This document shows, piece after piece, positions 1 to 64,000 of a DNA stretch of 64,000 nt. The stretch is from Ochrobactrum sp. BTU1. GTDB lineage: Bacteria > Pseudomonadota > Alphaproteobacteria > Rhizobiales > Rhizobiaceae. The position numbers and the translations under genes are program-made. The notes below the pieces were generated by a model. It was not told where the DNA came from. It saw only the letters and a program-made list of their open reading frames with translations, and searched no databases. How positions within the stretch are numbered: position 1 is the stretch's first letter; every line of letters begins with the position of its first letter. Location of the stretch: assembly GCA_018798825.1 (NCBI GenBank), contig CP076355.1, forward strand, positions 960,001-1,024,000, read 5' to 3'.

Positions 1-941
1 GATGTGACGGTGCCGATCTGAAAACCGGATTCGTCGAAAAGTTCTGCGCCGCCACGCACTGGCTGCCGGCCTTCCGGCTTAAGGCCAACGCGCTTGGCGG
101 TTGCACCCTTGGCAATCGCATCCAGAACGGCCTTGGCGCCATTGAAGGCAGCCTTTTCACGCACTGACTTGGTGATTGCCCATGTGAGACCGGCTGAGAC
201 CGGATCGGTTTCCGGCGTAATATCCTGACCGTGCAGGCATAGACCCGCTTCAAGGCGCAGGCTATCGCGGGCAGCAAGACCGATCCATTCGACGCGTTCG
301 TCGGCCAGAAGCTTGATTGCAAGCATGCGCGCCTCATCGGCAGGCAACCCAATTTCAAAACCATCTTCGCCGGTATAGCCCGAACGGGTCATAAACCAGT
401 TGGGATTAGGTTCAAAGCCGCTCATAAAGCCGAGCTCTGCACCTTTAAGACCCGCATCGGTAATGACGCTTTCAGCTTCCGGCCCCTGAATGGCCAAGAA
501 AACGCGGTCCAGTGGATTTACCGACGCATCCTTGCCAGATGCTGCTTCATTGAGGTGCTCAATATCGGCATCGGCGTTGCCCGCATTGGCAACGACCATG
601 AAACGGTCTTCGCCAAGGCGCGTGACAATCAGATCATCAAGAACGCCGCCTTGGTCATTGAGAAAGAAAGTATATTTCGACTGGCCGGTTTTCAGAACTG
701 AAGGATCAAGCGGACAGGTTTCGCTCAAAAGTGCGATTGCATCCGCTCCCGAAACTTCAATCAGCTTCATATGAGAAATATCGAAAAGGCCGACATGCTC
801 GCGCGTGTGAAGATGTTCCTTCATAACGCCAAGCGGATAGGTAATCGGCATGTTCCAGCCAGCAAAACCGCCAAAGCGTGCGCCAGCTTCCTCATGCAGA
901 TCCTGCAAAGGCAGGGTATTCAAGTGTGCGGTATCGCCCAT
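1..941 (-). CDS. gcvT: Aminomethyltransferase GcvT (glycine cleavage T protein), C-terminus cut by window edge
   Basis: This is the T protein of the glycine cleavage system. It moves the methylene group from the aminomethyl-lipoyl H protein to tetrahydrofolate and releases ammonia. The minus-strand frame opens at 941 (N-terminus MGDTAHLNTLPL) and stays open to base 1, giving about 313 residues of a family usually near 365. The GcvT landmarks HAGLFDISHM, LNDQGGVLDDLIVTR, SGYTGEDGFEIG and ARDSLRLEAGLCLHGQD are all visible. A tandem glycine riboswitch lies directly upstream, so glycine should switch expression on. In this group gcvH and gcvP usually follow, which would put them outside the window to the left. 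Confidence 0.96.
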   Translation of the reverse strand, partial: MGDTAHLNTLPLQDLHEEAGARFGGFAGWNMPITYPLGVMKEHLHTREHVGLFDISHMKLIEVSGADAIALLSETCPLDPSVLKTGQSKYTFFLNDQGGVLDDLIVTRLGEDRFMVVANAGNADADIEHLNEAASGKDASVNPLDRVFLAIQGPEAESVITDAGLKGAELGFMSGFEPNPNWFMTRSGYTGEDGFEIGLPADEARMLAIKLLADERVEWIGLAARDSLRLEAGLCLHGQDITPETDPVSAGLTWAITKSVREKAAFNGAKAVLDAIAKGATAKRVGLKPEGRQPVRGGAELFDESGFQIGTVT

Positions 942-992
942 AACAACTCCAGAGTCGCACGTATGCCTCCGCGAAATGCGGTTGCTTCGTGC

Positions 993-1170
993 CCCTCTGT
1001 CTCAAGCCTGAGAGACTCGCATAGCTATAATGCTATACTTACACCTTCGGCGCAGGGTTTCCCCCGACTTTCCAGAGTTGCCTTACCCGTCTGCGGTTCC
1101 TTGTACCTGAGAGATTTCGGGCGATTTCCCCTTCGGTGGCTAACTTGCGTCAGCTCTCTCCCGCAGACAA
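993..1170 (-). promoter_or_regulatory. Tandem glycine riboswitch
   Basis: Read on the minus strand, the gcvT leader has two consecutive glycine aptamers. The first contains GGGAGAG, GCCGAAGGGGAAA and CTCTCAGG. A short linker follows, then the second with CTCTGGAAAG, CGCCGAAGG and CTCTCAGGC. Its 3' edge is about 50 bases before the gcvT ATG. Tandem glycine riboswitches typically turn on gcv operons when glycine is in excess. The ends are approximate. Confidence 0.93.
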
Positions 1171-1594
1171 ACAGTGACAGAACATTCTCGTAAAACGCAA
1201 CGCTCCATCACACGACATAAGTCACTTAGCTTAAACCGCTTCTGGTGTCATGTATAATTATTGTCACGAGACGACAATTCCCGTGGTTTTTGCGACAAAA
1301 ATCGATCTTTCCCGCAAGCACAAAAGAACCCTCTAAGGAAGCCTCTTATATTAGTGAATACCGCTGGACGTTTACGATCCATTAAGGATTATGGCCATTA
1401 AAGGCGCTCAAACTGGTGATTTGGGCAGTCGGTATGATGATTGTGATTATAAAATGACCAAGCTGCGCAAAAGCCATGCAATCGACAAGCTAAATTGCAC
1501 AGCAGCTATGCAAATCTGTCTCTCCACTTCCGAAATCATCGAGCCTATATGCTGTTCGCAACACAGAGAGATAAGATTTTACTAGGTGAGAGAA
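1171..1594. other. Intergenic region with divergent promoters
   Basis: No convincing gene lies here. The region must hold the gcvT promoter (minus) and the promoter of the DUF1127 gene (plus). An inverted repeat, ATTGTC-N7-GACAAT, occupies 1260-1278 and could bind a regulator, but I cannot name one. Short ORFs in the region lack family features and a ribosome-binding site. Confidence 0.5.
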
Positions 1595-1741
1595 ATGAAC
1601 CTGATCCGCTCGTACAACAACTGGCGCCGCTACCGTAACACGGTAAATGAACTGAGCCGCCTGAGCCCACGCGAACTGAACGACCTTGGCATTCTTGCTT
1701 CGGAAATCCCGTTCGTTGCACGCAAGGCAGCTGCTCGCTAA
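1595..1741 (+). CDS. DUF1127 family small protein
   Basis: A 48-residue basic protein starting MNLIRSYNNWRRYR and ending VARKAAAR. It shows the DUF1127 pattern: an aromatic, arginine-rich first helix (WRRYRNTVNEL), then LSPRELNDLGI. DUF1127 proteins of this size are abundant in alphaproteobacteria. Some have been linked to stress responses and RNA or phosphate/carbon metabolism, but no specific function can be given here. A purine-rich GGTGAGAGAA precedes the ATG. A strong terminator follows about 160 bases later, so this appears to be a single-gene transcript. Confidence 0.85.
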   Translation: MNLIRSYNNWRRYRNTVNELSRLSPRELNDLGILASEIPFVARKAAAR

Positions 1742-1898
1742 TAGCGCCTCGAAAGGCACCCGCCTTTTTCTGGACCGCGACCCTTTAAACCGCGCGGTCC
1801 TCACAGTTTCCAAGGTTTTTTCCGGGGCGTTTTCCTCCCATTCCCCCGGTGACCGCAAGACCGGAACTTCTCCTCCCAAGCCGGTCTTACCCTAAATG

Positions 1899-1936
1899 AC
1901 ACCCGCCGCTCCTCCCGCGGCGGGTGTTGTTTTTTT
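1899..1936 (+). terminator. Rho-independent terminator after the DUF1127 gene
   Basis: A perfect 11-bp stem (ACACCCGCCGC at 1899-1909 with GCGGCGGGTGT at 1917-1927) and a 7-base loop are followed by a run of T residues. It ends the plus-strand transcript. Confidence 0.9.
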
Positions 1937-1992
1937 AACAACGGCTCCTGTTAAGACTAAATCGTTGGAACCGCTGTAAGTATTTGTTTTTA

Positions 1993-2046
1993 CGCATTAC
2001 CCTATGCAAAACCGTTTCGCACTTTTCCTGAAAATGCTTTATGCAG
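1993..2046. repeat. Palindromic intergenic repeat, copy 1
   Basis: This copy shares the blocks CGCATTA, GCAAAACCG, TTCGCACTTTT, AAATGC and TTATGCAG, in the same order, with the copy at 41110-41174. It lies just beyond the MFS gene and its TTATGCAG arm supplies that gene's last alanine codon and TAA stop. Short imperfect palindromes with an AAAACCGGTTT-like core are widespread between genes in this bacterial group. Confidence 0.6.
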
Positions 2047-3271
2047 CCTCCTGTATCGCAAGCGCCGACTTTTCGCGACCCATACGATCCAGTGCGATAG
2101 AGATTGCAAACACGACAAGACCGGCAACTGCCAGAAGCGCACCGACCGTTCCGGTTGAAGTCCAGCCAAATCCCCATGCAACCGCCAAACCACCCAGCGA
2201 CGCGCCAATCGCATTGGCAAGATTGAGTGCTGAATGATTAAGCGCTGCTGCCAATGTCTGCGCATCCGCCGCAACATCCATAAGGCGTGTCTGCAATGCC
2301 GGAACGAGCGCAAAGCCACCGCCAACCAGCAATATGTTTAAAAATGCTGTGGCCGGATGCTGCATCAAAAATGGAAATGCCAGCATGACGGCCATGTCGT
2401 AGAGCAGCACCATTCCAACAGTGCCCATCACAGTGCGGTCAGTCAGCTTTGAACCGACGATGTTGCCAAGCACCATACCAAGCCCGAATGTGGCAAAGAC
2501 AAGTGGCATCCATTTCACGTCAACATGCGAAACTTCTGTCACGGTAGCAGCCACATAGGTGAAGACGGAGAACAGTCCGCCGGTGCCAATCGCGCCTATT
2601 CCTAGCGTCAGCCAGACCTGCTTGCGACGGAAGGCACCAAGCTCACGCAGCGGAGAAGCACCTTCGTCTGCAGGCTGCTTGGGCACATATATCATAACCA
2701 ATACCATCGTGAGGATAGCGATCAGGCCAACAGCTGCAAACATTGCACGCCAACCGGCCACTTGTCCGAGCCATGTCGCCAAAGGCGTTCCGCACAATGT
2801 TGCAACGGTCAGCCCCATCATCACGCGGCCAACGGCTTGCGCACGCTTTCCGGGCGCCGCCATGGAAGCAGCCACCAGTGAAGCAACACCAAAGTAAGCG
2901 CCATGCGGAAAGCCCGCAACAAAACGCATGATATAAAGACCAGTGTAGTGTTGCATGAAGGCACTGGCCAGATTGCCGAAAGCGAACAATCCCATGAAAA
3001 GAAAGAGCAATTTGCGGCGATCAAGCTTAGCACCAATCACGGCAAGCACAGGCGCACCGATCAACACGCCTAATGCATAAGAACTAATCAGATGACCCGC
3101 CGAGGGCATATCGACCTGAAGATCGCGCGCGATATCCGGCAAAAGTGCCATGATCGCAAATTCGCCTGTTCCGATACCGAAGCCGCCAATCGCGAGTGCG
3201 AGTTCCGCCAGTCGCGCAGGCGAACGTGACGAAGTTTCCGGCAACGAAGCCGAAGTCTGAGTATTTGACAT
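2039..3271 (-). CDS. MFS transporter, DHA1 family (AraJ/PbuE-like)
   Basis: A 410-residue inner-membrane protein predicted to have twelve helices, from the drug:proton antiporter DHA1 family. The N-terminus reads FGIGTGEFAIMALLPDIA and is followed by YALGVLIGAPVLAVIGAKLDRRKLL, the motif-A loop typical of AraJ/PbuE-like exporters. The ATG at 3271 is chosen because the longer frame to 3328 adds 19 residues that look non-coding. It lies about 100 bases after the Rid gene on the same strand and probably belongs to that operon. In that setting it could export a base, nucleoside or toxic intermediate, which is inference. The substrate is unknown. Confidence 0.88.
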   Translation of the reverse strand: MSNTQTSASLPETSSRSPARLAELALAIGGFGIGTGEFAIMALLPDIARDLQVDMPSAGHLISSYALGVLIGAPVLAVIGAKLDRRKLLFLFMGLFAFGNLASAFMQHYTGLYIMRFVAGFPHGAYFGVASLVAASMAAPGKRAQAVGRVMMGLTVATLCGTPLATWLGQVAGWRAMFAAVGLIAILTMVLVMIYVPKQPADEGASPLRELGAFRRKQVWLTLGIGAIGTGGLFSVFTYVAATVTEVSHVDVKWMPLVFATFGLGMVLGNIVGSKLTDRTVMGTVGMVLLYDMAVMLAFPFLMQHPATAFLNILLVGGGFALVPALQTRLMDVAADAQTLAAALNHSALNLANAIGASLGGLAVAWGFGWTSTGTVGALLAVAGLVVFAISIALDRMGREKSALAIQEAA

Positions 3272-3371
3272 GAATTTGCCTGAAGAGAATGGAGGATATC
3301 GGAAAACCCTACCACTCCTTTCCGGCAAAGGCGATACGCTTTATCTTGATCAGCGGATGGGAAATCGCTGC

Positions 3372-3761
3372 CTACTTAGCCGCCACAACCTCGATTTCGA
3401 CCTTGAATTCCTCCCGCGTAAAGCCGGAGACGATCATCAGTGTTGAAGCTGGTGCAGGCAGCGGAAACAGGCGATCGCGCACATCCATATAGGGGCGCAT
3501 ATAAGCGCGATCCGTCACATAGGCGTTGATACGAACAACATCGGAAAGTTCCATACCGCCATCGCGCAGAATGCGACCGATGTTTTCAAAGCAAAGCTCC
3601 GCCTGCGCGCCTGCCTCTTCCGGCACCGATCCATCTGGCGCAATGCCAAGCTGGCCGGAGCAGAATATCAACTCGGCGCCCGCACCCACCTTCACGCCAT
3701 GACTATAGGCGGCAAAGGGAGCAGCCATATTGGCTGGCAGCAAATGTTTCAAAACAGTCAT
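3372..3761 (-). CDS. Rid (YjgF/YER057c/UK114) family protein without the usual catalytic arginine
   Basis: A 129-residue Rid protein, the normal trimer-forming size. It has the family features FCSGQLGIAPDGSV, NIGRILRDGGMELSDVVRINAYV and a C-terminal VEIEVVAAK strand. Canonical RidA enamine/imine deaminases carry a PAR(S/T) motif whose arginine binds the substrate carboxylate. Here the segment reads LPAPASTLMIV, so alanine or proline sits at that place. The RidA at 23457-23828 in this window keeps PART. This protein therefore probably belongs to an Rid subfamily with a different substrate. It lies 9 bases after the FAD oxidoreductase, in the same operon. Confidence 0.9.
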   Translation of the reverse strand: MTVLKHLLPANMAAPFAAYSHGVKVGAGAELIFCSGQLGIAPDGSVPEEAGAQAELCFENIGRILRDGGMELSDVVRINAYVTDRAYMRPYMDVRDRLFPLPAPASTLMIVSGFTREEFKVEIEVVAAK

Positions 3762-3770
3762 TTTATGTCC

Positions 3771-5003
3771 TCAGGCTTTTGGTGCAGATGCCAGCAATTC
3801 TTTGAGGCGTGGAGCACCCGCTGCAACATCGTCTTCGGTGGGATGGATACCTGCGGCAAGCAGCCGCCGGGCAATCATGTGATCAGCCGGACGGTTGATG
3901 GAATCGACCGCAACCAACTTTTCGCCCGCAAAATGAAACACGGAGAATGCATTATCTTCGAAGTTGCCTGACAGAATATGACGGTCGGCATCGAACGACA
4001 GCCCAGCGGTCTGCAACTTCATGTCGCCCTGATCCGACCAAAACCACGCCACATCACGAAACGGAGTACCGCGCCCGACAATCGAGCGCGCAACATGCTT
4101 GGCCTGATCGGTTGCATTCTGCACCGATTCCAGTCGTACGCGACGACCTGCATGGAAATGGTCATAGCTCACGCAGTCGCCAATCGCATAAACATGCTCA
4201 CTCGACGCACGCATATGCTCATTCACCACGATACCATTATCGACAACAAGTCCGGCTTCGATCGCTAGCTCGACATTTGGGACAGCGCCCGTCCCCAGCA
4301 CCACCATATCAGCTGGGAAAAACGTGCCATTGGCCGCTTTTACACCTGCCACTCGGCCGCCTTCGCCTTCAATTGCCTCAACGCCAACGCCCGTCAGAAG
4401 CCTAATATCCGACGCCCGGCTGCGTGTTTCAACATGTGCCGAAATAAGTGTGGCAACCGAACGCCCCAGAACGCGAGGAGCTGCTTCGATCACAACGGTC
4501 TTTTTGCCAAGTGCTACTGCACTATGCGCCATTTCAAGACCTATAAAGCCGCCACCGATTATCACCACGTTTTCAACGCGTGGCATCATATCTGCAATGC
4601 GGCGCGCATCACCCAAACGGCGCAACGTGAAAACGCCATCGAGACCAACACCTCGCATGTCAGGAATGCGTGCGCGGGCACCGGTCGCAAAAACCAGCTC
4701 CGACCAGTTTAGCACCACGCCATTATCAAGCGTGACTGTCTTGTCAGTCAGAGACACATGCTCAACTGTGTGCCCGAATAGCATCTCAATATTATTATCG
4801 CGATAGGTGCTTTCCGGACGCAGCACAAGAATCCCGCCTTCGGGTGCCTTCAGATAAGATTTGGAAAGCGGCGGCTTATGATAGGGAATATCCTGCTCAT
4901 CATTGATAAGGACGATCTCACCCGAATAGCCTTCCTGTCTCAGACTGATTGCTGCCTGCGAACCTGCATGTCCAGCGCCAATAATAATGCATCTGTTTTC
5001 CAT
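3771..5003 (-). CDS. NAD(P)/FAD-dependent oxidoreductase (ferredoxin/rubredoxin reductase type)
   Basis: A 410-residue flavoprotein of the BphA4/rubredoxin-reductase class. It has an N-terminal FAD motif (IIIGAGHAGSQAA), the HKPPLSKSYL segment, a central NAD motif (VVIIGGGFIGLEMA), a second FAD motif (VYAIGDCV) and a C-terminal reductase domain (VRLESVQNATDQAK, WFWSDQ). Such enzymes pass electrons from NAD(P)H to a small ferredoxin that feeds an oxygenase; no ferredoxin or oxygenase gene is in the window. The ATG at 5003 has GGAG five bases upstream. A longer start at 5090 has an AGGAGG too close to be effective. It is divergent from the creatininase-like operon across the RutR-type palindrome. 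Confidence 0.9.
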   Translation of the reverse strand: MENRCIIIGAGHAGSQAAISLRQEGYSGEIVLINDEQDIPYHKPPLSKSYLKAPEGGILVLRPESTYRDNNIEMLFGHTVEHVSLTDKTVTLDNGVVLNWSELVFATGARARIPDMRGVGLDGVFTLRRLGDARRIADMMPRVENVVIIGGGFIGLEMAHSAVALGKKTVVIEAAPRVLGRSVATLISAHVETRSRASDIRLLTGVGVEAIEGEGGRVAGVKAANGTFFPADMVVLGTGAVPNVELAIEAGLVVDNGIVVNEHMRASSEHVYAIGDCVSYDHFHAGRRVRLESVQNATDQAKHVARSIVGRGTPFRDVAWFWSDQGDMKLQTAGLSFDADRHILSGNFEDNAFSVFHFAGEKLVAVDSINRPADHMIARRLLAAGIHPTEDDVAAGAPRLKELLASAPKA

Positions 5004-5118
5004 AGGATCTCCGGAATTTTCCCGCGCATCATAATCATGAGACAGGCGGTCGCGTGGCGAATTCGTCACGGATTCACACCTTAATTGCATGCCTCCTCAT
5101 TTTTTTAAACATTTAGTT

Positions 5119-5132
5119 TGACCGATCGGTCA
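5119..5132. promoter_or_regulatory. Candidate operator for the RutR-like regulator
   Basis: A perfect 14-bp palindrome, TGACCGATCGGTCA, lies in the divergent promoter region between the genes starting at 5003 (minus) and 5199 (plus). With one more T it reads TTGACC-N4-GGTCA, close to the known E. coli RutR site TTGACCA-N2-TGGTCAA. It overlaps a possible -35 (TTGACC, 5118-5123) followed by TAGTAA 16 bases later. The gene ending the plus operon encodes a RutR-like TetR protein, so autoregulation is likely. That assignment is inference. Confidence 0.65.
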
Positions 5133-5198
5133 GATTGTTTAGTAAGTTTTTTGCTTCAGCACGCAGCCTACCCCCAGCAGCCAGCCAGGAGCCTCCAC

Positions 5199-5999
5199 TT
5201 GAAACGATATTGGTCAGAATATACGAGCGAGGCATTCTCCCGCCTGGAGCGCGATAAAATCGTAGCAGTTCTGCCCGTTGGCGCGATCGAACAGCACGGA
5301 CCACATCTGCCTCTGGCAGTGGATGCAGCTATTGTGGACGGTATGGTGAAAGAAACAATCGCCCTCCTTCCCGATGAAAGCAAAGTGCTGTTCCTGCCAA
5401 CGCAAGCTATCGGCAAAAGCAACGAGCACAGCCTTTATCCCGGCACACTGACATTCTCGGCAGAAACGCTCATTCGCATGTGGTGTGAAATTGGCGCCTG
5501 CGTTGCTGCAAGCGGCGTTCGCAAAATGGCGCTGCTGAACAGCCATGGCGGCCAGATCACGGTGATGGACATTGTGGCGCGCGAATTGCGTATCAAACAC
5601 AATATGATGGTTTTCAGCGTCAACTGGTTTGGCCTCGGAATGCCTGAAGGCGTTTATAGCGAGCACGATCTCAAGCACGGCATTCATGCCGGCGACATGG
5701 AAACCTCTGTCATGCTCGAATTCCACCCGGATCTGGTGGATATGTCGAAGGCGCAGAATTTCCGCACACTAACCGAAACATTTGCTTCTGATTACAAGCA
5801 TCTTTCGCTGAGCGGTGGCGCAAAGCCAGCATGGCAGGTGCAGGACATCAACGCTCACGGCGCTGCTGGCGACGCATCGATTGCCACCGCTAAAAAAGGC
5901 CGCAAGACCATCGACTTTGCTGCCGAGCGCCTGGTCGAGGTGCTGACCGAGATCGAACGAGCGCCACTCTCGTGGCTCGATAATCAACCTGCCTGGTAA
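5199..5999 (+). CDS. Creatininase-family amidohydrolase
   Basis: A 266-residue metal-dependent amidohydrolase of the creatininase family. The signature GAIEQHGPHLPLAVD gives the E, H and D metal ligands; NSHGGQ and HAGDMETSVMLEFHP follow. Creatininase relatives open cyclic amides (creatinine) or remove formyl groups from amines. The start chosen is TTG at 5199, because AGGAG lies 7 bases upstream and the length then matches the family; a longer frame from 5118 would run through the operator palindrome. It is the first gene of a plus-strand operon with an ABC importer, a deaminase and an oxidase, so hydrolysis of an N-heterocycle is plausible. Confidence 0.88.
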   Translation: MKRYWSEYTSEAFSRLERDKIVAVLPVGAIEQHGPHLPLAVDAAIVDGMVKETIALLPDESKVLFLPTQAIGKSNEHSLYPGTLTFSAETLIRMWCEIGACVAASGVRKMALLNSHGGQITVMDIVARELRIKHNMMVFSVNWFGLGMPEGVYSEHDLKHGIHAGDMETSVMLEFHPDLVDMSKAQNFRTLTETFASDYKHLSLSGGAKPAWQVQDINAHGAAGDASIATAKKGRKTIDFAAERLVEVLTEIERAPLSWLDNQPAW

Positions 6000-6004
6000 G
6001 GACG

Positions 6005-6814
6005 ATGAGCGTGGCCCCCAACTCGCAAACCCCATCTTCCCTGATCGATATCAACGGCGTCTATAAGCAATATGGAACAGGCGTCATTGCGGTCAGTGAT
6101 ATGTCGCTCAAGATCGAACAAGGTCAGTTCGTAAGCTTCCTCGGCCCGTCAGGTTGCGGCAAGAGTACAGCACTTCGCATGATTGCAGGCCTTGAATCCA
6201 TTTCGGCAGGCAACATTCACGTCAATGGCCATGCACCGGGCAAAGGCCCCATTGGTGCGCAGGACATCGGCTTTGTGTTTCAGGAGCCTACCTTGATGCC
6301 GTGGGCCAGCGTTTTCGACAATGTCTATTTGCCGCTCCGTCTTTCTGGCATTTCGCGCAAGGAGGCCTCGCTGCGCGTGGAAGAAGTGCTGACGCAGGTC
6401 GGCCTCTCCCGCTTCGCCAACGCCTTTCCGCGCGAACTTTCGGGCGGCATGAAAATGCGCGTTTCTATTGCCCGCGCACTGGTCACGCGTCCGCGTCTGC
6501 TGTTGATGGATGAGCCTTTTGCGGCGCTCGATGAAATGACGCGTTTCAAACTCAACAATGATGTTTTGCGGCTATGGCAGGAACACGGCCTGACCGTGGT
6601 CTTCGTCACGCACAGCGTTTATGAGTCCGTCTATCTCTCAAACCGCGTCATCGTCATGGCCGCACGCCCCGGACGCGTCGTTGCCGATATTGCTATTGAA
6701 GGCAGCTATCCGCGCGCTGAAAACTTCCGCACCACGGAAGCTTACGCAAAGGATTGCGCGCGCGTTTCCGATGCACTCACCGCAACGCTTTCGTCGCAAG
6801 ACATCGACCATTAA
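6005..6814 (+). CDS. ABC transporter ATP-binding protein (NMT1/taurine/nitrate type)
   Basis: A 269-residue ATPase with Walker A GPSGCGKST, Q-loop FQEPTLMPW, signature LSGGMKMR, Walker B LLLMDEPFAALDE and switch histidine VFVTHS. The FQEPTLMPW and LSGGM(K/R)xR forms are typical of the SsuB/TauB/ThiZ class that serves NMT1-like binding proteins. It follows the creatininase-like gene by 5 bases and precedes its permease, and should energise uptake of the island's substrate. Confidence 0.93.
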   Translation: MSVAPNSQTPSSLIDINGVYKQYGTGVIAVSDMSLKIEQGQFVSFLGPSGCGKSTALRMIAGLESISAGNIHVNGHAPGKGPIGAQDIGFVFQEPTLMPWASVFDNVYLPLRLSGISRKEASLRVEEVLTQVGLSRFANAFPRELSGGMKMRVSIARALVTRPRLLLMDEPFAALDEMTRFKLNNDVLRLWQEHGLTVVFVTHSVYESVYLSNRVIVMAARPGRVVADIAIEGSYPRAENFRTTEAYAKDCARVSDALTATLSSQDIDH

Positions 6815-6825
6815 GGACAGGGATC

Positions 6826-7659
6826 ATGCAAAACCAAACGCCTGTTCTGAATTCCGAACAACACCGCCTGGCCCGCAGAGACCGCAACTTGCGCATCATC
6901 ATGCCAACGCTTGCGATCATCATCGCACTCGGCATTTGGGAAGGTCTGGTGCGCTATTATAATGTACCGCATTATTTGATCCCAGCTCCATCGCTCATCG
7001 GCGAAACGCTAATTAAAGACGGGCCATCGCTGATGACTTCGATGTGGTTCACGGTCAAGCTCACGCTGATTTCGTTACTCTGCGCGATTATCGGCGGCGT
7101 TCTGCTTGGCATGATCTTCGCGCTGTCCCGACCGATTGAAATGGCCTTCTTTCCGTTTGCCGTCATTCTTCAGGTAACACCGGTCATTGCCATTGCACCG
7201 CTGATCCTGATCTATGTGCGCGATACGTTTTCAGCCCTGCTGATCTGCGCATGGATCGTGGCCTTCTTCCCGATCCTGTCAAACACGGTTATCGGCCTGC
7301 GTAGCGCCGATCATAATTTACGCGATCTGTTCAAGCTCTATCGTGCCTCGCCGTGGCAGCGTCTGCGCTATCTGCTTGCACCAAGCGCCCTGCCTTATTT
7401 CATGGCAGCGCTCAAGATCGCTGGTGGGCTCTCGCTGATCGGTGCTGTGGTGGCAGAATTTGTTGCTGGCAGTGCTGGCCAAAGCACTGGCCTGGCCTCG
7501 CGTATTCTGGAATCGAGCTTCCGCAATGAAATCCCGCGCATGTTTGCTGCACTGTTCCTCGTTTCGCTGCTTGGTATTGTGATTTTCCTGATCACAAGCT
7601 GGCTGTCGCGCCTTGTGCTCGGACGCTGGCATGAAAGCGAGATCCGTCGTGAACGATAA
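6826..7659 (+). CDS. ABC transporter permease (SsuC/TauC-like)
   Basis: A 277-residue inner-membrane permease of the BPD_transp_1 class. The N-terminal helix is followed by YLIPAPSLIGETLI, a hallmark of taurine/nitrate/HMP-type permeases. The EAA-like loop lies near LRDLFKLYRASPWQRLRYLLAPSALPYF. The ATG at 6826 is preceded by GGACAGGGA; a longer frame from 6754 overlaps the ATPase by 61 bases and is unlikely. It pairs with the ATPase just upstream and the binding protein at 10244. Confidence 0.92.
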   Translation: MQNQTPVLNSEQHRLARRDRNLRIIMPTLAIIIALGIWEGLVRYYNVPHYLIPAPSLIGETLIKDGPSLMTSMWFTVKLTLISLLCAIIGGVLLGMIFALSRPIEMAFFPFAVILQVTPVIAIAPLILIYVRDTFSALLICAWIVAFFPILSNTVIGLRSADHNLRDLFKLYRASPWQRLRYLLAPSALPYFMAALKIAGGLSLIGAVVAEFVAGSAGQSTGLASRILESSFRNEIPRMFAALFLVSLLGIVIFLITSWLSRLVLGRWHESEIRRER

Positions 7660-8848
7660 GATTGGAAACGCTGATTTACTCAAAGGCGTCGTGATTGCAG
7701 GTCGCAGCGGATACTATGATATCAGCACCGATAGCGGACGCATTGCTTCACTGACGCCTTCGCAAGCAAAAGGCGGCGGCTTTATCACACCGCTTCTCGC
7801 TGATGTGCATGTGCATCTCGACAAGACATTCACCATCGGTCGCATTGCCGAGCGTGGCAGCGCCAAAGTTGAGTGTCTGTTCGATGCGATTGATCTGATG
7901 AATATCGACCGTGAGAGCTGGAACGCCGACGATATTCACGCCCGCGCCACACGTGGTCTTGAAGCAGCTTATGCGCAAGGCGTTGGTGCCATGCGAACTC
8001 ATGTCGATTGGACCACACCTGATGTACCGACCGCCTGGCCGGTGCTGAACGAGCTGCGTCAGGAATGGCAAGACCGCATCGATTTTGAACTTGCAGCGCT
8101 TATCCATGGCGATATCGTGCTTGATAGCGCTGCTGCAATTGCCCAGCGCGTGGCAAAAGACGGCGGCGTTCTTGGCGCTTTCTTCTATCGCAATGCTGAT
8201 CTTGACGCCAAAATCGAACATATGTTTCGTCTTGCCGTACAGCATGGTCTCAAGCTCGACTTTCACGTCGATGAAGGGCTTGAATTGGAAGCTGATGGAT
8301 TCTCGCTGATTGTCGCTGCAACCAAGCGTCACAATATGGGACGCCGCGTTCTTTGCGGTCATGCCTGTTCGCTTTCGCTGCGTTCACCCGAGGAACTAAG
8401 CCGCATTCTTGATGCCGCTGCGGAAGCTGGAACAGCGCTTGTATCTCTGCCGACATCCAATCTCTATCTGCAAGACAGGCTAGGCGGAAAATCGCCGCGT
8501 CTTCGCGGTGTAGCACCATTGAAAGAAGCACGTCGTGCAGGCATTGACGCCATGCTTGGCTCCGACAACGTGTGCGACGCTTTCTATCCCTATGGCGATT
8601 ATGATCCGCTTTCGGTTCTTCGCCTCGCAGCCCCGGTCTGCCACCTTGAGCCGGATGAATGGCTCGACAGCATCACCACCCTGTCCGCGCGTTTCATCGG
8701 AAGTGACCGCGTACAGGCACTGAACGAAGGCGGGAATGCGAATTTTATCTGGCATGACGCCACAGATATCAACGACCTCATCAGCCGTCCGCAGGCGCGT
8801 CGCGTCATCTGGCGCGATGGCAAAAAAACAAATCGGAGAACCCCATGA
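7631..8848 (+). CDS. Amidohydrolase of the cytosine deaminase family
   Basis: About 405 residues with the cytosine-deaminase layout: ADVHVHLDKTF (metal HxH), LKLDFHVDEGLE (metal His and catalytic Glu), RRVLCGHACSLS (His), LPTSNLYLQDR, and GSDNVCDAFYPYGDYD with the metal Asp. Relatives deaminate cytosine, creatinine or isocytosine, or hydrolyse N-substituted triazines. The start is uncertain: ATG 7631 is given, but GTG 7649 with GAGA seven bases upstream is equally possible, and both overlap the permease end. The gene ends in an ATGA overlap with the oxidase. Together with the creatininase-like enzyme it suggests ring opening and deamination of an N-heterocycle. Confidence 0.88.
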   Translation: MKARSVVNDKIGNADLLKGVVIAGRSGYYDISTDSGRIASLTPSQAKGGGFITPLLADVHVHLDKTFTIGRIAERGSAKVECLFDAIDLMNIDRESWNADDIHARATRGLEAAYAQGVGAMRTHVDWTTPDVPTAWPVLNELRQEWQDRIDFELAALIHGDIVLDSAAAIAQRVAKDGGVLGAFFYRNADLDAKIEHMFRLAVQHGLKLDFHVDEGLELEADGFSLIVAATKRHNMGRRVLCGHACSLSLRSPEELSRILDAAAEAGTALVSLPTSNLYLQDRLGGKSPRLRGVAPLKEARRAGIDAMLGSDNVCDAFYPYGDYDPLSVLRLAAPVCHLEPDEWLDSITTLSARFIGSDRVQALNEGGNANFIWHDATDINDLISRPQARRVIWRDGKKTNRRTP

Positions 8849-10224
8849 ATTCTGCCGCACCACAGCGCGTCTATGACTGGGCCGCCTTTCGCGCCGATAT
8901 CGAAGGTATCCGCATTTATGACGACCCCAAGCAGGTCGAACTGCGGTCCCGCGATTATTTCTGGTATAGCCCGATCCTGACTGAAGACATCGGCCATTAT
9001 TTGGGCGATCTCGTCGTCATCCCGAAAGATCAGGATGAAGTGCGCCGCGTTGCAGCAGCAGCAGCAAAGCTTCGCATTCCGATAACTGTTCGCGGTGGCG
9101 GAACCGGCAATTATGGTCAGTGCGTTCCGCTCGAAGGCGGTGTCATTCTCGATATGACAAAGATCGACCGCATCATCGCAATCGAACCGGGTAAAGTTCG
9201 CGTTGAAGGCGGCGCACGTATTTCGCGCCTCGACGATGCTGTGCGCGAAAAGGGCCAGGAACTGTTGATGTATCCGTCGACCCGCCGCATCGCCACCATT
9301 GGCGGCTTTTTCTCAGGCGGTTCGGGCGGCATCGGTTCTCTGCGCCACGGCATGTTGCGTGACGATGGCAATGTCTATTCGGTCAAGGTTCTAACCGTTG
9401 AGCCAGAGCCTAAAATCATTGAGCTGACAGGCCGCGACATCCATAAGGTGCAGCATGCCTATGGCACCAATGGCATTATTCTAGAGCTCGAAATCGGCCT
9501 CACCAAAGCAACCGAATGGGTGCATACTGCGGCGCTTTTCGATAGTTATGAAGCAACGCTGAAATTCTGCCTCAAGGCGCTGGAAGAAAACCTAGATTGC
9601 TATCTGCTGACGACGGTAGACCGCCGCTTTGCTCGCTTCTACACTAAATTTGGTGATCTTTTCCCATCCGACAAAGATGCGGTTTTTGCGATGATTGCAC
9701 CGGAAGAACTGGCTCGTTTCAAGCAATTGGCCACTGAGTTCGGCGGCAATGTATCCTTCTCAATGACCCTTGATGAGCTGCACAAAGCCGGTCTTCAGCC
9801 TGCATACGAATGCGGCTGGAACCACACCACCCTTCAGGCGCTGAAGGCAGAGCCGGGCTGGACCTATTTGCAGGTTGCCTATCCGCGTCCGTTCGACATC
9901 GATGTGGTTACACGCCAGATCGAACGCTACGGTGAAACGCAATATATGCATCATGAAATGGCGCGTCTGGAAGGCGAAGTTCAAATTTTTGCCCTACCAC
10001 TTGTGCGCTTTGAAGGCCGTGAGGAGATGTATCGCCTGATCGAGGAGCTGGAGCAGGTTGACGGCTGCGATATTTACGATCCTCACGCCTATACGATCGA
10101 AGACGGCGGCATGAAGGAAATCGACAGCACGCAGATCGAATTCAAGAAGCAGGCCGATCCATATGGCCTGCTAAATCCAGGAAAAACCCGCGGCTGGACA
10201 GCCGACATGGCACTTTCAAACTGA
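8845..10224 (+). CDS. FAD-linked oxidase (GlcD/VAO type)
   Basis: A 459-residue flavoprotein of the vanillyl-alcohol-oxidase/GlcD superfamily. The N-terminal FAD-binding domain includes LVVIPKDQDEVRRVAAAA, ITVRGGGTGNYGQCVP, GGVILDMTKIDRI and IGGFFSGGSGGIGSLRHG. The C-terminus has the usual DPYGLLNPGK segment. These enzymes oxidise 2-hydroxy acids, alcohols or amines. The start overlaps the amidohydrolase stop by four bases (ATGA), showing translational coupling. Its exact substrate cannot be read from the sequence. It probably oxidises an intermediate of the same pathway. Confidence 0.9.
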   Translation: MNSAAPQRVYDWAAFRADIEGIRIYDDPKQVELRSRDYFWYSPILTEDIGHYLGDLVVIPKDQDEVRRVAAAAAKLRIPITVRGGGTGNYGQCVPLEGGVILDMTKIDRIIAIEPGKVRVEGGARISRLDDAVREKGQELLMYPSTRRIATIGGFFSGGSGGIGSLRHGMLRDDGNVYSVKVLTVEPEPKIIELTGRDIHKVQHAYGTNGIILELEIGLTKATEWVHTAALFDSYEATLKFCLKALEENLDCYLLTTVDRRFARFYTKFGDLFPSDKDAVFAMIAPEELARFKQLATEFGGNVSFSMTLDELHKAGLQPAYECGWNHTTLQALKAEPGWTYLQVAYPRPFDIDVVTRQIERYGETQYMHHEMARLEGEVQIFALPLVRFEGREEMYRLIEELEQVDGCDIYDPHAYTIEDGGMKEIDSTQIEFKKQADPYGLLNPGKTRGWTADMALSN

Positions 10225-10243
10225 TAATAGGGGAACGAAACGA

Positions 10244-11254
10244 ATGAAAAAAGCACTCTTTGCGGCAGTCGCCGCTTTCTCGATCGGCCTATCCGCGCAG
10301 ATGGCCTATGCACTCGATAAGGTGACGCTCGGCACCAACTGGCTGGCGCAGGCTGGTCACGGTGGCTTTTATCAGGCTGTTGCAGATGGCACTTATGAGA
10401 AATATGGCCTCGATGTGAAGATCGAAATGGGCGGACCTCAGGTCAACAATCGCCCAATGCTCGCCGCTGGTCGTCTCGACTTTCTGCTGACCGGCAATCT
10501 GCTTTTGTCGTTCAACAATGTTGCCAATGACGTGCCAACAACGGTTGTTGCGGCTTTCTATCAGAAAGACCCGCAGGCGCTAATGGCGCATGAAGGCGAA
10601 TACAAGGACTTCAAAGACCTCGTCAATGCACAGACAATCCTGATTTCCAAGGATGGTCAGTTCTCATTCTGGCCATGGTTGGTGAAAGATTTTGGCTTCA
10701 AGGACGAACAGCTCCGCCCTTATGGCTATAGCCTGGCGCAGTTCCTCGGCGACAAGAAGACTGTGCAACAGGCCTACGCCACAGCAGAACCGATCTATGC
10801 TGAGAAAGAAGGCGCGAAAGTCACAACCTTCCTGCTCGCAGATCAAGGTTATAGCACCTATGCAAACACCATCGAAACGCGTCAGGAACTGATCGAAAAG
10901 AACCCTGACCTTGTACAGCGTTTTGTGACCGCTTCCATCGAAGGCTGGACCAATTTCCTCTATGGCGACAACAGCAAGGCTTATGAGCTGATCCTCAAAG
11001 ACAATGCTGATATGAGCAAGGAAACGCTCGATGCAGAGCTTGCACGTCTTAAGGACCTCAAGCTCATCGACAGTGGCGACACGCTGGAAAAGGGTATCGG
11101 CGCCATCGATATGAACCGCGTTAAGGAATTCTACGAACTGGCTCGTAAGTCCGGTATCTTAAGCGGTGATGAGCTGGAGATGGCCAAGGTTGCTACCGAC
11201 GCCTTCGTAAACAAAGGCGCAGGTCTCGACATCAAGAAGCAACTGGGCCAATAA
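10244..11254 (+). CDS. ABC transporter substrate-binding protein (NMT1/THI5-like)
   Basis: A 336-residue periplasmic protein with a Sec signal peptide (MKKALFAAVAAFSIGLSAQ, cleavage near AYA-LDK). The mature start VTLGTNWLAQAGHGGFYQAV and the KYGLDVKIEMGG and GRLDFLLTG segments are typical of the NMT1/SsuA family. Members bind taurine, aliphatic sulfonates, nitrate, hydroxymethylpyrimidine or flavins. Regulation by a RutR-like protein favours a pyrimidine-like ligand, which is inference. It follows the oxidase by 19 bases and completes the importer. Confidence 0.92.
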   Translation: MKKALFAAVAAFSIGLSAQMAYALDKVTLGTNWLAQAGHGGFYQAVADGTYEKYGLDVKIEMGGPQVNNRPMLAAGRLDFLLTGNLLLSFNNVANDVPTTVVAAFYQKDPQALMAHEGEYKDFKDLVNAQTILISKDGQFSFWPWLVKDFGFKDEQLRPYGYSLAQFLGDKKTVQQAYATAEPIYAEKEGAKVTTFLLADQGYSTYANTIETRQELIEKNPDLVQRFVTASIEGWTNFLYGDNSKAYELILKDNADMSKETLDAELARLKDLKLIDSGDTLEKGIGAIDMNRVKEFYELARKSGILSGDELEMAKVATDAFVNKGAGLDIKKQLGQ

Positions 11255-11285
11255 GCCTCTGATTTGAAGATAATGGCTGGCGGAT

Positions 11286-11939
11286 ATGACAACCGACAAC
11301 GAGAATGACGATAATGAGCTGACCAGCCGAGACAAAGTTCTTGGCCGCAGGCGTCGCATTCAGGATGCTATTCGCACAGCCGCAATTGATGAGTTCGCAG
11401 AAAAAGGACTGGTGGGCGCGTCCACGCAGGGTATCGCTCAGCGCGCGGGTCTCACCAAGCCTCAACTCCACTACTATATCTCCAGCAAGGAAGAACTCTA
11501 CGAGGATATCATCATCTTCATCCTCGACGAGTGGGAAGATATTTTCCTTGGGGCTAGTACCGAAGAAGAACCCGCGAAAGTTATCCGGCAATATATTCGG
11601 GCCAAGCTCCAATATAGCCAGAAAAACCCGAAGGCTTCCCGTCTTTTCACTACCGAAATTGCCAATGGCGCGCCCTATCTAAGCCGCCATTGGAAGAAGC
11701 ACGTCGCTGCCACCCATAATGCGGTGAGGCTCATTCAATCATGGGTAGACGATGGTCGGATTAAACCAGTCGATCCTCTGCTTTTTCAAATGCATATATG
11801 GGCAGTCACCCAGCACTATGCAGATTTTGAAGCGCAGGTGCGTAGCATGATGTCGCTCAGTAAAGACGAGCCACTAGATCTTGATCGCTTAGAAAAAGAG
11901 GTTTCAACGCTTTTTCTGCGCGGCTGCGGCCTAGCTTGA
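11286..11939 (+). CDS. TetR-family regulator, RutR-like
   Basis: A 217-residue regulator. The N-terminal TetR helix-turn-helix is at about residues 25-70 (RIQDAIRTAAIDEFAEKGL, TQGIAQRAGLTKPQLHYYI). The C-terminal ligand domain closely resembles RutR: SRLFTTEIANGAPYL, a WVDDGRIKPVDP segment and WAVTQHYADFEAQV. E. coli RutR senses uracil/thymine and binds TTGACCA-N2-TGGTCAA; a near-identical palindrome lies at 5119-5132. It is the last gene of the plus-strand operon, 31 bases after the binding protein, so it likely controls both arms of the island and itself. Confidence 0.88.
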   Translation: MTTDNENDDNELTSRDKVLGRRRRIQDAIRTAAIDEFAEKGLVGASTQGIAQRAGLTKPQLHYYISSKEELYEDIIIFILDEWEDIFLGASTEEEPAKVIRQYIRAKLQYSQKNPKASRLFTTEIANGAPYLSRHWKKHVAATHNAVRLIQSWVDDGRIKPVDPLLFQMHIWAVTQHYADFEAQVRSMMSLSKDEPLDLDRLEKEVSTLFLRGCGLA

Positions 11940-12079
11940 AGCCCTGCTAAAATTATCCGATCATGGGCGAGATTAAAAACGATGTCGGGAAATAAAGAAT
12001 TAGGTTGCATCCCGGAAGTAACGTGCGTTAAAGTTGTTGAAAGTTTTCGTAAGCCCGATCAGTCGATCCTAATCGGCAT

Positions 12080-12163
12080 TTGATTTGGACAAGCATCGAC
12101 CATCCCTTGGCGGGGGCGATGCATTAAGGAGCAGGTTCTTGGGGAGGAGCCTGCTCCTTTTCC
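12080..12163 (+). ncRNA. Candidate small RNA, or structured 3' UTR, after the RutR-like gene
   Basis: Two adjacent hairpins are followed by a T-run. The first pairs GCATCG (12093-12098) with CGATGC (12117-12122) and holds CCATCCC and GGCGGGGG. The second is the terminator at 12128-12163. C-rich and G-rich loops of this kind are common in alphaproteobacterial trans-acting sRNAs. No promoter is obvious and the 5' end is a guess. It may simply be the operon's 3' UTR. Confidence 0.3.
12128..12163 (+). terminator. Rho-independent terminator after the RutR-like operon
   Basis: GGAGCAGG (12128-12135) pairs with CCTGCTCC (12150-12157). The stem extends inward with wobble pairs and is followed by TTTTCC. 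It closes the plus-strand transcript. Confidence 0.75.
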
Positions 12164-12194
12164 ATTTGGACAATGAGGCCAATCCCAGCGAAAC

Positions 12195-12223
12195 AAAAGC
12201 CCCGGTTTTCCGGGGCTTTCTTT
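12195..12223. terminator. Bidirectional terminator between the RutR-like and proVWX-like operons
   Basis: GCCCCGG (12199-12205) and CCGGGGC (12210-12216) flank a TTTT loop, with A residues before and T residues after, so it works in both directions. On the minus strand it ends the proVWX-like transcript. Confidence 0.85.
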
Positions 12224-12314
12224 CACGTTGAAGCCATTCCAAAAACTGCAGATCAGTTTTCCGAAATAGATGCGCGTCAAAACACGCAATTCAGACGCTC
12301 ATCTGAAAGCAAGC

Positions 12315-13181
12315 TTATTCAGCAAGCCATTCTTTAATTCGGTCCGGATTGTCTGCAATGTACTTGTCAACGGCCTTCTCGTAGGAAGTCTCCTGCGCAT
12401 CAAACATTGCAGCTTCCAACTCGCCAATCGGAATGCTCATCTTCTCAAGGAGAGACGCAACCTTAGGGTTTTCTTCCTTGAAGCCCTTACGAGCCAAAGC
12501 ATCGATGTGTTCAGCGCCACCGAGGGCACCTTGCGGATCCGCAATATAGCGCAGCTTATATTTGCCGAACATCCAGTGCGGGCTCCAAGACGTGGCGACG
12601 AACCAGCCATCCGAACGCGTTGCACGATCAACAGTAGTCAACATTGCAGCTTCACTCGAGATATTCAGCTTGTAATCAAGTCCGTATTTTTTAATTGCTT
12701 CGTCCGACAGGCGGGTCAGACCTGCACCCGGATCGATACCTTGGATTTCCCCCTTCAGTTTCTCACGAACTTCAGGCTTTTTCAGATCTTCAATCGAGCT
12801 GATCTCGCTTTCCGGGATATAGTCCGGAACAATCCAGCCAAGCTTTGCACCTTCATAAAGCGGACCAAGATTTTCAACCTTGTCTTCCACACGCTTGTAA
12901 TAATCAGCATGGGTTTCAGGCAACCAGGCCATCATCATTGCATCAATATCGCCACGGCTTACGCCTTGATAAAGCGGTGCTACGTCGGTCTGAACCAGCT
13001 CAACCTTCTGACCAAGTTTGTCTTCAATCAGCTTGGCCGCGAGCTTGGTGACGAATTCTGCGTCAGACCAGGGAGCCCAGCCGATCTTCACTGTTTTTCC
13101 GTCCTGCGCGAATGCAGCTCCGGCAGACAAGCTTCCAGCTATTACTGCTGCAAGACCGAACTTTGTTAGCTTTCCCAACAT
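12315..13181 (-). CDS. proX: Glycine betaine/choline-type ABC transporter substrate-binding protein
   Basis: A 288-residue periplasmic protein with a signal peptide (MLGKLTKFGLAAVIAGSLS, cleavage near AFA-QDG). The OpuAC fold is clear: VKIGWAPWSDAEF, GDIDAMMMAWLPETHADYY and SDGWFVATSWSPHWMF, whose tryptophans form the aromatic box that binds a quaternary ammonium head group. It is the third gene of a proV-proW-proX arrangement. The ligand could be glycine betaine, proline betaine or choline; the aromatic box alone does not decide. Confidence 0.92.
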   Translation of the reverse strand: MLGKLTKFGLAAVIAGSLSAGAAFAQDGKTVKIGWAPWSDAEFVTKLAAKLIEDKLGQKVELVQTDVAPLYQGVSRGDIDAMMMAWLPETHADYYKRVEDKVENLGPLYEGAKLGWIVPDYIPESEISSIEDLKKPEVREKLKGEIQGIDPGAGLTRLSDEAIKKYGLDYKLNISSEAAMLTTVDRATRSDGWFVATSWSPHWMFGKYKLRYIADPQGALGGAEHIDALARKGFKEENPKVASLLEKMSIPIGELEAAMFDAQETSYEKAVDKYIADNPDRIKEWLAE

Positions 13182-13223
13182 GGCTTCTCCTTTGTGATTA
13201 ACTGTCGTTCCCGTTTTATTTGT

Positions 13224-14141
13224 TTATGCTTCCTGCTTGCGGAACGCAGATGATGATGGCTCATCTGCCGTCTTTTTCATAAAGGACAGCCTTTTGAAGA
13301 AGCCCAACAAGCCCCCGGAATTTCTTTTGCCGAAGCTCTGTGTGATACGATCGAGGATAACGGCCAGAATGACCACTGCGAGTCCGCCTTCAAATCCCTT
13401 ACCGACATCAAGACGTTGAATACCGGTCAAAACCGTATTGCCGAGGCCGCCTGCGCCAATCATCGATGCGATAACCACCATCGAAAGCGACAGCATGATG
13501 GTCTGGTTCATTCCAGCCATGATGGATGGCATGGCGTTGGGAAGTTGTACCTTAAACAGCAGCTGGCGCGAGGTGCAGCCAAAAGCGAGACCGGCTTCAA
13601 CAAACTCAGCATGAACCTGACGGATACCGAGATTGGTGAGACGCACCACAGGCGGCATGGCGAAGATGACGGTTGCAATCGTGCCCGGCACAGCGCCGAG
13701 GCCAAAAAACATTGCTGCTGGAATGAGATAAACGAAGGCTGGCATCGTCTGCATCAAGTCAAGCACCGGACGAACCACCGATGCCACAGCATCGCTACGC
13801 GCCATTGCGATACCAAGGGGAATACCAATAACCACGGCAATAATCGTAGAGGCGAGCACAAGTGACAGGCTCTCCATCGTGCCGCTCCACAATCCCATAT
13901 GGATGATGAGAGCGAGAGCAAATACTGTGAAAATTGCGAATTTCCATCCCACACGCCACAGCGCAAGCAGCGTGAGAATAGCAATGCCACCGAAAGGCGG
14001 AATTGCAAGAAGAGCATTTTGAATGCCATCGGTCACAAAACCGATTGTGGCTGCGATCATATCGAGCGCAGGCGTAAAATGATCAAGAATGTAGTTCACC
14101 ACTACATCTGCCCATCCGCCGATACTAAAATTCAGATCCAT
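13224..14141 (-). CDS. proW: Glycine betaine/proline-type ABC transporter permease
   Basis: A 305-residue inner-membrane permease of the ProW class. After an N-terminal amphipathic stretch and periplasmic part it has the BPD_transp_1 core: SDAVASVVRPVLDLMQTMP, FVYLIPAAMFFGLGAVPG, and the coupling loop EFVEAGLAFGCTSRQLLFKVQLP. The region around MSLSMVVIASMIGAGGLG is highly typical. It lies between its ATPase and binding-protein partners on the minus strand. Confidence 0.93.
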   Translation of the reverse strand: MDLNFSIGGWADVVVNYILDHFTPALDMIAATIGFVTDGIQNALLAIPPFGGIAILTLLALWRVGWKFAIFTVFALALIIHMGLWSGTMESLSLVLASTIIAVVIGIPLGIAMARSDAVASVVRPVLDLMQTMPAFVYLIPAAMFFGLGAVPGTIATVIFAMPPVVRLTNLGIRQVHAEFVEAGLAFGCTSRQLLFKVQLPNAMPSIMAGMNQTIMLSLSMVVIASMIGAGGLGNTVLTGIQRLDVGKGFEGGLAVVILAVILDRITQSFGKRNSGGLLGFFKRLSFMKKTADEPSSSAFRKQEA

Positions 14142-14248
14142 GGTTTACCGTCCATTTCAGATCGAGTTACCTATGGCTGGACATTGTCCAAAACGGGTGT
14201 CCAATACGGGATCAAACCCGAATGCCTGAGAAAATATGAGCGCGCGGA

Positions 14249-15433
14249 TCAGCCCGCGCGGCCGAGAGTCTCTAGCAAAGCCGATTTACTGATAGCGCCG
14301 AGATAGCGGTTATGCCGGTCGGTGACAGGGACAGGCCAAGGGCTTTCAGCCACACGCACCAAAAGACCGGAAAGTGGAGCATCGGCCTTTATCGCAGCCG
14401 CACCGTCCAACTGATCGCTCTCCGCCTTAAAGCTTCCACTTGCGAGCAAATCTCGTGTAACAACGCCACGGTAAATGTGATCTCCATCCAGCAACACACC
14501 GTAAGACTTGCCGCTCGCTTCAAGACGTTCAAGTGCCGAAGACAATTGCGTTGGATCGAAGACGATCAACTCGTCCTCACGCGCAACATCTGCTGCTGTG
14601 AAGACGCGTGAGACATCAACATTGCGGAAGAATGAGCGCACATAATCGTTGGCGGGCGCGGAGACGATTTCGTTCGGCGTTCCAACCTGAACGACCTTGC
14701 CGTGCTGCATGATGCAGATACGATCACCAATTCGCATGGCTTCATCGAGATCATGGCTCACGAAGATGATTGTGCGGCTGTGTTCTGCCTGAAGACGCTT
14801 TAGCTCATCCTGCATTTCGGTACGGATCAGTGGATCAAGTGCAGAGAAAGCCTCATCCATCAGCAAAATGGTCGGTTCGCTCGCAAGTGCTCTTGCAAGA
14901 CCGACGCGCTGTTTCATGCCGCCGGATAGCTGATCAGGCATCGAGTTGGCGTATGGTTCGAGCCCAACAGCCGCTAACGCTTTGAGTGCTTTTTCGTGGC
15001 GCTCGGCCTCACCCATTCCCGCTACTTCAAGACCGAATGAAGCATTGTTCAAGACTGTACGGTTGGGAAGTAGAGCAAAGGACTGAAACACCATGCTCAT
15101 GTCGCGGCGGCGAAGATCAATCAGTTCGCGCTTCGACATTTTAACAATATCCCGGCCATCGACTTCGATGGAACCTGCCGTTGGCTCTATCAGACGATTG
15201 AGCAGTCGCAGAAGCGTCGATTTACCTGAGCCAGATAGACCCATGATGACGAATACTTCGCCTTCTTTAATGTCGAAGGTCGCATCATCTACGCCGATTG
15301 TAGCACCAAGATCACTGTGAATCTGGGCTTTTGATTTGCCTGCATGCAATTCCTGCATTGCACGCTCTGGATCATCGCCAAAGACTTTAAAAACTCTATT
15401 CAAGCTTATCTTGGTCTTCGCAGGCGACTTCAT
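14249..15433 (-). CDS. proV: Glycine betaine/proline-type ABC transporter ATP-binding protein
   Basis: A 394-residue ATPase. It has Walker A GLSGSGKST, FQSFALLPNRTVLNN, signature LSGGMKQRVGLARAL, Walker B ILLMDEAFSALDPLIRTEM (an alanine in the DEAFSALD box is normal for ProV) and a C-terminal CBS-like half. The ATG at 15433 is preceded by AGGAAG; a longer frame to 15463 is less likely. It is the first gene of the minus-strand operon. CBS-bearing members can sense ionic strength, so osmotic control is possible. Confidence 0.93.
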   Translation of the reverse strand: MKSPAKTKISLNRVFKVFGDDPERAMQELHAGKSKAQIHSDLGATIGVDDATFDIKEGEVFVIMGLSGSGKSTLLRLLNRLIEPTAGSIEVDGRDIVKMSKRELIDLRRRDMSMVFQSFALLPNRTVLNNASFGLEVAGMGEAERHEKALKALAAVGLEPYANSMPDQLSGGMKQRVGLARALASEPTILLMDEAFSALDPLIRTEMQDELKRLQAEHSRTIIFVSHDLDEAMRIGDRICIMQHGKVVQVGTPNEIVSAPANDYVRSFFRNVDVSRVFTAADVAREDELIVFDPTQLSSALERLEASGKSYGVLLDGDHIYRGVVTRDLLASGSFKAESDQLDGAAAIKADAPLSGLLVRVAESPWPVPVTDRHNRYLGAISKSALLETLGRAG

Positions 15434-15973
15434 ACTTTCTTCCTTGTATAAAATACCATGCATTATGTTTAACCCCGCTGTGCTGACGGGTTTAATCTCC
15501 TTTTTAACATCATTATTTCTTCATTCATGCGCGAATTTGACATGCGCAACTTGCAGGCTTTGAATGACCCGCTGAGAATGATTAGCGATCGGTGTGATGT
15601 ATTTATATAGGCCATTTCCCGACATGTCCACCCACAGTGACGGATTCATCTTGGCGCAACCCGTTCCCATAATTGTTTTTGATGAGTTGCACGACGAAAT
15701 ATACGAGCTGATCGACAGGTCCAATTGTGAGGACTAATCAACCGTTCTGTCATTAATAGTAATCCGGGGAAAGGCTTGTACACGAGCGAGCTGCGACAAA
15801 TATGCAGTTAGCTGCGACATGAGACAATTTAGTATTCTCAGAATACAAATTAGGTTAATTACAGTAAATTTGTATGATTATACTTATGACTTATCTGGGG
15901 TCATTTGCCAGAAAAATGGGCAGGGATCAAGCGATCCTCACCCACAAATTTGAAATGAGTTAACCGCCCGAAA
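15434..15973. other. Intergenic region upstream of the proVWX-like operon
   Basis: About 540 bases with no supported gene. It must hold the proVWX promoter (minus). The part from about 15830 to 15900 is AT-rich. The short ORFs here have no family features. I see no clear terminator for the NTF2-like gene, which ends at 15974 and reads into this region. Confidence 0.45.
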
Positions 15974-16447
15974 TTAGCGATTAACCATATATCCAACGAA
16001 GCCCGTAATACGCCAGCGATCGTCATGGCGGCGGCAAAAATAAAGTGTTTGCCAGTTTAATTCGTCGTGGGTTCCATCTGCTTTTGCGATCGTTCCATGA
16101 AATTTTTTGCGCGCAATAGCGACATCGCCATTGATATCAATCACGTTGAGTCGCGTCGCACGAAAAATTCCGTCTGAAAGAGATTCGGCATATTCGGTTG
16201 CGGCACTTTCCGCTGCCTGACGCAGCCATTCATCGCGGTAAGCGGTAAGTGTCGGGAATGCGGCCTCCCATTTATCGGGATCAGATTCACCGTGAGCATG
16301 GATGCCTAAAAAGCGAGGCTCGTCAAAGTCATCGGCGACCAATTGCCAATTTTCAGTGACGAAAGCCTGGATATCGCGACGCACAAGCATTTCCCAGATT
16401 TGCTCGCGGTCCTTGTCCGCGACGAATGGATTGACGGCCCCTTCCAA
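15974..16447 (-). CDS. NTF2-like/SnoaL-like protein of unknown function
   Basis: A 157-residue soluble protein without signal peptide. Its pattern is an N-terminal helix with DREQIWEMLVRRDIQAFV, alternating strands, then a C-terminal RRHDDRWRITGFVGYM strand. This is the cone-shaped NTF2/SnoaL fold, used by isomerases, dehydratases and binding proteins. The start is a TTG at 16447 with AGGAGG five bases upstream. It follows the PLP enzyme by 13 bases in the RpiR-headed operon, so it may act on the same substrate. The function is unknown. Confidence 0.8.
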   Translation of the reverse strand: MEGAVNPFVADKDREQIWEMLVRRDIQAFVTENWQLVADDFDEPRFLGIHAHGESDPDKWEAAFPTLTAYRDEWLRQAAESAATEYAESLSDGIFRATRLNVIDINGDVAIARKKFHGTIAKADGTHDELNWQTLYFCRRHDDRWRITGFVGYMVNR

Positions 16448-16460
16448 ATAATCCTCCTAA

Positions 16461-17525
16461 TTACTTTAGTTTTCCACGCGCTGCCACCGGCAGTATATCA
16501 ATGACATCGTCACCTGATATAAGGTGTACTTCGTCGAAAAGATTGGTGACGACGCAGACGTGATCAGGGATGACCCGAACCTTGTCGCCGATTTTCAAAC
16601 CAGCCAGATCACCTTTGAGCGTGCCATGTTCCTCACTGAGGCCCGTTACCCTGGCTTCCGGTTTTCCGGCCAGCTCGCCAAAGTCGGCCAGTCCGAGCGT
16701 ATCGCTTGAAAGTGACTTGGAGCCGGCATCAATGATTGCACGATCTTCAGTTGGATGGCTAACGATTGTCGACAGCACGGTAAACGCACAATCATCCAGC
16801 GTCGCAGCACCCTTTGCCACCTGATGCCGGTCGAAGTAGATATAGGTGCCCGGTCGATATTCTGTAATGACGCTTTGTGCCGGCGAACGCCACATATCGG
16901 GCGTGCCACCACTTGATATCGTCTCACATTGAATGCCATTTTCTGCGAGAAGATTGCGTGCTGTCAGAAGCCAATGCTCAGCCTGCTCGGCCTTGCCAGC
17001 GGCCGGATAGGTCATCAATCCACCGAACTTCAGGCCCTTGCTCTGCTCAATCTGGCGCGCAAGTTCGAGCGCTTGTTCAGGTGTTTGCACGCCACAGCGC
17101 CCCATGCCCGTATCACACTCAACCAGCACTTTGAGCGCGCGCCCTTCATTGTTAAAGCGCTTTGCCAACCCCTCAAGGCTTGTCGCATTATCGACGGTGA
17201 CCGAAATTGTGATACGTTGATGAAGGGCATAAAGCCGCTCGAGCTTTTCCTTGCCCAAAATATTATAAGGCAGAAAGATATCGACAATGCCAGCATCGGC
17301 CATAACTTCGGCTTCGCCGATTTTCTGGCACGTGATTCCAACTGCGCCAGCCTCAAGCTGCCGCCTTGCAAAGAACGGCAGTTTATGGGTTTTGATATGC
17401 GGACGGAGCTTTACGCCGATAGCATCGGCGTGAGCTTGCGCCTTGGCAATATTGGCTTGAACCCGATTAACATCAATCAGAATTGCAGGCGTATCAATGT
17501 CACGAACGGTCGTAGGCCTTGTCAT
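16461..17525 (-). CDS. PLP-dependent D-threonine aldolase / D-serine dehydratase-like enzyme (DSD1 family)
   Basis: A 354-residue fold-type III PLP enzyme. The N-terminal alanine-racemase-like barrel has RPHIKTHKLP, where lysine carries PLP, plus VECDTGMGRCG and SSGGTPDMW. The C-terminal domain has PDHVCVVTNLFDEV with the His and Cys that bind zinc in D-serine dehydratase and D-threonine aldolase. Members split or dehydrate D-beta-hydroxy amino acids. It starts only 3 bases after the RpiR regulator gene. The RidA in the facing operon could clear the 2-aminoacrylate a dehydratase would release. Whether it is an aldolase or a dehydratase cannot be told from sequence alone. Confidence 0.88.
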   Translation of the reverse strand: MTRPTTVRDIDTPAILIDVNRVQANIAKAQAHADAIGVKLRPHIKTHKLPFFARRQLEAGAVGITCQKIGEAEVMADAGIVDIFLPYNILGKEKLERLYALHQRITISVTVDNATSLEGLAKRFNNEGRALKVLVECDTGMGRCGVQTPEQALELARQIEQSKGLKFGGLMTYPAAGKAEQAEHWLLTARNLLAENGIQCETISSGGTPDMWRSPAQSVITEYRPGTYIYFDRHQVAKGAATLDDCAFTVLSTIVSHPTEDRAIIDAGSKSLSSDTLGLADFGELAGKPEARVTGLSEEHGTLKGDLAGLKIGDKVRVIPDHVCVVTNLFDEVHLISGDDVIDILPVAARGKLK

Positions 17526-17528
17526 TCT

Positions 17529-18410
17529 TCAATCTCCCAGCGGCAAGCGTGGATCATCAATCTTGAGTGTGTTCAAACTGTGCTTGATGCGTCGCAGGCT
17601 CTCAAGCACTTTTGGTCCATGAATTTCAGCCGTGGCAGTCGCAATCATGTCAAGAATTGCCATAAGTGCGAACCGGGAAGATGTCGGCTTATAGAGATTT
17701 CCATCTTCATTGGGCTGAAACGGAATGACCGTGTTTGCCGCCTTTGCCAAATCAGATCCCGGCGCTGTGATAGCAATGGTTTCAGCACCATATTGTCGCG
17801 CGACCAGTATCGCCTCGACAACGGATCGGGCATAACCCGAGACTGAAAACGCGATGACCGTTGTTTCCCGCGTTGCAACAGCTGCATACATGCGCTGAAG
17901 TTGTCCATCCACCTGAGCCAGCACCGGAATGCCCAGCCGGAACAGGCGGTTCTGCAATTCCGTCGCCATCATCGATGAAATCCCGCCAGAACCTATGCAC
18001 AGCACAGACCCGGAGCTGATTATCCGCTCAGCGATCTTCATAACAACAGACATATCGAGATTGTCGCTTGCGCGATGTATTGCAGCGACCGCAGCATCGG
18101 CGACGGCAGAAGCAATACGGGCTTCACGGATATCACGGGCCGGCGCCTCAGCTGTCAGATATTGGCCACCAATTGCCAGCGCCTGTGCGAGAAAAAACTT
18201 GAAATCACGAACGCCGTCGCAACCCAACGCGCGACAGAAGCGTGTTACAGTTGGCTCGCTGACCCCAGCACGTGCGGCAATTTCCGAGATTGCTGCCTTG
18301 GATGCATAGTCAGGATCAGACAACACCAATGCAGCCAGTCGTCGGTCGGATTTTGACCCGTCCTGTGCTGCGGCATGAAGCCTTGTAATGATGTCTGCAA
18401 CCTTACTCAT
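17529..18410 (-). CDS. RpiR/MurR-family transcriptional regulator
   Basis: A 293-residue regulator. The N-terminal HTH_6 domain (about 1-77) includes AISEIAARAGVSEPTVTRFCRALGC. The C-terminal SIS domain (about 120-260), with VLCIGSGGISSMMATELQ and ETTVIAFSVSGYARSVVEA, normally senses a phosphosugar or related ligand. It lies between the UgpC-type ATPase and the PLP enzyme on the minus strand. It probably controls both operons, perhaps through the inverted repeat at 20316-20333. Confidence 0.93.
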   Translation of the reverse strand: MSKVADIITRLHAAAQDGSKSDRRLAALVLSDPDYASKAAISEIAARAGVSEPTVTRFCRALGCDGVRDFKFFLAQALAIGGQYLTAEAPARDIREARIASAVADAAVAAIHRASDNLDMSVVMKIAERIISSGSVLCIGSGGISSMMATELQNRLFRLGIPVLAQVDGQLQRMYAAVATRETTVIAFSVSGYARSVVEAILVARQYGAETIAITAPGSDLAKAANTVIPFQPNEDGNLYKPTSSRFALMAILDMIATATAEIHGPKVLESLRRIKHSLNTLKIDDPRLPLGD

Positions 18411-18417
18411 ATGGGAT

Positions 18418-19473
18418 TTATAGCGGCAAACCGCTTTCCTTATCGAAGAGATGAATATGTTCAGGCTTTGCCGTTACAAGGACTCGCTCTCCCGGTGCAA
18501 GGTGAATACGTTCGCGGAACACGGCTCTCACAGCCTCGCCCGCAATTTTTCCATAAACATGAGTTTCCGGCCCAGTGGGCTCGACTACTTCAATAGAGAG
18601 CGTCAACCCCTCAGCTTCCCTCGCAATGACGAAATTTTCAGGCCGCACACCCAATTCAACGCTGCGCCCAGCATTAGATTTTCCGGGTATGGCGATTTCT
18701 TCACCCTCGTTTGTGCGGAATTTTCCACCTTCGATCAGCTCACCCGGAATAAAGCTCATGGAAGGAGAACCGATAAAGCCTGCGACAAACTTGTTAGCGG
18801 GACGATCATAGAGATCGAGCGGCGCACCAATCTGCTGAATCTTGCCTTGATTCATCACAACGATACGGTCCGCCATTGTCATAGCTTCGATTTGATCGTG
18901 TGTGACATAGATGACCGTCGATTTCAGACGATGATGCAGCGCCTTAATCTCGGTACGCATCTGAACACGCAGCTGTGCATCGAGATTGGAAAGCGGCTCA
19001 TCGAAAAGGAAAACCGATGGCTCACGCACAATCGCACGTCCCATGGCGACCCGCTGACGCTGCCCGCCGGAAAGCTGGCGCGGATAACGATCAAGATAGG
19101 AATGCAGATTGAGGATCGACGCGGCCTTATCCACTTTGGCTGCGGTGGTTGAACCATCTTCGCCGCGAATACGCGGACCAAAGCCGATGTTTTCGCGTGC
19201 CGTCATATGCGGAAAGAGCGCATAGGACTGAAACACCATTGCGATGTTGCGCTTTTGCGGCGGCAGATCATTGGCGCGCTGGCCGCCAATAATCAGATCA
19301 CCACCCGAAATCGGCTCAAGCCCCGCGACCATGCGCAGAAGCGTGGATTTACCACAGCCAGACGGGCCGACGAGCACTAGAAACTCGCCATCCTCAATAT
19401 CGAGATCAACCCGATCAAGAACATTCATCTGTCCGAAAGATTTGGTAATGCCACGCAGGGAAACATTTTTCAT
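18418..19473 (-). CDS. Sugar-type ABC transporter ATP-binding protein (UgpC/MalK class)
   Basis: A 351-residue ATPase with Walker A GPSGCGKST, FQSYALFPHMT, signature LSGGQRQRVAMGRAI, Walker B FLFDEPLSNLD and a C-terminal TOBE/OB regulatory part (FIGSPSMSFIPGELI). It is the energy subunit for the binding protein and permeases encoded on the plus strand at 20429-23445, which lack an ATPase of their own. A GTG three bases upstream is an alternative start. The SDR stop lies directly before it. Confidence 0.93.
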   Translation of the reverse strand: MKNVSLRGITKSFGQMNVLDRVDLDIEDGEFLVLVGPSGCGKSTLLRMVAGLEPISGGDLIIGGQRANDLPPQKRNIAMVFQSYALFPHMTARENIGFGPRIRGEDGSTTAAKVDKAASILNLHSYLDRYPRQLSGGQRQRVAMGRAIVREPSVFLFDEPLSNLDAQLRVQMRTEIKALHHRLKSTVIYVTHDQIEAMTMADRIVVMNQGKIQQIGAPLDLYDRPANKFVAGFIGSPSMSFIPGELIEGGKFRTNEGEEIAIPGKSNAGRSVELGVRPENFVIAREAEGLTLSIEVVEPTGPETHVYGKIAGEAVRAVFRERIHLAPGERVLVTAKPEHIHLFDKESGLPL

Positions 19474-19476
19474 CAC

Positions 19477-20250
19477 TCAGTTCCCGTTAAGAATATCATC
19501 GATAAATGGACGACAGCCGGCCATAAGTCCGGCATCGACCGGCAATATTGTGCCGGTTATGCCCGACGCTTTGTCGGATGCGAGGAAGGCAACCGCTTCT
19601 GCCACCTCATTAACTTTGACAATTCGCCCAAGCGGATAAAGTCGCTTGAGCTTGTCAAAAACGGCGGGGTCTTTCGCTATGCGATGATCCCAGGCTGACG
19701 TATGAATTGAACCGGGGCAAACCACATTGGCCCGTAAGCCGTTCTGCCCGTATTCAACTGCCAGCGCCCGCGCAAAGGCGTTGATTCCTGCTTTTGCAGC
19801 TGCATAGGCGGGGTTGCCGAAATGTGAAAGCGCGTTGACGGACGAGATGAACACGAATGTGCCATGGCCCCGCGCCGCCATTTTCTTGGCGATTGCGGTG
19901 GAAATTGCACTGACACCGGTCAGGTTGAGATCGATTTCGCGGTTGATGGCGGCCTGATCAAGCTCCTCGAAGGATTCCGAGCGCGTCCAGCCAGCATTAT
20001 TGATGACGATATCCGGCACGCCATCGCTAGCCAGAATGTCATTTGCTGAATTTTCCAGCGCATTACGGTCCAGAAGATCAAATGCATGGCGACTGTCAAA
20101 ACCATCTGCCTGCATCACGTCAATGCTTGTATCGCAGCCAATGATTCTCGCCCCACGCGATGAAAATAGCTGTACGAGCGCTGTGCCGACGCCGCCGCCT
20201 GCGCCGGTAATCAATACGGATTTTCCGGCAAATTCGCCTGAATGCTCCAC
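19477..20250 (-). CDS. SDR-family oxidoreductase
   Basis: A 257-residue short-chain dehydrogenase. It has the NAD(P) motif TGAGGGVGTA, NNAGW, the catalytic serine in ISSVNAL and the YAAAK tyrosine-lysine pair, then PGSIHTSAW and a C-terminal GITGTILPVDAGLMAG. The start is GTG at 20250, preceded by GGGGA; a longer frame to 20328 would place extra residues over the promoter region. It heads the minus-strand operon. It could oxidise a hydroxy group of the imported compound before or after the PLP enzyme acts. Confidence 0.9.
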   Translation of the reverse strand: MEHSGEFAGKSVLITGAGGGVGTALVQLFSSRGARIIGCDTSIDVMQADGFDSRHAFDLLDRNALENSANDILASDGVPDIVINNAGWTRSESFEELDQAAINREIDLNLTGVSAISTAIAKKMAARGHGTFVFISSVNALSHFGNPAYAAAKAGINAFARALAVEYGQNGLRANVVCPGSIHTSAWDHRIAKDPAVFDKLKRLYPLGRIVKVNEVAEAVAFLASDKASGITGTILPVDAGLMAGCRPFIDDILNGN

Positions 20251-20315
20251 TCCATTCCCCTTTATACAGCACTTTTCGCGCCTGCTTATTCTGACTAGCC
20301 TAGAAGTGAAAATGT

Positions 20316-20333
20316 AAGTTTGCAACAAAACTT
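20316..20333. promoter_or_regulatory. Inverted repeat in the divergent promoter region, candidate RpiR operator
   Basis: AAGTTT-N6-AAACTT lies between the SDR gene (minus) and the binding-protein gene (plus). RpiR regulators often bind such short AT-rich inverted repeats. The link to the regulator at 17529-18410 is inference. Confidence 0.35.
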
Positions 20334-20428
20334 TTTACTTGAAAGCGCAAAATTTGCCGATAATGTAAGAAAATAACAAAAATTATGACGTCTTCACATG
20401 AAGCATGGGCAAACAAGGGAACGGGAAA

Positions 20429-21664
20429 ATGTCTATTAATAAATGGAAGGCCGGCCTTTTGGCTGGGTTGAGCATTCTGGCAATTGGTTCAGCCGCACAG
20501 GCTGGCGAAGTGCGTATGACGGTGGCGGAGTACAGCTCCAAGACTGGCCCATATTTTGAAGAAGTGAAGAAGGCTTTTGAAGCCGCAAATCCTGGCATCA
20601 CACTCAATTTCGAGGTTGTGCCATGGGATGTTCTTCTGCAGAAACTGACTACCGATATCTCGGCAGGCACCAATGCTGATCTTTCGATCATCGGCACCCG
20701 CTGGCTGATCGACTTCGTTCAGCAGGGCATCGCCGAGCCGCTTGACGGCTATATGGACGATTCATTCAAAGGGCGTTTCATCGAAACGTTCCTATCGCCT
20801 TCGGTATTGGAAGGCAAAACATATGGCCTTCCTATCGCAGCGTCCGCGCGTGCAATGTACTACAACAAGGATTTGCTTGAAAAAGCAGGGGTCGCCAATC
20901 CTCCGGCAAACTGGGACGAAGTCAAAGCTGCGGCTGAAAAAATCAAGGCGCTAGGCGGCGAAAATTACGGTTTCGGCCTTCAGGGCAAGGAAATCGAAAC
21001 CGACGTTTATTACTATTATGCGATGTGGTCGCAGGGTGCAGAAATCCTCAACAAGGATGGAACTTCAGGCCTGAGCACACCGGGCGCATTGGAAGCTGCA
21101 AAGCTTTACAAATCGATGATCGACGGGGGCCTCACCCAGCCAGGCGTTACCTCCTATGCGCGTGAAGATGTTCAGAACCTCTTCAAGCAGGGCAAGGTCG
21201 GCATGATGATCACTGCGCCGTTCCTGTCCAACCAGATCAAGGAAGAAGCGCCAAACCTGAAATACGGAGTGACGGCAATCCCTGCCGGCCCAACGGGCGC
21301 GCGCGGCACCTATGGCGTGACAGACTCTGTCATCTTGTTCCAGAACTCCAAGAATAAGGAAGAGGCTTGGAAAGTTCTCGACTTCCTGTTCCAGACCGAA
21401 TGGCGTGCTAAGTTCACGCAGGGCGAGGGCTTTCTTCCTGTAAATAAGGAGGAAGCGAAGATGGATTATTATGTCAATAATGCCGATCTCGCTGCTTTCA
21501 CGGCTCTGCTTCCAGATGCGCGCTTTGCACCGATCATTCCGGGCTGGGAAGAAATCGCCGACATCACATCAAATGCGATGCAGAGTATCTATTTGGGTCA
21601 AGGCGAACCGGAAGCCGTTCTGAAGGAAGCTGCCTCCAAGGCAGATGCAATCCTGAAGAAGTAA
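20429..21664 (+). CDS. Sugar-type ABC transporter substrate-binding protein (family 1)
   Basis: A 411-residue periplasmic protein with a signal peptide (KWKAGLLAGLSILAIGSAA, cleavage near AQA-GEV). The mature part is a family 1 (MalE/UgpB-like) protein: FEEVKKAFEAANPGI, LTTDISAGTNADLSIIGTRW, YGLPIAASARAMYYNKDLL, WDEVKAAAEKI. The ATG at 20429 is preceded by GGGAA; an upstream ATG at 20405 is less well placed. The context of PLP enzyme, RidA and M81 protein suggests the ligand may not be a plain sugar. Confidence 0.92.
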   Translation: MSINKWKAGLLAGLSILAIGSAAQAGEVRMTVAEYSSKTGPYFEEVKKAFEAANPGITLNFEVVPWDVLLQKLTTDISAGTNADLSIIGTRWLIDFVQQGIAEPLDGYMDDSFKGRFIETFLSPSVLEGKTYGLPIAASARAMYYNKDLLEKAGVANPPANWDEVKAAAEKIKALGGENYGFGLQGKEIETDVYYYYAMWSQGAEILNKDGTSGLSTPGALEAAKLYKSMIDGGLTQPGVTSYAREDVQNLFKQGKVGMMITAPFLSNQIKEEAPNLKYGVTAIPAGPTGARGTYGVTDSVILFQNSKNKEEAWKVLDFLFQTEWRAKFTQGEGFLPVNKEEAKMDYYVNNADLAAFTALLPDARFAPIIPGWEEIADITSNAMQSIYLGQGEPEAVLKEAASKADAILKK

Positions 21665-21751
21665 TCCCATCAACCCGGCAACAGGTCAGCTTAAAACAGT
21701 TTGCGCTGTTTTGTTGCCGGGTTCCTTTTTCTTCCGTGGAATTTTTGGCCG

Positions 21752-22621
21752 ATGCAAAATCGCACCCTGCCCTATTTTCTGATCCTGCCAAGCCTGCTGC
21801 TGGCTGCGGTAGTGATCTTCTGGCCGGTTGTGCATCTCTTTGAGATCGCCACCCATGATGTGAACCGTTTTGGCCAATTGCGCGATTTCAACGATGGTGC
21901 AAACTTTACCGCCCTGTTCGCATCACCCGATTTTCTCAATGCATTGTGGCGGACTGCCGTCTGGACCGTGGCTGTGGTCGGTGGCGCACTTGTTGTGTCC
22001 GTACCGGTTGCGATCATCCTCAATATGGATTTTTACGGTCGTTCCGTTGCGCGCGTTATCGTCATGTTGCCGTGGGCGGTTTCGCTCACGATGACAGCAA
22101 TCGTCTGGCGCTGGGCGCTGAACGGCGAAAGCGGAATGCTCAATTCGGCTTTGCGCAATCTGGGACTGATCGACAGTAACATCCAGTGGCTTGCCAGTGC
22201 TGCAACCGCATTTCCGATGCAAATTCTCGTCGGCATTCTGGTAACTGTGCCGTTTACAACCACGATCTTCCTTGGCGGCCTGTCGTCTATCCCGGAAGAC
22301 CTTTACGAAGCTTCGTCGCTTGAAGGTGCAAGCCTCTGGCAACAGTTTCGTGAAATCACGCTGCCACTGCTCAAGCCATTCGTGAATATCGCAATCGTGC
22401 TCAACACGATCTATGTGTTCAACTCCTTCCCGATCATCTGGGTGATGACACAGGGCGGACCGGCGAACTCCACCGATATTCTCGTAACTCACCTCTATAA
22501 GCTGGCTTTCCGGCTCGGAAAACTCGGTGAAGCCTCGGCGGTATCGCTGATCATGCTCGCCATCCTGCTTGTTTTCACGGCCATATACATCCGGCTATCC
22601 ATGCGGAGCGAACGGGCATGA
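21752..22621 (+). CDS. Sugar-type ABC transporter permease (MalF-like)
   Basis: A 289-residue inner-membrane permease. The N-terminal [20 protein letters not shown] is typical of MalF/UgpA-class proteins. The coupling loop reads [26 protein letters not shown]. The ATG at 21752 gives the usual N-terminus; a longer frame from 21701 adds residues across the intergenic hairpin. It overlaps the next gene by four bases (ATGA). Confidence 0.92.
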
Positions 22622-23445
22622 CCGCATCAAAAGTAAAACGTACATTCATCGCATGGATCATCCTCGCGCCATTGATCGTGCTGACGCTGTTTCCATTTGC
22701 CGTCATGTTCCTGACAGCAGTAAAACCGCCGCAAGAGGTTCTGTCTCCAACGTGGTGGCCGAGTGAATTCCGCTGGGCAAACTTCTCCGAAATGTGGGTG
22801 CGAACCGGCTTCGGTACAGCTCTTCTCAACTCTTTCTACGTTTCGGTCATCGCTTCCATCGGTGCAATTATTGTGTCGATCCCAGCAGCTTATGCCATGT
22901 CGCGCTTCCATTTTGCAGGCCATGGCGCGTTCCGCCAGTTCCTGCTTGTTTCGCAGATGATCTCGCCAATCGTGCTGGTGCTCGGACTTTTCCGGTTGCT
23001 TGCAGCTTATGGATTGATTGAAAGCGTTACAGCCGTAGGCGCAATCTATATGGCCTTCAATATCGCCTTCACAGTCTGGATGCTGCAGAGCTATTTCGAC
23101 ACGATTCCGAAAGATCTCGAAGAAGCCTCATGGATGGAAGGCGCTGGCCGTTTCAAGACACTGGTGAAAGTGTTCTTGCCGCTCTGTCTGCCTGCTATCG
23201 CCGTTACAGCGATTTTCACATTCATCAATGCATGGAACGAGTTCGTCGTCGCACTCACCATGCTGCGCAGTCAGGGAAGTTACACCCTTCCTATCCAGGT
23301 CTTCTCGCTGGTTGCAGGCCGCTACACGGTTGAATGGCACTATGTCATGGCCGCTACTCTCGTAGCCACCTTGCCGGTCGCAATCCTCTTCATATGGCTG
23401 CAGCGCTACCTGATCAAAGGTCTGGCACTCGGGGCTGTAAAGTAA
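22618..23445 (+). CDS. Sugar-type ABC transporter permease (MalG-like)
   Basis: A 275-residue inner-membrane permease of the MalG/UgpE class. It has an N-terminal helix with [17 protein letters not shown], then [19 protein letters not shown] and the coupling loop [22 protein letters not shown]. Its start overlaps the preceding permease stop. It works with the permease at 21752, the binding protein at 20429 and the UgpC-type ATPase on the opposite strand. Confidence 0.92.
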
Positions 23446-23456
23446 ACGGAGTCATC

Positions 23457-23828
23457 ATGTCAAAGAAACAAGCTTTCGGTGCGTCCCACGTACCGCTCTC
23501 CCCTGCTGTGCGCGCTGGCGACACAGTTTATATCTCCGGCCAGGTGCCAATGGGAGCTGACGGCAAGATCGTAGAAGGCAATATCGAGGCCCAAACCAAG
23601 CAGGTTCTTGAAAACATCAAGGCAGCTCTGGCCCTCGCCGGAGCAAACATGGAAGATGTCGTCAAAACGACAATCTGGCTTGAAGATGCACGCGATTTTG
23701 GACGTATGAATGCGGTTTACGCGACTTACTTCCCGAAAGATCCACCGGCGCGCACCACGGTCGAATCCCGTTTGATGATCGATATCAAGATCGAGATTGA
23801 AGCCATCGCCTACGCACCGCAAAAATAG
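23457..23828 (+). CDS. RidA-family enamine/imine deaminase (canonical)
   Basis: A 123-residue Rid protein. It has VYISGQVPMGADGKIVEGN, NIKAALALAGANMEDVVKTTIWL and, importantly, PPARTTVESRL, which keeps the arginine that binds the substrate carboxylate. RidA proteins hydrolyse 2-aminoacrylate and similar enamines released by PLP dehydratases. The ATG at 23457 follows the permease by 11 bases. A DSD1-like PLP enzyme sits in the facing operon, so this RidA probably disarms its product. That pathway role is inference. Confidence 0.94.
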   Translation: MSKKQAFGASHVPLSPAVRAGDTVYISGQVPMGADGKIVEGNIEAQTKQVLENIKAALALAGANMEDVVKTTIWLEDARDFGRMNAVYATYFPKDPPARTTVESRLMIDIKIEIEAIAYAPQK

Positions 23829-23842
23829 CCCGGGCAAACCAT

Positions 23843-25312
23843 ATGCGCATTTTCACAGCGTCGCTTGCAACTGAGACCAATACATTTTCGCCTGTCCCAA
23901 CCGACCGAGCGTCGTTTGAAATGGCTTTTTATGCAGCACCCGGAAAACATCCTGACACACCGACCCTGTGTTCATCGCCTATCGTTGCTCTGCGTAAACG
24001 GGCTGCAATTGATGGCTTAACTGTCATTGAAGGCACGGCCACATGGGCTGAGCCTGGCGGTTTACTTCAAAAGCAAGCGTTCGAAGAACTGCGCGATGAA
24101 ATTCTGGATCAGCTCAATGCAGCGATGCCCGTGGATGCGGTGGTCCTTGGTCTTCATGGCGCGATGGTTGCCCAAGGTTATGATGACTGCGAAGGTGATC
24201 TGCTTGAACGCATCCGCGCAATCGTTGGACCGGATATTCTTGTTGCCAGCGAGTTTGACCCACATAGCCATCTGACGCAAAAGCGTGTTGAGAATCTCAA
24301 TATTTACGCCGCGTTCCTCGAATTTCCGCACACAGATTTTTACGAACGTGGCGAGCACGTCGTGTCTCTCGCTCTGGACACCCTCAAGGGCAAGATCAAA
24401 CCGATCATCTCGACATTTGACTGCCGAATGATCGGCGTTTTTCCGACGAGCAAGGAACCGATGCGATCCTTTATTGATCGTATCAAAGACTTGCAGGGCA
24501 AGGACGGCATTCTATCCATCTCAGTTATTCACGGATTTATGGCAGCCGACGTCCCCGAAATGGGAACAAGGATTCTCGTCGTCAGCGACAATGATGCGGC
24601 CCAAGGGCAATCGTTAGCCGAAAAACTTGGCCGTGAGCTCATCGCCATGCGCGAGCAAACGCCGATGACCATGTATCACGTTGACGAAGGCATTGATCGC
24701 GCAATTGCCGCCCATGCAGCTCAGCCATCTAAGCCTGCTGTCATTGCCGATGTGTGGGATAATCCTGGCGGTGGTGTTGCGGGAGATGGCACTTATATTC
24801 TTCGACGCTTGATCGAACGTGGCATTCAAAACGCCGCCATTGCAACAATCTGGGATACGTTGGCGGTCACGTTCTGCCATGCTGCTGGCGAAGGTGCAGT
24901 CATCAATCTGCGCATTGGTGGCAAATCCGGCCCGCAGGCTGGCGAACCTATTGATGCGAGCGTCACGGTGATGAAAGTGTTGCAGGAAGGGTGGCAGAGT
25001 TTTGGCCTCAGTCGCGTCACCCTTGGACCTTCGGCAGTCGTCCGCATCGTTGGAACTGAGATCGACATCATTCTCAACACCAATCGCACGCAGACATTTG
25101 AGCCGGATATCTTTTCAAATTGCGGCATAGACCCGATGCAGAAAGACATTCTGGTTGTGAAATCGACCAATCATTTTCATGCAGGCTTCGCGCCTATTGC
25201 CGCAGAAATCATCTATGTGGATGCACCGAGTTCTTATCCGGTCAATCCGCGTGTGACAAACTACCAAAAAATGCTGCGGCCAATTTGGCCGCGAGTTGAC
25301 AACCCATGGTGA
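23843..25312 (+). CDS. M81-family metallopeptidase, MlrC-like
   Basis: A 489-residue soluble protein of the MlrC (microcystinase C) family, normal length. It starts MRIFTASLATETNTFSPVP. It shows LHGAMVAQGYDDCEGDLLERIR, then SEFDPHSHLT with Asp and His metal ligands, FPHTDFYERG and DVWDNPGGGVAGDGTYIL. MlrC relatives are zinc hydrolases; the founding member cleaves the linear microcystin peptide, but most homologues have no known substrate. It is the last gene of the plus-strand operon, 14 bases after RidA. It may cut an amide or peptide bond in the imported compound. Confidence 0.88.
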   Translation: MRIFTASLATETNTFSPVPTDRASFEMAFYAAPGKHPDTPTLCSSPIVALRKRAAIDGLTVIEGTATWAEPGGLLQKQAFEELRDEILDQLNAAMPVDAVVLGLHGAMVAQGYDDCEGDLLERIRAIVGPDILVASEFDPHSHLTQKRVENLNIYAAFLEFPHTDFYERGEHVVSLALDTLKGKIKPIISTFDCRMIGVFPTSKEPMRSFIDRIKDLQGKDGILSISVIHGFMAADVPEMGTRILVVSDNDAAQGQSLAEKLGRELIAMREQTPMTMYHVDEGIDRAIAAHAAQPSKPAVIADVWDNPGGGVAGDGTYILRRLIERGIQNAAIATIWDTLAVTFCHAAGEGAVINLRIGGKSGPQAGEPIDASVTVMKVLQEGWQSFGLSRVTLGPSAVVRIVGTEIDIILNTNRTQTFEPDIFSNCGIDPMQKDILVVKSTNHFHAGFAPIAAEIIYVDAPSSYPVNPRVTNYQKMLRPIWPRVDNPW

Positions 25313-25318
25313 AATGTA

Positions 25319-25345
25319 AAAGCGCGGGAAATTCCCGCGCTTTTA
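25319..25345. terminator. Bidirectional terminator between convergent operons
   Basis: GCGCGGGAA (25322-25330) and TTCCCGCGC (25332-25340) form a near-perfect hairpin flanked by AAAA and TTTT. It ends the MlrC operon on the plus strand and the TRAP operon on the minus strand. Confidence 0.9.
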
Positions 25346-25349
25346 TTTC

Positions 25350-26624
25350 TTAGTGTGCAAGATAGGTAGAAATGATCGGCACATAGGTAATTAGAGCCAG
25401 CAGAATAAACAGACCCAGATACATGCTGAATGCCTGACGAGTAAAATCGCCCACTCTGACTTTGGCAATGTTGCACACCATTAACATAACGGTGCCCACT
25501 GGCGGTGTCAGTGTGCCAATCGATAGATTTACGATGACGATAATGCCAAAATGGACCGGATCAATGCCGAGTGCTTTCACGGTTGGCATCAAGAGTGGCA
25601 CCAGAACAATCATCAGTGCCGTGCCTTCAATCAGTGCACCCAACAGCAGCAGGATCACGTTGACTGCAAGCAGGAACGCATAAGGATTGCTGGTGAACGA
25701 CGAAATCAGCTGCATCAGCGACTGGCCTGCCTGTTCCAGCGAAAACACCCAAGCGAGCGCAGACGACGCCATGATCACAAGCATGACTGAGGCTGTGGAT
25801 TTGGCGGTTTCGATAAGCGAGTCAACTACGTGTGAAACACGCATTTCTCGATAGATCACAAAGCCGATAATCAGAACAAGCGTCACCGCTACCGCACCAG
25901 CTTCCGTCGGCGTGAAGATGTTCATGCGGATACCACCGATAATAGCGAACAGTAGGAACACCGCTGGCCATGCCGATGCAAGCGTCGAAGCGACTTCCGA
26001 ACGGGTCATACGCGTTTCACGGCTTGGCTTATAGCCACGCTTTACTGACGTGATGTAGGCCGCGATCATCAGAATAACGGCACCGAGAAGGCCCGGAATA
26101 ACACCAGCCATAAACATCTTGCCTATGGATACGTCAGCAATCAGACCGTAGATGATGAGTGCAATACCCGGAGGGATAATCGGAGTGATCAGCGAGCCAG
26201 CTGCCGTGACGGCACAGGAAAATGCCTTATCATAGCCACGTTTGACCATTTCCGGCACCATCATGCGTGTCAACATGGCGCTATCAGCTAAATTGGAAGC
26301 GCTCACACCGCCCATAAGAGTCGAAACCATAATGTTGGTCAGCGCCATACCACCACGCATTCGACCAACCAGAATATCGGCAACCTTAATCAAACGTTCA
26401 GCAATACCCGTATGTGACATCACAGTGCCAAGCATGATGAAGAACGGGATCGCCAAAAGCGAAGTGTTCTGTGCCGGACTGATGAAACGCTGAACAGCGA
26501 TTGCAATCGGCATCTGGTTGAAGAAGATGAAATATGTAAATACAGCAATCAGAATGGCCACATAAAGGCGCATATTGAGCGCGATCAGCGCCAGCATGAT
26601 AAGGACGATGGTGGTCAGGTTCAT
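25350..26624 (-). CDS. dctM: TRAP transporter large permease (DctM)
   Basis: A 424-residue inner-membrane protein with about twelve predicted helices. The DctM landmarks are visible: LIMLALIALNMRLYVAI near the N-terminus, PFFIMLGTVMSHTGIAERLIK, MGGVSASNLADSAMLTRMM, IIPPGIALIIYGL, and GTALMIVLVPLLMPTVKALG near the C-terminus. TRAP carriers use the sodium gradient to import organic acids. It overlaps DctQ by four bases. In this cassette it likely takes up a sugar acid. Confidence 0.94.
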   Translation of the reverse strand: MNLTTIVLIMLALIALNMRLYVAILIAVFTYFIFFNQMPIAIAVQRFISPAQNTSLLAIPFFIMLGTVMSHTGIAERLIKVADILVGRMRGGMALTNIMVSTLMGGVSASNLADSAMLTRMMVPEMVKRGYDKAFSCAVTAAGSLITPIIPPGIALIIYGLIADVSIGKMFMAGVIPGLLGAVILMIAAYITSVKRGYKPSRETRMTRSEVASTLASAWPAVFLLFAIIGGIRMNIFTPTEAGAVAVTLVLIIGFVIYREMRVSHVVDSLIETAKSTASVMLVIMASSALAWVFSLEQAGQSLMQLISSFTSNPYAFLLAVNVILLLLGALIEGTALMIVLVPLLMPTVKALGIDPVHFGIIVIVNLSIGTLTPPVGTVMLMVCNIAKVRVGDFTRQAFSMYLGLFILLALITYVPIISTYLAH

Positions 26625-27091
26625 GCCTTGCCTCCCGCAAAAGCGGCGCGCAAGGTTTTGAAAGCGCCAGCGAACATGTAAACGGCGATAATCACGAAGC
26701 CAACTGGTACAGCGATATCGATCCAGAAATAGGAAACACGGAGCACATCAGTCACTTTGAACTGTGCTGCAACCGACAGCTTGTAACCGGCATAAGAGAC
26801 ATAGAGCAGAAACAGGCCGGAGAAGATTCCGATGATCGCATTGACGACGTCTCGGACCTTGTCCGAGAACATGTCCACCAGCATCGGGATTGCGAGGTGC
26901 TGGTTGCTACGCTCAGCGGCGACGCTGCCGAGCATAACAATCCAAATCATTAAAAGACCGGCCATTTCTTCGGTCCATTGCAGCGGCTGATGCATCCAGT
27001 AACGCATGACGACAGCTGCATTGAACATCGCCAGCAGCACGAACAGCGGCGCTGCGGCCAGCCAATCAATCAGTTTTTCAAAATATTTCAT
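26621..27091 (-). CDS. dctQ: TRAP transporter small permease (DctQ)
   Basis: A 156-residue membrane protein with four predicted helices and the DctQ pattern: N-terminal MKYFEKLIDWLAA, RYWMHQPLQWTEEMAGLLMIW with the conserved W-TEE motif, and a C-terminal SYFWIDIAVPVGFVIIAVYM. The ATG at 27091 is preferred over the frame opening at 27133, which adds 14 unlikely residues. It partners DctM and DctP. Confidence 0.9.
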   Translation of the reverse strand: MKYFEKLIDWLAAAPLFVLLAMFNAAVVMRYWMHQPLQWTEEMAGLLMIWIVMLGSVAAERSNQHLAIPMLVDMFSDKVRDVVNAIIGIFSGLFLLYVSYAGYKLSVAAQFKVTDVLRVSYFWIDIAVPVGFVIIAVYMFAGAFKTLRAAFAGGKA

Positions 27092-27173
27092 CGGAATTGT
27101 TCCATGACGGAGCCATGCCGCAGCGAGGGTCACGACCCAATCTGCAGCATGGCAATTTCCGGATTGAAGGGGA

Positions 27174-28148
27174 TTAGTTCAATTCGGCTTTGATCTGGTC
27201 ATAGAGACCGTCAGACCATTCCGGGAACTGCGAGTAGACTTTCTCGGCCATGGCCTTGAAAGGAGCGCGGTCAACTTCGATTACTTCGACGCCGGCTTCC
27301 TTCATCTTCTCGATCATCTCGTTGTCTTTTTCGATCGTCAGCTTCTGGCTGTAGAGACCGGCATCATATGCGGACTCATGGATCATCTTGAGCTGCTCTT
27401 CAGGCAACGTCGAGAAAAAGGCTTCGCCACCGACGATCAGAGCCACGTTGGTCAAGTAACCGACCTTGCTCAGATACTTGGCTTCTTCCTGGAACTTCTG
27501 GCCATAAAGAACCGAAATCGGATTCTCGACACCATCTATCACGCCCTGCGCAAGCGCAGGGAAGGTTTCCCCCAGCGGCATTGGGGTCGGTGTAGCACCC
27601 ATAGCTTCAAACGTCTTGATCTGCATGACGTTATTCGGCACGCGGATCTTCATGCCCTTGAGGTCATCAGGCGTGCGAATAGGCTTCTTGGAAATGATCT
27701 GGCGAATACCGTAAAGGTAGTTTGGCATTACGATGTGAATGCCCTTCTTCTTCAGCTCTTCGCTCTTTTCCTTAAACCAAGGACCGTCATAAACCTTGAA
27801 AAGCTGAGCCGGATCGTCGGTCAGGAACGGCCCATAAAGCACGCCGAGGTCCGGGTCGTATTCTGCCAGAAAGCCCACATCAGAAATCGTCACGACATTA
27901 AGACCCATCATGGCCTGCTCGGTCACATCCTTCTTAGAACCGAGCTGCGAGCTGGGATAAAGCTCCAGTGTGATTTCACCATTGCTGCGCTTGGCAAGAT
28001 CGTCTTTCCAGTAATGCATCACCTCATCAAAAGGCTCGCCCGGGTTGTTTTCATAGGCAACTTTGATCGACACATTGGCAGCAAAGGCTGCCACACTTCC
28101 TGCCAGCAACATGCCAGCGGCGATCATGCCGGTAACGAGTTTTTTCAT
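27174..28148 (-). CDS. dctP: TRAP transporter substrate-binding protein (DctP)
   Basis: A 324-residue periplasmic protein with a signal peptide (MKKLVTGMIAAGMLLAGSVA, cleavage near AFA-ANV). DctP features include YPSSQLGSKKDVTEQAMMG, PDDLKGMKIRVPNNVMQIK with the carboxylate-binding arginine, and FPALAQGVIDGVENPISVL. The ligand is probably a sugar acid such as a hexonate or hexuronate, judged from the enzymes downstream. It appears first among the three transporter genes. Confidence 0.93.
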   Translation of the reverse strand: MKKLVTGMIAAGMLLAGSVAAFAANVSIKVAYENNPGEPFDEVMHYWKDDLAKRSNGEITLELYPSSQLGSKKDVTEQAMMGLNVVTISDVGFLAEYDPDLGVLYGPFLTDDPAQLFKVYDGPWFKEKSEELKKKGIHIVMPNYLYGIRQIISKKPIRTPDDLKGMKIRVPNNVMQIKTFEAMGATPTPMPLGETFPALAQGVIDGVENPISVLYGQKFQEEAKYLSKVGYLTNVALIVGGEAFFSTLPEEQLKMIHESAYDAGLYSQKLTIEKDNEMIEKMKEAGVEVIEVDRAPFKAMAEKVYSQFPEWSDGLYDQIKAELN

Positions 28149-28249
28149 GATATTCCTCCCTTTTGGGGTCTTCAAACAAGGGCCACGAGGCCGGTTTCCT
28201 CCACTAGCGCGCCACGTCTTCCTTCCTGACGTGACGCATTTGCTTCGAT

Positions 28250-29266
28250 TCAGTTGCGTTCAATGATGATTTTCAGAACGTTGCGGTCGCCATCCCAATA
28301 GGGCAGCGCCTGTTCTGCTTCTTCAAAAGGAAACACCTTCGAGATAAGCAGGTCTGCATCGTTTCCGAGCTTTTCAAGATGCGCGATGACAGCTTCAAAG
28401 TCGGTGAGCGTCGCATTGCGCGAACCCATGATGTCGAGTTCTTTGAGATTGAAGAACTGGGTCTGATAGGTCACTGGTGACTTAGAATAGCCGACATAGA
28501 CTACACGACCAGCAAAGCCTGCGAGGTCGACCGCCTGTGTGAATGTGATCGGCAGGCCGACTGCTTCAAAAGCGATATCAACACCATCGTCATTGGTGAG
28601 TTCCTGCACGAATTCCACCACGCCTTCACCGCCCGGCAAGGAATGCGTAGCGCCAAATTTCAGCGCCAGTTCGCGCTTTTCAGCACTAGGATCAATGGCG
28701 ACAACCTTGGCACCCCGCGCAACTGCACCGATCAGCACACCCATGCCGATCATGCCACAGCCAAGCACCGCGACCGTATCGCCAGCCTGAACGCGACCAC
28801 GTTCTACCGCATGGAAACCAACTGAAAGTGGCTCGACCAATGCGAGATGACGTGGCGCGAGCGTATCATTCAGGATCAGCTTTTCGGCTGGCAGCACGAT
28901 CTGTTCTGCCAGCCCGCCATTCTGTTGCACGCCGAGCGTCTTGTTGTAGCGACAGGCGTTCAGACGCCCTTTGCGGCAAGAGGAACACTGGCCGCAATTG
29001 GTGTAAGGCAGCACGATAACGCGTTTGCCTTTGGCATATGTCGCGCTCACGCCCTCACCCACCTCGATGATTTCACCGCCGATTTCATGGCCGGGAATGC
29101 GTGGCAGTTCCACCAGCGGGTTAAGCCCCCTGAACGTATTCAGATCGCTGCCGCAAAGCCCGACATGCTTCACGCTCACCCGGACATGGTTGGGCAACAG
29201 TGGCGCTTCCGGAGTTTCAGCAAAACGAGTAACGTTCTCGCTCTCGATACGCAGAGCTTTGACCAT
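28250..29266 (-). CDS. Zinc-dependent alcohol dehydrogenase (sorbitol/idonate dehydrogenase-like)
   Basis: A 338-residue medium-chain dehydrogenase. It has catalytic zinc GLCGSDLNTF and PGHEIGGEI, structural zinc cysteines CGQCSSCRKGRLNAC, and the NAD motif VLGCGMIGMGVLIGA. Members oxidise sugar alcohols or aldonates such as L-idonate, galactonate or galactitol phosphate. It lies between the TRAP genes and the UxaA-like dehydratase, so it probably oxidises a hexonate to a keto acid. Confidence 0.9.
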   Translation of the reverse strand: MVKALRIESENVTRFAETPEAPLLPNHVRVSVKHVGLCGSDLNTFRGLNPLVELPRIPGHEIGGEIIEVGEGVSATYAKGKRVIVLPYTNCGQCSSCRKGRLNACRYNKTLGVQQNGGLAEQIVLPAEKLILNDTLAPRHLALVEPLSVGFHAVERGRVQAGDTVAVLGCGMIGMGVLIGAVARGAKVVAIDPSAEKRELALKFGATHSLPGGEGVVEFVQELTNDDGVDIAFEAVGLPITFTQAVDLAGFAGRVVYVGYSKSPVTYQTQFFNLKELDIMGSRNATLTDFEAVIAHLEKLGNDADLLISKVFPFEEAEQALPYWDGDRNVLKIIIERN

Positions 29267-29302
29267 CAGAGTATTCCTGTCATCTTGATTGCATGAGGCA
29301 GA

Positions 29303-30847
29303 TCAGGTTACGGCGCCGACCTGCCACGGTACGAATTCGTTATCGCCATAGTCATAGATTTCACTCAGCGTCTGCTCACCGGAAGCGACCGCGATGATGT
29401 GCTCGAAAATGCGCGTGCCGGACTCTTCAATTGTTTCATCGCCAGTGACGATGCCACCGCAATTGAAGTCCATGTCTTCCTTCATGTGTTCGTACATTTC
29501 GGAATTTGTCGCGATCTTGATGCAGGGCGCAGGCTTAAAGCCCGACACCGATCCGCGTCCTGTGGTAAAGCAGATGACGTTACAACCGCCCGCCACCTGC
29601 CCGGTCACGGCGACCGGGTCGTAGCCCGGCGTATCCATGAAAGTGAAACCCTGTTCGGTTACGGTTTCAGCAAATTCGTAAACTGCCTTGAGAGGCATGG
29701 AGCCGCCCTTGGCAACAGCGCCCAGCGACTTTTCAAGAATAGTAGTCAGGCCACCGAGCTTGTTTCCGTGCGATGGATTATTGTTCAGCTCGTCGCCATT
29801 GCGAGCTGTGTAATCGCGCCACCAGTCGATGCGCTGAAGCAGCTTTTCTGCAACCGCCGGTGTGACTGCACGGCGTGTCAGAAGATGTTCCGCGCCATAA
29901 ATTTCGGGCGTTTCAGAGAGAACGGTCGTACCGCCATTTCGCACGATCAGATCGGATGCATAGCCCAGAGCCGGGTTTGCGGAAATGCCTGAATAGCCGT
30001 CAGAACCACCGCATTCGAGTGCAACCTTGAGCTTTGACAAAGGCTGCGGCGTACGCTTTGCAGAATTCACCAGCGGCAGCATTTCCTTGATCTCTGCAAT
30101 CGCATGATCGATTGTCTTGCGCGTACCGCCATGCTGCTGGATCGTCATGGTGCGCAGGCGTGCACCCTCTTCCATACGATAATGTTCCATGATTGGCGCG
30201 ATCTGGTTGGTTTCGCAGCCAAGGCCGATCAGCAGAATACCACCGAAATTCGGATGCTTGGCATAGCCCTGAATGGTACGGGTCAGTAGACGATAGCCTT
30301 CCGACTTGGTGTTCAGCGCACAGCCGCTGCCATGCGTAAGTGCCACCACGCCATCGACATTTTCAAAACCATCCAAACCACCCATACGGTTGAAATAATC
30401 CGCAATGTAGCGAGACACGGTAGCAGAGCAATTCACCGATGAAATGACGCCAATATAGTTGCGCGTACCGACGCCACCGAAACCGCGATCATAGCCCATG
30501 AACTGTCGGCGCTCCGCTTCCGGCAGCATACCGCGTTCTTCAATATCGACCGAAAACTGATGTTCATGCTCGGATGGCAGCATTGCGAGATTGTGCAGAT
30601 GTACATGCTCACCCACCGCGATATCCTGAATGGCAACGCCAATCACCTGCCCATATTTGAGCACTTCCTTGCCAGCGGGAATATCATGCAGAGCCACCTT
30701 GTGGCCGCGCCCGATCAGATCGCGCGCGATAACGTCACCAAGTCCGATCGGATCGCCTGCGCGAACCGAAATACGCGCAACTGCCACATCATCGGACGGA
30801 TGCAAAAGGATTACCGGCGTCACAGCCGAAACAGCCTTGTCGTTCAT
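29303..30847 (-). CDS. uxaA: UxaA-family dehydratase (altronate dehydratase-like)
   Basis: A 514-residue enzyme with an N-terminal SAF domain (about residues 1-95, AGDPIGLGDVIARDLIG, ALHDIPAGKEVLKYG) followed by the UxaA catalytic part: NCSATVSRYIADYF, ALTHGSGCALN, IGLGCETNQI, ALECGGSDGYSGISANPALG. Altronate dehydratase turns D-altronate into 2-keto-3-deoxygluconate using iron. A related sugar acid could be the substrate. It follows the FCD regulator on the minus strand with a 49-base gap. Confidence 0.92.
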   Translation of the reverse strand: MNDKAVSAVTPVILLHPSDDVAVARISVRAGDPIGLGDVIARDLIGRGHKVALHDIPAGKEVLKYGQVIGVAIQDIAVGEHVHLHNLAMLPSEHEHQFSVDIEERGMLPEAERRQFMGYDRGFGGVGTRNYIGVISSVNCSATVSRYIADYFNRMGGLDGFENVDGVVALTHGSGCALNTKSEGYRLLTRTIQGYAKHPNFGGILLIGLGCETNQIAPIMEHYRMEEGARLRTMTIQQHGGTRKTIDHAIAEIKEMLPLVNSAKRTPQPLSKLKVALECGGSDGYSGISANPALGYASDLIVRNGGTTVLSETPEIYGAEHLLTRRAVTPAVAEKLLQRIDWWRDYTARNGDELNNNPSHGNKLGGLTTILEKSLGAVAKGGSMPLKAVYEFAETVTEQGFTFMDTPGYDPVAVTGQVAGGCNVICFTTGRGSVSGFKPAPCIKIATNSEMYEHMKEDMDFNCGGIVTGDETIEESGTRIFEHIIAVASGEQTLSEIYDYGDNEFVPWQVGAVT

Positions 30848-30896
30848 TTTTCTGACCTCACTCCCAAGATCGCAACAGCGCTAAACATGAGCCCTA

Positions 30897-31598
30897 CTAT
30901 CTGGGCTCGTTCTCCATCCATCGCTGCTTTGATGTATCCAGATGCGTGCGCATCGCTGCCTGCGCCAGAAGCGGATCCCTCGCCTCCAGTGCAGCATAAA
31001 TCTTCTCATGCTCTGCCAAAGCATATGTCCATGTTTCGGCATTCTCATATCGGGTACGCATTTGCGCGGTCAGTGGACTATGCCGCTCGTCAAACAAATC
31101 ACGCACGATGCGGGCAACAACCGAATTGCCCGATTGCTCGGAAATGATCAGATGAAACTGGCGATCCAGTTCAATCGGCTTACGTTCCGCTTCAATCTGT
31201 AGGCGCATCGCATCAAGATTGCCGCGCAAGCGTTCCAATGCTTCCGTGTTGATATGTCCGCAAGCCATGATGACGGCACTGCCTTCGATCAATGAGCGTG
31301 CCTGCATGATTTCGAGCGGGCTTTCGCCGATCGAGCCGCCCTGCGCTGGAAGCCGTGTTTCCTCAGCCGCAACATAGATCCCCGAACCCATGCGGATCTC
31401 GACATTGCCTGCAATTTCAAGCGCGATCAGTGCTTCACGCAAAGAAGGGCGAGATACGCCCAGCTGATGCGCAAGTTCGCGCTCGGCAGGAAGTCTGCTT
31501 CCAGCCGGAAAATGACCTTCGCGGATCAGCAGTCTGACCCGGTCGGCAATCTGTTGATAAAGCCTCCGTGGTTCCACGGAGCCAAGATGCTCGCTCAT
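30897..31598 (-). CDS. GntR-family regulator with FCD domain (FadR subfamily)
   Basis: A 233-residue regulator. The winged helix-turn-helix (about 10-75) has RRLYQQIADRVRLLI and AERELAHQLGVSRPSLREALIALE. The FCD ligand domain has the metal-binding residues around DRQFHLIISEQSGN and ALEARDPLLAQAAMRTHLD. The ATG at 31598 has GGGAG five bases upstream. It precedes uxaA and faces the UxaB-like gene, the standard position for an ExuR/UxuR-like repressor of a hexuronate operon. Confidence 0.92.
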   Translation of the reverse strand: MSEHLGSVEPRRLYQQIADRVRLLIREGHFPAGSRLPAERELAHQLGVSRPSLREALIALEIAGNVEIRMGSGIYVAAEETRLPAQGGSIGESPLEIMQARSLIEGSAVIMACGHINTEALERLRGNLDAMRLQIEAERKPIELDRQFHLIISEQSGNSVVARIVRDLFDERHSPLTAQMRTRYENAETWTYALAEHEKIYAALEARDPLLAQAAMRTHLDTSKQRWMENEPR

Positions 31599-31619
31599 GC
31601 TCTCTCCCAAATTGGCCTT

Positions 31620-31654
31620 ACCATATTTTGAAGCCGCACAAAGTGCAATATGGT
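31620..31654. promoter_or_regulatory. Inverted repeat in the divergent region of the FCD regulator and UxaB-like gene
   Basis: ACCATATT (31620-31627) and AATATGGT (31647-31654) form a perfect 8-bp inverted repeat with 19 bases between. It lies just upstream of the regulator gene and could be its operator. The wide spacing is unusual for FadR-type sites, which are normally compact. Confidence 0.3.
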
Positions 31655-31790
31655 CTATTTTATTGTTTTTACTACATATTGGCTAATTCGTCAGTTTTGT
31701 CGCACCTTGTTTTAGATTGCTTTTAAAGAGTGGCTTGACCAATTTTACCCACTGGCATAGCTATTTCACAACAGCTCAAGGGAGGAATGC

Positions 31791-32912
31791 ATGACTGCGC
31801 AGCCATCGATTCTACAGTTTGGAACGAGCCGTTTTCTGCTCGGACATGCGGATTTTTTCATCTCGGAAGCGCTGGATAAAAATGACGCGATCGGCACAAT
31901 TGCCATTGTTCAGACCACATCCAACCCTGAAAGCGCACGCCGTATCGCAGCTCTGAACAGTGGAGAAGGCTATCCGGTCATCATTCGCGGATTGCGTGAC
32001 GGCAAGCCCGTTGATGAAAAACATCAGGCGAAAAGCGTGCGTGCCGCCTATTCCGCTCATACCGACTGGAAAGCCATCCGGGCCCTGAGCGCAGGGGTCC
32101 AGGTGATCCTGTCCAATACTGGCGACAAAGGTTTTGATTTGGATGCTGCTGACGACGTTTCCCTGCTGAGCGAAATCGACCGCCTTCCTAAAAGTTTTCC
32201 CGCCAAACTACTTGTGCTGCTGCATCATCGCTGGCAGATCAATCCAGATGCGCCGCTGTCGATTTTCCCGTGCGAGCTGATCTCGCGCAATGGCTACAAG
32301 CTGCTCTCGATTGTGCTTGATCTCGCAGAAAGCTGGAGCCTGCCGAAAGCTTTCACGCAATGGATTGAAAGCAATTGTGTTTTTGCCAACAGCCTCGTTG
32401 ACCGCATCGTATCAGAACCTATCGATCCGGTCGGTGCAATTGCGGAACCCTATGCGATCTGGGCCATCGAACAGACAGACGGGCTAACCCTTCCCTGTAG
32501 GCATCCCGATATCGTCGTGACGGACAATCTTGCGCTTTATGAGCGCCTCAAGCTCTATCTGCTTAATCTCGGCCACACTTTCATTGCTGAGCAATGGCTG
32601 AACGGTAATCGTCCGAAGGATGAAATCGTGCTGGAAGCAATGCACGACGAAACGATCCGCAATGAACTCGAAGCGCTTTGGCGCGAAGAAGTTCTGCCGG
32701 TCTTTGCCGCTGCTGGTCTGGGCGGACAGGCTGAATCCTATGTTACTACCGTTCGCGAGCGCTTCCTCAACCCGTTCCTCAAGCACCGCATTGCGGACAT
32801 TGCTTCAAATCACGCAGAAAAGAAACAGCGCCGCTTTGTACCCATCATTGCTCGCGCGAAGGAACTCGGCCTCGATCTGGAGCAGCGTCGCCTGAAGGCG
32901 GCTGTCGACTAA
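31791..32912 (+). CDS. Mannitol/tagaturonate dehydrogenase-family protein (UxaB-like)
   Basis: A 373-residue NAD-dependent polyol/hexonate dehydrogenase. The N-terminus QFGTSRFLLGHADFFI resembles the QFGxGxFLRG motif of this family. ILSNTGDKGFDL and ANSLVDRIVSEP follow, then the C-terminal helical domain with LYLLNLGHTFIAEQWL and RFLNPFLKHRIADIASNH. In E. coli UxaB converts tagaturonate to altronate, the substrate of UxaA, so it fits the facing uxaA operon. Its 3' end overlaps the response-regulator gene antisense by 68 bases. Confidence 0.87.
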   Translation: MTAQPSILQFGTSRFLLGHADFFISEALDKNDAIGTIAIVQTTSNPESARRIAALNSGEGYPVIIRGLRDGKPVDEKHQAKSVRAAYSAHTDWKAIRALSAGVQVILSNTGDKGFDLDAADDVSLLSEIDRLPKSFPAKLLVLLHHRWQINPDAPLSIFPCELISRNGYKLLSIVLDLAESWSLPKAFTQWIESNCVFANSLVDRIVSEPIDPVGAIAEPYAIWAIEQTDGLTLPCRHPDIVVTDNLALYERLKLYLLNLGHTFIAEQWLNGNRPKDEIVLEAMHDETIRNELEALWREEVLPVFAAAGLGGQAESYVTTVRERFLNPFLKHRIADIASNHAEKKQRRFVPIIARAKELGLDLEQRRLKAAVD

Positions 32913-33618
32913 TCCAGTCATTCAGATCAATTTCGGCGCGCTCCAAAGCACTGTAATTTAACAGCTTGCGCAAAAACGCAACCGTCACAGCACGAGCACG
33001 GAGGTTGAATCGCCCCTCCTCCGGCTCACCCTTTTCCTGATAGACACCAAGCTTTTCATAAAGTTGCTGTAATCTGTTCTGAACGCTTCTGAGCGACAGG
33101 TTACGCCGACGAGCGATGACACGATCCGTCAGCCCAAGTGCTATATCGATCAGAATTTCATATTCACTTTCACTGAACCCACTGGCGTGGCCGAGGCTTT
33201 TTTGTTGTAAGCCGCGCACTTCGCGGTCGATCACGCATTGAGCTTCGACAAAAATGCTGCGGAGTGCCAGCCGCAATTTATCATCTGAAGCCGATTTCAG
33301 CACATAGCCATAGGCTGCACCTTCCGGCACGATACGCGAGACACCGCGCACATAGGCTTCATCTGCGTAATTCGACCAGAACAGAATGCGGGTTTCCGGA
33401 TTTTCCTTCCAGATGGTGCGTGCGGCTTCAATACCGTTACGACCACTCATCTGCAAATCCATCACAATATGCGCTGCACGATGCATTCGAGCCAGCTTTT
33501 CACCAGTCGAGCCGTTATCCGCTTCCAGGACATCACTGCATTCGGGCAATGCCGCACGGATCGCTTCGCTCAGATAGGTGCGATGCAACGGATCATCCTC
33601 CACGATCAGAACCTGCAT
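32845..33618 (-). CDS. Response regulator, NarL/LuxR type
   Basis: A 257-residue two-component regulator. The receiver domain (about 1-120) has VLIVEDDPLHR with the acidic pair and HIVMDLQMSG with the phosphorylated Asp. The LuxR-type helix-turn-helix has FSESEYEILIDIALGLTDRVIARR and LSLRSVQNRLQQLYEKLGV. A C-terminal tail of about 50 residues is extra. The ATG at 33618 has GGAGGG upstream and abuts the kinase stop. It pairs with that kinase and likely controls the facing sugar-transport operon. Its 3' end overlaps the UxaB-like gene. Confidence 0.92.
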   Translation of the reverse strand: MQVLIVEDDPLHRTYLSEAIRAALPECSDVLEADNGSTGEKLARMHRAAHIVMDLQMSGRNGIEAARTIWKENPETRILFWSNYADEAYVRGVSRIVPEGAAYGYVLKSASDDKLRLALRSIFVEAQCVIDREVRGLQQKSLGHASGFSESEYEILIDIALGLTDRVIARRRNLSLRSVQNRLQQLYEKLGVYQEKGEPEEGRFNLRARAVTVAFLRKLLNYSALERAEIDLNDWISRQPPSGDAAPDRGRVPSREQ

Positions 33619-33619
33619 C

Positions 33620-34852
33620 TTACCCTCCAATTGGTTCATACGTTTTCGGCGGCAGGTGGATCGTTACGCATGTGCCACTGCCGTCCGTGTTCTTTCTGAT
33701 GGTAAAGCTCGCAGAAATGAGCCGTGCTCTTGTGCGCATATTATCGATGCCGTGGCCGATACGCTGCGCCTGACGATCCATGCCAATGCCGTCATCCATA
33801 ACTTCAACGAGAAGCCGATCACCCTTATCGCGGAGACGAACGCGGATTTCTCCAGCCAGAGCATGACGGATCGCATTGTTGATTGCTTCCTGCACAATCC
33901 GGAAAAGCGAAGTCGCGACCGTCTCTTCGAGCCTGTCGGTCATGCCGTTGCTCTGATCCTCGAGAAACCATTCAATCGCAGCGCCGCTTTCGCGGATCGA
34001 ACGGTCAAGATGGTTTTCGGTCGCCTGTGCAAAGCCGAACAGCTGAAGCACGGAAGGTTTCGCTTCTTCAATGATTTGGCGTAGGTCCTGCATACAATGC
34101 TGCAAACCGCGGAACAGCGGCTCAAGCTGTTCACCGGAAAGGTCGGGCACGCGCGTCAGCCGCTCCACATGGCGGGCGAGACGCGTGAGATCAGCCAAGG
34201 TTTGATCGTGCAAATCCATGCCGATACGATGGCGCTCGATCTCCAGAGCCTCGGTGAGTTTGAGCGCGCCAAAGCGCAAACCTTCTTCGCGTGCCCGCGC
34301 TTCCGTCTCGACAATCGCCGAGCGCTTGGCCTGTTCGGCGGCACGGATGGCAAAGAAATATGGCGCCAGTAGATCGGCAATCGATTGCGCATTTTCCACG
34401 TCACGCGTCGAATAACTGCCTGTTTGCAAACTCGAACAGCTCAACGCGCCAATGATATTGCCCTGCGCTTTCAGCGGTACATGCAGGCGAGCTTTGAGAT
34501 CATGCTCGATGATCGGCGTCGAAAACGCACCCTCAAAATGAAAGCGCGGATCAGTGCGTGCATCGTCCGTAAGCAAATAGGCGACCTCGCCGGACAGTAG
34601 TGTGCGGATCGGACTTCCTGATAACAGCGCGGGCGGGTTGCGGCTCCAAGCCGTCTCAATCCCGCTCTCATAGGCAATGTGAAATTTGCCATCAATCATC
34701 TTGATACAGACATCGAGGTGGTCATAGGGCAGGATATGATTGATCTCGGCAGCAACAGCCTGAATGATGGAATCGAAATCGAGCTGGCCTGCCAGCAATC
34801 TCGAAATATTCAGATAGCGGTCAAGCAGGCGCGCAGGTGCTAGTTCCAGCAA
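33620..34852 (-). CDS. Soluble GAF-domain sensor histidine kinase (HisKA_3 type)
   Basis: About 410 residues with no membrane segment. A GAF domain (about residues 20-170) is followed by a HisKA_3 dimerisation helix with the phosphorylated His in HRIGMDLHDQTLADL, then an HATPase domain: VQEAINNAIRHAL, MDDGIGMD, GIDNMRTRARLI. The preferred start is TTG at 34852, since GGAGGA lies about 8 bases upstream; a longer frame to 34957 adds a basic, low-quality stretch. Because it is cytoplasmic it should sense an internal signal. Its partner regulator lies next to it, and the Rbs-type importer is divergent. Confidence 0.9.
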   Translation of the reverse strand: MLELAPARLLDRYLNISRLLAGQLDFDSIIQAVAAEINHILPYDHLDVCIKMIDGKFHIAYESGIETAWSRNPPALLSGSPIRTLLSGEVAYLLTDDARTDPRFHFEGAFSTPIIEHDLKARLHVPLKAQGNIIGALSCSSLQTGSYSTRDVENAQSIADLLAPYFFAIRAAEQAKRSAIVETEARAREEGLRFGALKLTEALEIERHRIGMDLHDQTLADLTRLARHVERLTRVPDLSGEQLEPLFRGLQHCMQDLRQIIEEAKPSVLQLFGFAQATENHLDRSIRESGAAIEWFLEDQSNGMTDRLEETVATSLFRIVQEAINNAIRHALAGEIRVRLRDKGDRLLVEVMDDGIGMDRQAQRIGHGIDNMRTRARLISASFTIRKNTDGSGTCVTIHLPPKTYEPIGG

Positions 34853-35166
34853 GCGAATCTCCTCCCAAAGACAGATTGCTTTGCACTTATAATACGCCGC
34901 TTCTCTACTGGCGCGTCTTGCGGGTTCCCGCAATTTTGCTGCGCAAACCCGCAGCATCGTTGCTTCGATCAGCCTTCACAGCGCAACGCATTTATTTCAT
35001 CCTCGCTTCACCAGAAAATTGCTCGCAAGACAACAGGAAATGTCACGGGCACGCTGGTGCCGTTGAGGAGCGGCGGTGCGGGAGGTTTCGCACCATATTC
35101 AAATTCGAACGATCCGGAGTGTTATTGCGCACTGCGGGGCGGATATTTGTAACTGGGAGGAATGAA
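34853..35166. other. Divergent promoter region between the two-component genes and the Rbs-type operon
   Basis: About 310 bases with no supported gene. It must hold the kinase promoter (minus) and the sugar importer promoter (plus). I found no clear long inverted repeat. The frame of the binding-protein gene is open through here but has no family sequence before 35167. Confidence 0.5.
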
Positions 35167-36183
35167 ATGAAGCTTGGGAAAAATTTTTTGGCATCCGCCG
35201 CACTCGCCACATTGATGGCAAGCGGTAGCGCATTTGCCGACACATCGTCGAAAAAAATCGCCTTCTCCAACAATTATGCCGGCAACTCATGGCGTCAGGC
35301 AATGCTACAAAGCTGGGACAAGGTGACGAAGGAAGCCGTCAGCGCAGGTGCAGTTTCTGCGGCCGATGCTTTCACCACCGCTGAAAATCAGGCCACCGAG
35401 CAGGCAGCGCAAATCCAGAACATGATTTTGCAAGGTTATGATGCCATCGTCATCAATGCCGCATCGCCAACCGCTCTTAACGGCGCAGTGAAAGAAGCCT
35501 GCGATGCAGGCATCACCGTCGTTTCGTTCGACGGCATTGTCACCGAACCTTGCGCATGGCGTATTGCGGTTGACTTCAAGGCCATGGGCGAAGGTCAGGT
35601 TGAATATCTCGCAAAGCGTCTGCCAGAAGGCGGAAATCTGCTTGAAATTCGAGGTCTTGCAGGCGTTTCCGTTGATGACGAAATGCACGCAGGTATTCAG
35701 GAAGGCGTGAAGAAGCATCCGAACTTCAAGATCGTAGGCTCTGTGCATGGTGACTGGGCTGCTGATGTTGCACAGCGCGCAGTCGCAGGCGTGCTGCCAA
35801 GCCTGCCGAAGATCGACGCCGTGGTAACGCAGGGCGGCGACGGTTATGGTGCTGCACAGGCCTTTGCCGCTGCAAAGCGCGAAACGCCGATCATTATCAT
35901 GGGCAACCGTGAAGACGAACTGCAGTGGTGGAAGCAGCAGAAAGATGCGAACGGCTATGAAACCATGTCAGTTTCTATCGCCCCGGGCGTTTCAACACTC
36001 GCTTTCTGGGTCGCACAGCAGATTCTTGATGGCAAGGAAGTCAAGAAAGACCTCGTCGTTCCGTTTCTGAGCGTCAGCCAGGAATCGCTCGATAAGGATC
36101 TCGGCACTACCCAGAAGGGTGGCGTTGCGAATGTCGAATATTCGTTAGAAGACGCACAGAAGGTCATCGCAGAAGCGAAATAA
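35167..36183 (+). CDS. Sugar ABC transporter substrate-binding protein (RbsB-like)
   Basis: A 338-residue periplasmic protein with a signal peptide (LGKNFLASAALATLMASGS, cleavage near AFA-DTS). The mature domain is a type I periplasmic binding protein: SNNYAGNSWRQAML, QIQNMILQGYDAIVINAAS, DAGITVVSFDG, LLEIRGLAGVSVDDEMHAG and VVTQGGDGYGAAQAF. GGGAGGAATGAA precedes the ATG, giving a clear ribosome site. The frame extends upstream to 34837 but this is not credible protein. It is the first gene of an Rbs-type cassette. Confidence 0.93.
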   Translation: MKLGKNFLASAALATLMASGSAFADTSSKKIAFSNNYAGNSWRQAMLQSWDKVTKEAVSAGAVSAADAFTTAENQATEQAAQIQNMILQGYDAIVINAASPTALNGAVKEACDAGITVVSFDGIVTEPCAWRIAVDFKAMGEGQVEYLAKRLPEGGNLLEIRGLAGVSVDDEMHAGIQEGVKKHPNFKIVGSVHGDWAADVAQRAVAGVLPSLPKIDAVVTQGGDGYGAAQAFAAAKRETPIIIMGNREDELQWWKQQKDANGYETMSVSIAPGVSTLAFWVAQQILDGKEVKKDLVVPFLSVSQESLDKDLGTTQKGGVANVEYSLEDAQKVIAEAK

Positions 36184-36258
36184 CTCGTTTCTCCCAAGCG
36201 GCGGGTATTGGTCATTCCAATGCCCGCCCCTCCCTTATCTCCAATACAGTTCGGATGC

Positions 36259-37719
36259 ATGTCTCATTCAATCGACAAAGGCGAGGTCGTCGCCGCACGC
36301 AATATTCGCGTGCAGTTCGGTGCGGTTAAGGCACTGGATGGCGCTGAACTTGTTATCCATGAAGGCGAATGTGTCGGACTTGTCGGCCATAATGGCGCGG
36401 GCAAATCCACTATCGTCAATGTCATCAATGGCGGCCTTACCCCGCATGAAGGCACCCTCTCCTATCACGGTGAGGCAGGCCATGGCGTGGCGACTGCCCG
36501 CAAGCACGGCATCCGCTGCGTCTTTCAGGAGCTGTCGCTCTTCCCCAATCTGACAATTGCGGAAAATGTCCGCATCATGCAGCGCGGCCTTACGGGCGCG
36601 AACTGGCGCGGCAAGGCTGTTGATCTCATTGCAAAAAAGCTCAGTGAGATTTTCCCGGGTCACAAGATCGACTGCTCGGCAACCGTTGATGAGTTGTCCA
36701 TTGCCGAACGGCAGATGGTTGAAATCGCCATCAACTTTACCGCCCCCGGCACTCCGCCGAAGCTCGTCATTCTCGACGAACCGACCTCGTCGCTCGATGC
36801 AGGCATTGCTGCACAGCTGATGGCCTATGTCCGTCGCTTTGTCGGCACAGGTGGTTCGGTGATCCTCATTTCGCATATGCTCGGTGAAATCCTCTCAACA
36901 TCCGACCGCATCGTCGTGATGAAGGACGGTAAGATTGTCGCCAATCGCACAGCAGGCGATTTCACAAACCGCAGCCTTGTCGAAGCGATGGGCAGTGTCG
37001 AACGTGAAAAAGCGGCACGCCGCGCGGCAAAAGCCGACACGACAGGCATAGCTGTTCTCTCTGCAAAAAAGCGTCCCCATGACAGCAAGACGTTTCAGGC
37101 TTTCAAGGGCGAAGTTATCGGCCTCGCTGGGCTTGCCGGTCATGGTCAAACCAAGATGCTACTCGATCTCTATTATGCGCGTCGACCAAACTGGTTGCCC
37201 GCACGCAATTGCGAAATCGCCTTCGTGGCCGGCGATCGCAGCCTTAACGGCACGTTTCCGCTCTGGAGCATTCTGCACAATCTCACCATTGGTTCGCTTG
37301 ATCGCCTCTCATCGCTGAAGCTTGTCGATCAGTCACGCGAAGACCAGCTTGGCGGACAGTGGAAAGACAAGATCCAGATCCGCACACCAGATATGGGCAA
37401 TCGCGTTCTTTCGCTTTCAGGCGGCAATCAGCAGAAAGTGCTTTTTGCCCGCGCACTTGCCACCACTGCCAATGCCATTCTGATGGATGACCCCATGCGT
37501 GGCGTGGATGTTGGCACCAAGCAAGAAGTCTATGAAATCCTGCGCCATGAAGCAGAAAATGGCCGTACTTTTGTCTGGTATTCCACCGAAATGGACGAGA
37601 TCGAACTATGTGATCGTGTCTATGTCTTCCGCGACGGTGCAATCGTGACAGAACTGGTCGGCGACGAAATCACGGAAAAGAACGTGCTTGCTGCATCCTT
37701 TGAGGGAGGACACGAATAA
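36259..37719 (+). CDS. Sugar ABC transporter ATP-binding protein (RbsA-like, two ATPase domains)
   Basis: A 486-residue protein with two ATPase halves. The first has Walker A GHNGAGKST, LSIAERQMVEIA as signature and LVILDEPTSSLDA. The second has a degenerate Walker A (GLAGHGQTKML), as usual in RbsA proteins, then LSGGNQQKVLFARAL and AILMDDPMRGVDVG. The start is uncertain: the ATG at 36259 gives the normal N-terminus, while the frame opens at 36208. It overlaps the first permease gene by one base. Confidence 0.92.
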   Translation: MSHSIDKGEVVAARNIRVQFGAVKALDGAELVIHEGECVGLVGHNGAGKSTIVNVINGGLTPHEGTLSYHGEAGHGVATARKHGIRCVFQELSLFPNLTIAENVRIMQRGLTGANWRGKAVDLIAKKLSEIFPGHKIDCSATVDELSIAERQMVEIAINFTAPGTPPKLVILDEPTSSLDAGIAAQLMAYVRRFVGTGGSVILISHMLGEILSTSDRIVVMKDGKIVANRTAGDFTNRSLVEAMGSVEREKAARRAAKADTTGIAVLSAKKRPHDSKTFQAFKGEVIGLAGLAGHGQTKMLLDLYYARRPNWLPARNCEIAFVAGDRSLNGTFPLWSILHNLTIGSLDRLSSLKLVDQSREDQLGGQWKDKIQIRTPDMGNRVLSLSGGNQQKVLFARALATTANAILMDDPMRGVDVGTKQEVYEILRHEAENGRTFVWYSTEMDEIELCDRVYVFRDGAIVTELVGDEITEKNVLAASFEGGHE

Positions 37720-38660
37720 TGCGTCTCTCCGCTTCATCTCTCCGCCTGCTTACACCGGTTTTCTCGCTTGCTTTGCTGCTGGCTGCTGTGTTCTACATGC
37801 AGCCGCGTGCCATGAGTTATACCGGCCTTAACCTGCTGTTCAATCTCGCAGTACCGATTGCACTCGCAACAATCGCGCAGATGCTCATCATGGCGGTCAA
37901 TGATCTTGACCTCTCGATGGGAACCTTCGTGAGCTTCGTGGTCTGTGTAGCTGCGACCTATCTCAACACGGCTCCAGTGATTGGCGTTCTGATCCTTGCA
38001 GCAGCCATCGCAGCCTATGCTGCACTGGGTGCTATCATCCATCTGCGCAATCTGCCATCCATTGTCGTCACACTCGGCATGAGTTTCGTCTGGGGTGGCT
38101 TTGCAGTTCTGCTCTTGCCATCACCCGGCGGTCAGGCGCCTGACTGGGCACGCTGGATAATGACGACCAAGCCGCCATTTATACCTATGGCAATCGTTGC
38201 AAGCATTCTGATTGCTATTGTCACGCATTTCATCGTCATGCGCACAACCTTCGGTGTGCTTATGCGTGGCGCAGGCGGCAATGCCCGCTCCATTGAGCGT
38301 GCTGGCTGGTCGATTACCGCAATCCGCGCGGGAACCTATGCGCTTGCTGCTTTTTTTGCGGTGCTTGCAGGGATTGCGCTCGTGGGACTGACCACCTCGG
38401 CAGATGCCAATATCGCGCTGCGCTATACGCTGCTCTCCATTGCCGGTGTCATTCTTGGTGGTGGTGAATTTGTTGGCGGTCGCATTTCTCCCATTGGAGC
38501 AGTCATCGGGGCGCTGACACTTACCCTTGCTGGTTCATTCCTCTCCTTCATGCGTATCTCACCCGACTGGCAGATTGGCGCGCAGGGCGGAATCCTCATT
38601 CTCGTGCTGGCGCTTCGCCTCTTCCTCAATCGCCTCGACCGCCGGGAGAAAAAGCAATGA
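37719..38660 (+). CDS. Sugar ABC transporter permease (RbsC-like), first of two
   Basis: A 313-residue inner-membrane permease of the RbsC/BPD_transp_2 class. It includes MLIMAVNDLDLSMGTFVSFV, LPSIVVTLGMSFVWGGFAVLL, and VGGRISPIGAVIGALTLTLAG. Two different permeases are encoded in a row, suggesting a heterodimeric channel. It ends in an ATGA overlap with the next permease. Confidence 0.93.
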   Translation: MRLSASSLRLLTPVFSLALLLAAVFYMQPRAMSYTGLNLLFNLAVPIALATIAQMLIMAVNDLDLSMGTFVSFVVCVAATYLNTAPVIGVLILAAAIAAYAALGAIIHLRNLPSIVVTLGMSFVWGGFAVLLLPSPGGQAPDWARWIMTTKPPFIPMAIVASILIAIVTHFIVMRTTFGVLMRGAGGNARSIERAGWSITAIRAGTYALAAFFAVLAGIALVGLTTSADANIALRYTLLSIAGVILGGGEFVGGRISPIGAVIGALTLTLAGSFLSFMRISPDWQIGAQGGILILVLALRLFLNRLDRREKKQ

Positions 38661-39604
38661 GCGCTGTCTCCGTTCTCACAAATCGTCCATGGATATGGTC
38701 GTTCATCGCAACCATTGCGGTCTGGGTCATCACCGTATTGTTTACGGGTGGCGCGGGTGCCGCAGGGCTTTCTCACGCGGCTTTCACCTTCGCATCGTTC
38801 TCGGTGATTGTCGGTCTCGGGCAGATGTTCGTTATCACGCTTGGTCCCGGCAATATTGATCTGTCGGTGCCTGCAACCATGACCCTTGCCGCAACATTGG
38901 CTTTGAAGCTGATGGACTCGCAAGACAGCATGGTGTTGGCAGGGCTTGCTGTTGCACTTCTGATCGGCCTTGGCATTGGCATCTGCAATTATGCGCTGAT
39001 CAAGCTGCTGCGGATCCCGCCAATCATCGCAACCCTGTCGATGAGCTTTCTTATCCAGTCGACCGCCATATGGAGCAATCGCGGTCTGCGCGTTAAGCCG
39101 CCTGAAGTTCTGGCACAGTTTACCACCTCCTCTGTCTTTGGCATTCCCAATGTTGCAATCGTGGCGCTGCTCTTGTCGGTGTTAGGCTGGGCGCTACTCA
39201 AGAAAAGCATTTATGGTCGATGGATTTCAGCCATCGGGCAAAACCCCTTTGCTGCACGTATGGCAGGGGTTCCGGTTGATGGCACACGCTTCGTCACCTA
39301 TCTGCTCTGCGCAGTTCTGGCTTCGCTCTGTGGCTTCCTGCTTGCCTGCTTTTCTGGTGGTGCAGCACTCAATATGGGCGCTGAATATCTTCTGATGTCG
39401 ATTGCAGTCGTAATCATTGGTGGCACGGCAGTAGCAGGTGGCGATTCCAACATCCCCGGTATTTGGGGTGCCGCACTCTTCATGTTCCTCATAGTCTCAA
39501 TGCTCAACACCTATGGCTTTGGTGCCGGTGTTCGTTTGGTCCTGACGGGGCTCACCATCATTGCTGTGATTTTCCTTGCCAGCAGCCGCAGACCTGAGCG
39601 TTAA
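38657..39604 (+). CDS. Sugar ABC transporter permease (RbsC-like), second of two
   Basis: A 315-residue permease homologous to its neighbour: GQMFVITLGPGNIDLSVPATM, RIPPIIATLSMSFLIQSTAIW, GTAVAGGDSNIPGIWGAALF. It is the last transport gene of the cassette; the lactonase follows after a 124-base gap that contains a perfect palindrome. Confidence 0.93.
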   Translation: MSAVSVLTNRPWIWSFIATIAVWVITVLFTGGAGAAGLSHAAFTFASFSVIVGLGQMFVITLGPGNIDLSVPATMTLAATLALKLMDSQDSMVLAGLAVALLIGLGIGICNYALIKLLRIPPIIATLSMSFLIQSTAIWSNRGLRVKPPEVLAQFTTSSVFGIPNVAIVALLLSVLGWALLKKSIYGRWISAIGQNPFAARMAGVPVDGTRFVTYLLCAVLASLCGFLLACFSGGAALNMGAEYLLMSIAVVIIGGTAVAGGDSNIPGIWGAALFMFLIVSMLNTYGFGAGVRLVLTGLTIIAVIFLASSRRPER

Positions 39605-39647
39605 CGCATGTCACCCAAAAGTGGAAACCGGTTTTGGGTGACATGCG
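39605..39647. repeat. Perfect palindromic intergenic element
   Basis: CGCATGTCACCCAAAA (39605-39620) and its exact complement (39632-39647) flank an 11-base loop, GTGGAAACCGG. It lies between the second permease and the lactonase and starts one base after the permease stop codon. The loop core resembles the other palindromic repeats in this window. It may work as a REP-like element or dampen downstream expression. Confidence 0.8.
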
Positions 39648-39728
39648 CAAAAACAAACGGAGAGCGCGAACGCGGTGGATACGATTAAGCGCGACACGCA
39701 CTAAGCAACATTCCCCGGAGTAATTTCC

Positions 39729-40649
39729 TTGTCTCAAAATCATTCGATTTACGAAATTCACGATGAACGCTTCAGACAGATGTTCGTGTCGAGCGCTGGT
39801 CTTGATGAACTTTACAGCGATTGTCGGTGGGCTGAAGGCCCGGTCTGGTTTAGTGATCTGAACTGCCTGCTCTGGAGCGATATTCCCAACCAGCGTATTT
39901 TGCGCTGGGTGCCGGAAGGCGGCGTTTCTGTGTTCCGCCAGCCTTCAAATTTTGCCAATGGCAATACGCGCGACCGTGAAGGACGGCTCGTTTCCTGTGA
40001 ACATGGCGGGCGCCATGTTACGCGAACGGAAGTTGATGGCAGCATTACCGTGCTTGCAGAGAGTTATCAGGGCAAGAAGCTCAACGCACCAAATGATGTT
40101 ATCGTACGCTCTGACGGCACCATTTGGTTTACCGATCCGACCTACGGAATCTTGGCAGACTATGAAGGCTATAAAGCCGATCCCGAACAGCCAACGCGCA
40201 ATGTCTATCGACTTGATCCTAAAAGCGGTGATCTTACTGCCGTCATCACAGACTTTGTGCAGCCAAATGGCCTCGCCTTTTCGCCCGATGAAACAAAGCT
40301 CTTTGTTGCCGACAGCGCCTATAGCCACGACGAAAAGGCACCCCGCCATATCCGGGTCTTCGATATCGTTGATGACGGCAAGCGCGTCACGGGTGGTAAT
40401 ATTTTCTGCACGATAGAGAACGGCCTGCCAGATGGCTTCCGCTTCGATACGGATGGCAATCTTTGGACAAGTGCAGGCGACGGCGTGCATTGCTTCTCGC
40501 CAGAAGGCCAGCTTCTCGGCAAGATCAAGACGCCACAAACTGTTGCAAATGTCACTTTTGGCGGCCCACGTCGCAACCGACTTTTCATTGCGGCGACGAA
40601 ATCGCTCTACGCGGTCTATTTGACCGTCACGGGTGCGCAGTATCCGTAG
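39729..40649 (+). CDS. SMP-30/gluconolactonase-family lactonase
   Basis: A 306-residue six-bladed propeller enzyme. It has AEGPVWFSDLNCLLWSDIP with the metal-binding Glu, RDREGRLVSCEHGGRHV, NAPNDVIVRSDGTIWFTDPTYGI with the metal-binding Asn, and QPNGLAFSPDETKLFVADS with the catalytic Asp. The family hydrolyses sugar lactones to aldonic acids. The start is TTG at 39729 with GGAG eight bases upstream. It closes the Rbs-type cassette, so the imported sugar is probably oxidised to a lactone first. Confidence 0.92.
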   Translation: MSQNHSIYEIHDERFRQMFVSSAGLDELYSDCRWAEGPVWFSDLNCLLWSDIPNQRILRWVPEGGVSVFRQPSNFANGNTRDREGRLVSCEHGGRHVTRTEVDGSITVLAESYQGKKLNAPNDVIVRSDGTIWFTDPTYGILADYEGYKADPEQPTRNVYRLDPKSGDLTAVITDFVQPNGLAFSPDETKLFVADSAYSHDEKAPRHIRVFDIVDDGKRVTGGNIFCTIENGLPDGFRFDTDGNLWTSAGDGVHCFSPEGQLLGKIKTPQTVANVTFGGPRRNRLFIAATKSLYAVYLTVTGAQYP

Positions 40650-40657
40650 TTAAAAAA

Positions 40658-40688
40658 GCGGCGACTTGTCAAAAAGCTAAGTCGCCGC
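40658..40688. terminator. Terminator hairpin after the lactonase
   Basis: GCGGCGACTT (40658-40667) pairs perfectly with AAGTCGCCGC (40679-40688). On the minus strand it is followed by six T residues, so it is strongest for leftward transcripts such as the btu-like operon. Rightward the T-run is weak. Confidence 0.75.
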
Positions 40689-40689
40689 T

Positions 40690-41109
40690 GAATAATACTC
40701 AAACTAATTGATATTAAAACAGCCTTTCCACGTCCCAGCTCTAAAACTGACTAAGCGGTGCGTAATGCATATATTATTTCTATATTCAAAATGAACCGTC
40801 TTCGTTTCACGAATAGATTATGCGAATCGAATTCGGCCTGCATATCTGGAGCCAGAAATAACAATACATTCACACTTATTTAAACACGAGATGCCCCATT
40901 TAAAAGAACCGTCAATGATACGGAAAAGTTTTGAAACAAAATTGATCCAATTTGCGTGACAAAGTTAAGTAAACAGTAAAATATATGATCATTTTTACGA
41001 TCATCAACAAATCATTTAAATTAGATAACTCTACTTTAATACAAATTTTTATTAGTAATTATTTATGCTTGCGCTTAATCATTGAAACATCTCTGTCTTT
41101 TTGTTTTAT
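40690..41109. other. AT-rich intergenic region
   Basis: About 420 bases with no supported gene and visibly higher AT content than the flanks, especially 40960-41070. A short inverted repeat, ATGATC-N7-GATCAT, lies near 40985-41003. The long distance between the btu-like operon and its likely terminator is unusual. It may be remains of lost DNA or an undetected RNA. Confidence 0.4.
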
Positions 41110-41174
41110 CGCATTATCCGAACGCAAAACCGGTTCGCACTTTTGCTATAAATGCCCTAATTTATCTTATGCAG
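41110..41174. repeat. Palindromic intergenic repeat, copy 2
   Basis: It shares the blocks CGCATTA, GCAAAACCG, TTCGCACTTTT, AAATGC and TTATGCAG with the copy at 1993-2046. Again the TTATGCAG block covers the stop codon and last Ala codon of a minus-strand gene, here the BtuD-like ATPase. It has about 11 extra bases before that block. Confidence 0.65.
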
Positions 41175-41961
41175 ATTGCTTTAGTTGCAGCTGTTCGTGC
41201 CCTGGTGCGCGATAGCGAATATGGCAACCCCGTACTCCGTAATATTCGACGTCGACTTCAACACCGAAAACACTGCGAATACATTCGGCCCTTAGTACCT
41301 CGCGCGGAGTACCTAGCGCCACAATCTGCCCCTTGTTCATCACCGCGATACGATCACAGAACATCGCCGCATGGTTGAGGTCATGAAGTGCAGCAACAAC
41401 CGTTAGCTCTTGACGCCTTACAAGATCGAGCAATCCAATCTGGTGACCAATGTCGAGGTGATTGGTCGGCTCATCCAGAAGCAAAATCTGAGGCTCCTGC
41501 GCCAGCGCACGAGCAATATGCACGCGCTGACGTTCACCGCCTGAAAGCGTATGCCAATACCGATTTGCCAGATGCCCCATATCCACATTGGCTAAAGCCC
41601 TTTCGACAATGACATCGTCCACATCAGACCATGGCGATAACGCGCCCAGATAGGGTGTCCGCCCAAGTTCAACGGCTTGCCGTGCAGTGATGCGATCGGT
41701 TGTGCCGGCCTGTTGCTCGACAAGCGCAAGTTTGCGCGCGATCTCGCGACGGTTGAGCTTATGGATCGGCGTACCGCACAGTTTTACTTCGCCAGCGCGA
41801 CTACGACGCACACCGGAAAGCAGTGAAAGCAAACTCGTTTTTCCGGACCCATTCGGTCCGATAATGCCGAGGAACTCCCCTTCTTTCACATCAAGCGAAA
41901 CATCCCGCAGAATTTCTGCACCACCTGCCGACCAGGCAACATTTTTCGTCGAAAGCATCAT
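41167..41961 (-). CDS. Cobalamin/siderophore-type ABC transporter ATP-binding protein (BtuD/FecE-like)
   Basis: A 264-residue ATPase of the FecE/BtuD class. It has Walker A GPNGSGKTSLL, signature LSGGERQRVHIARAL, Walker B ILLLDEPTNHLDI and VAALHDLNHA. A cobalamin riboswitch precedes the operon, so vitamin B12 or a corrinoid is the likely cargo. Its last codon and stop fall in a palindromic repeat. Confidence 0.92.
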   Translation of the reverse strand: MMLSTKNVAWSAGGAEILRDVSLDVKEGEFLGIIGPNGSGKTSLLSLLSGVRRSRAGEVKLCGTPIHKLNRREIARKLALVEQQAGTTDRITARQAVELGRTPYLGALSPWSDVDDVIVERALANVDMGHLANRYWHTLSGGERQRVHIARALAQEPQILLLDEPTNHLDIGHQIGLLDLVRRQELTVVAALHDLNHAAMFCDRIAVMNKGQIVALGTPREVLRAECIRSVFGVEVDVEYYGVRGCHIRYRAPGHEQLQLKQSA

Positions 41962-43013
41962 GATTGATCCCTCCTCTGTCCGAGCAAGAGTGCAAAGGCC
42001 GGGGCGCCGACCAGAGCCGTGATAACCCCTATGGGCAAAACCTGACCCGGAATGATTATTCGTGAAAGGATATCGGCGAGGATCATGAAGATTGCACCAA
42101 TCAGTGCGGCTGTCGGCAACAATCGCCCATGGCGAACGCCAACGACCATTCGGGCTGCATGTGGAATAACCAAACCGATAAAGCCGATTGAGCCGACAAT
42201 AGAAACCATGACCGCGGTCATCATGGCACTGACACCAATCAGAACCGCATAAACGCGACGCACTGGAATACCCAGCGAGGCGGCCGATTCAGAGCCGAAG
42301 GTGAAAGCATCAAGCGCCCGCGCGTGCCAAAGGCAAATTGCAAGGCCAATGATACATGCAGGAAAGGCAAGTGCCGCGTCAGGCCACCGGACACCTGACA
42401 GATTGCCAAGGAGCCAGAACATGATGCCGCGAGCTTGCTCGGCATTTGCAGCCTTCGTCACGATGAACGAAGTCAATGCGTTGAAGAGCTGAGACCCCGC
42501 GATACCTGCCAGAATGATTGCGCTGTTTCCTCGCCCTGCTCTTAGCGCCAGCAGCGAGACAAGAAGAAATGCTATGATCGCCCCTATAAACGCACCCAGC
42601 GAAAGCGAAAGAACACCAGCACCAATGCCTAGAATTGCAACGCTGACCGCACCTGTGGACGCCCCGGCGGAAATGCCCAGAATATAAGGGTCAGCCAGTG
42701 AGTTGCGCAGAAGCGATTGCAGCACCACACCGGAAAGGGCAAGTGCTGCACCACAACATGCGGCAACCACCGCACGACTGAGACGATAGCTCCAGACAAT
42801 ACCTTCATCTATCGGCTCAAGCGTATAGCCTGCATTCCAGACGCGGTTGGCGATTGTTTTTGCCACCACGTCCAGAGGTATGGCAGTTTCACCAATTGCA
42901 GCGCCCAGCCACAAGGCACCGAGAAGCAGGACAAGCGCCAGCGTTACGAACAGCAACCTGCCGCTCATGCCCTTGCCAAGATGAATGCCAGAGGTGGCTG
43001 CGCGCGCTATCAC
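41958..43013 (-). CDS. FecCD/BtuC-family ABC transporter permease
   Basis: A 351-residue inner-membrane permease with about ten predicted helices. It includes RLSRAVVAACCGAALALSG, LQSLLRNSLADPYILGISAGA and GSIGFIGLVIPHAARMVVG, all hallmarks of FecCD/BtuC permeases. Its ends overlap both neighbours by a few bases, showing tight translational coupling. Confidence 0.94.
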   Translation of the reverse strand: MIARAATSGIHLGKGMSGRLLFVTLALVLLLGALWLGAAIGETAIPLDVVAKTIANRVWNAGYTLEPIDEGIVWSYRLSRAVVAACCGAALALSGVVLQSLLRNSLADPYILGISAGASTGAVSVAILGIGAGVLSLSLGAFIGAIIAFLLVSLLALRAGRGNSAIILAGIAGSQLFNALTSFIVTKAANAEQARGIMFWLLGNLSGVRWPDAALAFPACIIGLAICLWHARALDAFTFGSESAASLGIPVRRVYAVLIGVSAMMTAVMVSIVGSIGFIGLVIPHAARMVVGVRHGRLLPTAALIGAIFMILADILSRIIIPGQVLPIGVITALVGAPAFALLLGQRRDQS

Positions 43014-44038
43014 TTGTTGAGATCCGAAGCGGCAATATCTGCAGCAAGCGTTTCAATACCTTCGATCACGCGGAGCGAAGTGCTCATCGACTGCGCATCC
43101 ATATCGAAGACATGGCCGCCTGACACGGCTGGCATCAGCTTGGTAACAGCATCACTTTCAAGGAACTGGTGCTTCACAGCAATGTCGTCGGCAGGATAAC
43201 GACGGCGATCAAGCTTCGCTGCCACGATCATCGATGGGTTGGATTTCGCAATTGTTTCCCAACCGACAGTTGGCCACTCTTCTTCACTCTCGATCACATT
43301 CTTGATGCCAAGCGCGGAAAGGATATAGGCGGGAGCACCAAATTTCCCGGCCGCATACGGATCGGCATCGATCTGCGTACTGGAGAACCAGACCATCGCG
43401 GAAAGCGTACCATTGGTGGAACCAATTTTCTCACGCGCAGCAGCTTCACGAGCCTTTAAGTCCGCAACGAGCTTTTCACCGCGATCCTGCACGTTGAAGA
43501 TCTCGGCAAGTTCAGTGATTTCCTGATAGACAATTTCCATCTTGAAAGGTGCCGTGCGGACGCCATCGCCGCCGCCGGAATTATCCTTGCCTACACAATC
43601 GGACGGTGAGGTGTAGGTTGGAATACCCAGTTCTTCAAATTGCTCAGGCTTACCGACAATGCCCATCGGGCCAACGTGCCACTGAAAATCAGCCGTGACG
43701 ATTTCAGGCTTTTCCGCCAACACACTTTCAAAGCTTGGGTCGTTGTCCGCAAGGCGCTTGACCTTTGCATTAACTTCTTCGAAACCCTTCAGAACAGGGC
43801 CAAACCAGACCGCAGTACCGACAACTTTATCGCCAAGACCGAGGCTGTAAAGAATTTCTGCACTGCTCTGACCAACGGCCACAGCGCGCGTTGGTGCCTG
43901 TTTGAACGTAACATCGCGACCGCAATTTTTCAGCGTCAGCGGATACTGAGTTTCAGCAGCTTGTGCAGCAAAGCTACTCGCAAGAATAGCAACTGCTGAG
44001 AAGGCAACGCGAAACGACGTCTTGCCGATAAAGTTCAT
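43010..44038 (-). CDS. Cobalamin/iron-type ABC transporter substrate-binding protein (BtuF/FepB-like)
   Basis: A 342-residue periplasmic protein with a signal peptide (MNFIGKTSFRVAFSAVAILA, cleavage near AQA-AET). The mature domain is the type III binding fold: NCGRDVTFKQAPTRAVAVG, AEILYSLGLGDKVVGTA, FESVLAEKPEIVTADFQ. It is the first gene behind the cobalamin riboswitch, which points to a corrinoid (or cobalt complex) ligand. Members of this family also bind ferric siderophores. Confidence 0.92.
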   Translation of the reverse strand: MNFIGKTSFRVAFSAVAILASSFAAQAAETQYPLTLKNCGRDVTFKQAPTRAVAVGQSSAEILYSLGLGDKVVGTAVWFGPVLKGFEEVNAKVKRLADNDPSFESVLAEKPEIVTADFQWHVGPMGIVGKPEQFEELGIPTYTSPSDCVGKDNSGGGDGVRTAPFKMEIVYQEITELAEIFNVQDRGEKLVADLKAREAAAREKIGSTNGTLSAMVWFSSTQIDADPYAAGKFGAPAYILSALGIKNVIESEEEWPTVGWETIAKSNPSMIVAAKLDRRRYPADDIAVKHQFLESDAVTKLMPAVSGGHVFDMDAQSMSTSLRVIEGIETLAADIAASDLNK

Positions 44039-44219
44039 TTAAAACCCCGAAATGATAAGAGAGAAAGCCGTATCAAACGGCGGAAGCGATCCGGCGCGTA
44101 AAGAAGACGGACATATCCGGGGACATGAATGACGATGGGAGGCAACGTCCTGCGACGCTTAATGCTGTCATAACCAACTCTCCTGCACCGGGCATCCCCG
44201 CCCGTGACAATGGACTACG

Positions 44220-44432
44220 TTAGACGGCAGGTCTCCTGGCTCACAGATACTCACTGTTCATCTGCCTTCCCGAGCTGTTTGGAACAGTCTCAGTGACATG
44301 ACGCTTTGAGGCATCACAAGGATGAACGGCAATCCGCTTACAGTTGCGGGGGCAGCCACGGTCTCGGTCCCTTTTGGGTCGTCCTCACCGTGTTCCCTAT
44401 TAATCCCCTTCACTCTCGGTCGGGGAACCGTC
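44220..44432 (-). promoter_or_regulatory. Cobalamin riboswitch
   Basis: Read on the minus strand, the leader shows the standard order: GGGAACACGGTGAGGACG, GACCGAGACCGTGGCTGC, CCCCCGCAACTGTAAGCGG, a TGTCACTGAGAC B12-box region, CGGGAAGGC, then GAGCCAGGAGACCTGCCGTC. It ends about 180 bases before the binding-protein ATG. It should lower expression of the importer when adenosylcobalamin is plentiful. The B12-box stem carries a small insertion relative to the usual GCCACTG form. Confidence 0.94.
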
Positions 44433-44686
44433 GTAATTGTATTACATCGCGCTGATATAAGCGTCAAGCGAGCTGGCTCGCTTATTCAGCCCTATAAACT
44501 CGCCACATAAGACTTTTTGCTAATACAATACTGTAAGTAAAAACAAGTGATGCTGCTTGCTGGTATATTGTAATTCTCTCCTGTAGTCTCCAGATCAGTA
44601 GTCTCTGCTTGGGAAGCAGGGGTTTTTGAGGAGGGCTGTCGCAAAGGCAGCAGCAAAATGCACGCAAGTGCATTCAGGGAGGATTT

Positions 44687-45637
44687 ATGCGTAAATGGAT
44701 TCTGGCCATTTCGTCGGTGGCAGCGCTTGCTATGGCGGGTGCAGCTTCGGCTGAAGATTACAAGGTATTGGCGCCAGCAGCTCCAGGCGGTGGCTGGGAC
44801 CAGACAGCACGCACCATGCAGAACGTGCTTCAGGACGAAAAGATTTCCGGCAGCGTTCAGGTCATTAATGTTCCAGGTGCAGGTGGCACGATTGGCCTGG
44901 CGCAGTTCGTCAACCAGAATAAGGGCGACCCGAGCCAGCTCATCGTTGGCGGCTATGTCATGGTTGGTGCGATCCTGACCAACAATTCGCCCGTCAATCT
45001 CGACGCGATTACACCAATTGCCCGCCTCACCGGCGAATATGAAGCCATTGTCGTTCCGGCATCGTCCGACATTCAGAACCTCGGCGATCTTGTTGCCAAG
45101 CTCAAGGCTGATCCGGGCTCCGTTTCCTGGGGCGGCGGCTCGGCAGGTGGTACTGACCACATCACTGCTGGTCTTTTTGCCAAGGCCGCAGGCGTTGACC
45201 CAACCAAAGTCAACTACATTGCCTTTTCCGGTGGTGGCGAAGCGCTCGCTGCAATTCTTGGCAATCAGGTAACAGTCGGCATTTCCGGCTATGGCGAATT
45301 TGACCCACAGATCAAGGCTGGCACGCTTCGCATTATCGGTATTTCCAGCGATGAACGCGTTGAAGGCATCGACGCCCCGACCTTTAAAGAAGGTGGCGTC
45401 GACGTTTCAATCCAGAACTGGCGCATGGTCGGCACCGCTCCGGGCATCACCGCCGAACAGGAAGCTGCCGTGAATGCAGACATCGAAAAGATGGTGAAGT
45501 CTGAATCCTGGCAGAAGGCACTGGCCGACAAGGGCTGGGCCGATACCTATCTTGCAGGCGATGCTTTTAAAGAGCAGCTCAAGAAAGATGTTGCGTCCAC
45601 TGAAACCATCCTCAAGGAAATCGGCCTCGTCAAATGA
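44687..45637 (+). CDS. tctC: Tripartite tricarboxylate transporter substrate-binding protein (TctC)
   Basis: A 316-residue periplasmic protein with a signal peptide (MRKWILAISSVAALAMAGAA, cleavage near ASA-EDY). It has the Bug/TctC motifs APAAPGGGWDQTARTMQ, NVPGAGGTIGLAQFV, GGSAGGTDHITAGLFAKAAG and VNYIAFSGGGEALAAILG. The family binds citrate and other carboxylates. It heads a tctC-tctB-tctA operon with a GGGAGG ribosome site. Confidence 0.94.
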   Translation: MRKWILAISSVAALAMAGAASAEDYKVLAPAAPGGGWDQTARTMQNVLQDEKISGSVQVINVPGAGGTIGLAQFVNQNKGDPSQLIVGGYVMVGAILTNNSPVNLDAITPIARLTGEYEAIVVPASSDIQNLGDLVAKLKADPGSVSWGGGSAGGTDHITAGLFAKAAGVDPTKVNYIAFSGGGEALAAILGNQVTVGISGYGEFDPQIKAGTLRIIGISSDERVEGIDAPTFKEGGVDVSIQNWRMVGTAPGITAEQEAAVNADIEKMVKSESWQKALADKGWADTYLAGDAFKEQLKKDVASTETILKEIGLVK

Positions 45638-46131
45638 CAGGATCTGAACAGCATGGAGAGCGCCGTTCCGCTGGAACGGCGCCAGACTACGCAGCTCTTG
45701 TCATAGCCCTAATCCTTGCTGCAATTGCTATCGCAATTGCCTGGTCCACGGCCTATGGCAACAATGTGCTGTCTTACTCACCCGTTGGGCCTAAAACCGT
45801 GCCCTATATCATTGCAGCTGGGCTATTCATCCTGTCTATCTGGACCGTAATCAGCGCTTTGAAGGGCGAGTTTCCCGAACGTGAACATCAGGAAATCGCA
45901 CCTATGGCGTGGATTGTCGGCGGTCTGGTTATCCAGATGCTGACTATGAAAACCATGGGCTTTTCCATCGCGACGGGCTTGCTGTTTGCAGCAACTGCGC
46001 GCGGATTTGGCTATCGCAAATTCTGGATAAGCGTGCCGGTCGGCATCGTCTTCTCATTCGTCATCTGGTTCATTTTTGCACGCGGCCTGCAGCTATCGCT
46101 GCCATCAGGCTGGCTTGAACAATTCGTTTAA
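45634..46131 (+). CDS. tctB: Tripartite tricarboxylate transporter small membrane protein (TctB)
   Basis: A 165-residue membrane protein with four predicted helices, typical TctB size. It contains [38 protein letters not shown] and a C-terminal [16 protein letters not shown]. TctB sequences vary widely; position between tctC and tctA with a four-base ATGA overlap supports the call. Confidence 0.9.
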
Positions 46132-46142
46132 GGCGAAAGAAC

Positions 46143-47687
46143 ATGGATACAATCACTCTGCTCGCCAACGGACTACTGGTAGCCCTTGAGCCGTCAAACC
46201 TTATTTACGCGCTGATTGGCGTCACACTTGGTACGGCTGTTGGCGTGCTACCGGGCATCGGCCCAGCACTTACAGTGGCGTTGCTCCTGCCCGTTACCTA
46301 TAAACTCGACCCCGCCGGTTCTCTCATCATGTTTGCCGGTATTTATTACGGCGGCATGTATGGCGGATCGACGACCTCGATCTTGCTGAATACGCCCGGA
46401 GAAAGTGCCTCCATCGTCACGGCATTGGAGGGCAATAAAATGGCCCGAGCGGGGCGCGGCGGACCGGCCCTAGCAACCGCTGCTATTGGCTCGTTCATTG
46501 CAGGCCTGATTGCAACGCTGGCCCTGGCATTCGTTGCCCCGTGGGTGGTGAAATTCGCCCTCTCCTTCGGACCTTCGGAATATTTCGCTCTCATGCTGCT
46601 TGCCTTTATGACCGTCTCGGCGGCATTTGGCGATTCCACACTGCGCGGCCTCACCTCGCTGTTCATCGGTCTGACGCTTGGCCTTATCGGCATCGATCAG
46701 CTGACCGGACAGGCCCGTCTGGTCATGGGCACACCGAACCTTCTCGATGGCATCAATGTTACTACACTTGCGGTTGCGCTGTTTGCTATTGGTGAGACTT
46801 TGGCGGTGGTATCTAAAAAGCTAAGCTCCGACGATGAAGTCATCGCAGTCAAAGGCTCAGTCTGGATGACCAAGAATGACTGGAAGCGCTCATGGATGCC
46901 ATGGCTGCGTGGAACGGCAATCGGCTTTCCGATTGGCGCCATGCCAGCGGGCGGAGCCGACGTGTCAAGCTTCCTGTCCTATTCGGCAGAACGCCAGTTC
47001 TCCAAACATCCGGAAGAGTTCGGCAAGGGCGCCATTGAAGGCGTTGCAGGTCCGGAAGCCGCCAACAACGCATCGGCTGCGGGTACACTCGTGCCGCTAC
47101 TGACCCTCGGTCTGCCAACTACGGCAACGGCGGCAATCATGCTGGCTGGTTTCCAGCAATTCGGCTTACAACCGGGACCATTGCTTTTTGTCACCAATGC
47201 GCCACTGGTTTGGGGGCTGGTTGCAAGCCTTCTGGTTGCCAATCTTATGCTGCTTGTGCTGAACCTGCCACTGATCGGCCTTTGGGTGAAGATGCTCACC
47301 ATTCCGCGCCACTGGCTTTATGCGGGGATTCTTGTCTTCGCTACACTGGGTACTATTGGTGCCAACGCATCGACATCAATGCTGCTTGGTCTTCCGGTAT
47401 CGTTTGAGCTGGGTCTGCTTCTGGCTTTCGGTTTGCTTGGTTATGTGCTGCGCCGCTTCTCATACCCGATTGCACCGGTTGTCGTGGGCCTGATCCTCGG
47501 ACCGATGGCAGAGAAAAGTCTGCGGCAGGCACTGCAGATCAGCCAGGGTAACCCGATGACACTAGTGCATTCATGGGTATCTATAACGCTGATTGCACTG
47601 GCAATCGCGGCAGTCGTCGTGCCGATGATTATGCGCCAGCGCGGCAAGGGCGAATTGCTCAAACAAATGGCAACAGACGAAGACTAG
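46143..47687 (+). CDS. tctA: Tripartite tricarboxylate transporter large permease (TctA)
   Basis: A 514-residue inner-membrane protein. The TctA landmarks are clear: [41 protein letters not shown], and a second internal repeat around [20 protein letters not shown] and [18 protein letters not shown]. It probably uses the proton or sodium gradient. It is the last gene of the operon and is followed by a strong terminator. Confidence 0.95.
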
Positions 47688-47725
47688 AGCATAACCCTCC
47701 CAGCGTGAAACGCGCTCAGAAAACA

Positions 47726-47756
47726 AAAAGCCCCGGAGAAACCGGGGCTTTATTTC
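47726..47756. terminator. Bidirectional terminator after tctA
   Basis: GCCCCGG (47730-47736) and CCGGGGC (47742-47748), with A residues before and TTTATTT after, form a terminator for the tct operon and for the small minus-strand gene at 47774. Confidence 0.88.
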
Positions 47757-47773
47757 AGTAAACAACCGCTAGC

Positions 47774-47932
47774 TTAGTCGTGGATTTTACGGAACTCAGC
47801 CACATCGATGCCAAGCGTCTCAAGGTCTTTTGCCATTGGCTGATGGCCAACACGCATGGCAGCAGATGCGCGAACGGCACTGCCGAATTGCGCAAAGGCA
47901 CGACCGAAACGATTATTAAAGCGGGCAAACAT
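47774..47932 (-). CDS. Small arginine-rich protein, DUF1127-like
   Basis: A 52-residue basic protein starting MFARFNNRFGRAF and ending LETLGIDVAEFRKIHD. The aromatic-arginine first half and the LGI motif resemble DUF1127 proteins, though the match is loose. The start is chosen at 47932 because GGAG lies six bases upstream; the frame is open to 48025. The function is unknown. A bidirectional terminator lies just beyond its stop. Confidence 0.6.
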   Translation of the reverse strand: MFARFNNRFGRAFAQFGSAVRASAAMRVGHQPMAKDLETLGIDVAEFRKIHD

Positions 47933-48125
47933 TTTCATCTCCATCACGGACACCTTATTGGTCCGCATCCTTGAGATGGTGTTTAACAACTTCTGTTTGA
48001 AGTAACGCCTTTGCATAAGAGCCATGCAGAAACTGCATGTAACGATATTTATCCCTATTGATTGGGATCAATGAGGCTTCGGTTTTCGGCTGCCAATCTG
48101 TCCTTATCAAAGGAAGGAGAAAACC

Positions 48126-48362
48126 ATGTCAAACACCCCTCACACGCTTGGTGAAGAGTTTCCCGGCCAATTGGTTGCCATTCATGCCCTGAAGGCAGCC
48201 GACCCGCGTTTCGCTCGCATTCTGGAGGAATATGACTCGGTCAATGACCGCATTCATCGAGCCGAAAGTAAGATAGCACCCGTCAGTCAGGAAGAGGAAA
48301 CCAACCTGCGCAAGCAGCGTCTTGCACTGAAAGACACTATTGAACAAGCATTAGCCCAATAA
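48126..48362 (+). CDS. DUF465 (YdcH) family protein
   Basis: A 78-residue soluble helical-hairpin protein. The pattern ILEEYDSVNDRIHRAE and EEETNLRKQRLALKDTIEQAL is typical of DUF465, whose members are short coiled coils of unknown role. A strong AAGGAAGGAG ribosome site precedes the ATG. It stands alone between the small minus-strand gene and a decayed mgtC. Confidence 0.88.
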   Translation: MSNTPHTLGEEFPGQLVAIHALKAADPRFARILEEYDSVNDRIHRAESKIAPVSQEEETNLRKQRLALKDTIEQALAQ

Positions 48363-48409
48363 CAACAGAACTGGCCACGGCAGTGGCGGCGCTCTAAATA
48401 TTTTCTGAC

Positions 48410-48455
48410 GCGCATCTTTGTCCGAAAACCGCTACACACTTCGAGATGTGCTCTA
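48410..48455. repeat. Palindromic intergenic repeat, related form
   Basis: GCGCATCT (48410-48417) and AGATGTGC (48444-48451) flank a core containing CGAAAACCGCTACACACTTCG, resembling the CGAAAACCG-type core of the other copies. Its right edge covers the stop codon region of the mgtC remnant. Confidence 0.55.
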
Positions 48456-48938
48456 GTCGCCGCTGTCTGGCCTTACCGATCGTTCCATCTTTCCAAACGT
48501 GATCAACATGATAGCGGCGATGGCCGCTTCCATAATCGCGATTTGCCACAGTCCGAGGCCGCTTGCGAGACCGATAGCTGCAGGAAGCTACATGCCCGCA
48601 CCCGTGGTATTGCCGGTAATCTGTCCTTTGCCAAAGATGATAAAGCCAGTCGCAAGAAAAGCGACGCCGCTGATGATCGCTTCTGCAAGACGCGAAGGCT
48701 CCACGCGGATGTTCTGATCGTCGAAAACCCGCACATTCGCCAGCTCAAGCGATACGATTGTGACCTTGCAGATGAAAGACAGACCATCATGTCGGTTTTC
48801 AACCCTGCCGGACGCTTTCGCCATTCTCTTTCAAAGACCGATAACCGCGCCAAGAAGAGTTGCGAGCAGCATTCTTGCCAATACGACTGGCAGGCTCAGC
48901 ATATTATCGTGTGTGAATTCGGCCCAGAATTGATCCAT
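48453..48938 (-). pseudogene. MgtC/SapB-family protein, decayed by frameshifts and a stop
   Basis: On the minus strand, fragments of one MgtC protein appear in successive frames. The first runs from ATG 48938 (MDQFWAEFTHDN, RMLLATLLGAVIGL) and ends at a TGA. A single-base shift restores LEREWRKRPAGLKTDMMVCL. A second shift leads to RVEPSRLAEAIISGVAFLATGF and TGNTTGAGM, which stops at TAG. After that stop the frame continues as LPAAIGLASGLG. MgtC is an inner-membrane virulence and magnesium-stress protein. The order and content match one ancestral gene, so it is almost certainly non-functional unless the read is faulty. Confidence 0.85.
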
Positions 48939-48995
48939 GCCCTTCAATAGAAATTCTCGGTTTTTGTTCCGGCGGCTTGAAACGCAATTAAAAGA

Positions 48996-49205
48996 TTAAT
49001 TGCCGGAAGCAGGCGGAACAGTTTCGGTGCTGGCTGGTGGCACCGAGCCTTCACTATTGGACGGCACTTCAGGTGCAATCGCGCTACCGAACAGCTCAAC
49101 AAGCAGCCAGACTACTCCAGCTGCAGCTATACTAACCAGCAAAATTACAAGAACGGGTTTACCCTCACGACCCTGTCGCGCTTCACGCGGGCTGACCTGT
49201 TTCAT
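48996..49205 (-). CDS. Small single-pass membrane protein of unknown function
   Basis: A 69-residue protein with a basic N-terminus (KQVSPREARQGREGKP), one membrane helix (VLVILLVSIAAAGVVWLLV) and a periplasmic-type tail rich in Ser, Pro and Glu. The ATG at 49205 has GGGAGGTG seven bases upstream. It lies alone between the mgtC remnant and tRNA-His. No family was recognised. Confidence 0.7.
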   Translation of the reverse strand: MKQVSPREARQGREGKPVLVILLVSIAAAGVVWLLVELFGSAIAPEVPSNSEGSVPPASTETVPPASGN

Positions 49206-49481
49206 GAAACAACACCTCCCTTTCTGGACACTCTTACAATAGCCCAATGATTGGGTAGTGGTTTTGTTCCAGAGGGAAGAAAGTGGCCAAAATTGCCCGG
49301 CAATATAACGGGAATCCATGAGAAACCAATATCCGGAATCACAAAATTTCAATGGCTTGCTGGAAGCTTCTTTTAAATTGCAGAAAGAGCCAACGTTCCG
49401 CTCAAATACAGCGACTTCGGCATTTCACCAACATGCTGCTCTGTTTCAGACACTGTTTACAGTATATGTAAGAAAATTAGA

Positions 49482-49558
49482 TGGTACGGACGGGTGGATT
49501 CGAACCACCGACCTCAGGAGCCACAATCCTGCGCTCTAACCAACTGAGCTACGACCGC
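49482..49558 (-). tRNA. tRNA-His (GTG)
   Basis: On the minus strand there is a complete cloverleaf: D arm GCTCAGTTGGTTAGAGC, anticodon stem CAGGA/TCCTG around loop TTGTGGC (anticodon GTG), T arm GGTGG-TTCGAAT-CCACC and an encoded CCA end. Position -1 is C, not the usual G, position 73 is A instead of C, and the first pair is G1-U72. This is the reduced identity set reported for tRNA-His of some alphaproteobacteria. A U5-U68 mismatch is also seen. Confidence 0.95.
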
Positions 49559-49910
49559 GTACCTAATTCTCAACGAACTCACTTCGGTGTCCGTCGACAG
49601 GGGGTCACATACGGAGAATCGAACCACATTGCAAGTGATTATAATGATCTTTTTTGAAGATTTCCCCGTTTGTTAGCTCGAAAGCCGCAATCGTTAAAAT
49701 TCGACGCAATTCGGTTACCATGTTTTATGCATGGTTGTGCATAAATACGGATTATCCACCGACACATAAAATTGCCTTACCTGCATTAACTAATGGAACA
49801 GAAAGTAAGGTCCATATCGAATACAAATATGGACCCCAACCCGCAAGAGGCTTATTAACAGGTCGTTAAGAGGTTTCTTGGGTGGACGGAAGAACAGGTA
49901 AAGGACCGGT
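49559..49910. other. Intergenic region upstream of the PdhS-like gene
   Basis: About 350 bases with no supported gene. It should contain the promoters of tRNA-His (minus) and of the kinase (plus). One ORF (49654-49869) has no family features or ribosome site. I see no notable structure. Confidence 0.5.
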
Positions 49911-52900
49911 ATGTCAGGATCATACCCCTTCATCGATATTGCCGCGCTGGATCAAATCCGCGAAGGCTTTGCCAAGGGCGACGCGCAGCTCGTGCTGACG
50001 CGCGACTTATCGACAGTGCTTTGGGCAAATGGCGCTGGCGCAAACCTCTTTGGCCATGATCGTATCGAAGACCTGATCGGTCGCGCCCTTGATTTGCCGG
50101 TCGCGACGCGCCGACAGATTACAGCTTCCACCGATGAAACCGACATTGCGCCCAGGATTGTCGCTGTTCGTCTGGGTGGAGGAATGCGGGCCGAACTGAC
50201 CCGCCTAAGCATTTCGAATATTGCCCTGCCCGATGGCATTGAGGCCTTGCTGATGTCTGCCGACCGGCAGGACGTTAAGCCCGGCGATATTATTTCCGGG
50301 CTCGCCGATGAAACAACGCATGTCGCGCTGATTGATGCACAGGCGAGAATTCTTGCTGCAAGCTCACGTTTTGCTGTGCTTGATATTTCCGCATCCACCA
50401 TCGAAGATTTGATTGTCGAAGCTGAAGATGCCGATGATCATCTGGTCAAGCGGCGTATCCGTGCTGGAAAGCATTCAGTTCCGGGTGCGCTGGCGCGTCT
50501 TTCAGACACCCCTGCTTTACACCTGCTCTGCATTATCAGCGAAGCGACACAGCCGACTTTGACCGCCGATGCGCCTTTGGCTGAAAAAAATATCGTATCC
50601 ACAGTGAAAGAAGCAGCGACCAAGGCCGAAGAGCTTCAGAAGCCCAAGGAGTTTGCTTTTGACCGTGACGGCGCACCAGCCCGCTTCATATGGAAGACGG
50701 ATGCGGCCGGTTCATTTACCGAACTATCGCCAGAACTGGGCATTATTATCGGGCCTAATGCTGCCGATGTTATCGGCCGCCGCTTTGCGGAAGTTGCCAA
50801 TGTATTTGGCTTCGACACGGATGGCGTTATCGCCGCTCTGCTGCAAAAGCGCGATACGTGGTCCGGTAAAAGGCTGCTTTGGCCGGTTGAGGGTACAAAC
50901 CTCCGTGTGCCAGTAGAGCTTGCCGCCCTTCCGGTTTATTCGCGCGATCGCGAATTTATCGGTTTCCGCGGTTTCGGCCTTGTGAACCCACAGGATGCAG
51001 AAGCAGACCCTGAAACCATCGGCACTGTGCTGGCTGGCGGCGTTCCGCAGAAGCGGGTTCCAGAAGAACAACAGACCGCCCTGCCGCTCGACGGTGCGGA
51101 CGATGATGTTTTGGCACTTTCAGAAGAAGTTGCGAATGACGATCATCCTTCAGAAGCCAAATATCAGCCACCTGTGGTTCTGACGCCTAATCCAGGCCGT
51201 CGGGAATCCGACAAGGTGCTTGAGCTTCTTAACGCTGCTGCCCGCGAAAAAGTCGCGGCGGATCACGAAAAAGAACACAAGACGAAGACTGACAAACGCC
51301 CTGAAGGCGGCCTGACAACCACCGAGCGCAATGCATTCCGCGAAATCGCTGATCGCTTGCGCAAGCAAGGTCTCGCAAACTCGCGTCAGGATCAGGACGC
51401 AGCAGATGAGAAGCCGGTTGCCGCCGAGCAGATAAAGCCTGCTGCAGAACGCGCATCACCTGTCGCGCTGGTTTCTGAACCTGCTCAAAAAAATCCCGCC
51501 GAACAGCCTGCCACAGAAGCCGCAACCCCTGTTGTTTCTGACGAAAAGGTGTTTGCTGACGAAACGGCTTTGCTTGCCAATCTGCCTGTGCCGGTGATTA
51601 TTCAGTCTGGCGGCGATATCCATTATGTCAATCAGGCGCTGCTTGATTTGACGGGTTATGACGCGATTGAAGACATCCGTAAGGCTGGTGGCGTTGATGC
51701 GCTTTTCAACAGCGAAGCCGACGACAGTGAAAAGCGTCAGGGCATGGTGCTACGTCATGCCGACGGCCATGAAGAACCGGTCGATGCACATCTTAATGCT
51801 ATTAACTGGCGTTCTGGCCGCGCATTGATGCTAAGCCTTATGCCTGCCGTAGTTGAAGCGACTGTCCCTGTTCATAGTACATCAGAACCGGCCCATAAGG
51901 ATCGCTCTGAAAAGCAGGAACTGCAGGCCCATATCGAAGAGCTCAAGACCATTCTTGACACAGCAACCGATGGTGTTGTTCTGATTGATCCGGAGGGCCG
52001 CATTCGCTCGATGAACCATTCGGCCTCGGCGCTATTTGGCTATGATCAGGGCGATACGGAAGGTAAGTTCTTCTCCATGCTCTTTGCCATCGAAAGCCAG
52101 CGTGCAGCGATGGATTATCTGCATGGCCTTTCCGGCAATGGCGTTTTGAGTGTCCTCAATGACGGACGTGAGGTGATTGGTCGCGAAGCGCAGGGCGGCT
52201 TCATTCCACTCTTCATGACGATGGGAAAGCTGACCCATACGAACGGTTATTGTGCGGTTCTGCGCGACATCACACAGTGGAAGCGCACCGAAGAAGAACT
52301 AACCAATGCTCGCCGCGAAGCCGAGCGCGCATCCAGTCAAAAAACAGAATTCCTTGCGCGTATCAGCCATGAAATTCGCACGCCGCTCAATGCAATCATC
52401 GGCTTCTCTGAGCTGATGTCCGATGAAAAATTCGGCTCGATTGGCAACGAGCGCTATCGCGACTATCTGCGTGATATCAACCGTTCCGGCAACCATGTGC
52501 TGGCATTGGTTAACGATCTCCTTGATATTTCAAAGATTGAAGCCGGCGCACTCGACATGAAGTTCGAAGCGGTCTCACTCAATGAAGCGATCGCCGAAGC
52601 CATAGCGCTGATGCAGCCGCAGGCCAATCGCGACCGCGTCATTATCCGTTCCAGCTTTCAGTCGAACCTACCCGACATCGTCGCAGATGCACGCTCGATC
52701 AAGCAGATCGCGCTCAATCTACTATCAAATGCCGTGCGCTTCACCGCAACCAGCGGACAGGTTATCGTTTCGACGAATTATGAACTGAACGGCGATGTCG
52801 TAATGCGTGTACGCGACAATGGTGTCGGCATGAGCAAAGTCGAAATAGAACAGGCATTGAAGCCGTTCCGTCAGGTCAACACCATGCAGCGCCGTAAAGC

Positions 52901-53063
52901 TGAAAGTGCGAAGGACTGGCGCGACGAAGGCACGGGTCTGGGACTTCCGCTGACCAAGGCGATGGTGGAGGCAAACCGCGCGCAATTTTCAATCGACTCC
53001 ACACCCGGCCAGGGAACTGTGGTGGAAATCGTTTTCCCACCTACACGCGTTCTCGCAGAATAG
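49911..53063 (+). CDS. pdhS: PAS-domain sensor histidine kinase, PdhS/PleC/DivJ-like
   Basis: A 1050-residue kinase with no obvious membrane segment. A long N-terminal region (about 1-650) holds degenerate PAS-type sensory domains and a low-complexity Ala/Glu-rich linker near 430-560. A clearer PAS domain (about 680-790) contains LDTATDGVVLIDPEGRIRSM. The kinase core has the H-box FLARISHEIRTPLNAIIGFSE, as in PleC/DivJ/PdhS, then NLLSNAVRFT, VRDNGVGM and GTGLGLPLTKAMVEA. Size and location, with AsmA, pot and aceA genes following, match Brucella PdhS, an old-pole kinase that acts on the DivK/CtrA cell-cycle pathway. The exact paralogue (PdhS or PdhS1/2) is not certain. Confidence 0.78.
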   Translation: MSGSYPFIDIAALDQIREGFAKGDAQLVLTRDLSTVLWANGAGANLFGHDRIEDLIGRALDLPVATRRQITASTDETDIAPRIVAVRLGGGMRAELTRLSISNIALPDGIEALLMSADRQDVKPGDIISGLADETTHVALIDAQARILAASSRFAVLDISASTIEDLIVEAEDADDHLVKRRIRAGKHSVPGALARLSDTPALHLLCIISEATQPTLTADAPLAEKNIVSTVKEAATKAEELQKPKEFAFDRDGAPARFIWKTDAAGSFTELSPELGIIIGPNAADVIGRRFAEVANVFGFDTDGVIAALLQKRDTWSGKRLLWPVEGTNLRVPVELAALPVYSRDREFIGFRGFGLVNPQDAEADPETIGTVLAGGVPQKRVPEEQQTALPLDGADDDVLALSEEVANDDHPSEAKYQPPVVLTPNPGRRESDKVLELLNAAAREKVAADHEKEHKTKTDKRPEGGLTTTERNAFREIADRLRKQGLANSRQDQDAADEKPVAAEQIKPAAERASPVALVSEPAQKNPAEQPATEAATPVVSDEKVFADETALLANLPVPVIIQSGGDIHYVNQALLDLTGYDAIEDIRKAGGVDALFNSEADDSEKRQGMVLRHADGHEEPVDAHLNAINWRSGRALMLSLMPAVVEATVPVHSTSEPAHKDRSEKQELQAHIEELKTILDTATDGVVLIDPEGRIRSMNHSASALFGYDQGDTEGKFFSMLFAIESQRAAMDYLHGLSGNGVLSVLNDGREVIGREAQGGFIPLFMTMGKLTHTNGYCAVLRDITQWKRTEEELTNARREAERASSQKTEFLARISHEIRTPLNAIIGFSELMSDEKFGSIGNERYRDYLRDINRSGNHVLALVNDLLDISKIEAGALDMKFEAVSLNEAIAEAIALMQPQANRDRVIIRSSFQSNLPDIVADARSIKQIALNLLSNAVRFTATSGQVIVSTNYELNGDVVMRVRDNGVGMSKVEIEQALKPFRQVNTMQRRKAESAKDWRDEGTGLGLPLTKAMVEANRAQFSIDSTPGQGTVVEIVFPPTRVLAE

Positions 53064-53204
53064 GCGATGCATATCCCACATGTTTTCAAAAAGCCTTTGC
53101 CGGGCGTCAAAAAAGATGCGTGAAAAAGCCAAAACATTGGACATTCTCTAAGTGAATTATACCTGTGATGTCTAAAGACCCTCCACCTGGAGAGCTTTTC
53201 ATTT

Positions 53205-53330
53205 GCAGAAAAAAAGCGCCGGCAAGAACCAGCGCGATAATTTTCAGAGAGACAAAGACACGAAAGCAAGTGAGACAAGCACAAGTGCGGCTCGATCATT
53301 ACTCAGTGTTGCTTTCTTTATCGCGCCGGG
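53205..53330 (-). ncRNA. Candidate small RNA between the PdhS-like and AsmA-like genes
   Basis: The 447-base gap 53064-53510 holds no gene. On the minus strand it has a strand-specific terminator: GCGCTGG and CCGGCGC (complement of 53216-53235) pair fully only in minus-strand RNA, through a U-G pair, and are followed by seven U residues (53209-53215). No minus-strand gene lies upstream to account for it, so an independent transcript is suggested. The 5' end is unknown and the coordinates are a guess. Confidence 0.3.
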
Positions 53331-53513
53331 GTCGTTAATGCGGCGTTAAAAATTGAGCTCAGAATTTAGAGATTGTAAACTCCAGTAAAATCGCGGTTAA
53401 TTTCCGGGAAACAATTGTTTAACCATAGTGTGGAATGAGCAAAGGCGACTTTGCTTTGCCACGGTGCTGAGCTAGTTTAGATTACGGAATGTGTTTCTCT
53501 GATAGGATGGTTG

Positions 53514-55463
53514 ATGCGCTGGCCGAAGTTTCTGCGCCTTATTATTGCGCTCGTTATACTGGGCGCGGCGGCGGTCGCTACACTTCTGGCGGTCATACCT
53601 TTCATCGTCTCAACCGATGCGATCCGCATTCGTGTAGCACAAGAAATCAGTGCATGGACCGGTTATAGCGTTGAACTGCGCGAAGCACCACGCTTGCGGG
53701 TATTTCCGGTTTTGCGGGCCTCGCTAGATGGCGTAACGCTTAGCAAACTGTCCGATCAGGGCGCCAAGCCGTTCATGAGTGCCAACCGCATTGAAATTGA
53801 GCTTTCGCCCCTTGATGCCATCATGGGAAGGGTATCATTCTCTGAAACGCAGATAGTCAGGCCCCATTTCAATATTGGCGGCCCCGTCGATAATGTTTCT
53901 GAATTGCTGGATGCGATAGCAAGTTCGAATGGTCGATTAGGCACTGCAATACGCGCGCAACGCGCACTGCAACAACAAAATGGCGCTAACGACAAGACGC
54001 TTGCCACGCAGCAGGCTTCTCAACCCTTCGGCCGCGTTGTGGTTCGAGACGGAACAATCGCGTTCAGCCACCCTGACACGGACGAAGAACCAAAAGAAGA
54101 CCAGCAGATCACCAAAGTAAATGCCACTCTCGAATGGCCACGCACATCAGGCACTGCTACCCTTCGCGGCAGCGCACTATGGCGCGGAGAGAACACTCAG
54201 TTCAGCCTGACGGCAGCACAGGCTCTTCCATTGCTCGCGGGTGGCACCTCTGACATAACCGCCAGCTTCACCTCCAGCCCAATCAACATCACATTTGAAG
54301 GCAAAGCCAATATCTCCAACGATCGCTTCTTTGAAGGCACGTTAAGCGCCAAGACGCCTTCATTGAGCAATTCGCTGCGATGGCTTGCCTTGCCACCGGT
54401 CGCCGGTAGCACGGAAATCGGTGCCTTCTCGCTCGACTCCACCATGACCTCAACACCGCGTCGATTGAAATTTGCGGATGTCGAGATGACGACGGACGAA
54501 AGCCCGGCCAAGGGTGTGATAGAGATTGGATTTGAGCAGGATACACCTGCCGTCACCGGAACGCTCGCGTTTGAGAAGTTGAACCTGCGCCGCCTGTTTT
54601 CGATCTTTGTACCATTGCCTGAAAGCCAGGCTCGCTCGCCAAACGAACGCGATCAGAATGAACGCGACACAATTGATACAAGCTTCATCAACAGATCCGA
54701 GCTTGATTTGCGGCTGTCAGCGCAGACGGCAACTGCTGGGCCGGTGTCCATGACGGGTGTGGCCGCGGCAGTTCAGATCAGAGGCGGTCGTGCGATGTTC
54801 GATATCGGCGACGCTAAAGCCTTCAATGGCATTCTGCAGGCTAATCTCCAAATCGTCCGCGACCTGAAGACCGCGAGCGGGGAGTTACGCTTTAATGCGT
54901 CAGACATCGATAGCTCGCAGCTTTTTGCTGCGCTCGGTTTTGACAAGCCTTTTATCAATGGAAAAGGCAATGTGTCTTTGTTTATGAAGGGGCCAGCCAA
55001 TCGTTGGTCCGGCCTATTGAACAATGCACAAGGCAATGTTTCGGTGCAGCTGAATAATGGCCAGATGCAGGGCTTTTCGGTTCAGGATTTTCTGACCAAG
55101 GCACAAAGTCAGGGCTTCTTTGCCCTTGAACGACAGGACAATGTCTCACTCGCGTTCAATCGCCTAGACATGAAAGCAAACCTCTCGGATGGCGTGGCAT
55201 CGCTGGAAAACTCTACATTAGTAACGGCGGAAGGTACGCTCAGTCTCGCTGGAATCGTGCCATTCGTCGACCGCAGTCTGGCGCTCAGTGGCGAAGTAAT
55301 CTTCCCAACCAGCCAGCCCCAACAACAGCAGAATGACAACAGTCAGCAGGCTCAAGACACGCAAGAGACGGTAGCGAAACCGCCATTACATTTCTTCGTC
55401 GGCGGCTCTTGGGATCGACCATTTATCTCCCCATCAACGACAGGAAACAGCACGGGGCAGTAA
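53514..55463 (+). CDS. AsmA-family protein
   Basis: A 649-residue protein with one N-terminal membrane helix (LRLIIALVILGAAAVATLL) and a large periplasmic part. The N-terminal AsmA pattern is clear: GYSVELREAPRLRVFPVLRASLDGV, followed by AMIGRVSFSET-like segments. The C-terminal domain has SELRFNASDIDSS-like strands, then LLNNAQGNVSVQLNNGQM and VASLENSTLVTAEGTLSLAG. AsmA-like proteins affect outer-membrane assembly and lipid transport. The Gln-rich tail (QQQQNDNSQQAQDTQE) is unusual. Start is ATG 53514 rather than the TTG at 53511. Confidence 0.88.
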   Translation: MRWPKFLRLIIALVILGAAAVATLLAVIPFIVSTDAIRIRVAQEISAWTGYSVELREAPRLRVFPVLRASLDGVTLSKLSDQGAKPFMSANRIEIELSPLDAIMGRVSFSETQIVRPHFNIGGPVDNVSELLDAIASSNGRLGTAIRAQRALQQQNGANDKTLATQQASQPFGRVVVRDGTIAFSHPDTDEEPKEDQQITKVNATLEWPRTSGTATLRGSALWRGENTQFSLTAAQALPLLAGGTSDITASFTSSPINITFEGKANISNDRFFEGTLSAKTPSLSNSLRWLALPPVAGSTEIGAFSLDSTMTSTPRRLKFADVEMTTDESPAKGVIEIGFEQDTPAVTGTLAFEKLNLRRLFSIFVPLPESQARSPNERDQNERDTIDTSFINRSELDLRLSAQTATAGPVSMTGVAAAVQIRGGRAMFDIGDAKAFNGILQANLQIVRDLKTASGELRFNASDIDSSQLFAALGFDKPFINGKGNVSLFMKGPANRWSGLLNNAQGNVSVQLNNGQMQGFSVQDFLTKAQSQGFFALERQDNVSLAFNRLDMKANLSDGVASLENSTLVTAEGTLSLAGIVPFVDRSLALSGEVIFPTSQPQQQQNDNSQQAQDTQETVAKPPLHFFVGGSWDRPFISPSTTGNSTGQ

Positions 55464-55485
55464 ACCTGCCCCGTCGCGGTTTTCT
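55453..55485 (+). terminator. Terminator hairpin overlapping the AsmA-like gene stop codon
   Basis: CGGGGCAG (55453-55460) and CTGCCCCG (55466-55473) flank TAAAC; the loop contains the gene's own TAA stop. A short T-run follows several bases later. Termination efficiency is uncertain. Confidence 0.5.
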
Positions 55486-55486
55486 G

Positions 55487-55590
55487 GAGCATTTCCCGTA
55501 GAAATTGGATCACTGGAAAAGGCTCAACCAGTTAGTTCCAACGCGCATCCCGTTTCGAAATCCATTTCCCGTATTTGGCGAGCGCTCTAG
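55487..55590. repeat. Degenerate palindromic intergenic repeat
   Basis: The gap between the convergent AsmA-like and potI genes starts with GAGCATTTCCCGTAG and ends with GAGCGCTCTAGA, with AACGCGCATCCCGTTTCG between. These blocks resemble the GCGCAT/CGAAAACCG repeat family elsewhere in the window. Its limits are not well defined. Confidence 0.4.
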
Positions 55591-55594
55591 ATGA

Positions 55595-56416
55595 TTATCC
55601 TATGCGGAATGCCGCCTGCTCATCACGGCGGCGCTGCACTTCCCTGCGCTTGTTGACGACTGATGCAATGATAACACCCGTCGTCACCAAGGCGATCAGA
55701 ATGGTACAAACCGCATTGATTTCCGGCGTCACTCCAAGCCGCACCTGAGAGTAAATCTTCATTGGAAGGGTAGTCGCTCCGGGGCCCGAAGTGAAGCTTG
55801 CAATCACTAGATCATCGAGCGAAAGGGTAAATGCTAGCATCCAGCCGGAAACCACTGCGGGCAGGATCACCGGCAGCGTAATTTTCAAAAAGGTGGTAAC
55901 AGGCGGCGCACCAAGATCCATTGCTGCTTCTTCCAGCGAACGGTCAAAAGTCACCAGACGCGACTGCACAACGACTGCCACAAAACACATCGAAAAAGTG
56001 ATGTGTGCTAGCGTTACCGTCCAGAACCCACGGTCAAAGTTCATCGCCACGAACAAAAGCAGCAGCGAAAGGCCGGTGATGACATCAGGCATAACCAACG
56101 GGGCATAAACCATACCCGAAAACAGAATGCGCCCGCGAAACCGCGTGTAGCGGGTCAAAGCCAGGGCTGCCAGCGTGCCGAGCACGGTAGCAATCGTCGC
56201 CGACAGAAGTCCGACACGGATCGTCACCCATGCCGCATCCATCAGAGCTTGGTTGCGGAACAGCTCCACATACCATTTGGTAGAGAAACCTGCCCACACA
56301 GTGACGAGGCGAGATTCGTTAAAAGAATAAATGACCAGCAGGACAATCGGCAGGTAGAGAAAGGCAAAGCCGAGCGCGACTGAGACAATGTTAAAGCGGG
56401 ACCAATTGTTCTGCAT
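55595..56416 (-). CDS. potI: Putrescine/spermidine-type ABC transporter permease (PotI)
   Basis: A 273-residue inner-membrane permease. It has the PotI/PotC pattern: LYLPIVLLVIYSFNESRLVTVW near the N-terminus, LEEAAMDLGAPPVTTFLKITLPVILP as the coupling loop and SLDDLVIASFTSGPGATTLPM. It is the last gene of a potFGHI operon, one base after potH. Confidence 0.94.
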   Translation of the reverse strand: MQNNWSRFNIVSVALGFAFLYLPIVLLVIYSFNESRLVTVWAGFSTKWYVELFRNQALMDAAWVTIRVGLLSATIATVLGTLAALALTRYTRFRGRILFSGMVYAPLVMPDVITGLSLLLLFVAMNFDRGFWTVTLAHITFSMCFVAVVVQSRLVTFDRSLEEAAMDLGAPPVTTFLKITLPVILPAVVSGWMLAFTLSLDDLVIASFTSGPGATTLPMKIYSQVRLGVTPEINAVCTILIALVTTGVIIASVVNKRREVQRRRDEQAAFRIG

Positions 56417-56417
56417 C

Positions 56418-57329
56418 TTATTTCCCCTTCTCCTGCTGACGCGCCTGCGCCTGCTGGAAAATCACAATCGGCACAATAAGCAAGAGCAGCAGAACAACTG
56501 CCACCGCCGAGGAAACCGGCCAGTCGCGATTGGAGAAAAACTCACTCCAGATTGTTTTACCGATCATCAGCGTCTGAGATCCACCAAGAAGATCAGGGAT
56601 CACGAACTCACCAACAGCTGGAATAAACACAAGGAAACAACCCGCCACGACGCCTGCAAGCGATAGTGGGAAGGTGACCTTCCAGAATGCCGAAAATGGC
56701 GTACAGCCCAAATCCTGCGCCGCTTCGATCAGCGAATAGTCCATCTTTTCAAGTGACGAATAGATCGGCAAAATCATGAACGGTAGATAAGAATAAACGA
56801 TGCCAATGAAGACAGCAGTATCCGTGTTCAGAATATTAAGTGGCGTATCAATGACATTGAGCCACATCAGAAACTGGTTCAGCAAACCTTCTGGCTTGAG
56901 AATGCCGATCCACGCATAAACGCGAATAAGGAACGACGTCCAGAATGGCAAAATGACCAGCATCAACAATGTCGGGCGAAGGCTTTGCGGCGCGCGCGCC
57001 ATGCCATAGGCCATCGGATAAGCGACCAGCAATGTCAGGAATGTCGAGATTGCCGCAATCCGCACGCTGGAGAGATACGCCATATAATAAAGCGGATCAT
57101 CCATAAGCCAGAGATAGTTATCAACGGAGAGCTGCTTCACGCGCTCCCATGCAAGACTCAAACCCTGCGTCAGATCAATGACCGGCTGATAAGGCGGAAT
57201 CGCCATCGTGACTTCTGACAACGAAATCTTGAAGACGATGAAAAACGGTACCAGAAAGAAGATCAACAGCCAGAGGTACGGTACTGCGATCACAAGGCGA
57301 CTTGTTATGGAAGCGATCAGCTTTTGCAT
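56418..57329 (-). CDS. potH: Putrescine/spermidine-type ABC transporter permease (PotH)
   Basis: A 303-residue permease. It has VPYLWLLIFFLVPFFIVFKIS at the N-terminus, FWTSFLIRVYAWIGILKPEGLLN, the coupling loop LIEAAQDLGCTPFSAFWKVTFP and FVIPDLLGGSQTLMIG, all typical of PotH/PotB. It pairs with PotI. Confidence 0.94.
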   Translation of the reverse strand: MQKLIASITSRLVIAVPYLWLLIFFLVPFFIVFKISLSEVTMAIPPYQPVIDLTQGLSLAWERVKQLSVDNYLWLMDDPLYYMAYLSSVRIAAISTFLTLLVAYPMAYGMARAPQSLRPTLLMLVILPFWTSFLIRVYAWIGILKPEGLLNQFLMWLNVIDTPLNILNTDTAVFIGIVYSYLPFMILPIYSSLEKMDYSLIEAAQDLGCTPFSAFWKVTFPLSLAGVVAGCFLVFIPAVGEFVIPDLLGGSQTLMIGKTIWSEFFSNRDWPVSSAVAVVLLLLLIVPIVIFQQAQARQQEKGK

Positions 57330-57342
57330 TTGCCTCCCCTCC

Positions 57343-58488
57343 TCAGGCTGTCAGCACCAAACCGGCATCGGTATCAAACGAAACCCACACCCGCTCATCA
57401 TAAGTCAAAGGATTCTCCGTCTTGCGAACGGCGTTCAGACTTGCAGCTTTGATGGTATGTCCATTTTCGAGGCGGACGTGGAATACTGTCATATCGCCAA
57501 AATAGGCGATATCCCAAAGCTCACCCTCAACCGCGTTGACTGATGTTTCCTCCGGCTTTTCGCGGGTGATGCGTGTCTTTTCAGGACGCACCGCATACCA
57601 GACCTTCTGGCCCGGGCTCAGTTGCTCACGGGTCTCGGTTTGAATGTGGAAGCCGAATTTCTCGGTGGCTATTTCAGCCTCACCGTTAGCAGCCTTTACC
57701 ACCTCGCCCTCGATGATGTTCACATTCCCGATGAAGTCGGCCACAAACTTCGAGCCCGGCGCTTCATAGACTTCTGCAGGGGTCGCCACCTGCATGATGC
57801 GCCCCTTGTCCATGACAGCGATACGGTCAGACATAGTCATCGCCTCTTCCTGATCGTGGGTAACGACCATAAAAGTAAGACCAAGCTTGACCTGCAGATC
57901 CATCAATTCGAACTGTGTTTCTTCGCGCAGCTTTTTGTCGAGCGCACCAAGCGGCTCATCAAGAAGCAGCACCTTCGGGCGCTTTGCAACGGCGCGGGCC
58001 AGCGCAACACGCTGGCGCTGACCGCCTGAAAGCTGGTGCGGCTTGCGCTTGCCATATTGCTCAAGTTTCACGAGTTTAAGCATTTCAGCAACGCGGGCAT
58101 CTATTTCAGATTTCGCCATGCCGTCCTGCTTGAGACCGAAAGCAATGTTGTTTTCAACCGTCATATGCGGGAACAGCGCATAGGACTGGAACATCATGTT
58201 TACCGGGCGCTTATAGGGAGGAATGCCGCGCATATCCTGACCATCAAGGGTGATACGACCAGATGTCGGTTCTTCAAAACCAGCCAACATGCGCATCAGC
58301 GTGGTCTTGCCGCAACCGGACGCCCCTAGCAGCGCGAAGAACTCTCGATTGAAAACATTCAGCGACAGATTATCAACAGCAGTAAAATCGCCGAAAATCT
58401 TGGTCACATTTTCAAAAGAAATATAAGGCTTCGCCGCCGGATCATTCCAGGGTGCGAATTTGCGGCGAAAGCTGCCAAAAGATTCCAT
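57343..58488 (-). CDS. potG: Putrescine/spermidine-type ABC transporter ATP-binding protein (PotG)
   Basis: A 381-residue ATPase. It has Walker A GASGCGKTTLM, FQSYALFPHMTVENN, LSGGQRQRVALARAV, VLLLDEPLGALDKKLRE and a C-terminal TOBE domain (VRPEKTRI). The N-terminal FENVTKIFGDFTAVDNL extension is typical of PotG. It lies 13 bases before potH and 164 bases after potF. Confidence 0.94.
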   Translation of the reverse strand: MESFGSFRRKFAPWNDPAAKPYISFENVTKIFGDFTAVDNLSLNVFNREFFALLGASGCGKTTLMRMLAGFEEPTSGRITLDGQDMRGIPPYKRPVNMMFQSYALFPHMTVENNIAFGLKQDGMAKSEIDARVAEMLKLVKLEQYGKRKPHQLSGGQRQRVALARAVAKRPKVLLLDEPLGALDKKLREETQFELMDLQVKLGLTFMVVTHDQEEAMTMSDRIAVMDKGRIMQVATPAEVYEAPGSKFVADFIGNVNIIEGEVVKAANGEAEIATEKFGFHIQTETREQLSPGQKVWYAVRPEKTRITREKPEETSVNAVEGELWDIAYFGDMTVFHVRLENGHTIKAASLNAVRKTENPLTYDERVWVSFDTDAGLVLTA

Positions 58489-58561
58489 TCCGTTCCCCTA
58501 TCGACTTATCAGGAACCTGACATTCACAGGCAGAGCCTGCCATTGATCTACTACAAGACGT

Positions 58562-58596
58562 AGAGCGGCCCAGCTGTATGAACAGTGAGCCGCTCT
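58562..58596 (-). terminator. Intercistronic hairpin between potF and potG
   Basis: AGAGCGGC (58562-58569) pairs perfectly with GCCGCTCT (58589-58596) with a 19-base loop. No T-run follows on either strand, so it is more likely an mRNA-stabilising or partial-termination structure that favours high binding-protein expression. Confidence 0.4.
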
Positions 58597-58652
58597 CAAT
58601 TTCAACGGGTAAACCCGCGTCGGCTAATAATAGCCGTCATATTATCCGACTG

Positions 58653-59756
58653 TTACTGGCCTGTGACGATCTTGGTCCAGGCGCGTGTAACAACACGCTG
58701 CACCTTGGTGTCATAAGGTGTCGGTACGAAGAGCTTCTTCAGAACTTCATCGCTTGGATAGATAGCCGGATCATCAAGAATTTCCTTGTCGATAAATTCC
58801 TGCGATGCCTTGTTGCCGTTTGCATAGAACACGAAGTTCGACGCCTTGGCTGCAACTTCCGGACGCATGATATAGTTCATGAATTCGAGCGCTTCAGGCA
58901 CATTCTTCGCATCGGCCGGGATCGCCATCTGGTCGAACCACATCAGCGCGCCTTCCTTCGGGATCGAGTAACCGATCTCTACGCCTTGTTTTGCCTTTTC
59001 TGCACGATCGCGCGCCTGGAAGATGTCGCCCGAGTAGCCAACGGCCATGCAGATATCGCCGTTAGCCAGCGCATTGATATATTCCGACGAATGGAACTTG
59101 CGGATATTTGGACGAATCTTGAGATAAAGTTCCTGCGCCTTTTCGAGATCTTCCGGCGATGGGGAATTTGGATCAAGTCCGAGATAGTTCAGAGCCGGGC
59201 GCAGCATTTCGCTGGCTGAATCGAGTAGGTAAATGCCACAGCCTTTAAGCTTCGCCGATTTTTCCGGATCGAAAAGCACGTCCCACGAGTCAATCGTGTC
59301 GGTGCCGAGCGCTTCCTTGATCTTGGCCTTGTTATAGCCAATGCCGGTCGTGCCCCACATGTAGTTGATAGAATATTCGTTGCCCGGATCGTATGTCGCC
59401 GCACGGGTCGAAATTTCGTCCCACATGTTCTTGAGGTTCGGGAGCTTGTCTTTGTCCAATTTCAAGAACACGCCTGCTGGGATCTGACGGCCAAGGAATT
59501 CGCCCGATGGCACCACGAGATCGTAGCCGCTGCCGCCTGCAAGAAGCTTGGTTTCAAGAATTTCGTTGGAATCGTAAACGTCGTAAACGACCTTGATGCC
59601 GGTTTCCTTGGTGAAATCCTTGAGGATCGAATCGTCGATGTAATCCGACCAGTTATAGATATTGACAACCCGCTCCTGCGCGCTTGCGGGAAATACGGCG
59701 GCGCTTACAAGGCCAGAAACCATTGTAGTCGCCAGAAGAAAGGATTTCATCCTCAT
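58653..59756 (-). CDS. potF: Putrescine/spermidine-type ABC transporter substrate-binding protein (PotF)
   Basis: A 367-residue periplasmic protein with a signal peptide (MKSFLLATTMVSGLVSAA, cleavage near ASA-QER). The PotF/PotD pattern is clear: NIYNWSDYIDDSILKDFTK, LLAGGSGYDLVVPSGEFL, LPNLKNMWDE, MAVGYSGDIFQARDRAE and MWFDQMAIPADAKNVPEAL. The ATG at 59756 has GGAG five bases upstream; ATG 59750 and 59768 are alternatives. It heads the pot operon. Confidence 0.94.
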   Translation of the reverse strand: MRMKSFLLATTMVSGLVSAAVFPASAQERVVNIYNWSDYIDDSILKDFTKETGIKVVYDVYDSNEILETKLLAGGSGYDLVVPSGEFLGRQIPAGVFLKLDKDKLPNLKNMWDEISTRAATYDPGNEYSINYMWGTTGIGYNKAKIKEALGTDTIDSWDVLFDPEKSAKLKGCGIYLLDSASEMLRPALNYLGLDPNSPSPEDLEKAQELYLKIRPNIRKFHSSEYINALANGDICMAVGYSGDIFQARDRAEKAKQGVEIGYSIPKEGALMWFDQMAIPADAKNVPEALEFMNYIMRPEVAAKASNFVFYANGNKASQEFIDKEILDDPAIYPSDEVLKKLFVPTPYDTKVQRVVTRAWTKIVTGQ

Positions 59757-59907
59757 CGCGTGCTCCATTCTGCACCCTGATTCCAGGTACAGCTCAAGGG
59801 TGGGTAAACTGTTTCAACTTCATAGTTTTTTAGATTGTGCAGCATTCGTCAACCGGGTGATGACAAGACGAACACAAAAATTGCGATGCGAGCGCAAAGA
59901 ACCAATG

Positions 59908-60030
59908 AGATTTTGGCTATGACGCGGCGAAAATAGTGAGGTTCGAGAACCGGAGCGGAGTGTACTTTTGGGTACATGAGCACCGGGAGCGCAGAACCAC
60001 GCCATTTGCAGACCGTCAAAGCCAAAATCT
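59908..60030. mobile_element. 123-bp element with terminal inverted repeats (MITE/RIME-like)
   Basis: AGATTTTGGCTATGACG (59908-59924) and CGTCAAAGCCAAAATCT (60014-60030) are terminal inverted repeats of 17 bases with one mismatch. The interior is itself partly palindromic: GGTTCGAGAACCGGAGCG, then GTGTAC-N5-GGTACA, then CACCGGGAGCGCAGAACC. It encodes no protein. It sits between potF and the ScfR-like gene, ending 8 bases before the latter's stop codon. Such small palindromic elements are known in Rhizobiales genomes; I cannot name the family. Confidence 0.6.
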
Positions 60031-60037
60031 TCCGGCC

Positions 60038-61444
60038 CTATTGAAAGTCGAAAGCTGACAATCCCGCCACCATTTCATCAAGTCCCAATGGACGGGTAAG
60101 CGGCGGCTCGGCCCGTGTGATGCAGCCCTGTCGCTCACAAAGCCGACAGGCTGGACCAATTTCCGTGCGCGGAGAACTATTCGCACCATAAATCGTCTCT
60201 GCCCCTGCATCGAGCGAGCAGCCGAGAAGAATGGCGGTGCGCCGCGGACGCTCATTGAAAGCGCCTTGCGGTCCTTCAAGTGTTCGCGCAACTGTCAGAA
60301 AAGCGGACCCATCGGGCAATTCGGCTGGTTCCACCAACACCTGCCCCGCTTGTGTGAAGGCCGCATAGACCGGCAGCTTGGGACATTGCCCACCAAACCG
60401 GAGGGGAAACCCTTCGGCACCAGCCATGCGCAAGCGATTGCCCGCGTGGTCGATTTCCATCAAGAAGAACGGCAAAGCAGAGTTACCCTGGCGTTGAAGC
60501 GTTGTGAGCCGGTTCGCCGCCTGCTGAAACGACACACCAAAGCGCGAGCGCAACACGTCAACATCATAGCGCGTCCGCACAGCCGCATCGCGAAACTGGC
60601 GATAGGGCATCATCAAAGCCTGCGCCGCATAACGCGCCAGCTCAAAACGCGCGATGCGCTTTGCTTCACTGGACGAGAGTTTCAGCGCTTCCGTTTCGCC
60701 GCCGATTATCACCTGCATACGGATAAGCGCCGCCTCCATCGCGATTTCCTGCAACTGATCAAAGGGCGACAATCGCTCCGATATAAACAGTCGCTGCGAA
60801 TGCCGATCATAACGCCTGCGCCAATTCGGCATGGTCGCGACGGGCAGCGTGCGCACAGTAATGCCATGCTCGCGCCGCAGCCACTCTTTCAACGCGCCCG
60901 ATAGGTCCCCATCGGCTTTCAGCAGGCCATAGAAACTTTCCGCCTCTTCTTCGATACGCGAATAATGATTGGGCCGACGCCCCATGACATCACGGACCTC
61001 ATCGAGCGGCAACCGCGTGGCGGAAAGCTGCGCATCGCTGCCTTCGTGCGATAGCAACTGCGAGAGATCGGAAAGGCGCTGCTGCTGCTCACGGTAGGCG
61101 CGATAAAGCTTGACGATCCCGGTGGCAGCATTGGGTGCTGCCTCGCCAATTTCCACCAGCTCCTGATCGCCAGGCAATTCTCCCGTCAGCAGCGGATCGG
61201 AAAACACTTCCTTTAGGCCCGCAACCGTCGTGCCACTTTCTGCCTGCAGGCTATCGAGATCGAGCTTGTAAACGCTGGCAAGCTTTAACAAGAGCTGCAC
61301 CGTCAGCGGACGCTGATTGCGCTCAATGAGATTGAGATAGGACGGCGAAATACCAAGCGCTTCGGCCATGGATGTCTGCGTCAGACCGCGCTCGTTTCGG
61401 ATGCGCCTGATGCGTGGACCGGCAAAAATCTTGCGTTCGCTCAT
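60038..61444 (-). CDS. XRE-family short-chain fatty acyl transcriptional regulator (ScfR/RamB-like)
   Basis: A 468-residue regulator. The N-terminal HTH_3 domain (about 8-65) has RIRRIRNERGLTQTSMAEALG and SPSYLNLIERNQRPL. A middle ImmA/IrrE-like region follows without a full HExxH. The C-terminal DUF2083 domain has cysteines (GPACRLCERQGC) and GLDEMVAG. RamB of corynebacteria represses aceA/aceB, and ScfR-like proteins sense short-chain acyl-CoA status. It is divergent from aceA, the standard arrangement. ATG 61444 is chosen because GGGAGGA lies upstream. Confidence 0.92.
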   Translation of the reverse strand: MSERKIFAGPRIRRIRNERGLTQTSMAEALGISPSYLNLIERNQRPLTVQLLLKLASVYKLDLDSLQAESGTTVAGLKEVFSDPLLTGELPGDQELVEIGEAAPNAATGIVKLYRAYREQQQRLSDLSQLLSHEGSDAQLSATRLPLDEVRDVMGRRPNHYSRIEEEAESFYGLLKADGDLSGALKEWLRREHGITVRTLPVATMPNWRRRYDRHSQRLFISERLSPFDQLQEIAMEAALIRMQVIIGGETEALKLSSSEAKRIARFELARYAAQALMMPYRQFRDAAVRTRYDVDVLRSRFGVSFQQAANRLTTLQRQGNSALPFFLMEIDHAGNRLRMAGAEGFPLRFGGQCPKLPVYAAFTQAGQVLVEPAELPDGSAFLTVARTLEGPQGAFNERPRRTAILLGCSLDAGAETIYGANSSPRTEIGPACRLCERQGCITRAEPPLTRPLGLDEMVAGLSAFDFQ

Positions 61445-61473
61445 CAGGTCCTCCCAAACCAGCAATGATGAGT

Positions 61474-61528
61474 TTTACAACTCGTGACAAAATAGCTTCA
61501 AATTTTACGTTTGACAATATTTACAACT
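61474..61528. promoter_or_regulatory. Direct repeats in the aceA/ScfR divergent promoter, candidate operator
   Basis: TTTACAACT occurs at 61474-61482 and again at 61520-61528, 46 bases apart, about four to five helical turns. The sites could bind the ScfR-like regulator to both promoters. A TTGACA at 61511-61516 may be a -35 for aceA. Confidence 0.35.
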
Positions 61529-61692
61529 TTACAGATTAGCTCAGTCAATTTTCAGACAGCATTACCTCAATTATTTGGCCTTTCTGCTGCTTTTTCTGGC
61601 CGCTCAAGCAGCGGGATTGTAAATCTAGTCACAGAAAGAGCGGCGATAATCTGCTCTTCAAAAACCTGATCTAAGTGTGAGGAGACACCGAA

Positions 61693-62982
<1,290 letters not shown>

Positions 62983-63009
62983 CGCCCAATTCTTGAGAGG
63001 AGAATAACA

Positions 63010-63246
63010 ATGGCTTCGATTGCACGCGTTAAGGAAAGAGCAGAAGAGCAATCAACCTCGATGAGCACCGATCAGCAAAGCGCGATCCGTATGCTTGCCA
63101 ATGATCTGCACCGCCTCAATCAGTCGGTTATGAATGCAGTCGAGGCCGGTGTTTCCGTTGAGCTGGTTCGCTCCGCTCGACATCATGGTGGCGAAGGCAA
63201 CTGGGGGGATCTGCTGATCCCAGTTATCGTTACCCGAAACCCATGA
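63010..63246 (+). CDS. Small hypothetical protein downstream of aceA
   Basis: A 78-residue protein (starts MASIARVKERAEEQSTS, contains MLANDLHRLNQSVMNAVEAG). Amphipathic helices are likely; there is no signal peptide. A GAGAGGAGAA ribosome site precedes the ATG, which lies 27 bases after the aceA stop, so it is probably in the same transcript. I do not recognise the family. The last 19 codons are duplicated downstream. Confidence 0.7.
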   Translation: MASIARVKERAEEQSTSMSTDQQSAIRMLANDLHRLNQSVMNAVEAGVSVELVRSARHHGGEGNWGDLLIPVIVTRNP

Positions 63247-63407
63247 TGACGCTCACAACAATTGCCTTCGCCGCCATGCTTTTAAATTTGTGTGCCTACG
63301 GCAACACGGGAATGGCGAAGGCAACTGGAGGGATCTGCTGATCCCGGTTATCGTTACCCAAAACCCATCATGACGCTCACGGCAATAGCCTTTGCCGCAC
63401 TCTTACT
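63189..63407 (+). repeat. Tandem duplication of about 95 bp
   Basis: Bases 63189-63283 and 63313-63407 are near-identical, offset by 124 bases. Each copy holds the 3' end of the hypothetical gene (GGCGAAGGCAACTGG ... CCCGAAACCC or CCCAAAACCC) and the start of a small membrane ORF (ATGACGCTCAC). The second copy of the gene end has no start of its own; copy 1 of the small ORF (63246-63341) is truncated by the join. Confidence 0.85.
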
Positions 63408-63462
63408 TGCTTGGGAGAAACTGCGACGACGAAAAGTGACAAGCATAAGTGTCGCATACTGA
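63370..63462 (+). CDS. Possible 30-residue membrane peptide
   Basis: ATG 63370 opens a 30-codon ORF (MTLTAIAFAALLLAWEKLRR) with one short membrane helix and a basic tail. A copy of its first part starts at 63246, overlapping the stop of the hypothetical gene, and ends after 31 codons with a different tail. The original arrangement may have been a coupled gene pair. Expression is unproven. Confidence 0.35.
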   Translation: MTLTAIAFAALLLAWEKLRRRKVTSISVAY

Positions 63463-63522
63463 TCGTTTCATCCATAAAACGTCAATTATACCTTGATATA
63501 CCAGTTCATCCATGCTGGACTA

Positions 63523-63570
63523 CCCGCACTGACCTCCCCGGCTGGCCTCGCCAGTCGGGTTCTTTTTTTA
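63523..63570 (+). terminator. Terminator after the aceA operon
   Basis: CCCGCACTG (63523-63531) pairs with CAGTCGGG (63552-63559) with one bulge, and is followed by TTCTTTTTTT. It ends the aceA transcript just beyond the stop of the convergent bestrophin-like gene. Confidence 0.8.
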
Positions 63571-64000
63571 CATCAGCAAGTAATCTTGCGGCTGTGGCAG
63601 GTCCGGCAAACTGGTTTCACCCAATGCTTCGCGCAGATTGATCTCGATCGTATCAGCAATCGCGCCGATCGGGAGATCATTGGGTAACGTGCCAAAGGGC
63701 TCTTCCAGTTCATCACCCAGCGCATCAAGACCGAAGAAGGTGTAAGCGACCAGCGTAGTCGCGAACGGCGTCCCCCAGCCGAGCATATCGGCAAAACCAA
63801 AAGGAATGAAAAAGCAGAACAAATATGCCGTGCGGTGCAACAACAAGGTGTAGCCGAACGGCACTGGTGTAAAGCGCAGACGCTCGCAAGCCGCCTGCAC
63901 TTCGGCAAAGCCTCTCACCGTTTCATCAAGTGTCTGGAAATCGATCGCATCAATGCGCCCTTCAACGCGCAGTTCTGCAAGTACTTCGCCGATTTTGCGC
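63568..64000 (-). CDS. Bestrophin-like channel protein, N-terminal part cut by window edge
   Basis: The last about 144 residues of a bestrophin/YneE-family membrane protein are present: CERLRFTPVPFGYTLLLHRTAY, the helix LFCFFIPFGFADMLGWGTPF, TLVAYTFFGLDALGDELEEPFG and NDLPIGAIADTIEINLREALGE. The frame stays open to the window end, so the N-terminus lies outside. Bacterial bestrophins are cation or anion channels. Confidence 0.92.
   Translation of the reverse strand, partial: RKIGEVLAELRVEGRIDAIDFQTLDETVRGFAEVQAACERLRFTPVPFGYTLLLHRTAYLFCFFIPFGFADMLGWGTPFATTLVAYTFFGLDALGDELEEPFGTLPNDLPIGAIADTIEINLREALGETSLPDLPQPQDYLLM

What the first reader, a model, noticed from the sequence alone, without database searches (positions are those of the whole stretch)
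2039..11939. Two-way island with a RutR-type operator, likely for an N-heterocycle
A perfect TGACCGATCGGTCA palindrome at 5119-5132 matches the RutR half-sites and separates two divergent gene sets. The plus set ends in a RutR-like regulator and includes a creatininase-like hydrolase, a cytosine-deaminase-like enzyme, an FAD oxidase and an NMT1-type importer. The minus set has a ferredoxin-reductase-like flavoprotein, an atypical Rid protein and an MFS pump. This differs from the known rut operon and from the reductive pyrimidine pathway. The substrate might be a modified pyrimidine, creatinine or a related ring; cytosine deaminase relatives can also act on creatinine.
Basis: partly seen in the sequence, partly recalled or inferred. 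Interest (0 to 1): 0.75.

Follow-up and report, generated by a model that had tools for sequence, protein, structure and literature searches.

The report
Pterin-breakdown gene island, RutR-type switch
This stretch of DNA most likely holds a self-regulated set of genes that imports and breaks down pterins (the ring system of folate and related cofactors), and its relatives elsewhere hint that the pterin's sugar-like tail is eaten as well.

Summary
In detail: a perfect TGACCGATCGGTCA palindrome (5119-5132) separates two divergent gene sets of the types described. A perfect palindrome is not rare; its conservation is the evidence (32 of 35 exact TGACC-N4-GGTCA sites in 2.78 Mb of fetched loci lie just upstream of the creatininase gene). 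The regulator keeps all five E. coli RutR uracil-contact residues, yet the genome has a separate RutR beside reductive pyrimidine genes. The substrate guess needs correcting. The FAD oxidase belongs with PDB 6v42, titled 'flavin oxygenase ... involved in folate catabolism'. The 'cytosine deaminase' lacks CodA's substrate glutamine and is closer to Variovorax pterin deaminase; in a Variovorax-like genus that deaminase shares the module (oxygenase in 41, deaminase in 45 of 61 genomes, oxygenase never alone). Best reading: a pterin catabolic module with exchangeable reductases under a RutR paralogue. In several lineages it adjoins tetronate (C4 sugar acid) genes, in one genus within a few bp of the deaminase gene. 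The boldest prediction is therefore catabolism of trihydroxypropyl pterins (neopterin, monapterin) to a uracil-type ring plus a C4 acid. No enzyme of this island has been assayed.

The parts
2039..3271 (-). MFS exporter (DHA-type); start ATG inferred at 3271; accessory, seen only in the Brucella/Ochrobactrum group
3372..3761 (-). Rid/YjgF-family protein; predicted enamine/imine hydrolase
   Evidence: Rid homologue in 89 of 111 loci with full flanks
3771..5003 (-). Ferredoxin reductase-like flavoprotein (HcaD/AndAa type, below cut-offs); start ATG inferred at 5003; predicted electron supply for the flavin oxygenase
   Evidence: replaced by flavodoxin_2 or PDR-type reductases in relatives
5119..5132 (.). 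Operator palindrome TGACCGATCGGTCA
   Evidence: binding not tested
5118..5145 (+). Candidate plus-strand promoter: -35 TTGACC (5118-5123) overlapped by the operator, 16-nt spacer, weak -10 TAGTAA (5140-5145)
   Evidence: read from sequence; the sigma-70 scan did not list it; the -35 half is the best conserved part across loci
5199..5999 (+). Creatininase-family amidohydrolase, TTG start
   Evidence: E31, H33, H116, E168 invariant in 76 sequences
6005..6814 (+). ABC importer ATPase
6829..7659 (+). ABC importer permease
7631..8848 (+). Amidohydrolase annotated cytosine deaminase (PRK07583-like); predicted pterin deaminase; ATG 7631 inferred
8845..10224 (+). FAD-dependent oxygenase of the PDB 6v42 family
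10244..11254 (+). NMT1/THI5-type substrate-binding protein
11286..11939 (+). RutR-like TetR-family regulator
12126..12159 (+). Candidate terminator (15-pair stem) after the regulator gene
   Evidence: the number of such sites in the region equals the shuffled mean (12 against 12.1)

Best explanation
The island is an inducible pterin (pteridine) catabolic module. The NMT1-type ABC importer brings in a pterin. The amidohydrolase removes the 2-amino group, giving a lumazine (a pteridine with a uracil-type face). The FAD enzyme, supplied with electrons by the adjoining reductase, oxygenates and opens the ring. The creatininase-like metalloamidase hydrolyses a ring-amide product, and Rid hydrolyses the imine/enamine released. 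The RutR paralogue represses both operons from the one operator, which overlaps the plus-strand -35 box; a pathway compound with a uracil-like edge lifts it off. Shown by sequence: the gene set, conserved linkage, family assignments, operator conservation, retained uracil-contact residues. Inferred: every reaction, the order of steps, the ligand and repression.
Against: No assay exists for any protein here. The 6v42 function rests on the depositors' title; no paper on it was found. The window FAD enzyme is only about 40% identical to 6v42 and lies outside the 6v42 branch, so its substrate may differ. The Variovorax enzyme assayed in print was not itself fetched; the link runs through genus, length, the Rid neighbour and a UniRef name. 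No reductase was found within 8 kb in 22 of 85 non-Brucella loci. 4 of 61 genomes of the Variovorax-like genus have the deaminase without the oxygenase. The retained uracil pocket fits plain uracil or thymine just as well.
Confidence: 0.72

Rival explanations
1. The module breaks down a free or modified pyrimidine (for example the thiamin pyrimidine HMP, 5-methylcytosine or uracil derivatives), not a pteridine; the 6v42 likeness reflects fold and chemistry only.
For: RutR uracil-contact residues retained; binding-protein fold closest to thiamin and formyl-aminopyrimidine binders; deaminase in the cytosine deaminase superfamily.
Against: The same genome has another RutR with a dihydropyrimidinase-like gene and its own NMT1-type importer; CodA Gln156 is lost; deaminase and oxygenase both point to pterin or folate enzymes.
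Confidence: 0.17
2. The true substrate is folate, pteroate or pterin-6-carboxylate, as the 6v42 title says, and the tetronate neighbours in relatives are incidental. This is the pterin class with a different side chain.
For: 6v42 title; the Variovorax deaminase acts on folic and pteroic acid, and the authors infer further breakdown because cultures consumed more folate than the products found (PMC9513972).
Against: The window-type oxygenase branch is separate from the 6v42 branch. Tetronate genes adjoin the module in several lineages of the window-type branch and were not seen as a set in the 6v42-type loci examined. In the published work cell extracts decomposed only minimal deaminopteroate.
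Confidence: 0.3
3. Creatinine or hydantoin catabolism through a creatininase and a creatinine-deaminating amidohydrolase.
Against: Creatininase model 87.8 of 235 bits; no creatinine route that I know explains the FAD oxygenase; the conserved partners fit pterins.
Confidence: 0.03

Closest known systems
Flavin oxygenase of folate catabolism, PDB 6v42/6v43, and its rhizobial relatives (e.g. R. johnstonii pRL12, L081)
   Different: Window oxygenase about 40% identical and on another branch; the L081 cluster has LysR and an NAD(P)H oxidoreductase (flavodoxin_2 type), the window has a RutR-like TetR and a ferredoxin-reductase type
Variovorax pterin deaminase (You et al. 2022, PMC9513972) and Arad3529
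   Same: Window amidohydrolase 39% identical to a Variovorax protein named pterin deaminase; that deaminase lies in the same module in a Variovorax-like genus
   Different: Only deamination of folate and pteroate was shown; the terms gene cluster, ABC transporter and creatinin- do not occur in the paper's main text. Arad3529 itself was not fetched
E. coli RutR and the rut operon
   Same: Regulator family, operator half-sites, uracil-contact residues; a Rid-family protein
   Different: RutA/B/D/E/F/G models are not among the hits listed for the island genes (lists capped at 25 for three of ten proteins); RutR model 148.7 of 368 bits, RutC 26.4 of 169.1; another RutR stands beside pyrimidine genes in this genome
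Four-carbon acid sugar pathway (LtnD, DenD, OtnK, OtnI, OtnC)
   Same: Adjoins or shares operons with the module in relatives
   Different: In the window's genome it lies on another contig beside a GntR-like gene, without a clear operator
Reductive pyrimidine pathway with NMT1-type transporter
   Same: Also beside a RutR and an NMT1-type ABC
   Different: Different enzymes; both present in this genome at separate places

Membership tests
6v42-type pterin/folate flavin oxygenase | Full-length match well above other VAO-fold families | tested here: met
6v42-type pterin/folate flavin oxygenase | Oxygenation of a pterin or folate derivative | not testable with these tools
   needs assay
Pterin deaminase | Closer to pterin deaminase than to cytosine deaminase | tested here: met
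   251-256 bits, 39% to two Variovorax proteins (one named pterin deaminase by UniRef) against 114 bits, 29% to the E. coli CodA segment
Pterin deaminase | Metal and catalytic residues of the amidohydrolase superfamily (roles recalled) | tested here: met
   H59, H61, H211, E214, H243, D311 invariant in 12 sequences (numbered from codon 7634)
Pterin deaminase | Deamination of pterins | not testable with these tools
   needs assay
Cytosine deaminase (CodA) | Substrate-recognising Gln156 (role recalled) | tested here: not met
   aligned residue is His in the window, His or other residues in relatives; equivalog score 332.6 below 403
Creatininase | Equivalog score | tested here: not met
   87.8 against 235 bits
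RutR (E. coli type) | Equivalog score | tested here: not met
   148.7 against 368 bits (TIGR03613), 124.4 against 230 (PRK15008)
RutR-like regulators | Five uracil-contact residues | tested here: met
   W77, Y97, W167, Q171, Q179 all kept
RutR-like regulators | Conserved RutR-type palindrome at the module | tested here: met
   binding itself not tested; right half drifts and some loci show no clear site
rut operon | RutA-RutG enzymes | tested here: not met
   no such model passes its cut-off among the hits listed for the ten island genes; lists capped at 25 for three of them
NMT1-type binding protein | NMT1/THI5 family above Pfam threshold | tested here: met
   77.2 bits against 20.5; closest folds thiamin and ThiY binders

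The most novel reading that the evidence does not exclude
The window-type branch is a complete bacterial route for polyhydroxyalkyl pterins (neopterin, monapterin and their hydro forms). The pterin is deaminated to a lumazine and the pyrazine ring is opened by the flavin oxygenase; Rid and the creatininase-like amidase finish the release. The C6 carbon with its trihydroxypropyl tail leaves as a C4 sugar acid, D-erythronate from neopterin or L-threonate from monapterin (directly, or after decarboxylation of a C5 2-oxo acid). That acid enters the LtnD/DenD/OtnI/OtnK/OtnC pathway, while the uracil-type remnant is both nitrogen source and inducer sensed by a RutR paralogue.
Probability: 0.37. Interest if true: 0.8.

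Novelty: new variant of a known kind. Interest (0 to 1): 0.62.

Why it matters
Pterins are made by nearly all cells (folate, neopterin, monapterin), yet as far as I know little is known of how bacteria take the ring apart beyond deamination. If right, this gives a defined, widespread gene set (oxygenase in 32 of 398 sampled genomes of the phylum; 32 of 35 in the genus), a name for many proteins now called 'cytosine deaminase', 'creatininase family' and 'FAD-binding oxidoreductase', a ready pterin biosensor (regulator plus operator), and a link between cofactor turnover and C4 sugar acid metabolism.

Tried and rejected
Palindrome as evidence by itself: rejected (6 perfect 14-mers in the window, 4.0 expected). 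A second operator in the genome: the only 1-mismatch place (L002) lies near an IS-like ORF; taken as chance. Xanthine dehydrogenase genes beside the R. johnstonii module as part of the pathway: of 123 loci only L081 itself carries a full set; weak hits of 26-41% to the large and small subunits in L070 and L170; dropped. A fixed two-fold-symmetric operator in all lineages: not so; in Rhodobacterales and the Variovorax-like genus the left half is kept and the right half drifts. In one search, which printed one best place per locus, no TTTGACC-like site came out for L032, L039, L041, L049, L050, L053, L054, L056, L058-L061, L063, L070, L071, L073 and L077 (for L004 it printed another place, but TTTGATCAATTGGTATG is there), and 7 loci had no creatininase hit. 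Tetronate link as a feature of all close relatives: L170 and L171 have oxygenases 89% identical to that of L128 but no tetronate genes in the stretches read; of 20 Variovorax-like loci, L200 and L201 lack OtnI beside the deaminase and L193 shows OtnI only; in the window-type loci most have no tetronate genes nearby. AceE-like E1 neighbours: kept as a lead only; in L197 the neighbour passes the aceE cut-off, so it may be ordinary pyruvate dehydrogenase.

In the tree a 50-residue fragment (L144) slipped in as a row and took the midpoint root; branches were read without it. The deaminase tree is FastTree, rooted on the CodA segment. The 120 listed hits of the FAD enzyme search named no function beyond FAD-binding oxidoreductase or the like. 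Literature: no paper of the held library contains 6V42 or 6V43 or joins creatininase, cytosine deaminase, FAD, TetR, catabolism and ABC transporter; homarine and folate/pterin searches gave only PMC9513972 of direct use; the others were seen as listings. PMC5343134 was read in passages, PMC10891134 in passages and legends.
Full report
Observation. The palindrome TGACCGATCGGTCA is exactly at 5119-5132 and has no second exact copy in the genome. A perfect 14-bp palindrome is not rare in itself: the window holds six, with 4.0 expected from composition. It lies between a minus-strand set (reductase, Rid, MFS) and a plus-strand set of seven genes: creatininase homologue, ABC ATPase, permease, amidohydrolase, FAD enzyme, NMT1-type binding protein, TetR regulator. 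Gene gaps in the plus set run from overlaps to 31 bp, so one transcript is likely (inferred). Small corrections: creatininase starts at TTG 5199, amidohydrolase at ATG 7631, reductase at ATG 5003 (read from sequence). The genome is of the Brucella/Ochrobactrum group: the nearest named loci include Brucella pseudogrignonensis (97% for the FAD enzyme) and B. grignonensis (96%).

The operator is conserved. In Nitratireductor the same 14-mer sits in the same divergent gap. Across fetched loci exact TGACCN4GGTCA occurs 35 times in 2,779,587 bases (some overlapping), 32 of them just upstream of the creatininase gene; many of the 32 loci are close kin. In Rhodobacterales the left half TTTGACC is kept and the right half drifts (as in TTTGACCGATTGCTATG); a number of loci show no clear site (listed under Tried and rejected). 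In 20 of 20 fetched loci of a Variovorax-like genus TTTGACC or TTGACC occurs within 330 bp upstream of the creatininase gene, in 16 of 20 as TTTGACCNNNNGGATAATTT, and one (L202) carries the exact window 14-mer. The left half doubles as a -35-like TTGACC, so a bound repressor would block the plus promoter (inferred; the sigma-70 scan did not list this promoter).

The regulator is a RutR paralogue, not the genome's only RutR. The genome has two other members (36-37% identity). One stands beside a dihydropyrimidinase-like gene, an M20-type amidase-like gene and an NMT1-type importer, with its own site TTGACTAGTTGGTCAA; the other near a nucleoside-type importer, with sites TTGACAAGATGGTCAA and CTGACAAAACGGTCAG (neighbours named by eye from their sequences). 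The five residues that hold uracil in E. coli RutR (W77, Y97, W167, Q171, Q179; PMC10891134 legend) are all kept in the window protein and, counting it, in 60 of 66 module regulators. The ligand should therefore show a uracil-like edge. A deaminated pterin (lumazine) has one (established chemistry; binding not tested).

The deaminase. The amidohydrolase keeps the metal and catalytic residues of its superfamily but not CodA Gln156, and W319 and D314 are also replaced (numbers and roles recalled). It is 39% identical, 251 bits, to a Variovorax protein that UniRef calls pterin deaminase, against 114 bits to the CodA segment. Pterin deaminase activity on folic and pteroic acid was shown for Variovorax sp. 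F1 (399 residues; an endoribonuclease gene lies downstream in V. paradoxus; PMC9513972). I fetched 20 of the 41: all 20 have deaminase, oxygenase, creatininase, binding protein, TetR and a PDR-type reductase in one stretch, and 18 have Rid.

The module as a unit. Of 123 loci with the FAD enzyme, 111 have full flanks. Within 8 kb: creatininase 102, ATPase 103, amidohydrolase 101, binding protein 97, Rid 89, TetR 70 (summed over its four groups). Close kin count many times (26 of 111 are Brucella-group), and outside the loci the regulator is usually not this TetR (TetR in 6 of 42 loci of the other two groups). The reductase is exchanged between three unrelated kinds: among the 85 non-Brucella loci FdR only 14, flavodoxin_2 only 36, PDR only 6, FdR plus flavodoxin_2 4, flavodoxin_2 plus PDR 3, none found 22. 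This fits a flavin oxygenase that needs outside electrons (inferred). The oxygenase family is in 32 of 398 genomes sampled over the phylum and 32 of 35 of the genus, one of the 32 as two pieces.

Tetronate genes. D-erythronate dehydrogenase, L-threonate dehydrogenase and 3-oxo-tetronate kinase (above NCBIfam cut-offs in L025/L026) lie on the reductase strand, downstream of FdR, in Mesorhizobium, Nitratireductor, Aminobacter, Aquamicrobium and Paenochrobactrum loci (the kinase was not found in the two Nitratireductor loci), and near the module in L030 and L070; in all, 10 of 123 loci show LtnD with DenD or OtnK within 8 kb. In the Variovorax-like genus 2-oxo-tetronate isomerase ends within 5 bp of the start of the pterin deaminase match, 16 times overlapping it by 4 bp, in 18 of 20 fetched loci; 17 of 20 also show the kinase, and in L197 the isomerase, kinase and threonate dehydrogenase pass their cut-offs. 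In the window's own genome the erythronate dehydrogenase and kinase pass theirs on another contig, with the other pathway genes and a GntR-like gene beside them by eye, and no clear operator. The simplest reading is that the substrate releases a C4 sugar acid. Neopterin (D-erythro) and monapterin (L-threo) carry exactly such a tail, C6 plus three side-chain carbons (chemistry recalled). This is the boldest claim. It was noticed after the fact among many neighbours, most loci do not show it, and 4C-acid gene clusters normally hold both dehydrogenases (recalled), so the stereochemical fit is weaker than it looks.

Proposed working. Import; deamination to a lumazine; flavin-dependent opening of the pyrazine ring; amide hydrolysis by the creatininase homologue; Rid hydrolysis of the imine; the uracil-type remnant induces and supplies nitrogen. 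Gene set, linkage and conservation are shown; every reaction, the order and the ligand are inferred.

Verdict. The kind of system is partly known (6v42, Variovorax pterin deaminase). What I add is the RutR-paralogue control with a conserved operator, the exchangeable reductases and the tetronate coupling; I found none of these in print in the searches, which cover only the open-licence library.

Noticed in passing
L095 524-7942 (genome C1:277000-292000): Another RutR beside dihydropyrimidinase-like and M20-type genes and an NMT1-type ABC importer (named by eye), with operator-like TTGACTAGTTGGTCAA at L095 7174-7189.
   Followed up: partly
L096 7176-8035 (genome C2:1247000-1262000): A third RutR-family regulator near a BMP-type nucleoside importer (by eye), with two nearby sites; it keeps four of the five uracil-contact residues (Q179 is Leu).
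   Followed up: partly
L004, L032, L034, L042, L043, L046, L063, L064, L073, L077, L079, L080: A protein of about 800 residues distantly like AceE/transketolase adjoins the module in Rhodobacterales and relatives (E1 hit within 8 kb in 15 of 43 non-Brucella loci incl. L003/L004, some of them weak), with an Lrp-type regulator beside it in some. It could decarboxylate a 2-oxo acid product.
   Followed up: partly
window 12315-14141: Genes that look like a choline-type ABC importer (binding protein and permease, by eye) on the minus strand right after the island.
   Followed up: no
L012, L075, L078: Several module genes come out in split pieces in these three assemblies; sequencing errors or decay not distinguished.
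   Followed up: no
L133 (G012): Two oxygenase copies of different branches lie within about 5 kb of each other in one locus, suggesting two pterin substrates in one organism.
   Followed up: no
   Followed up: no
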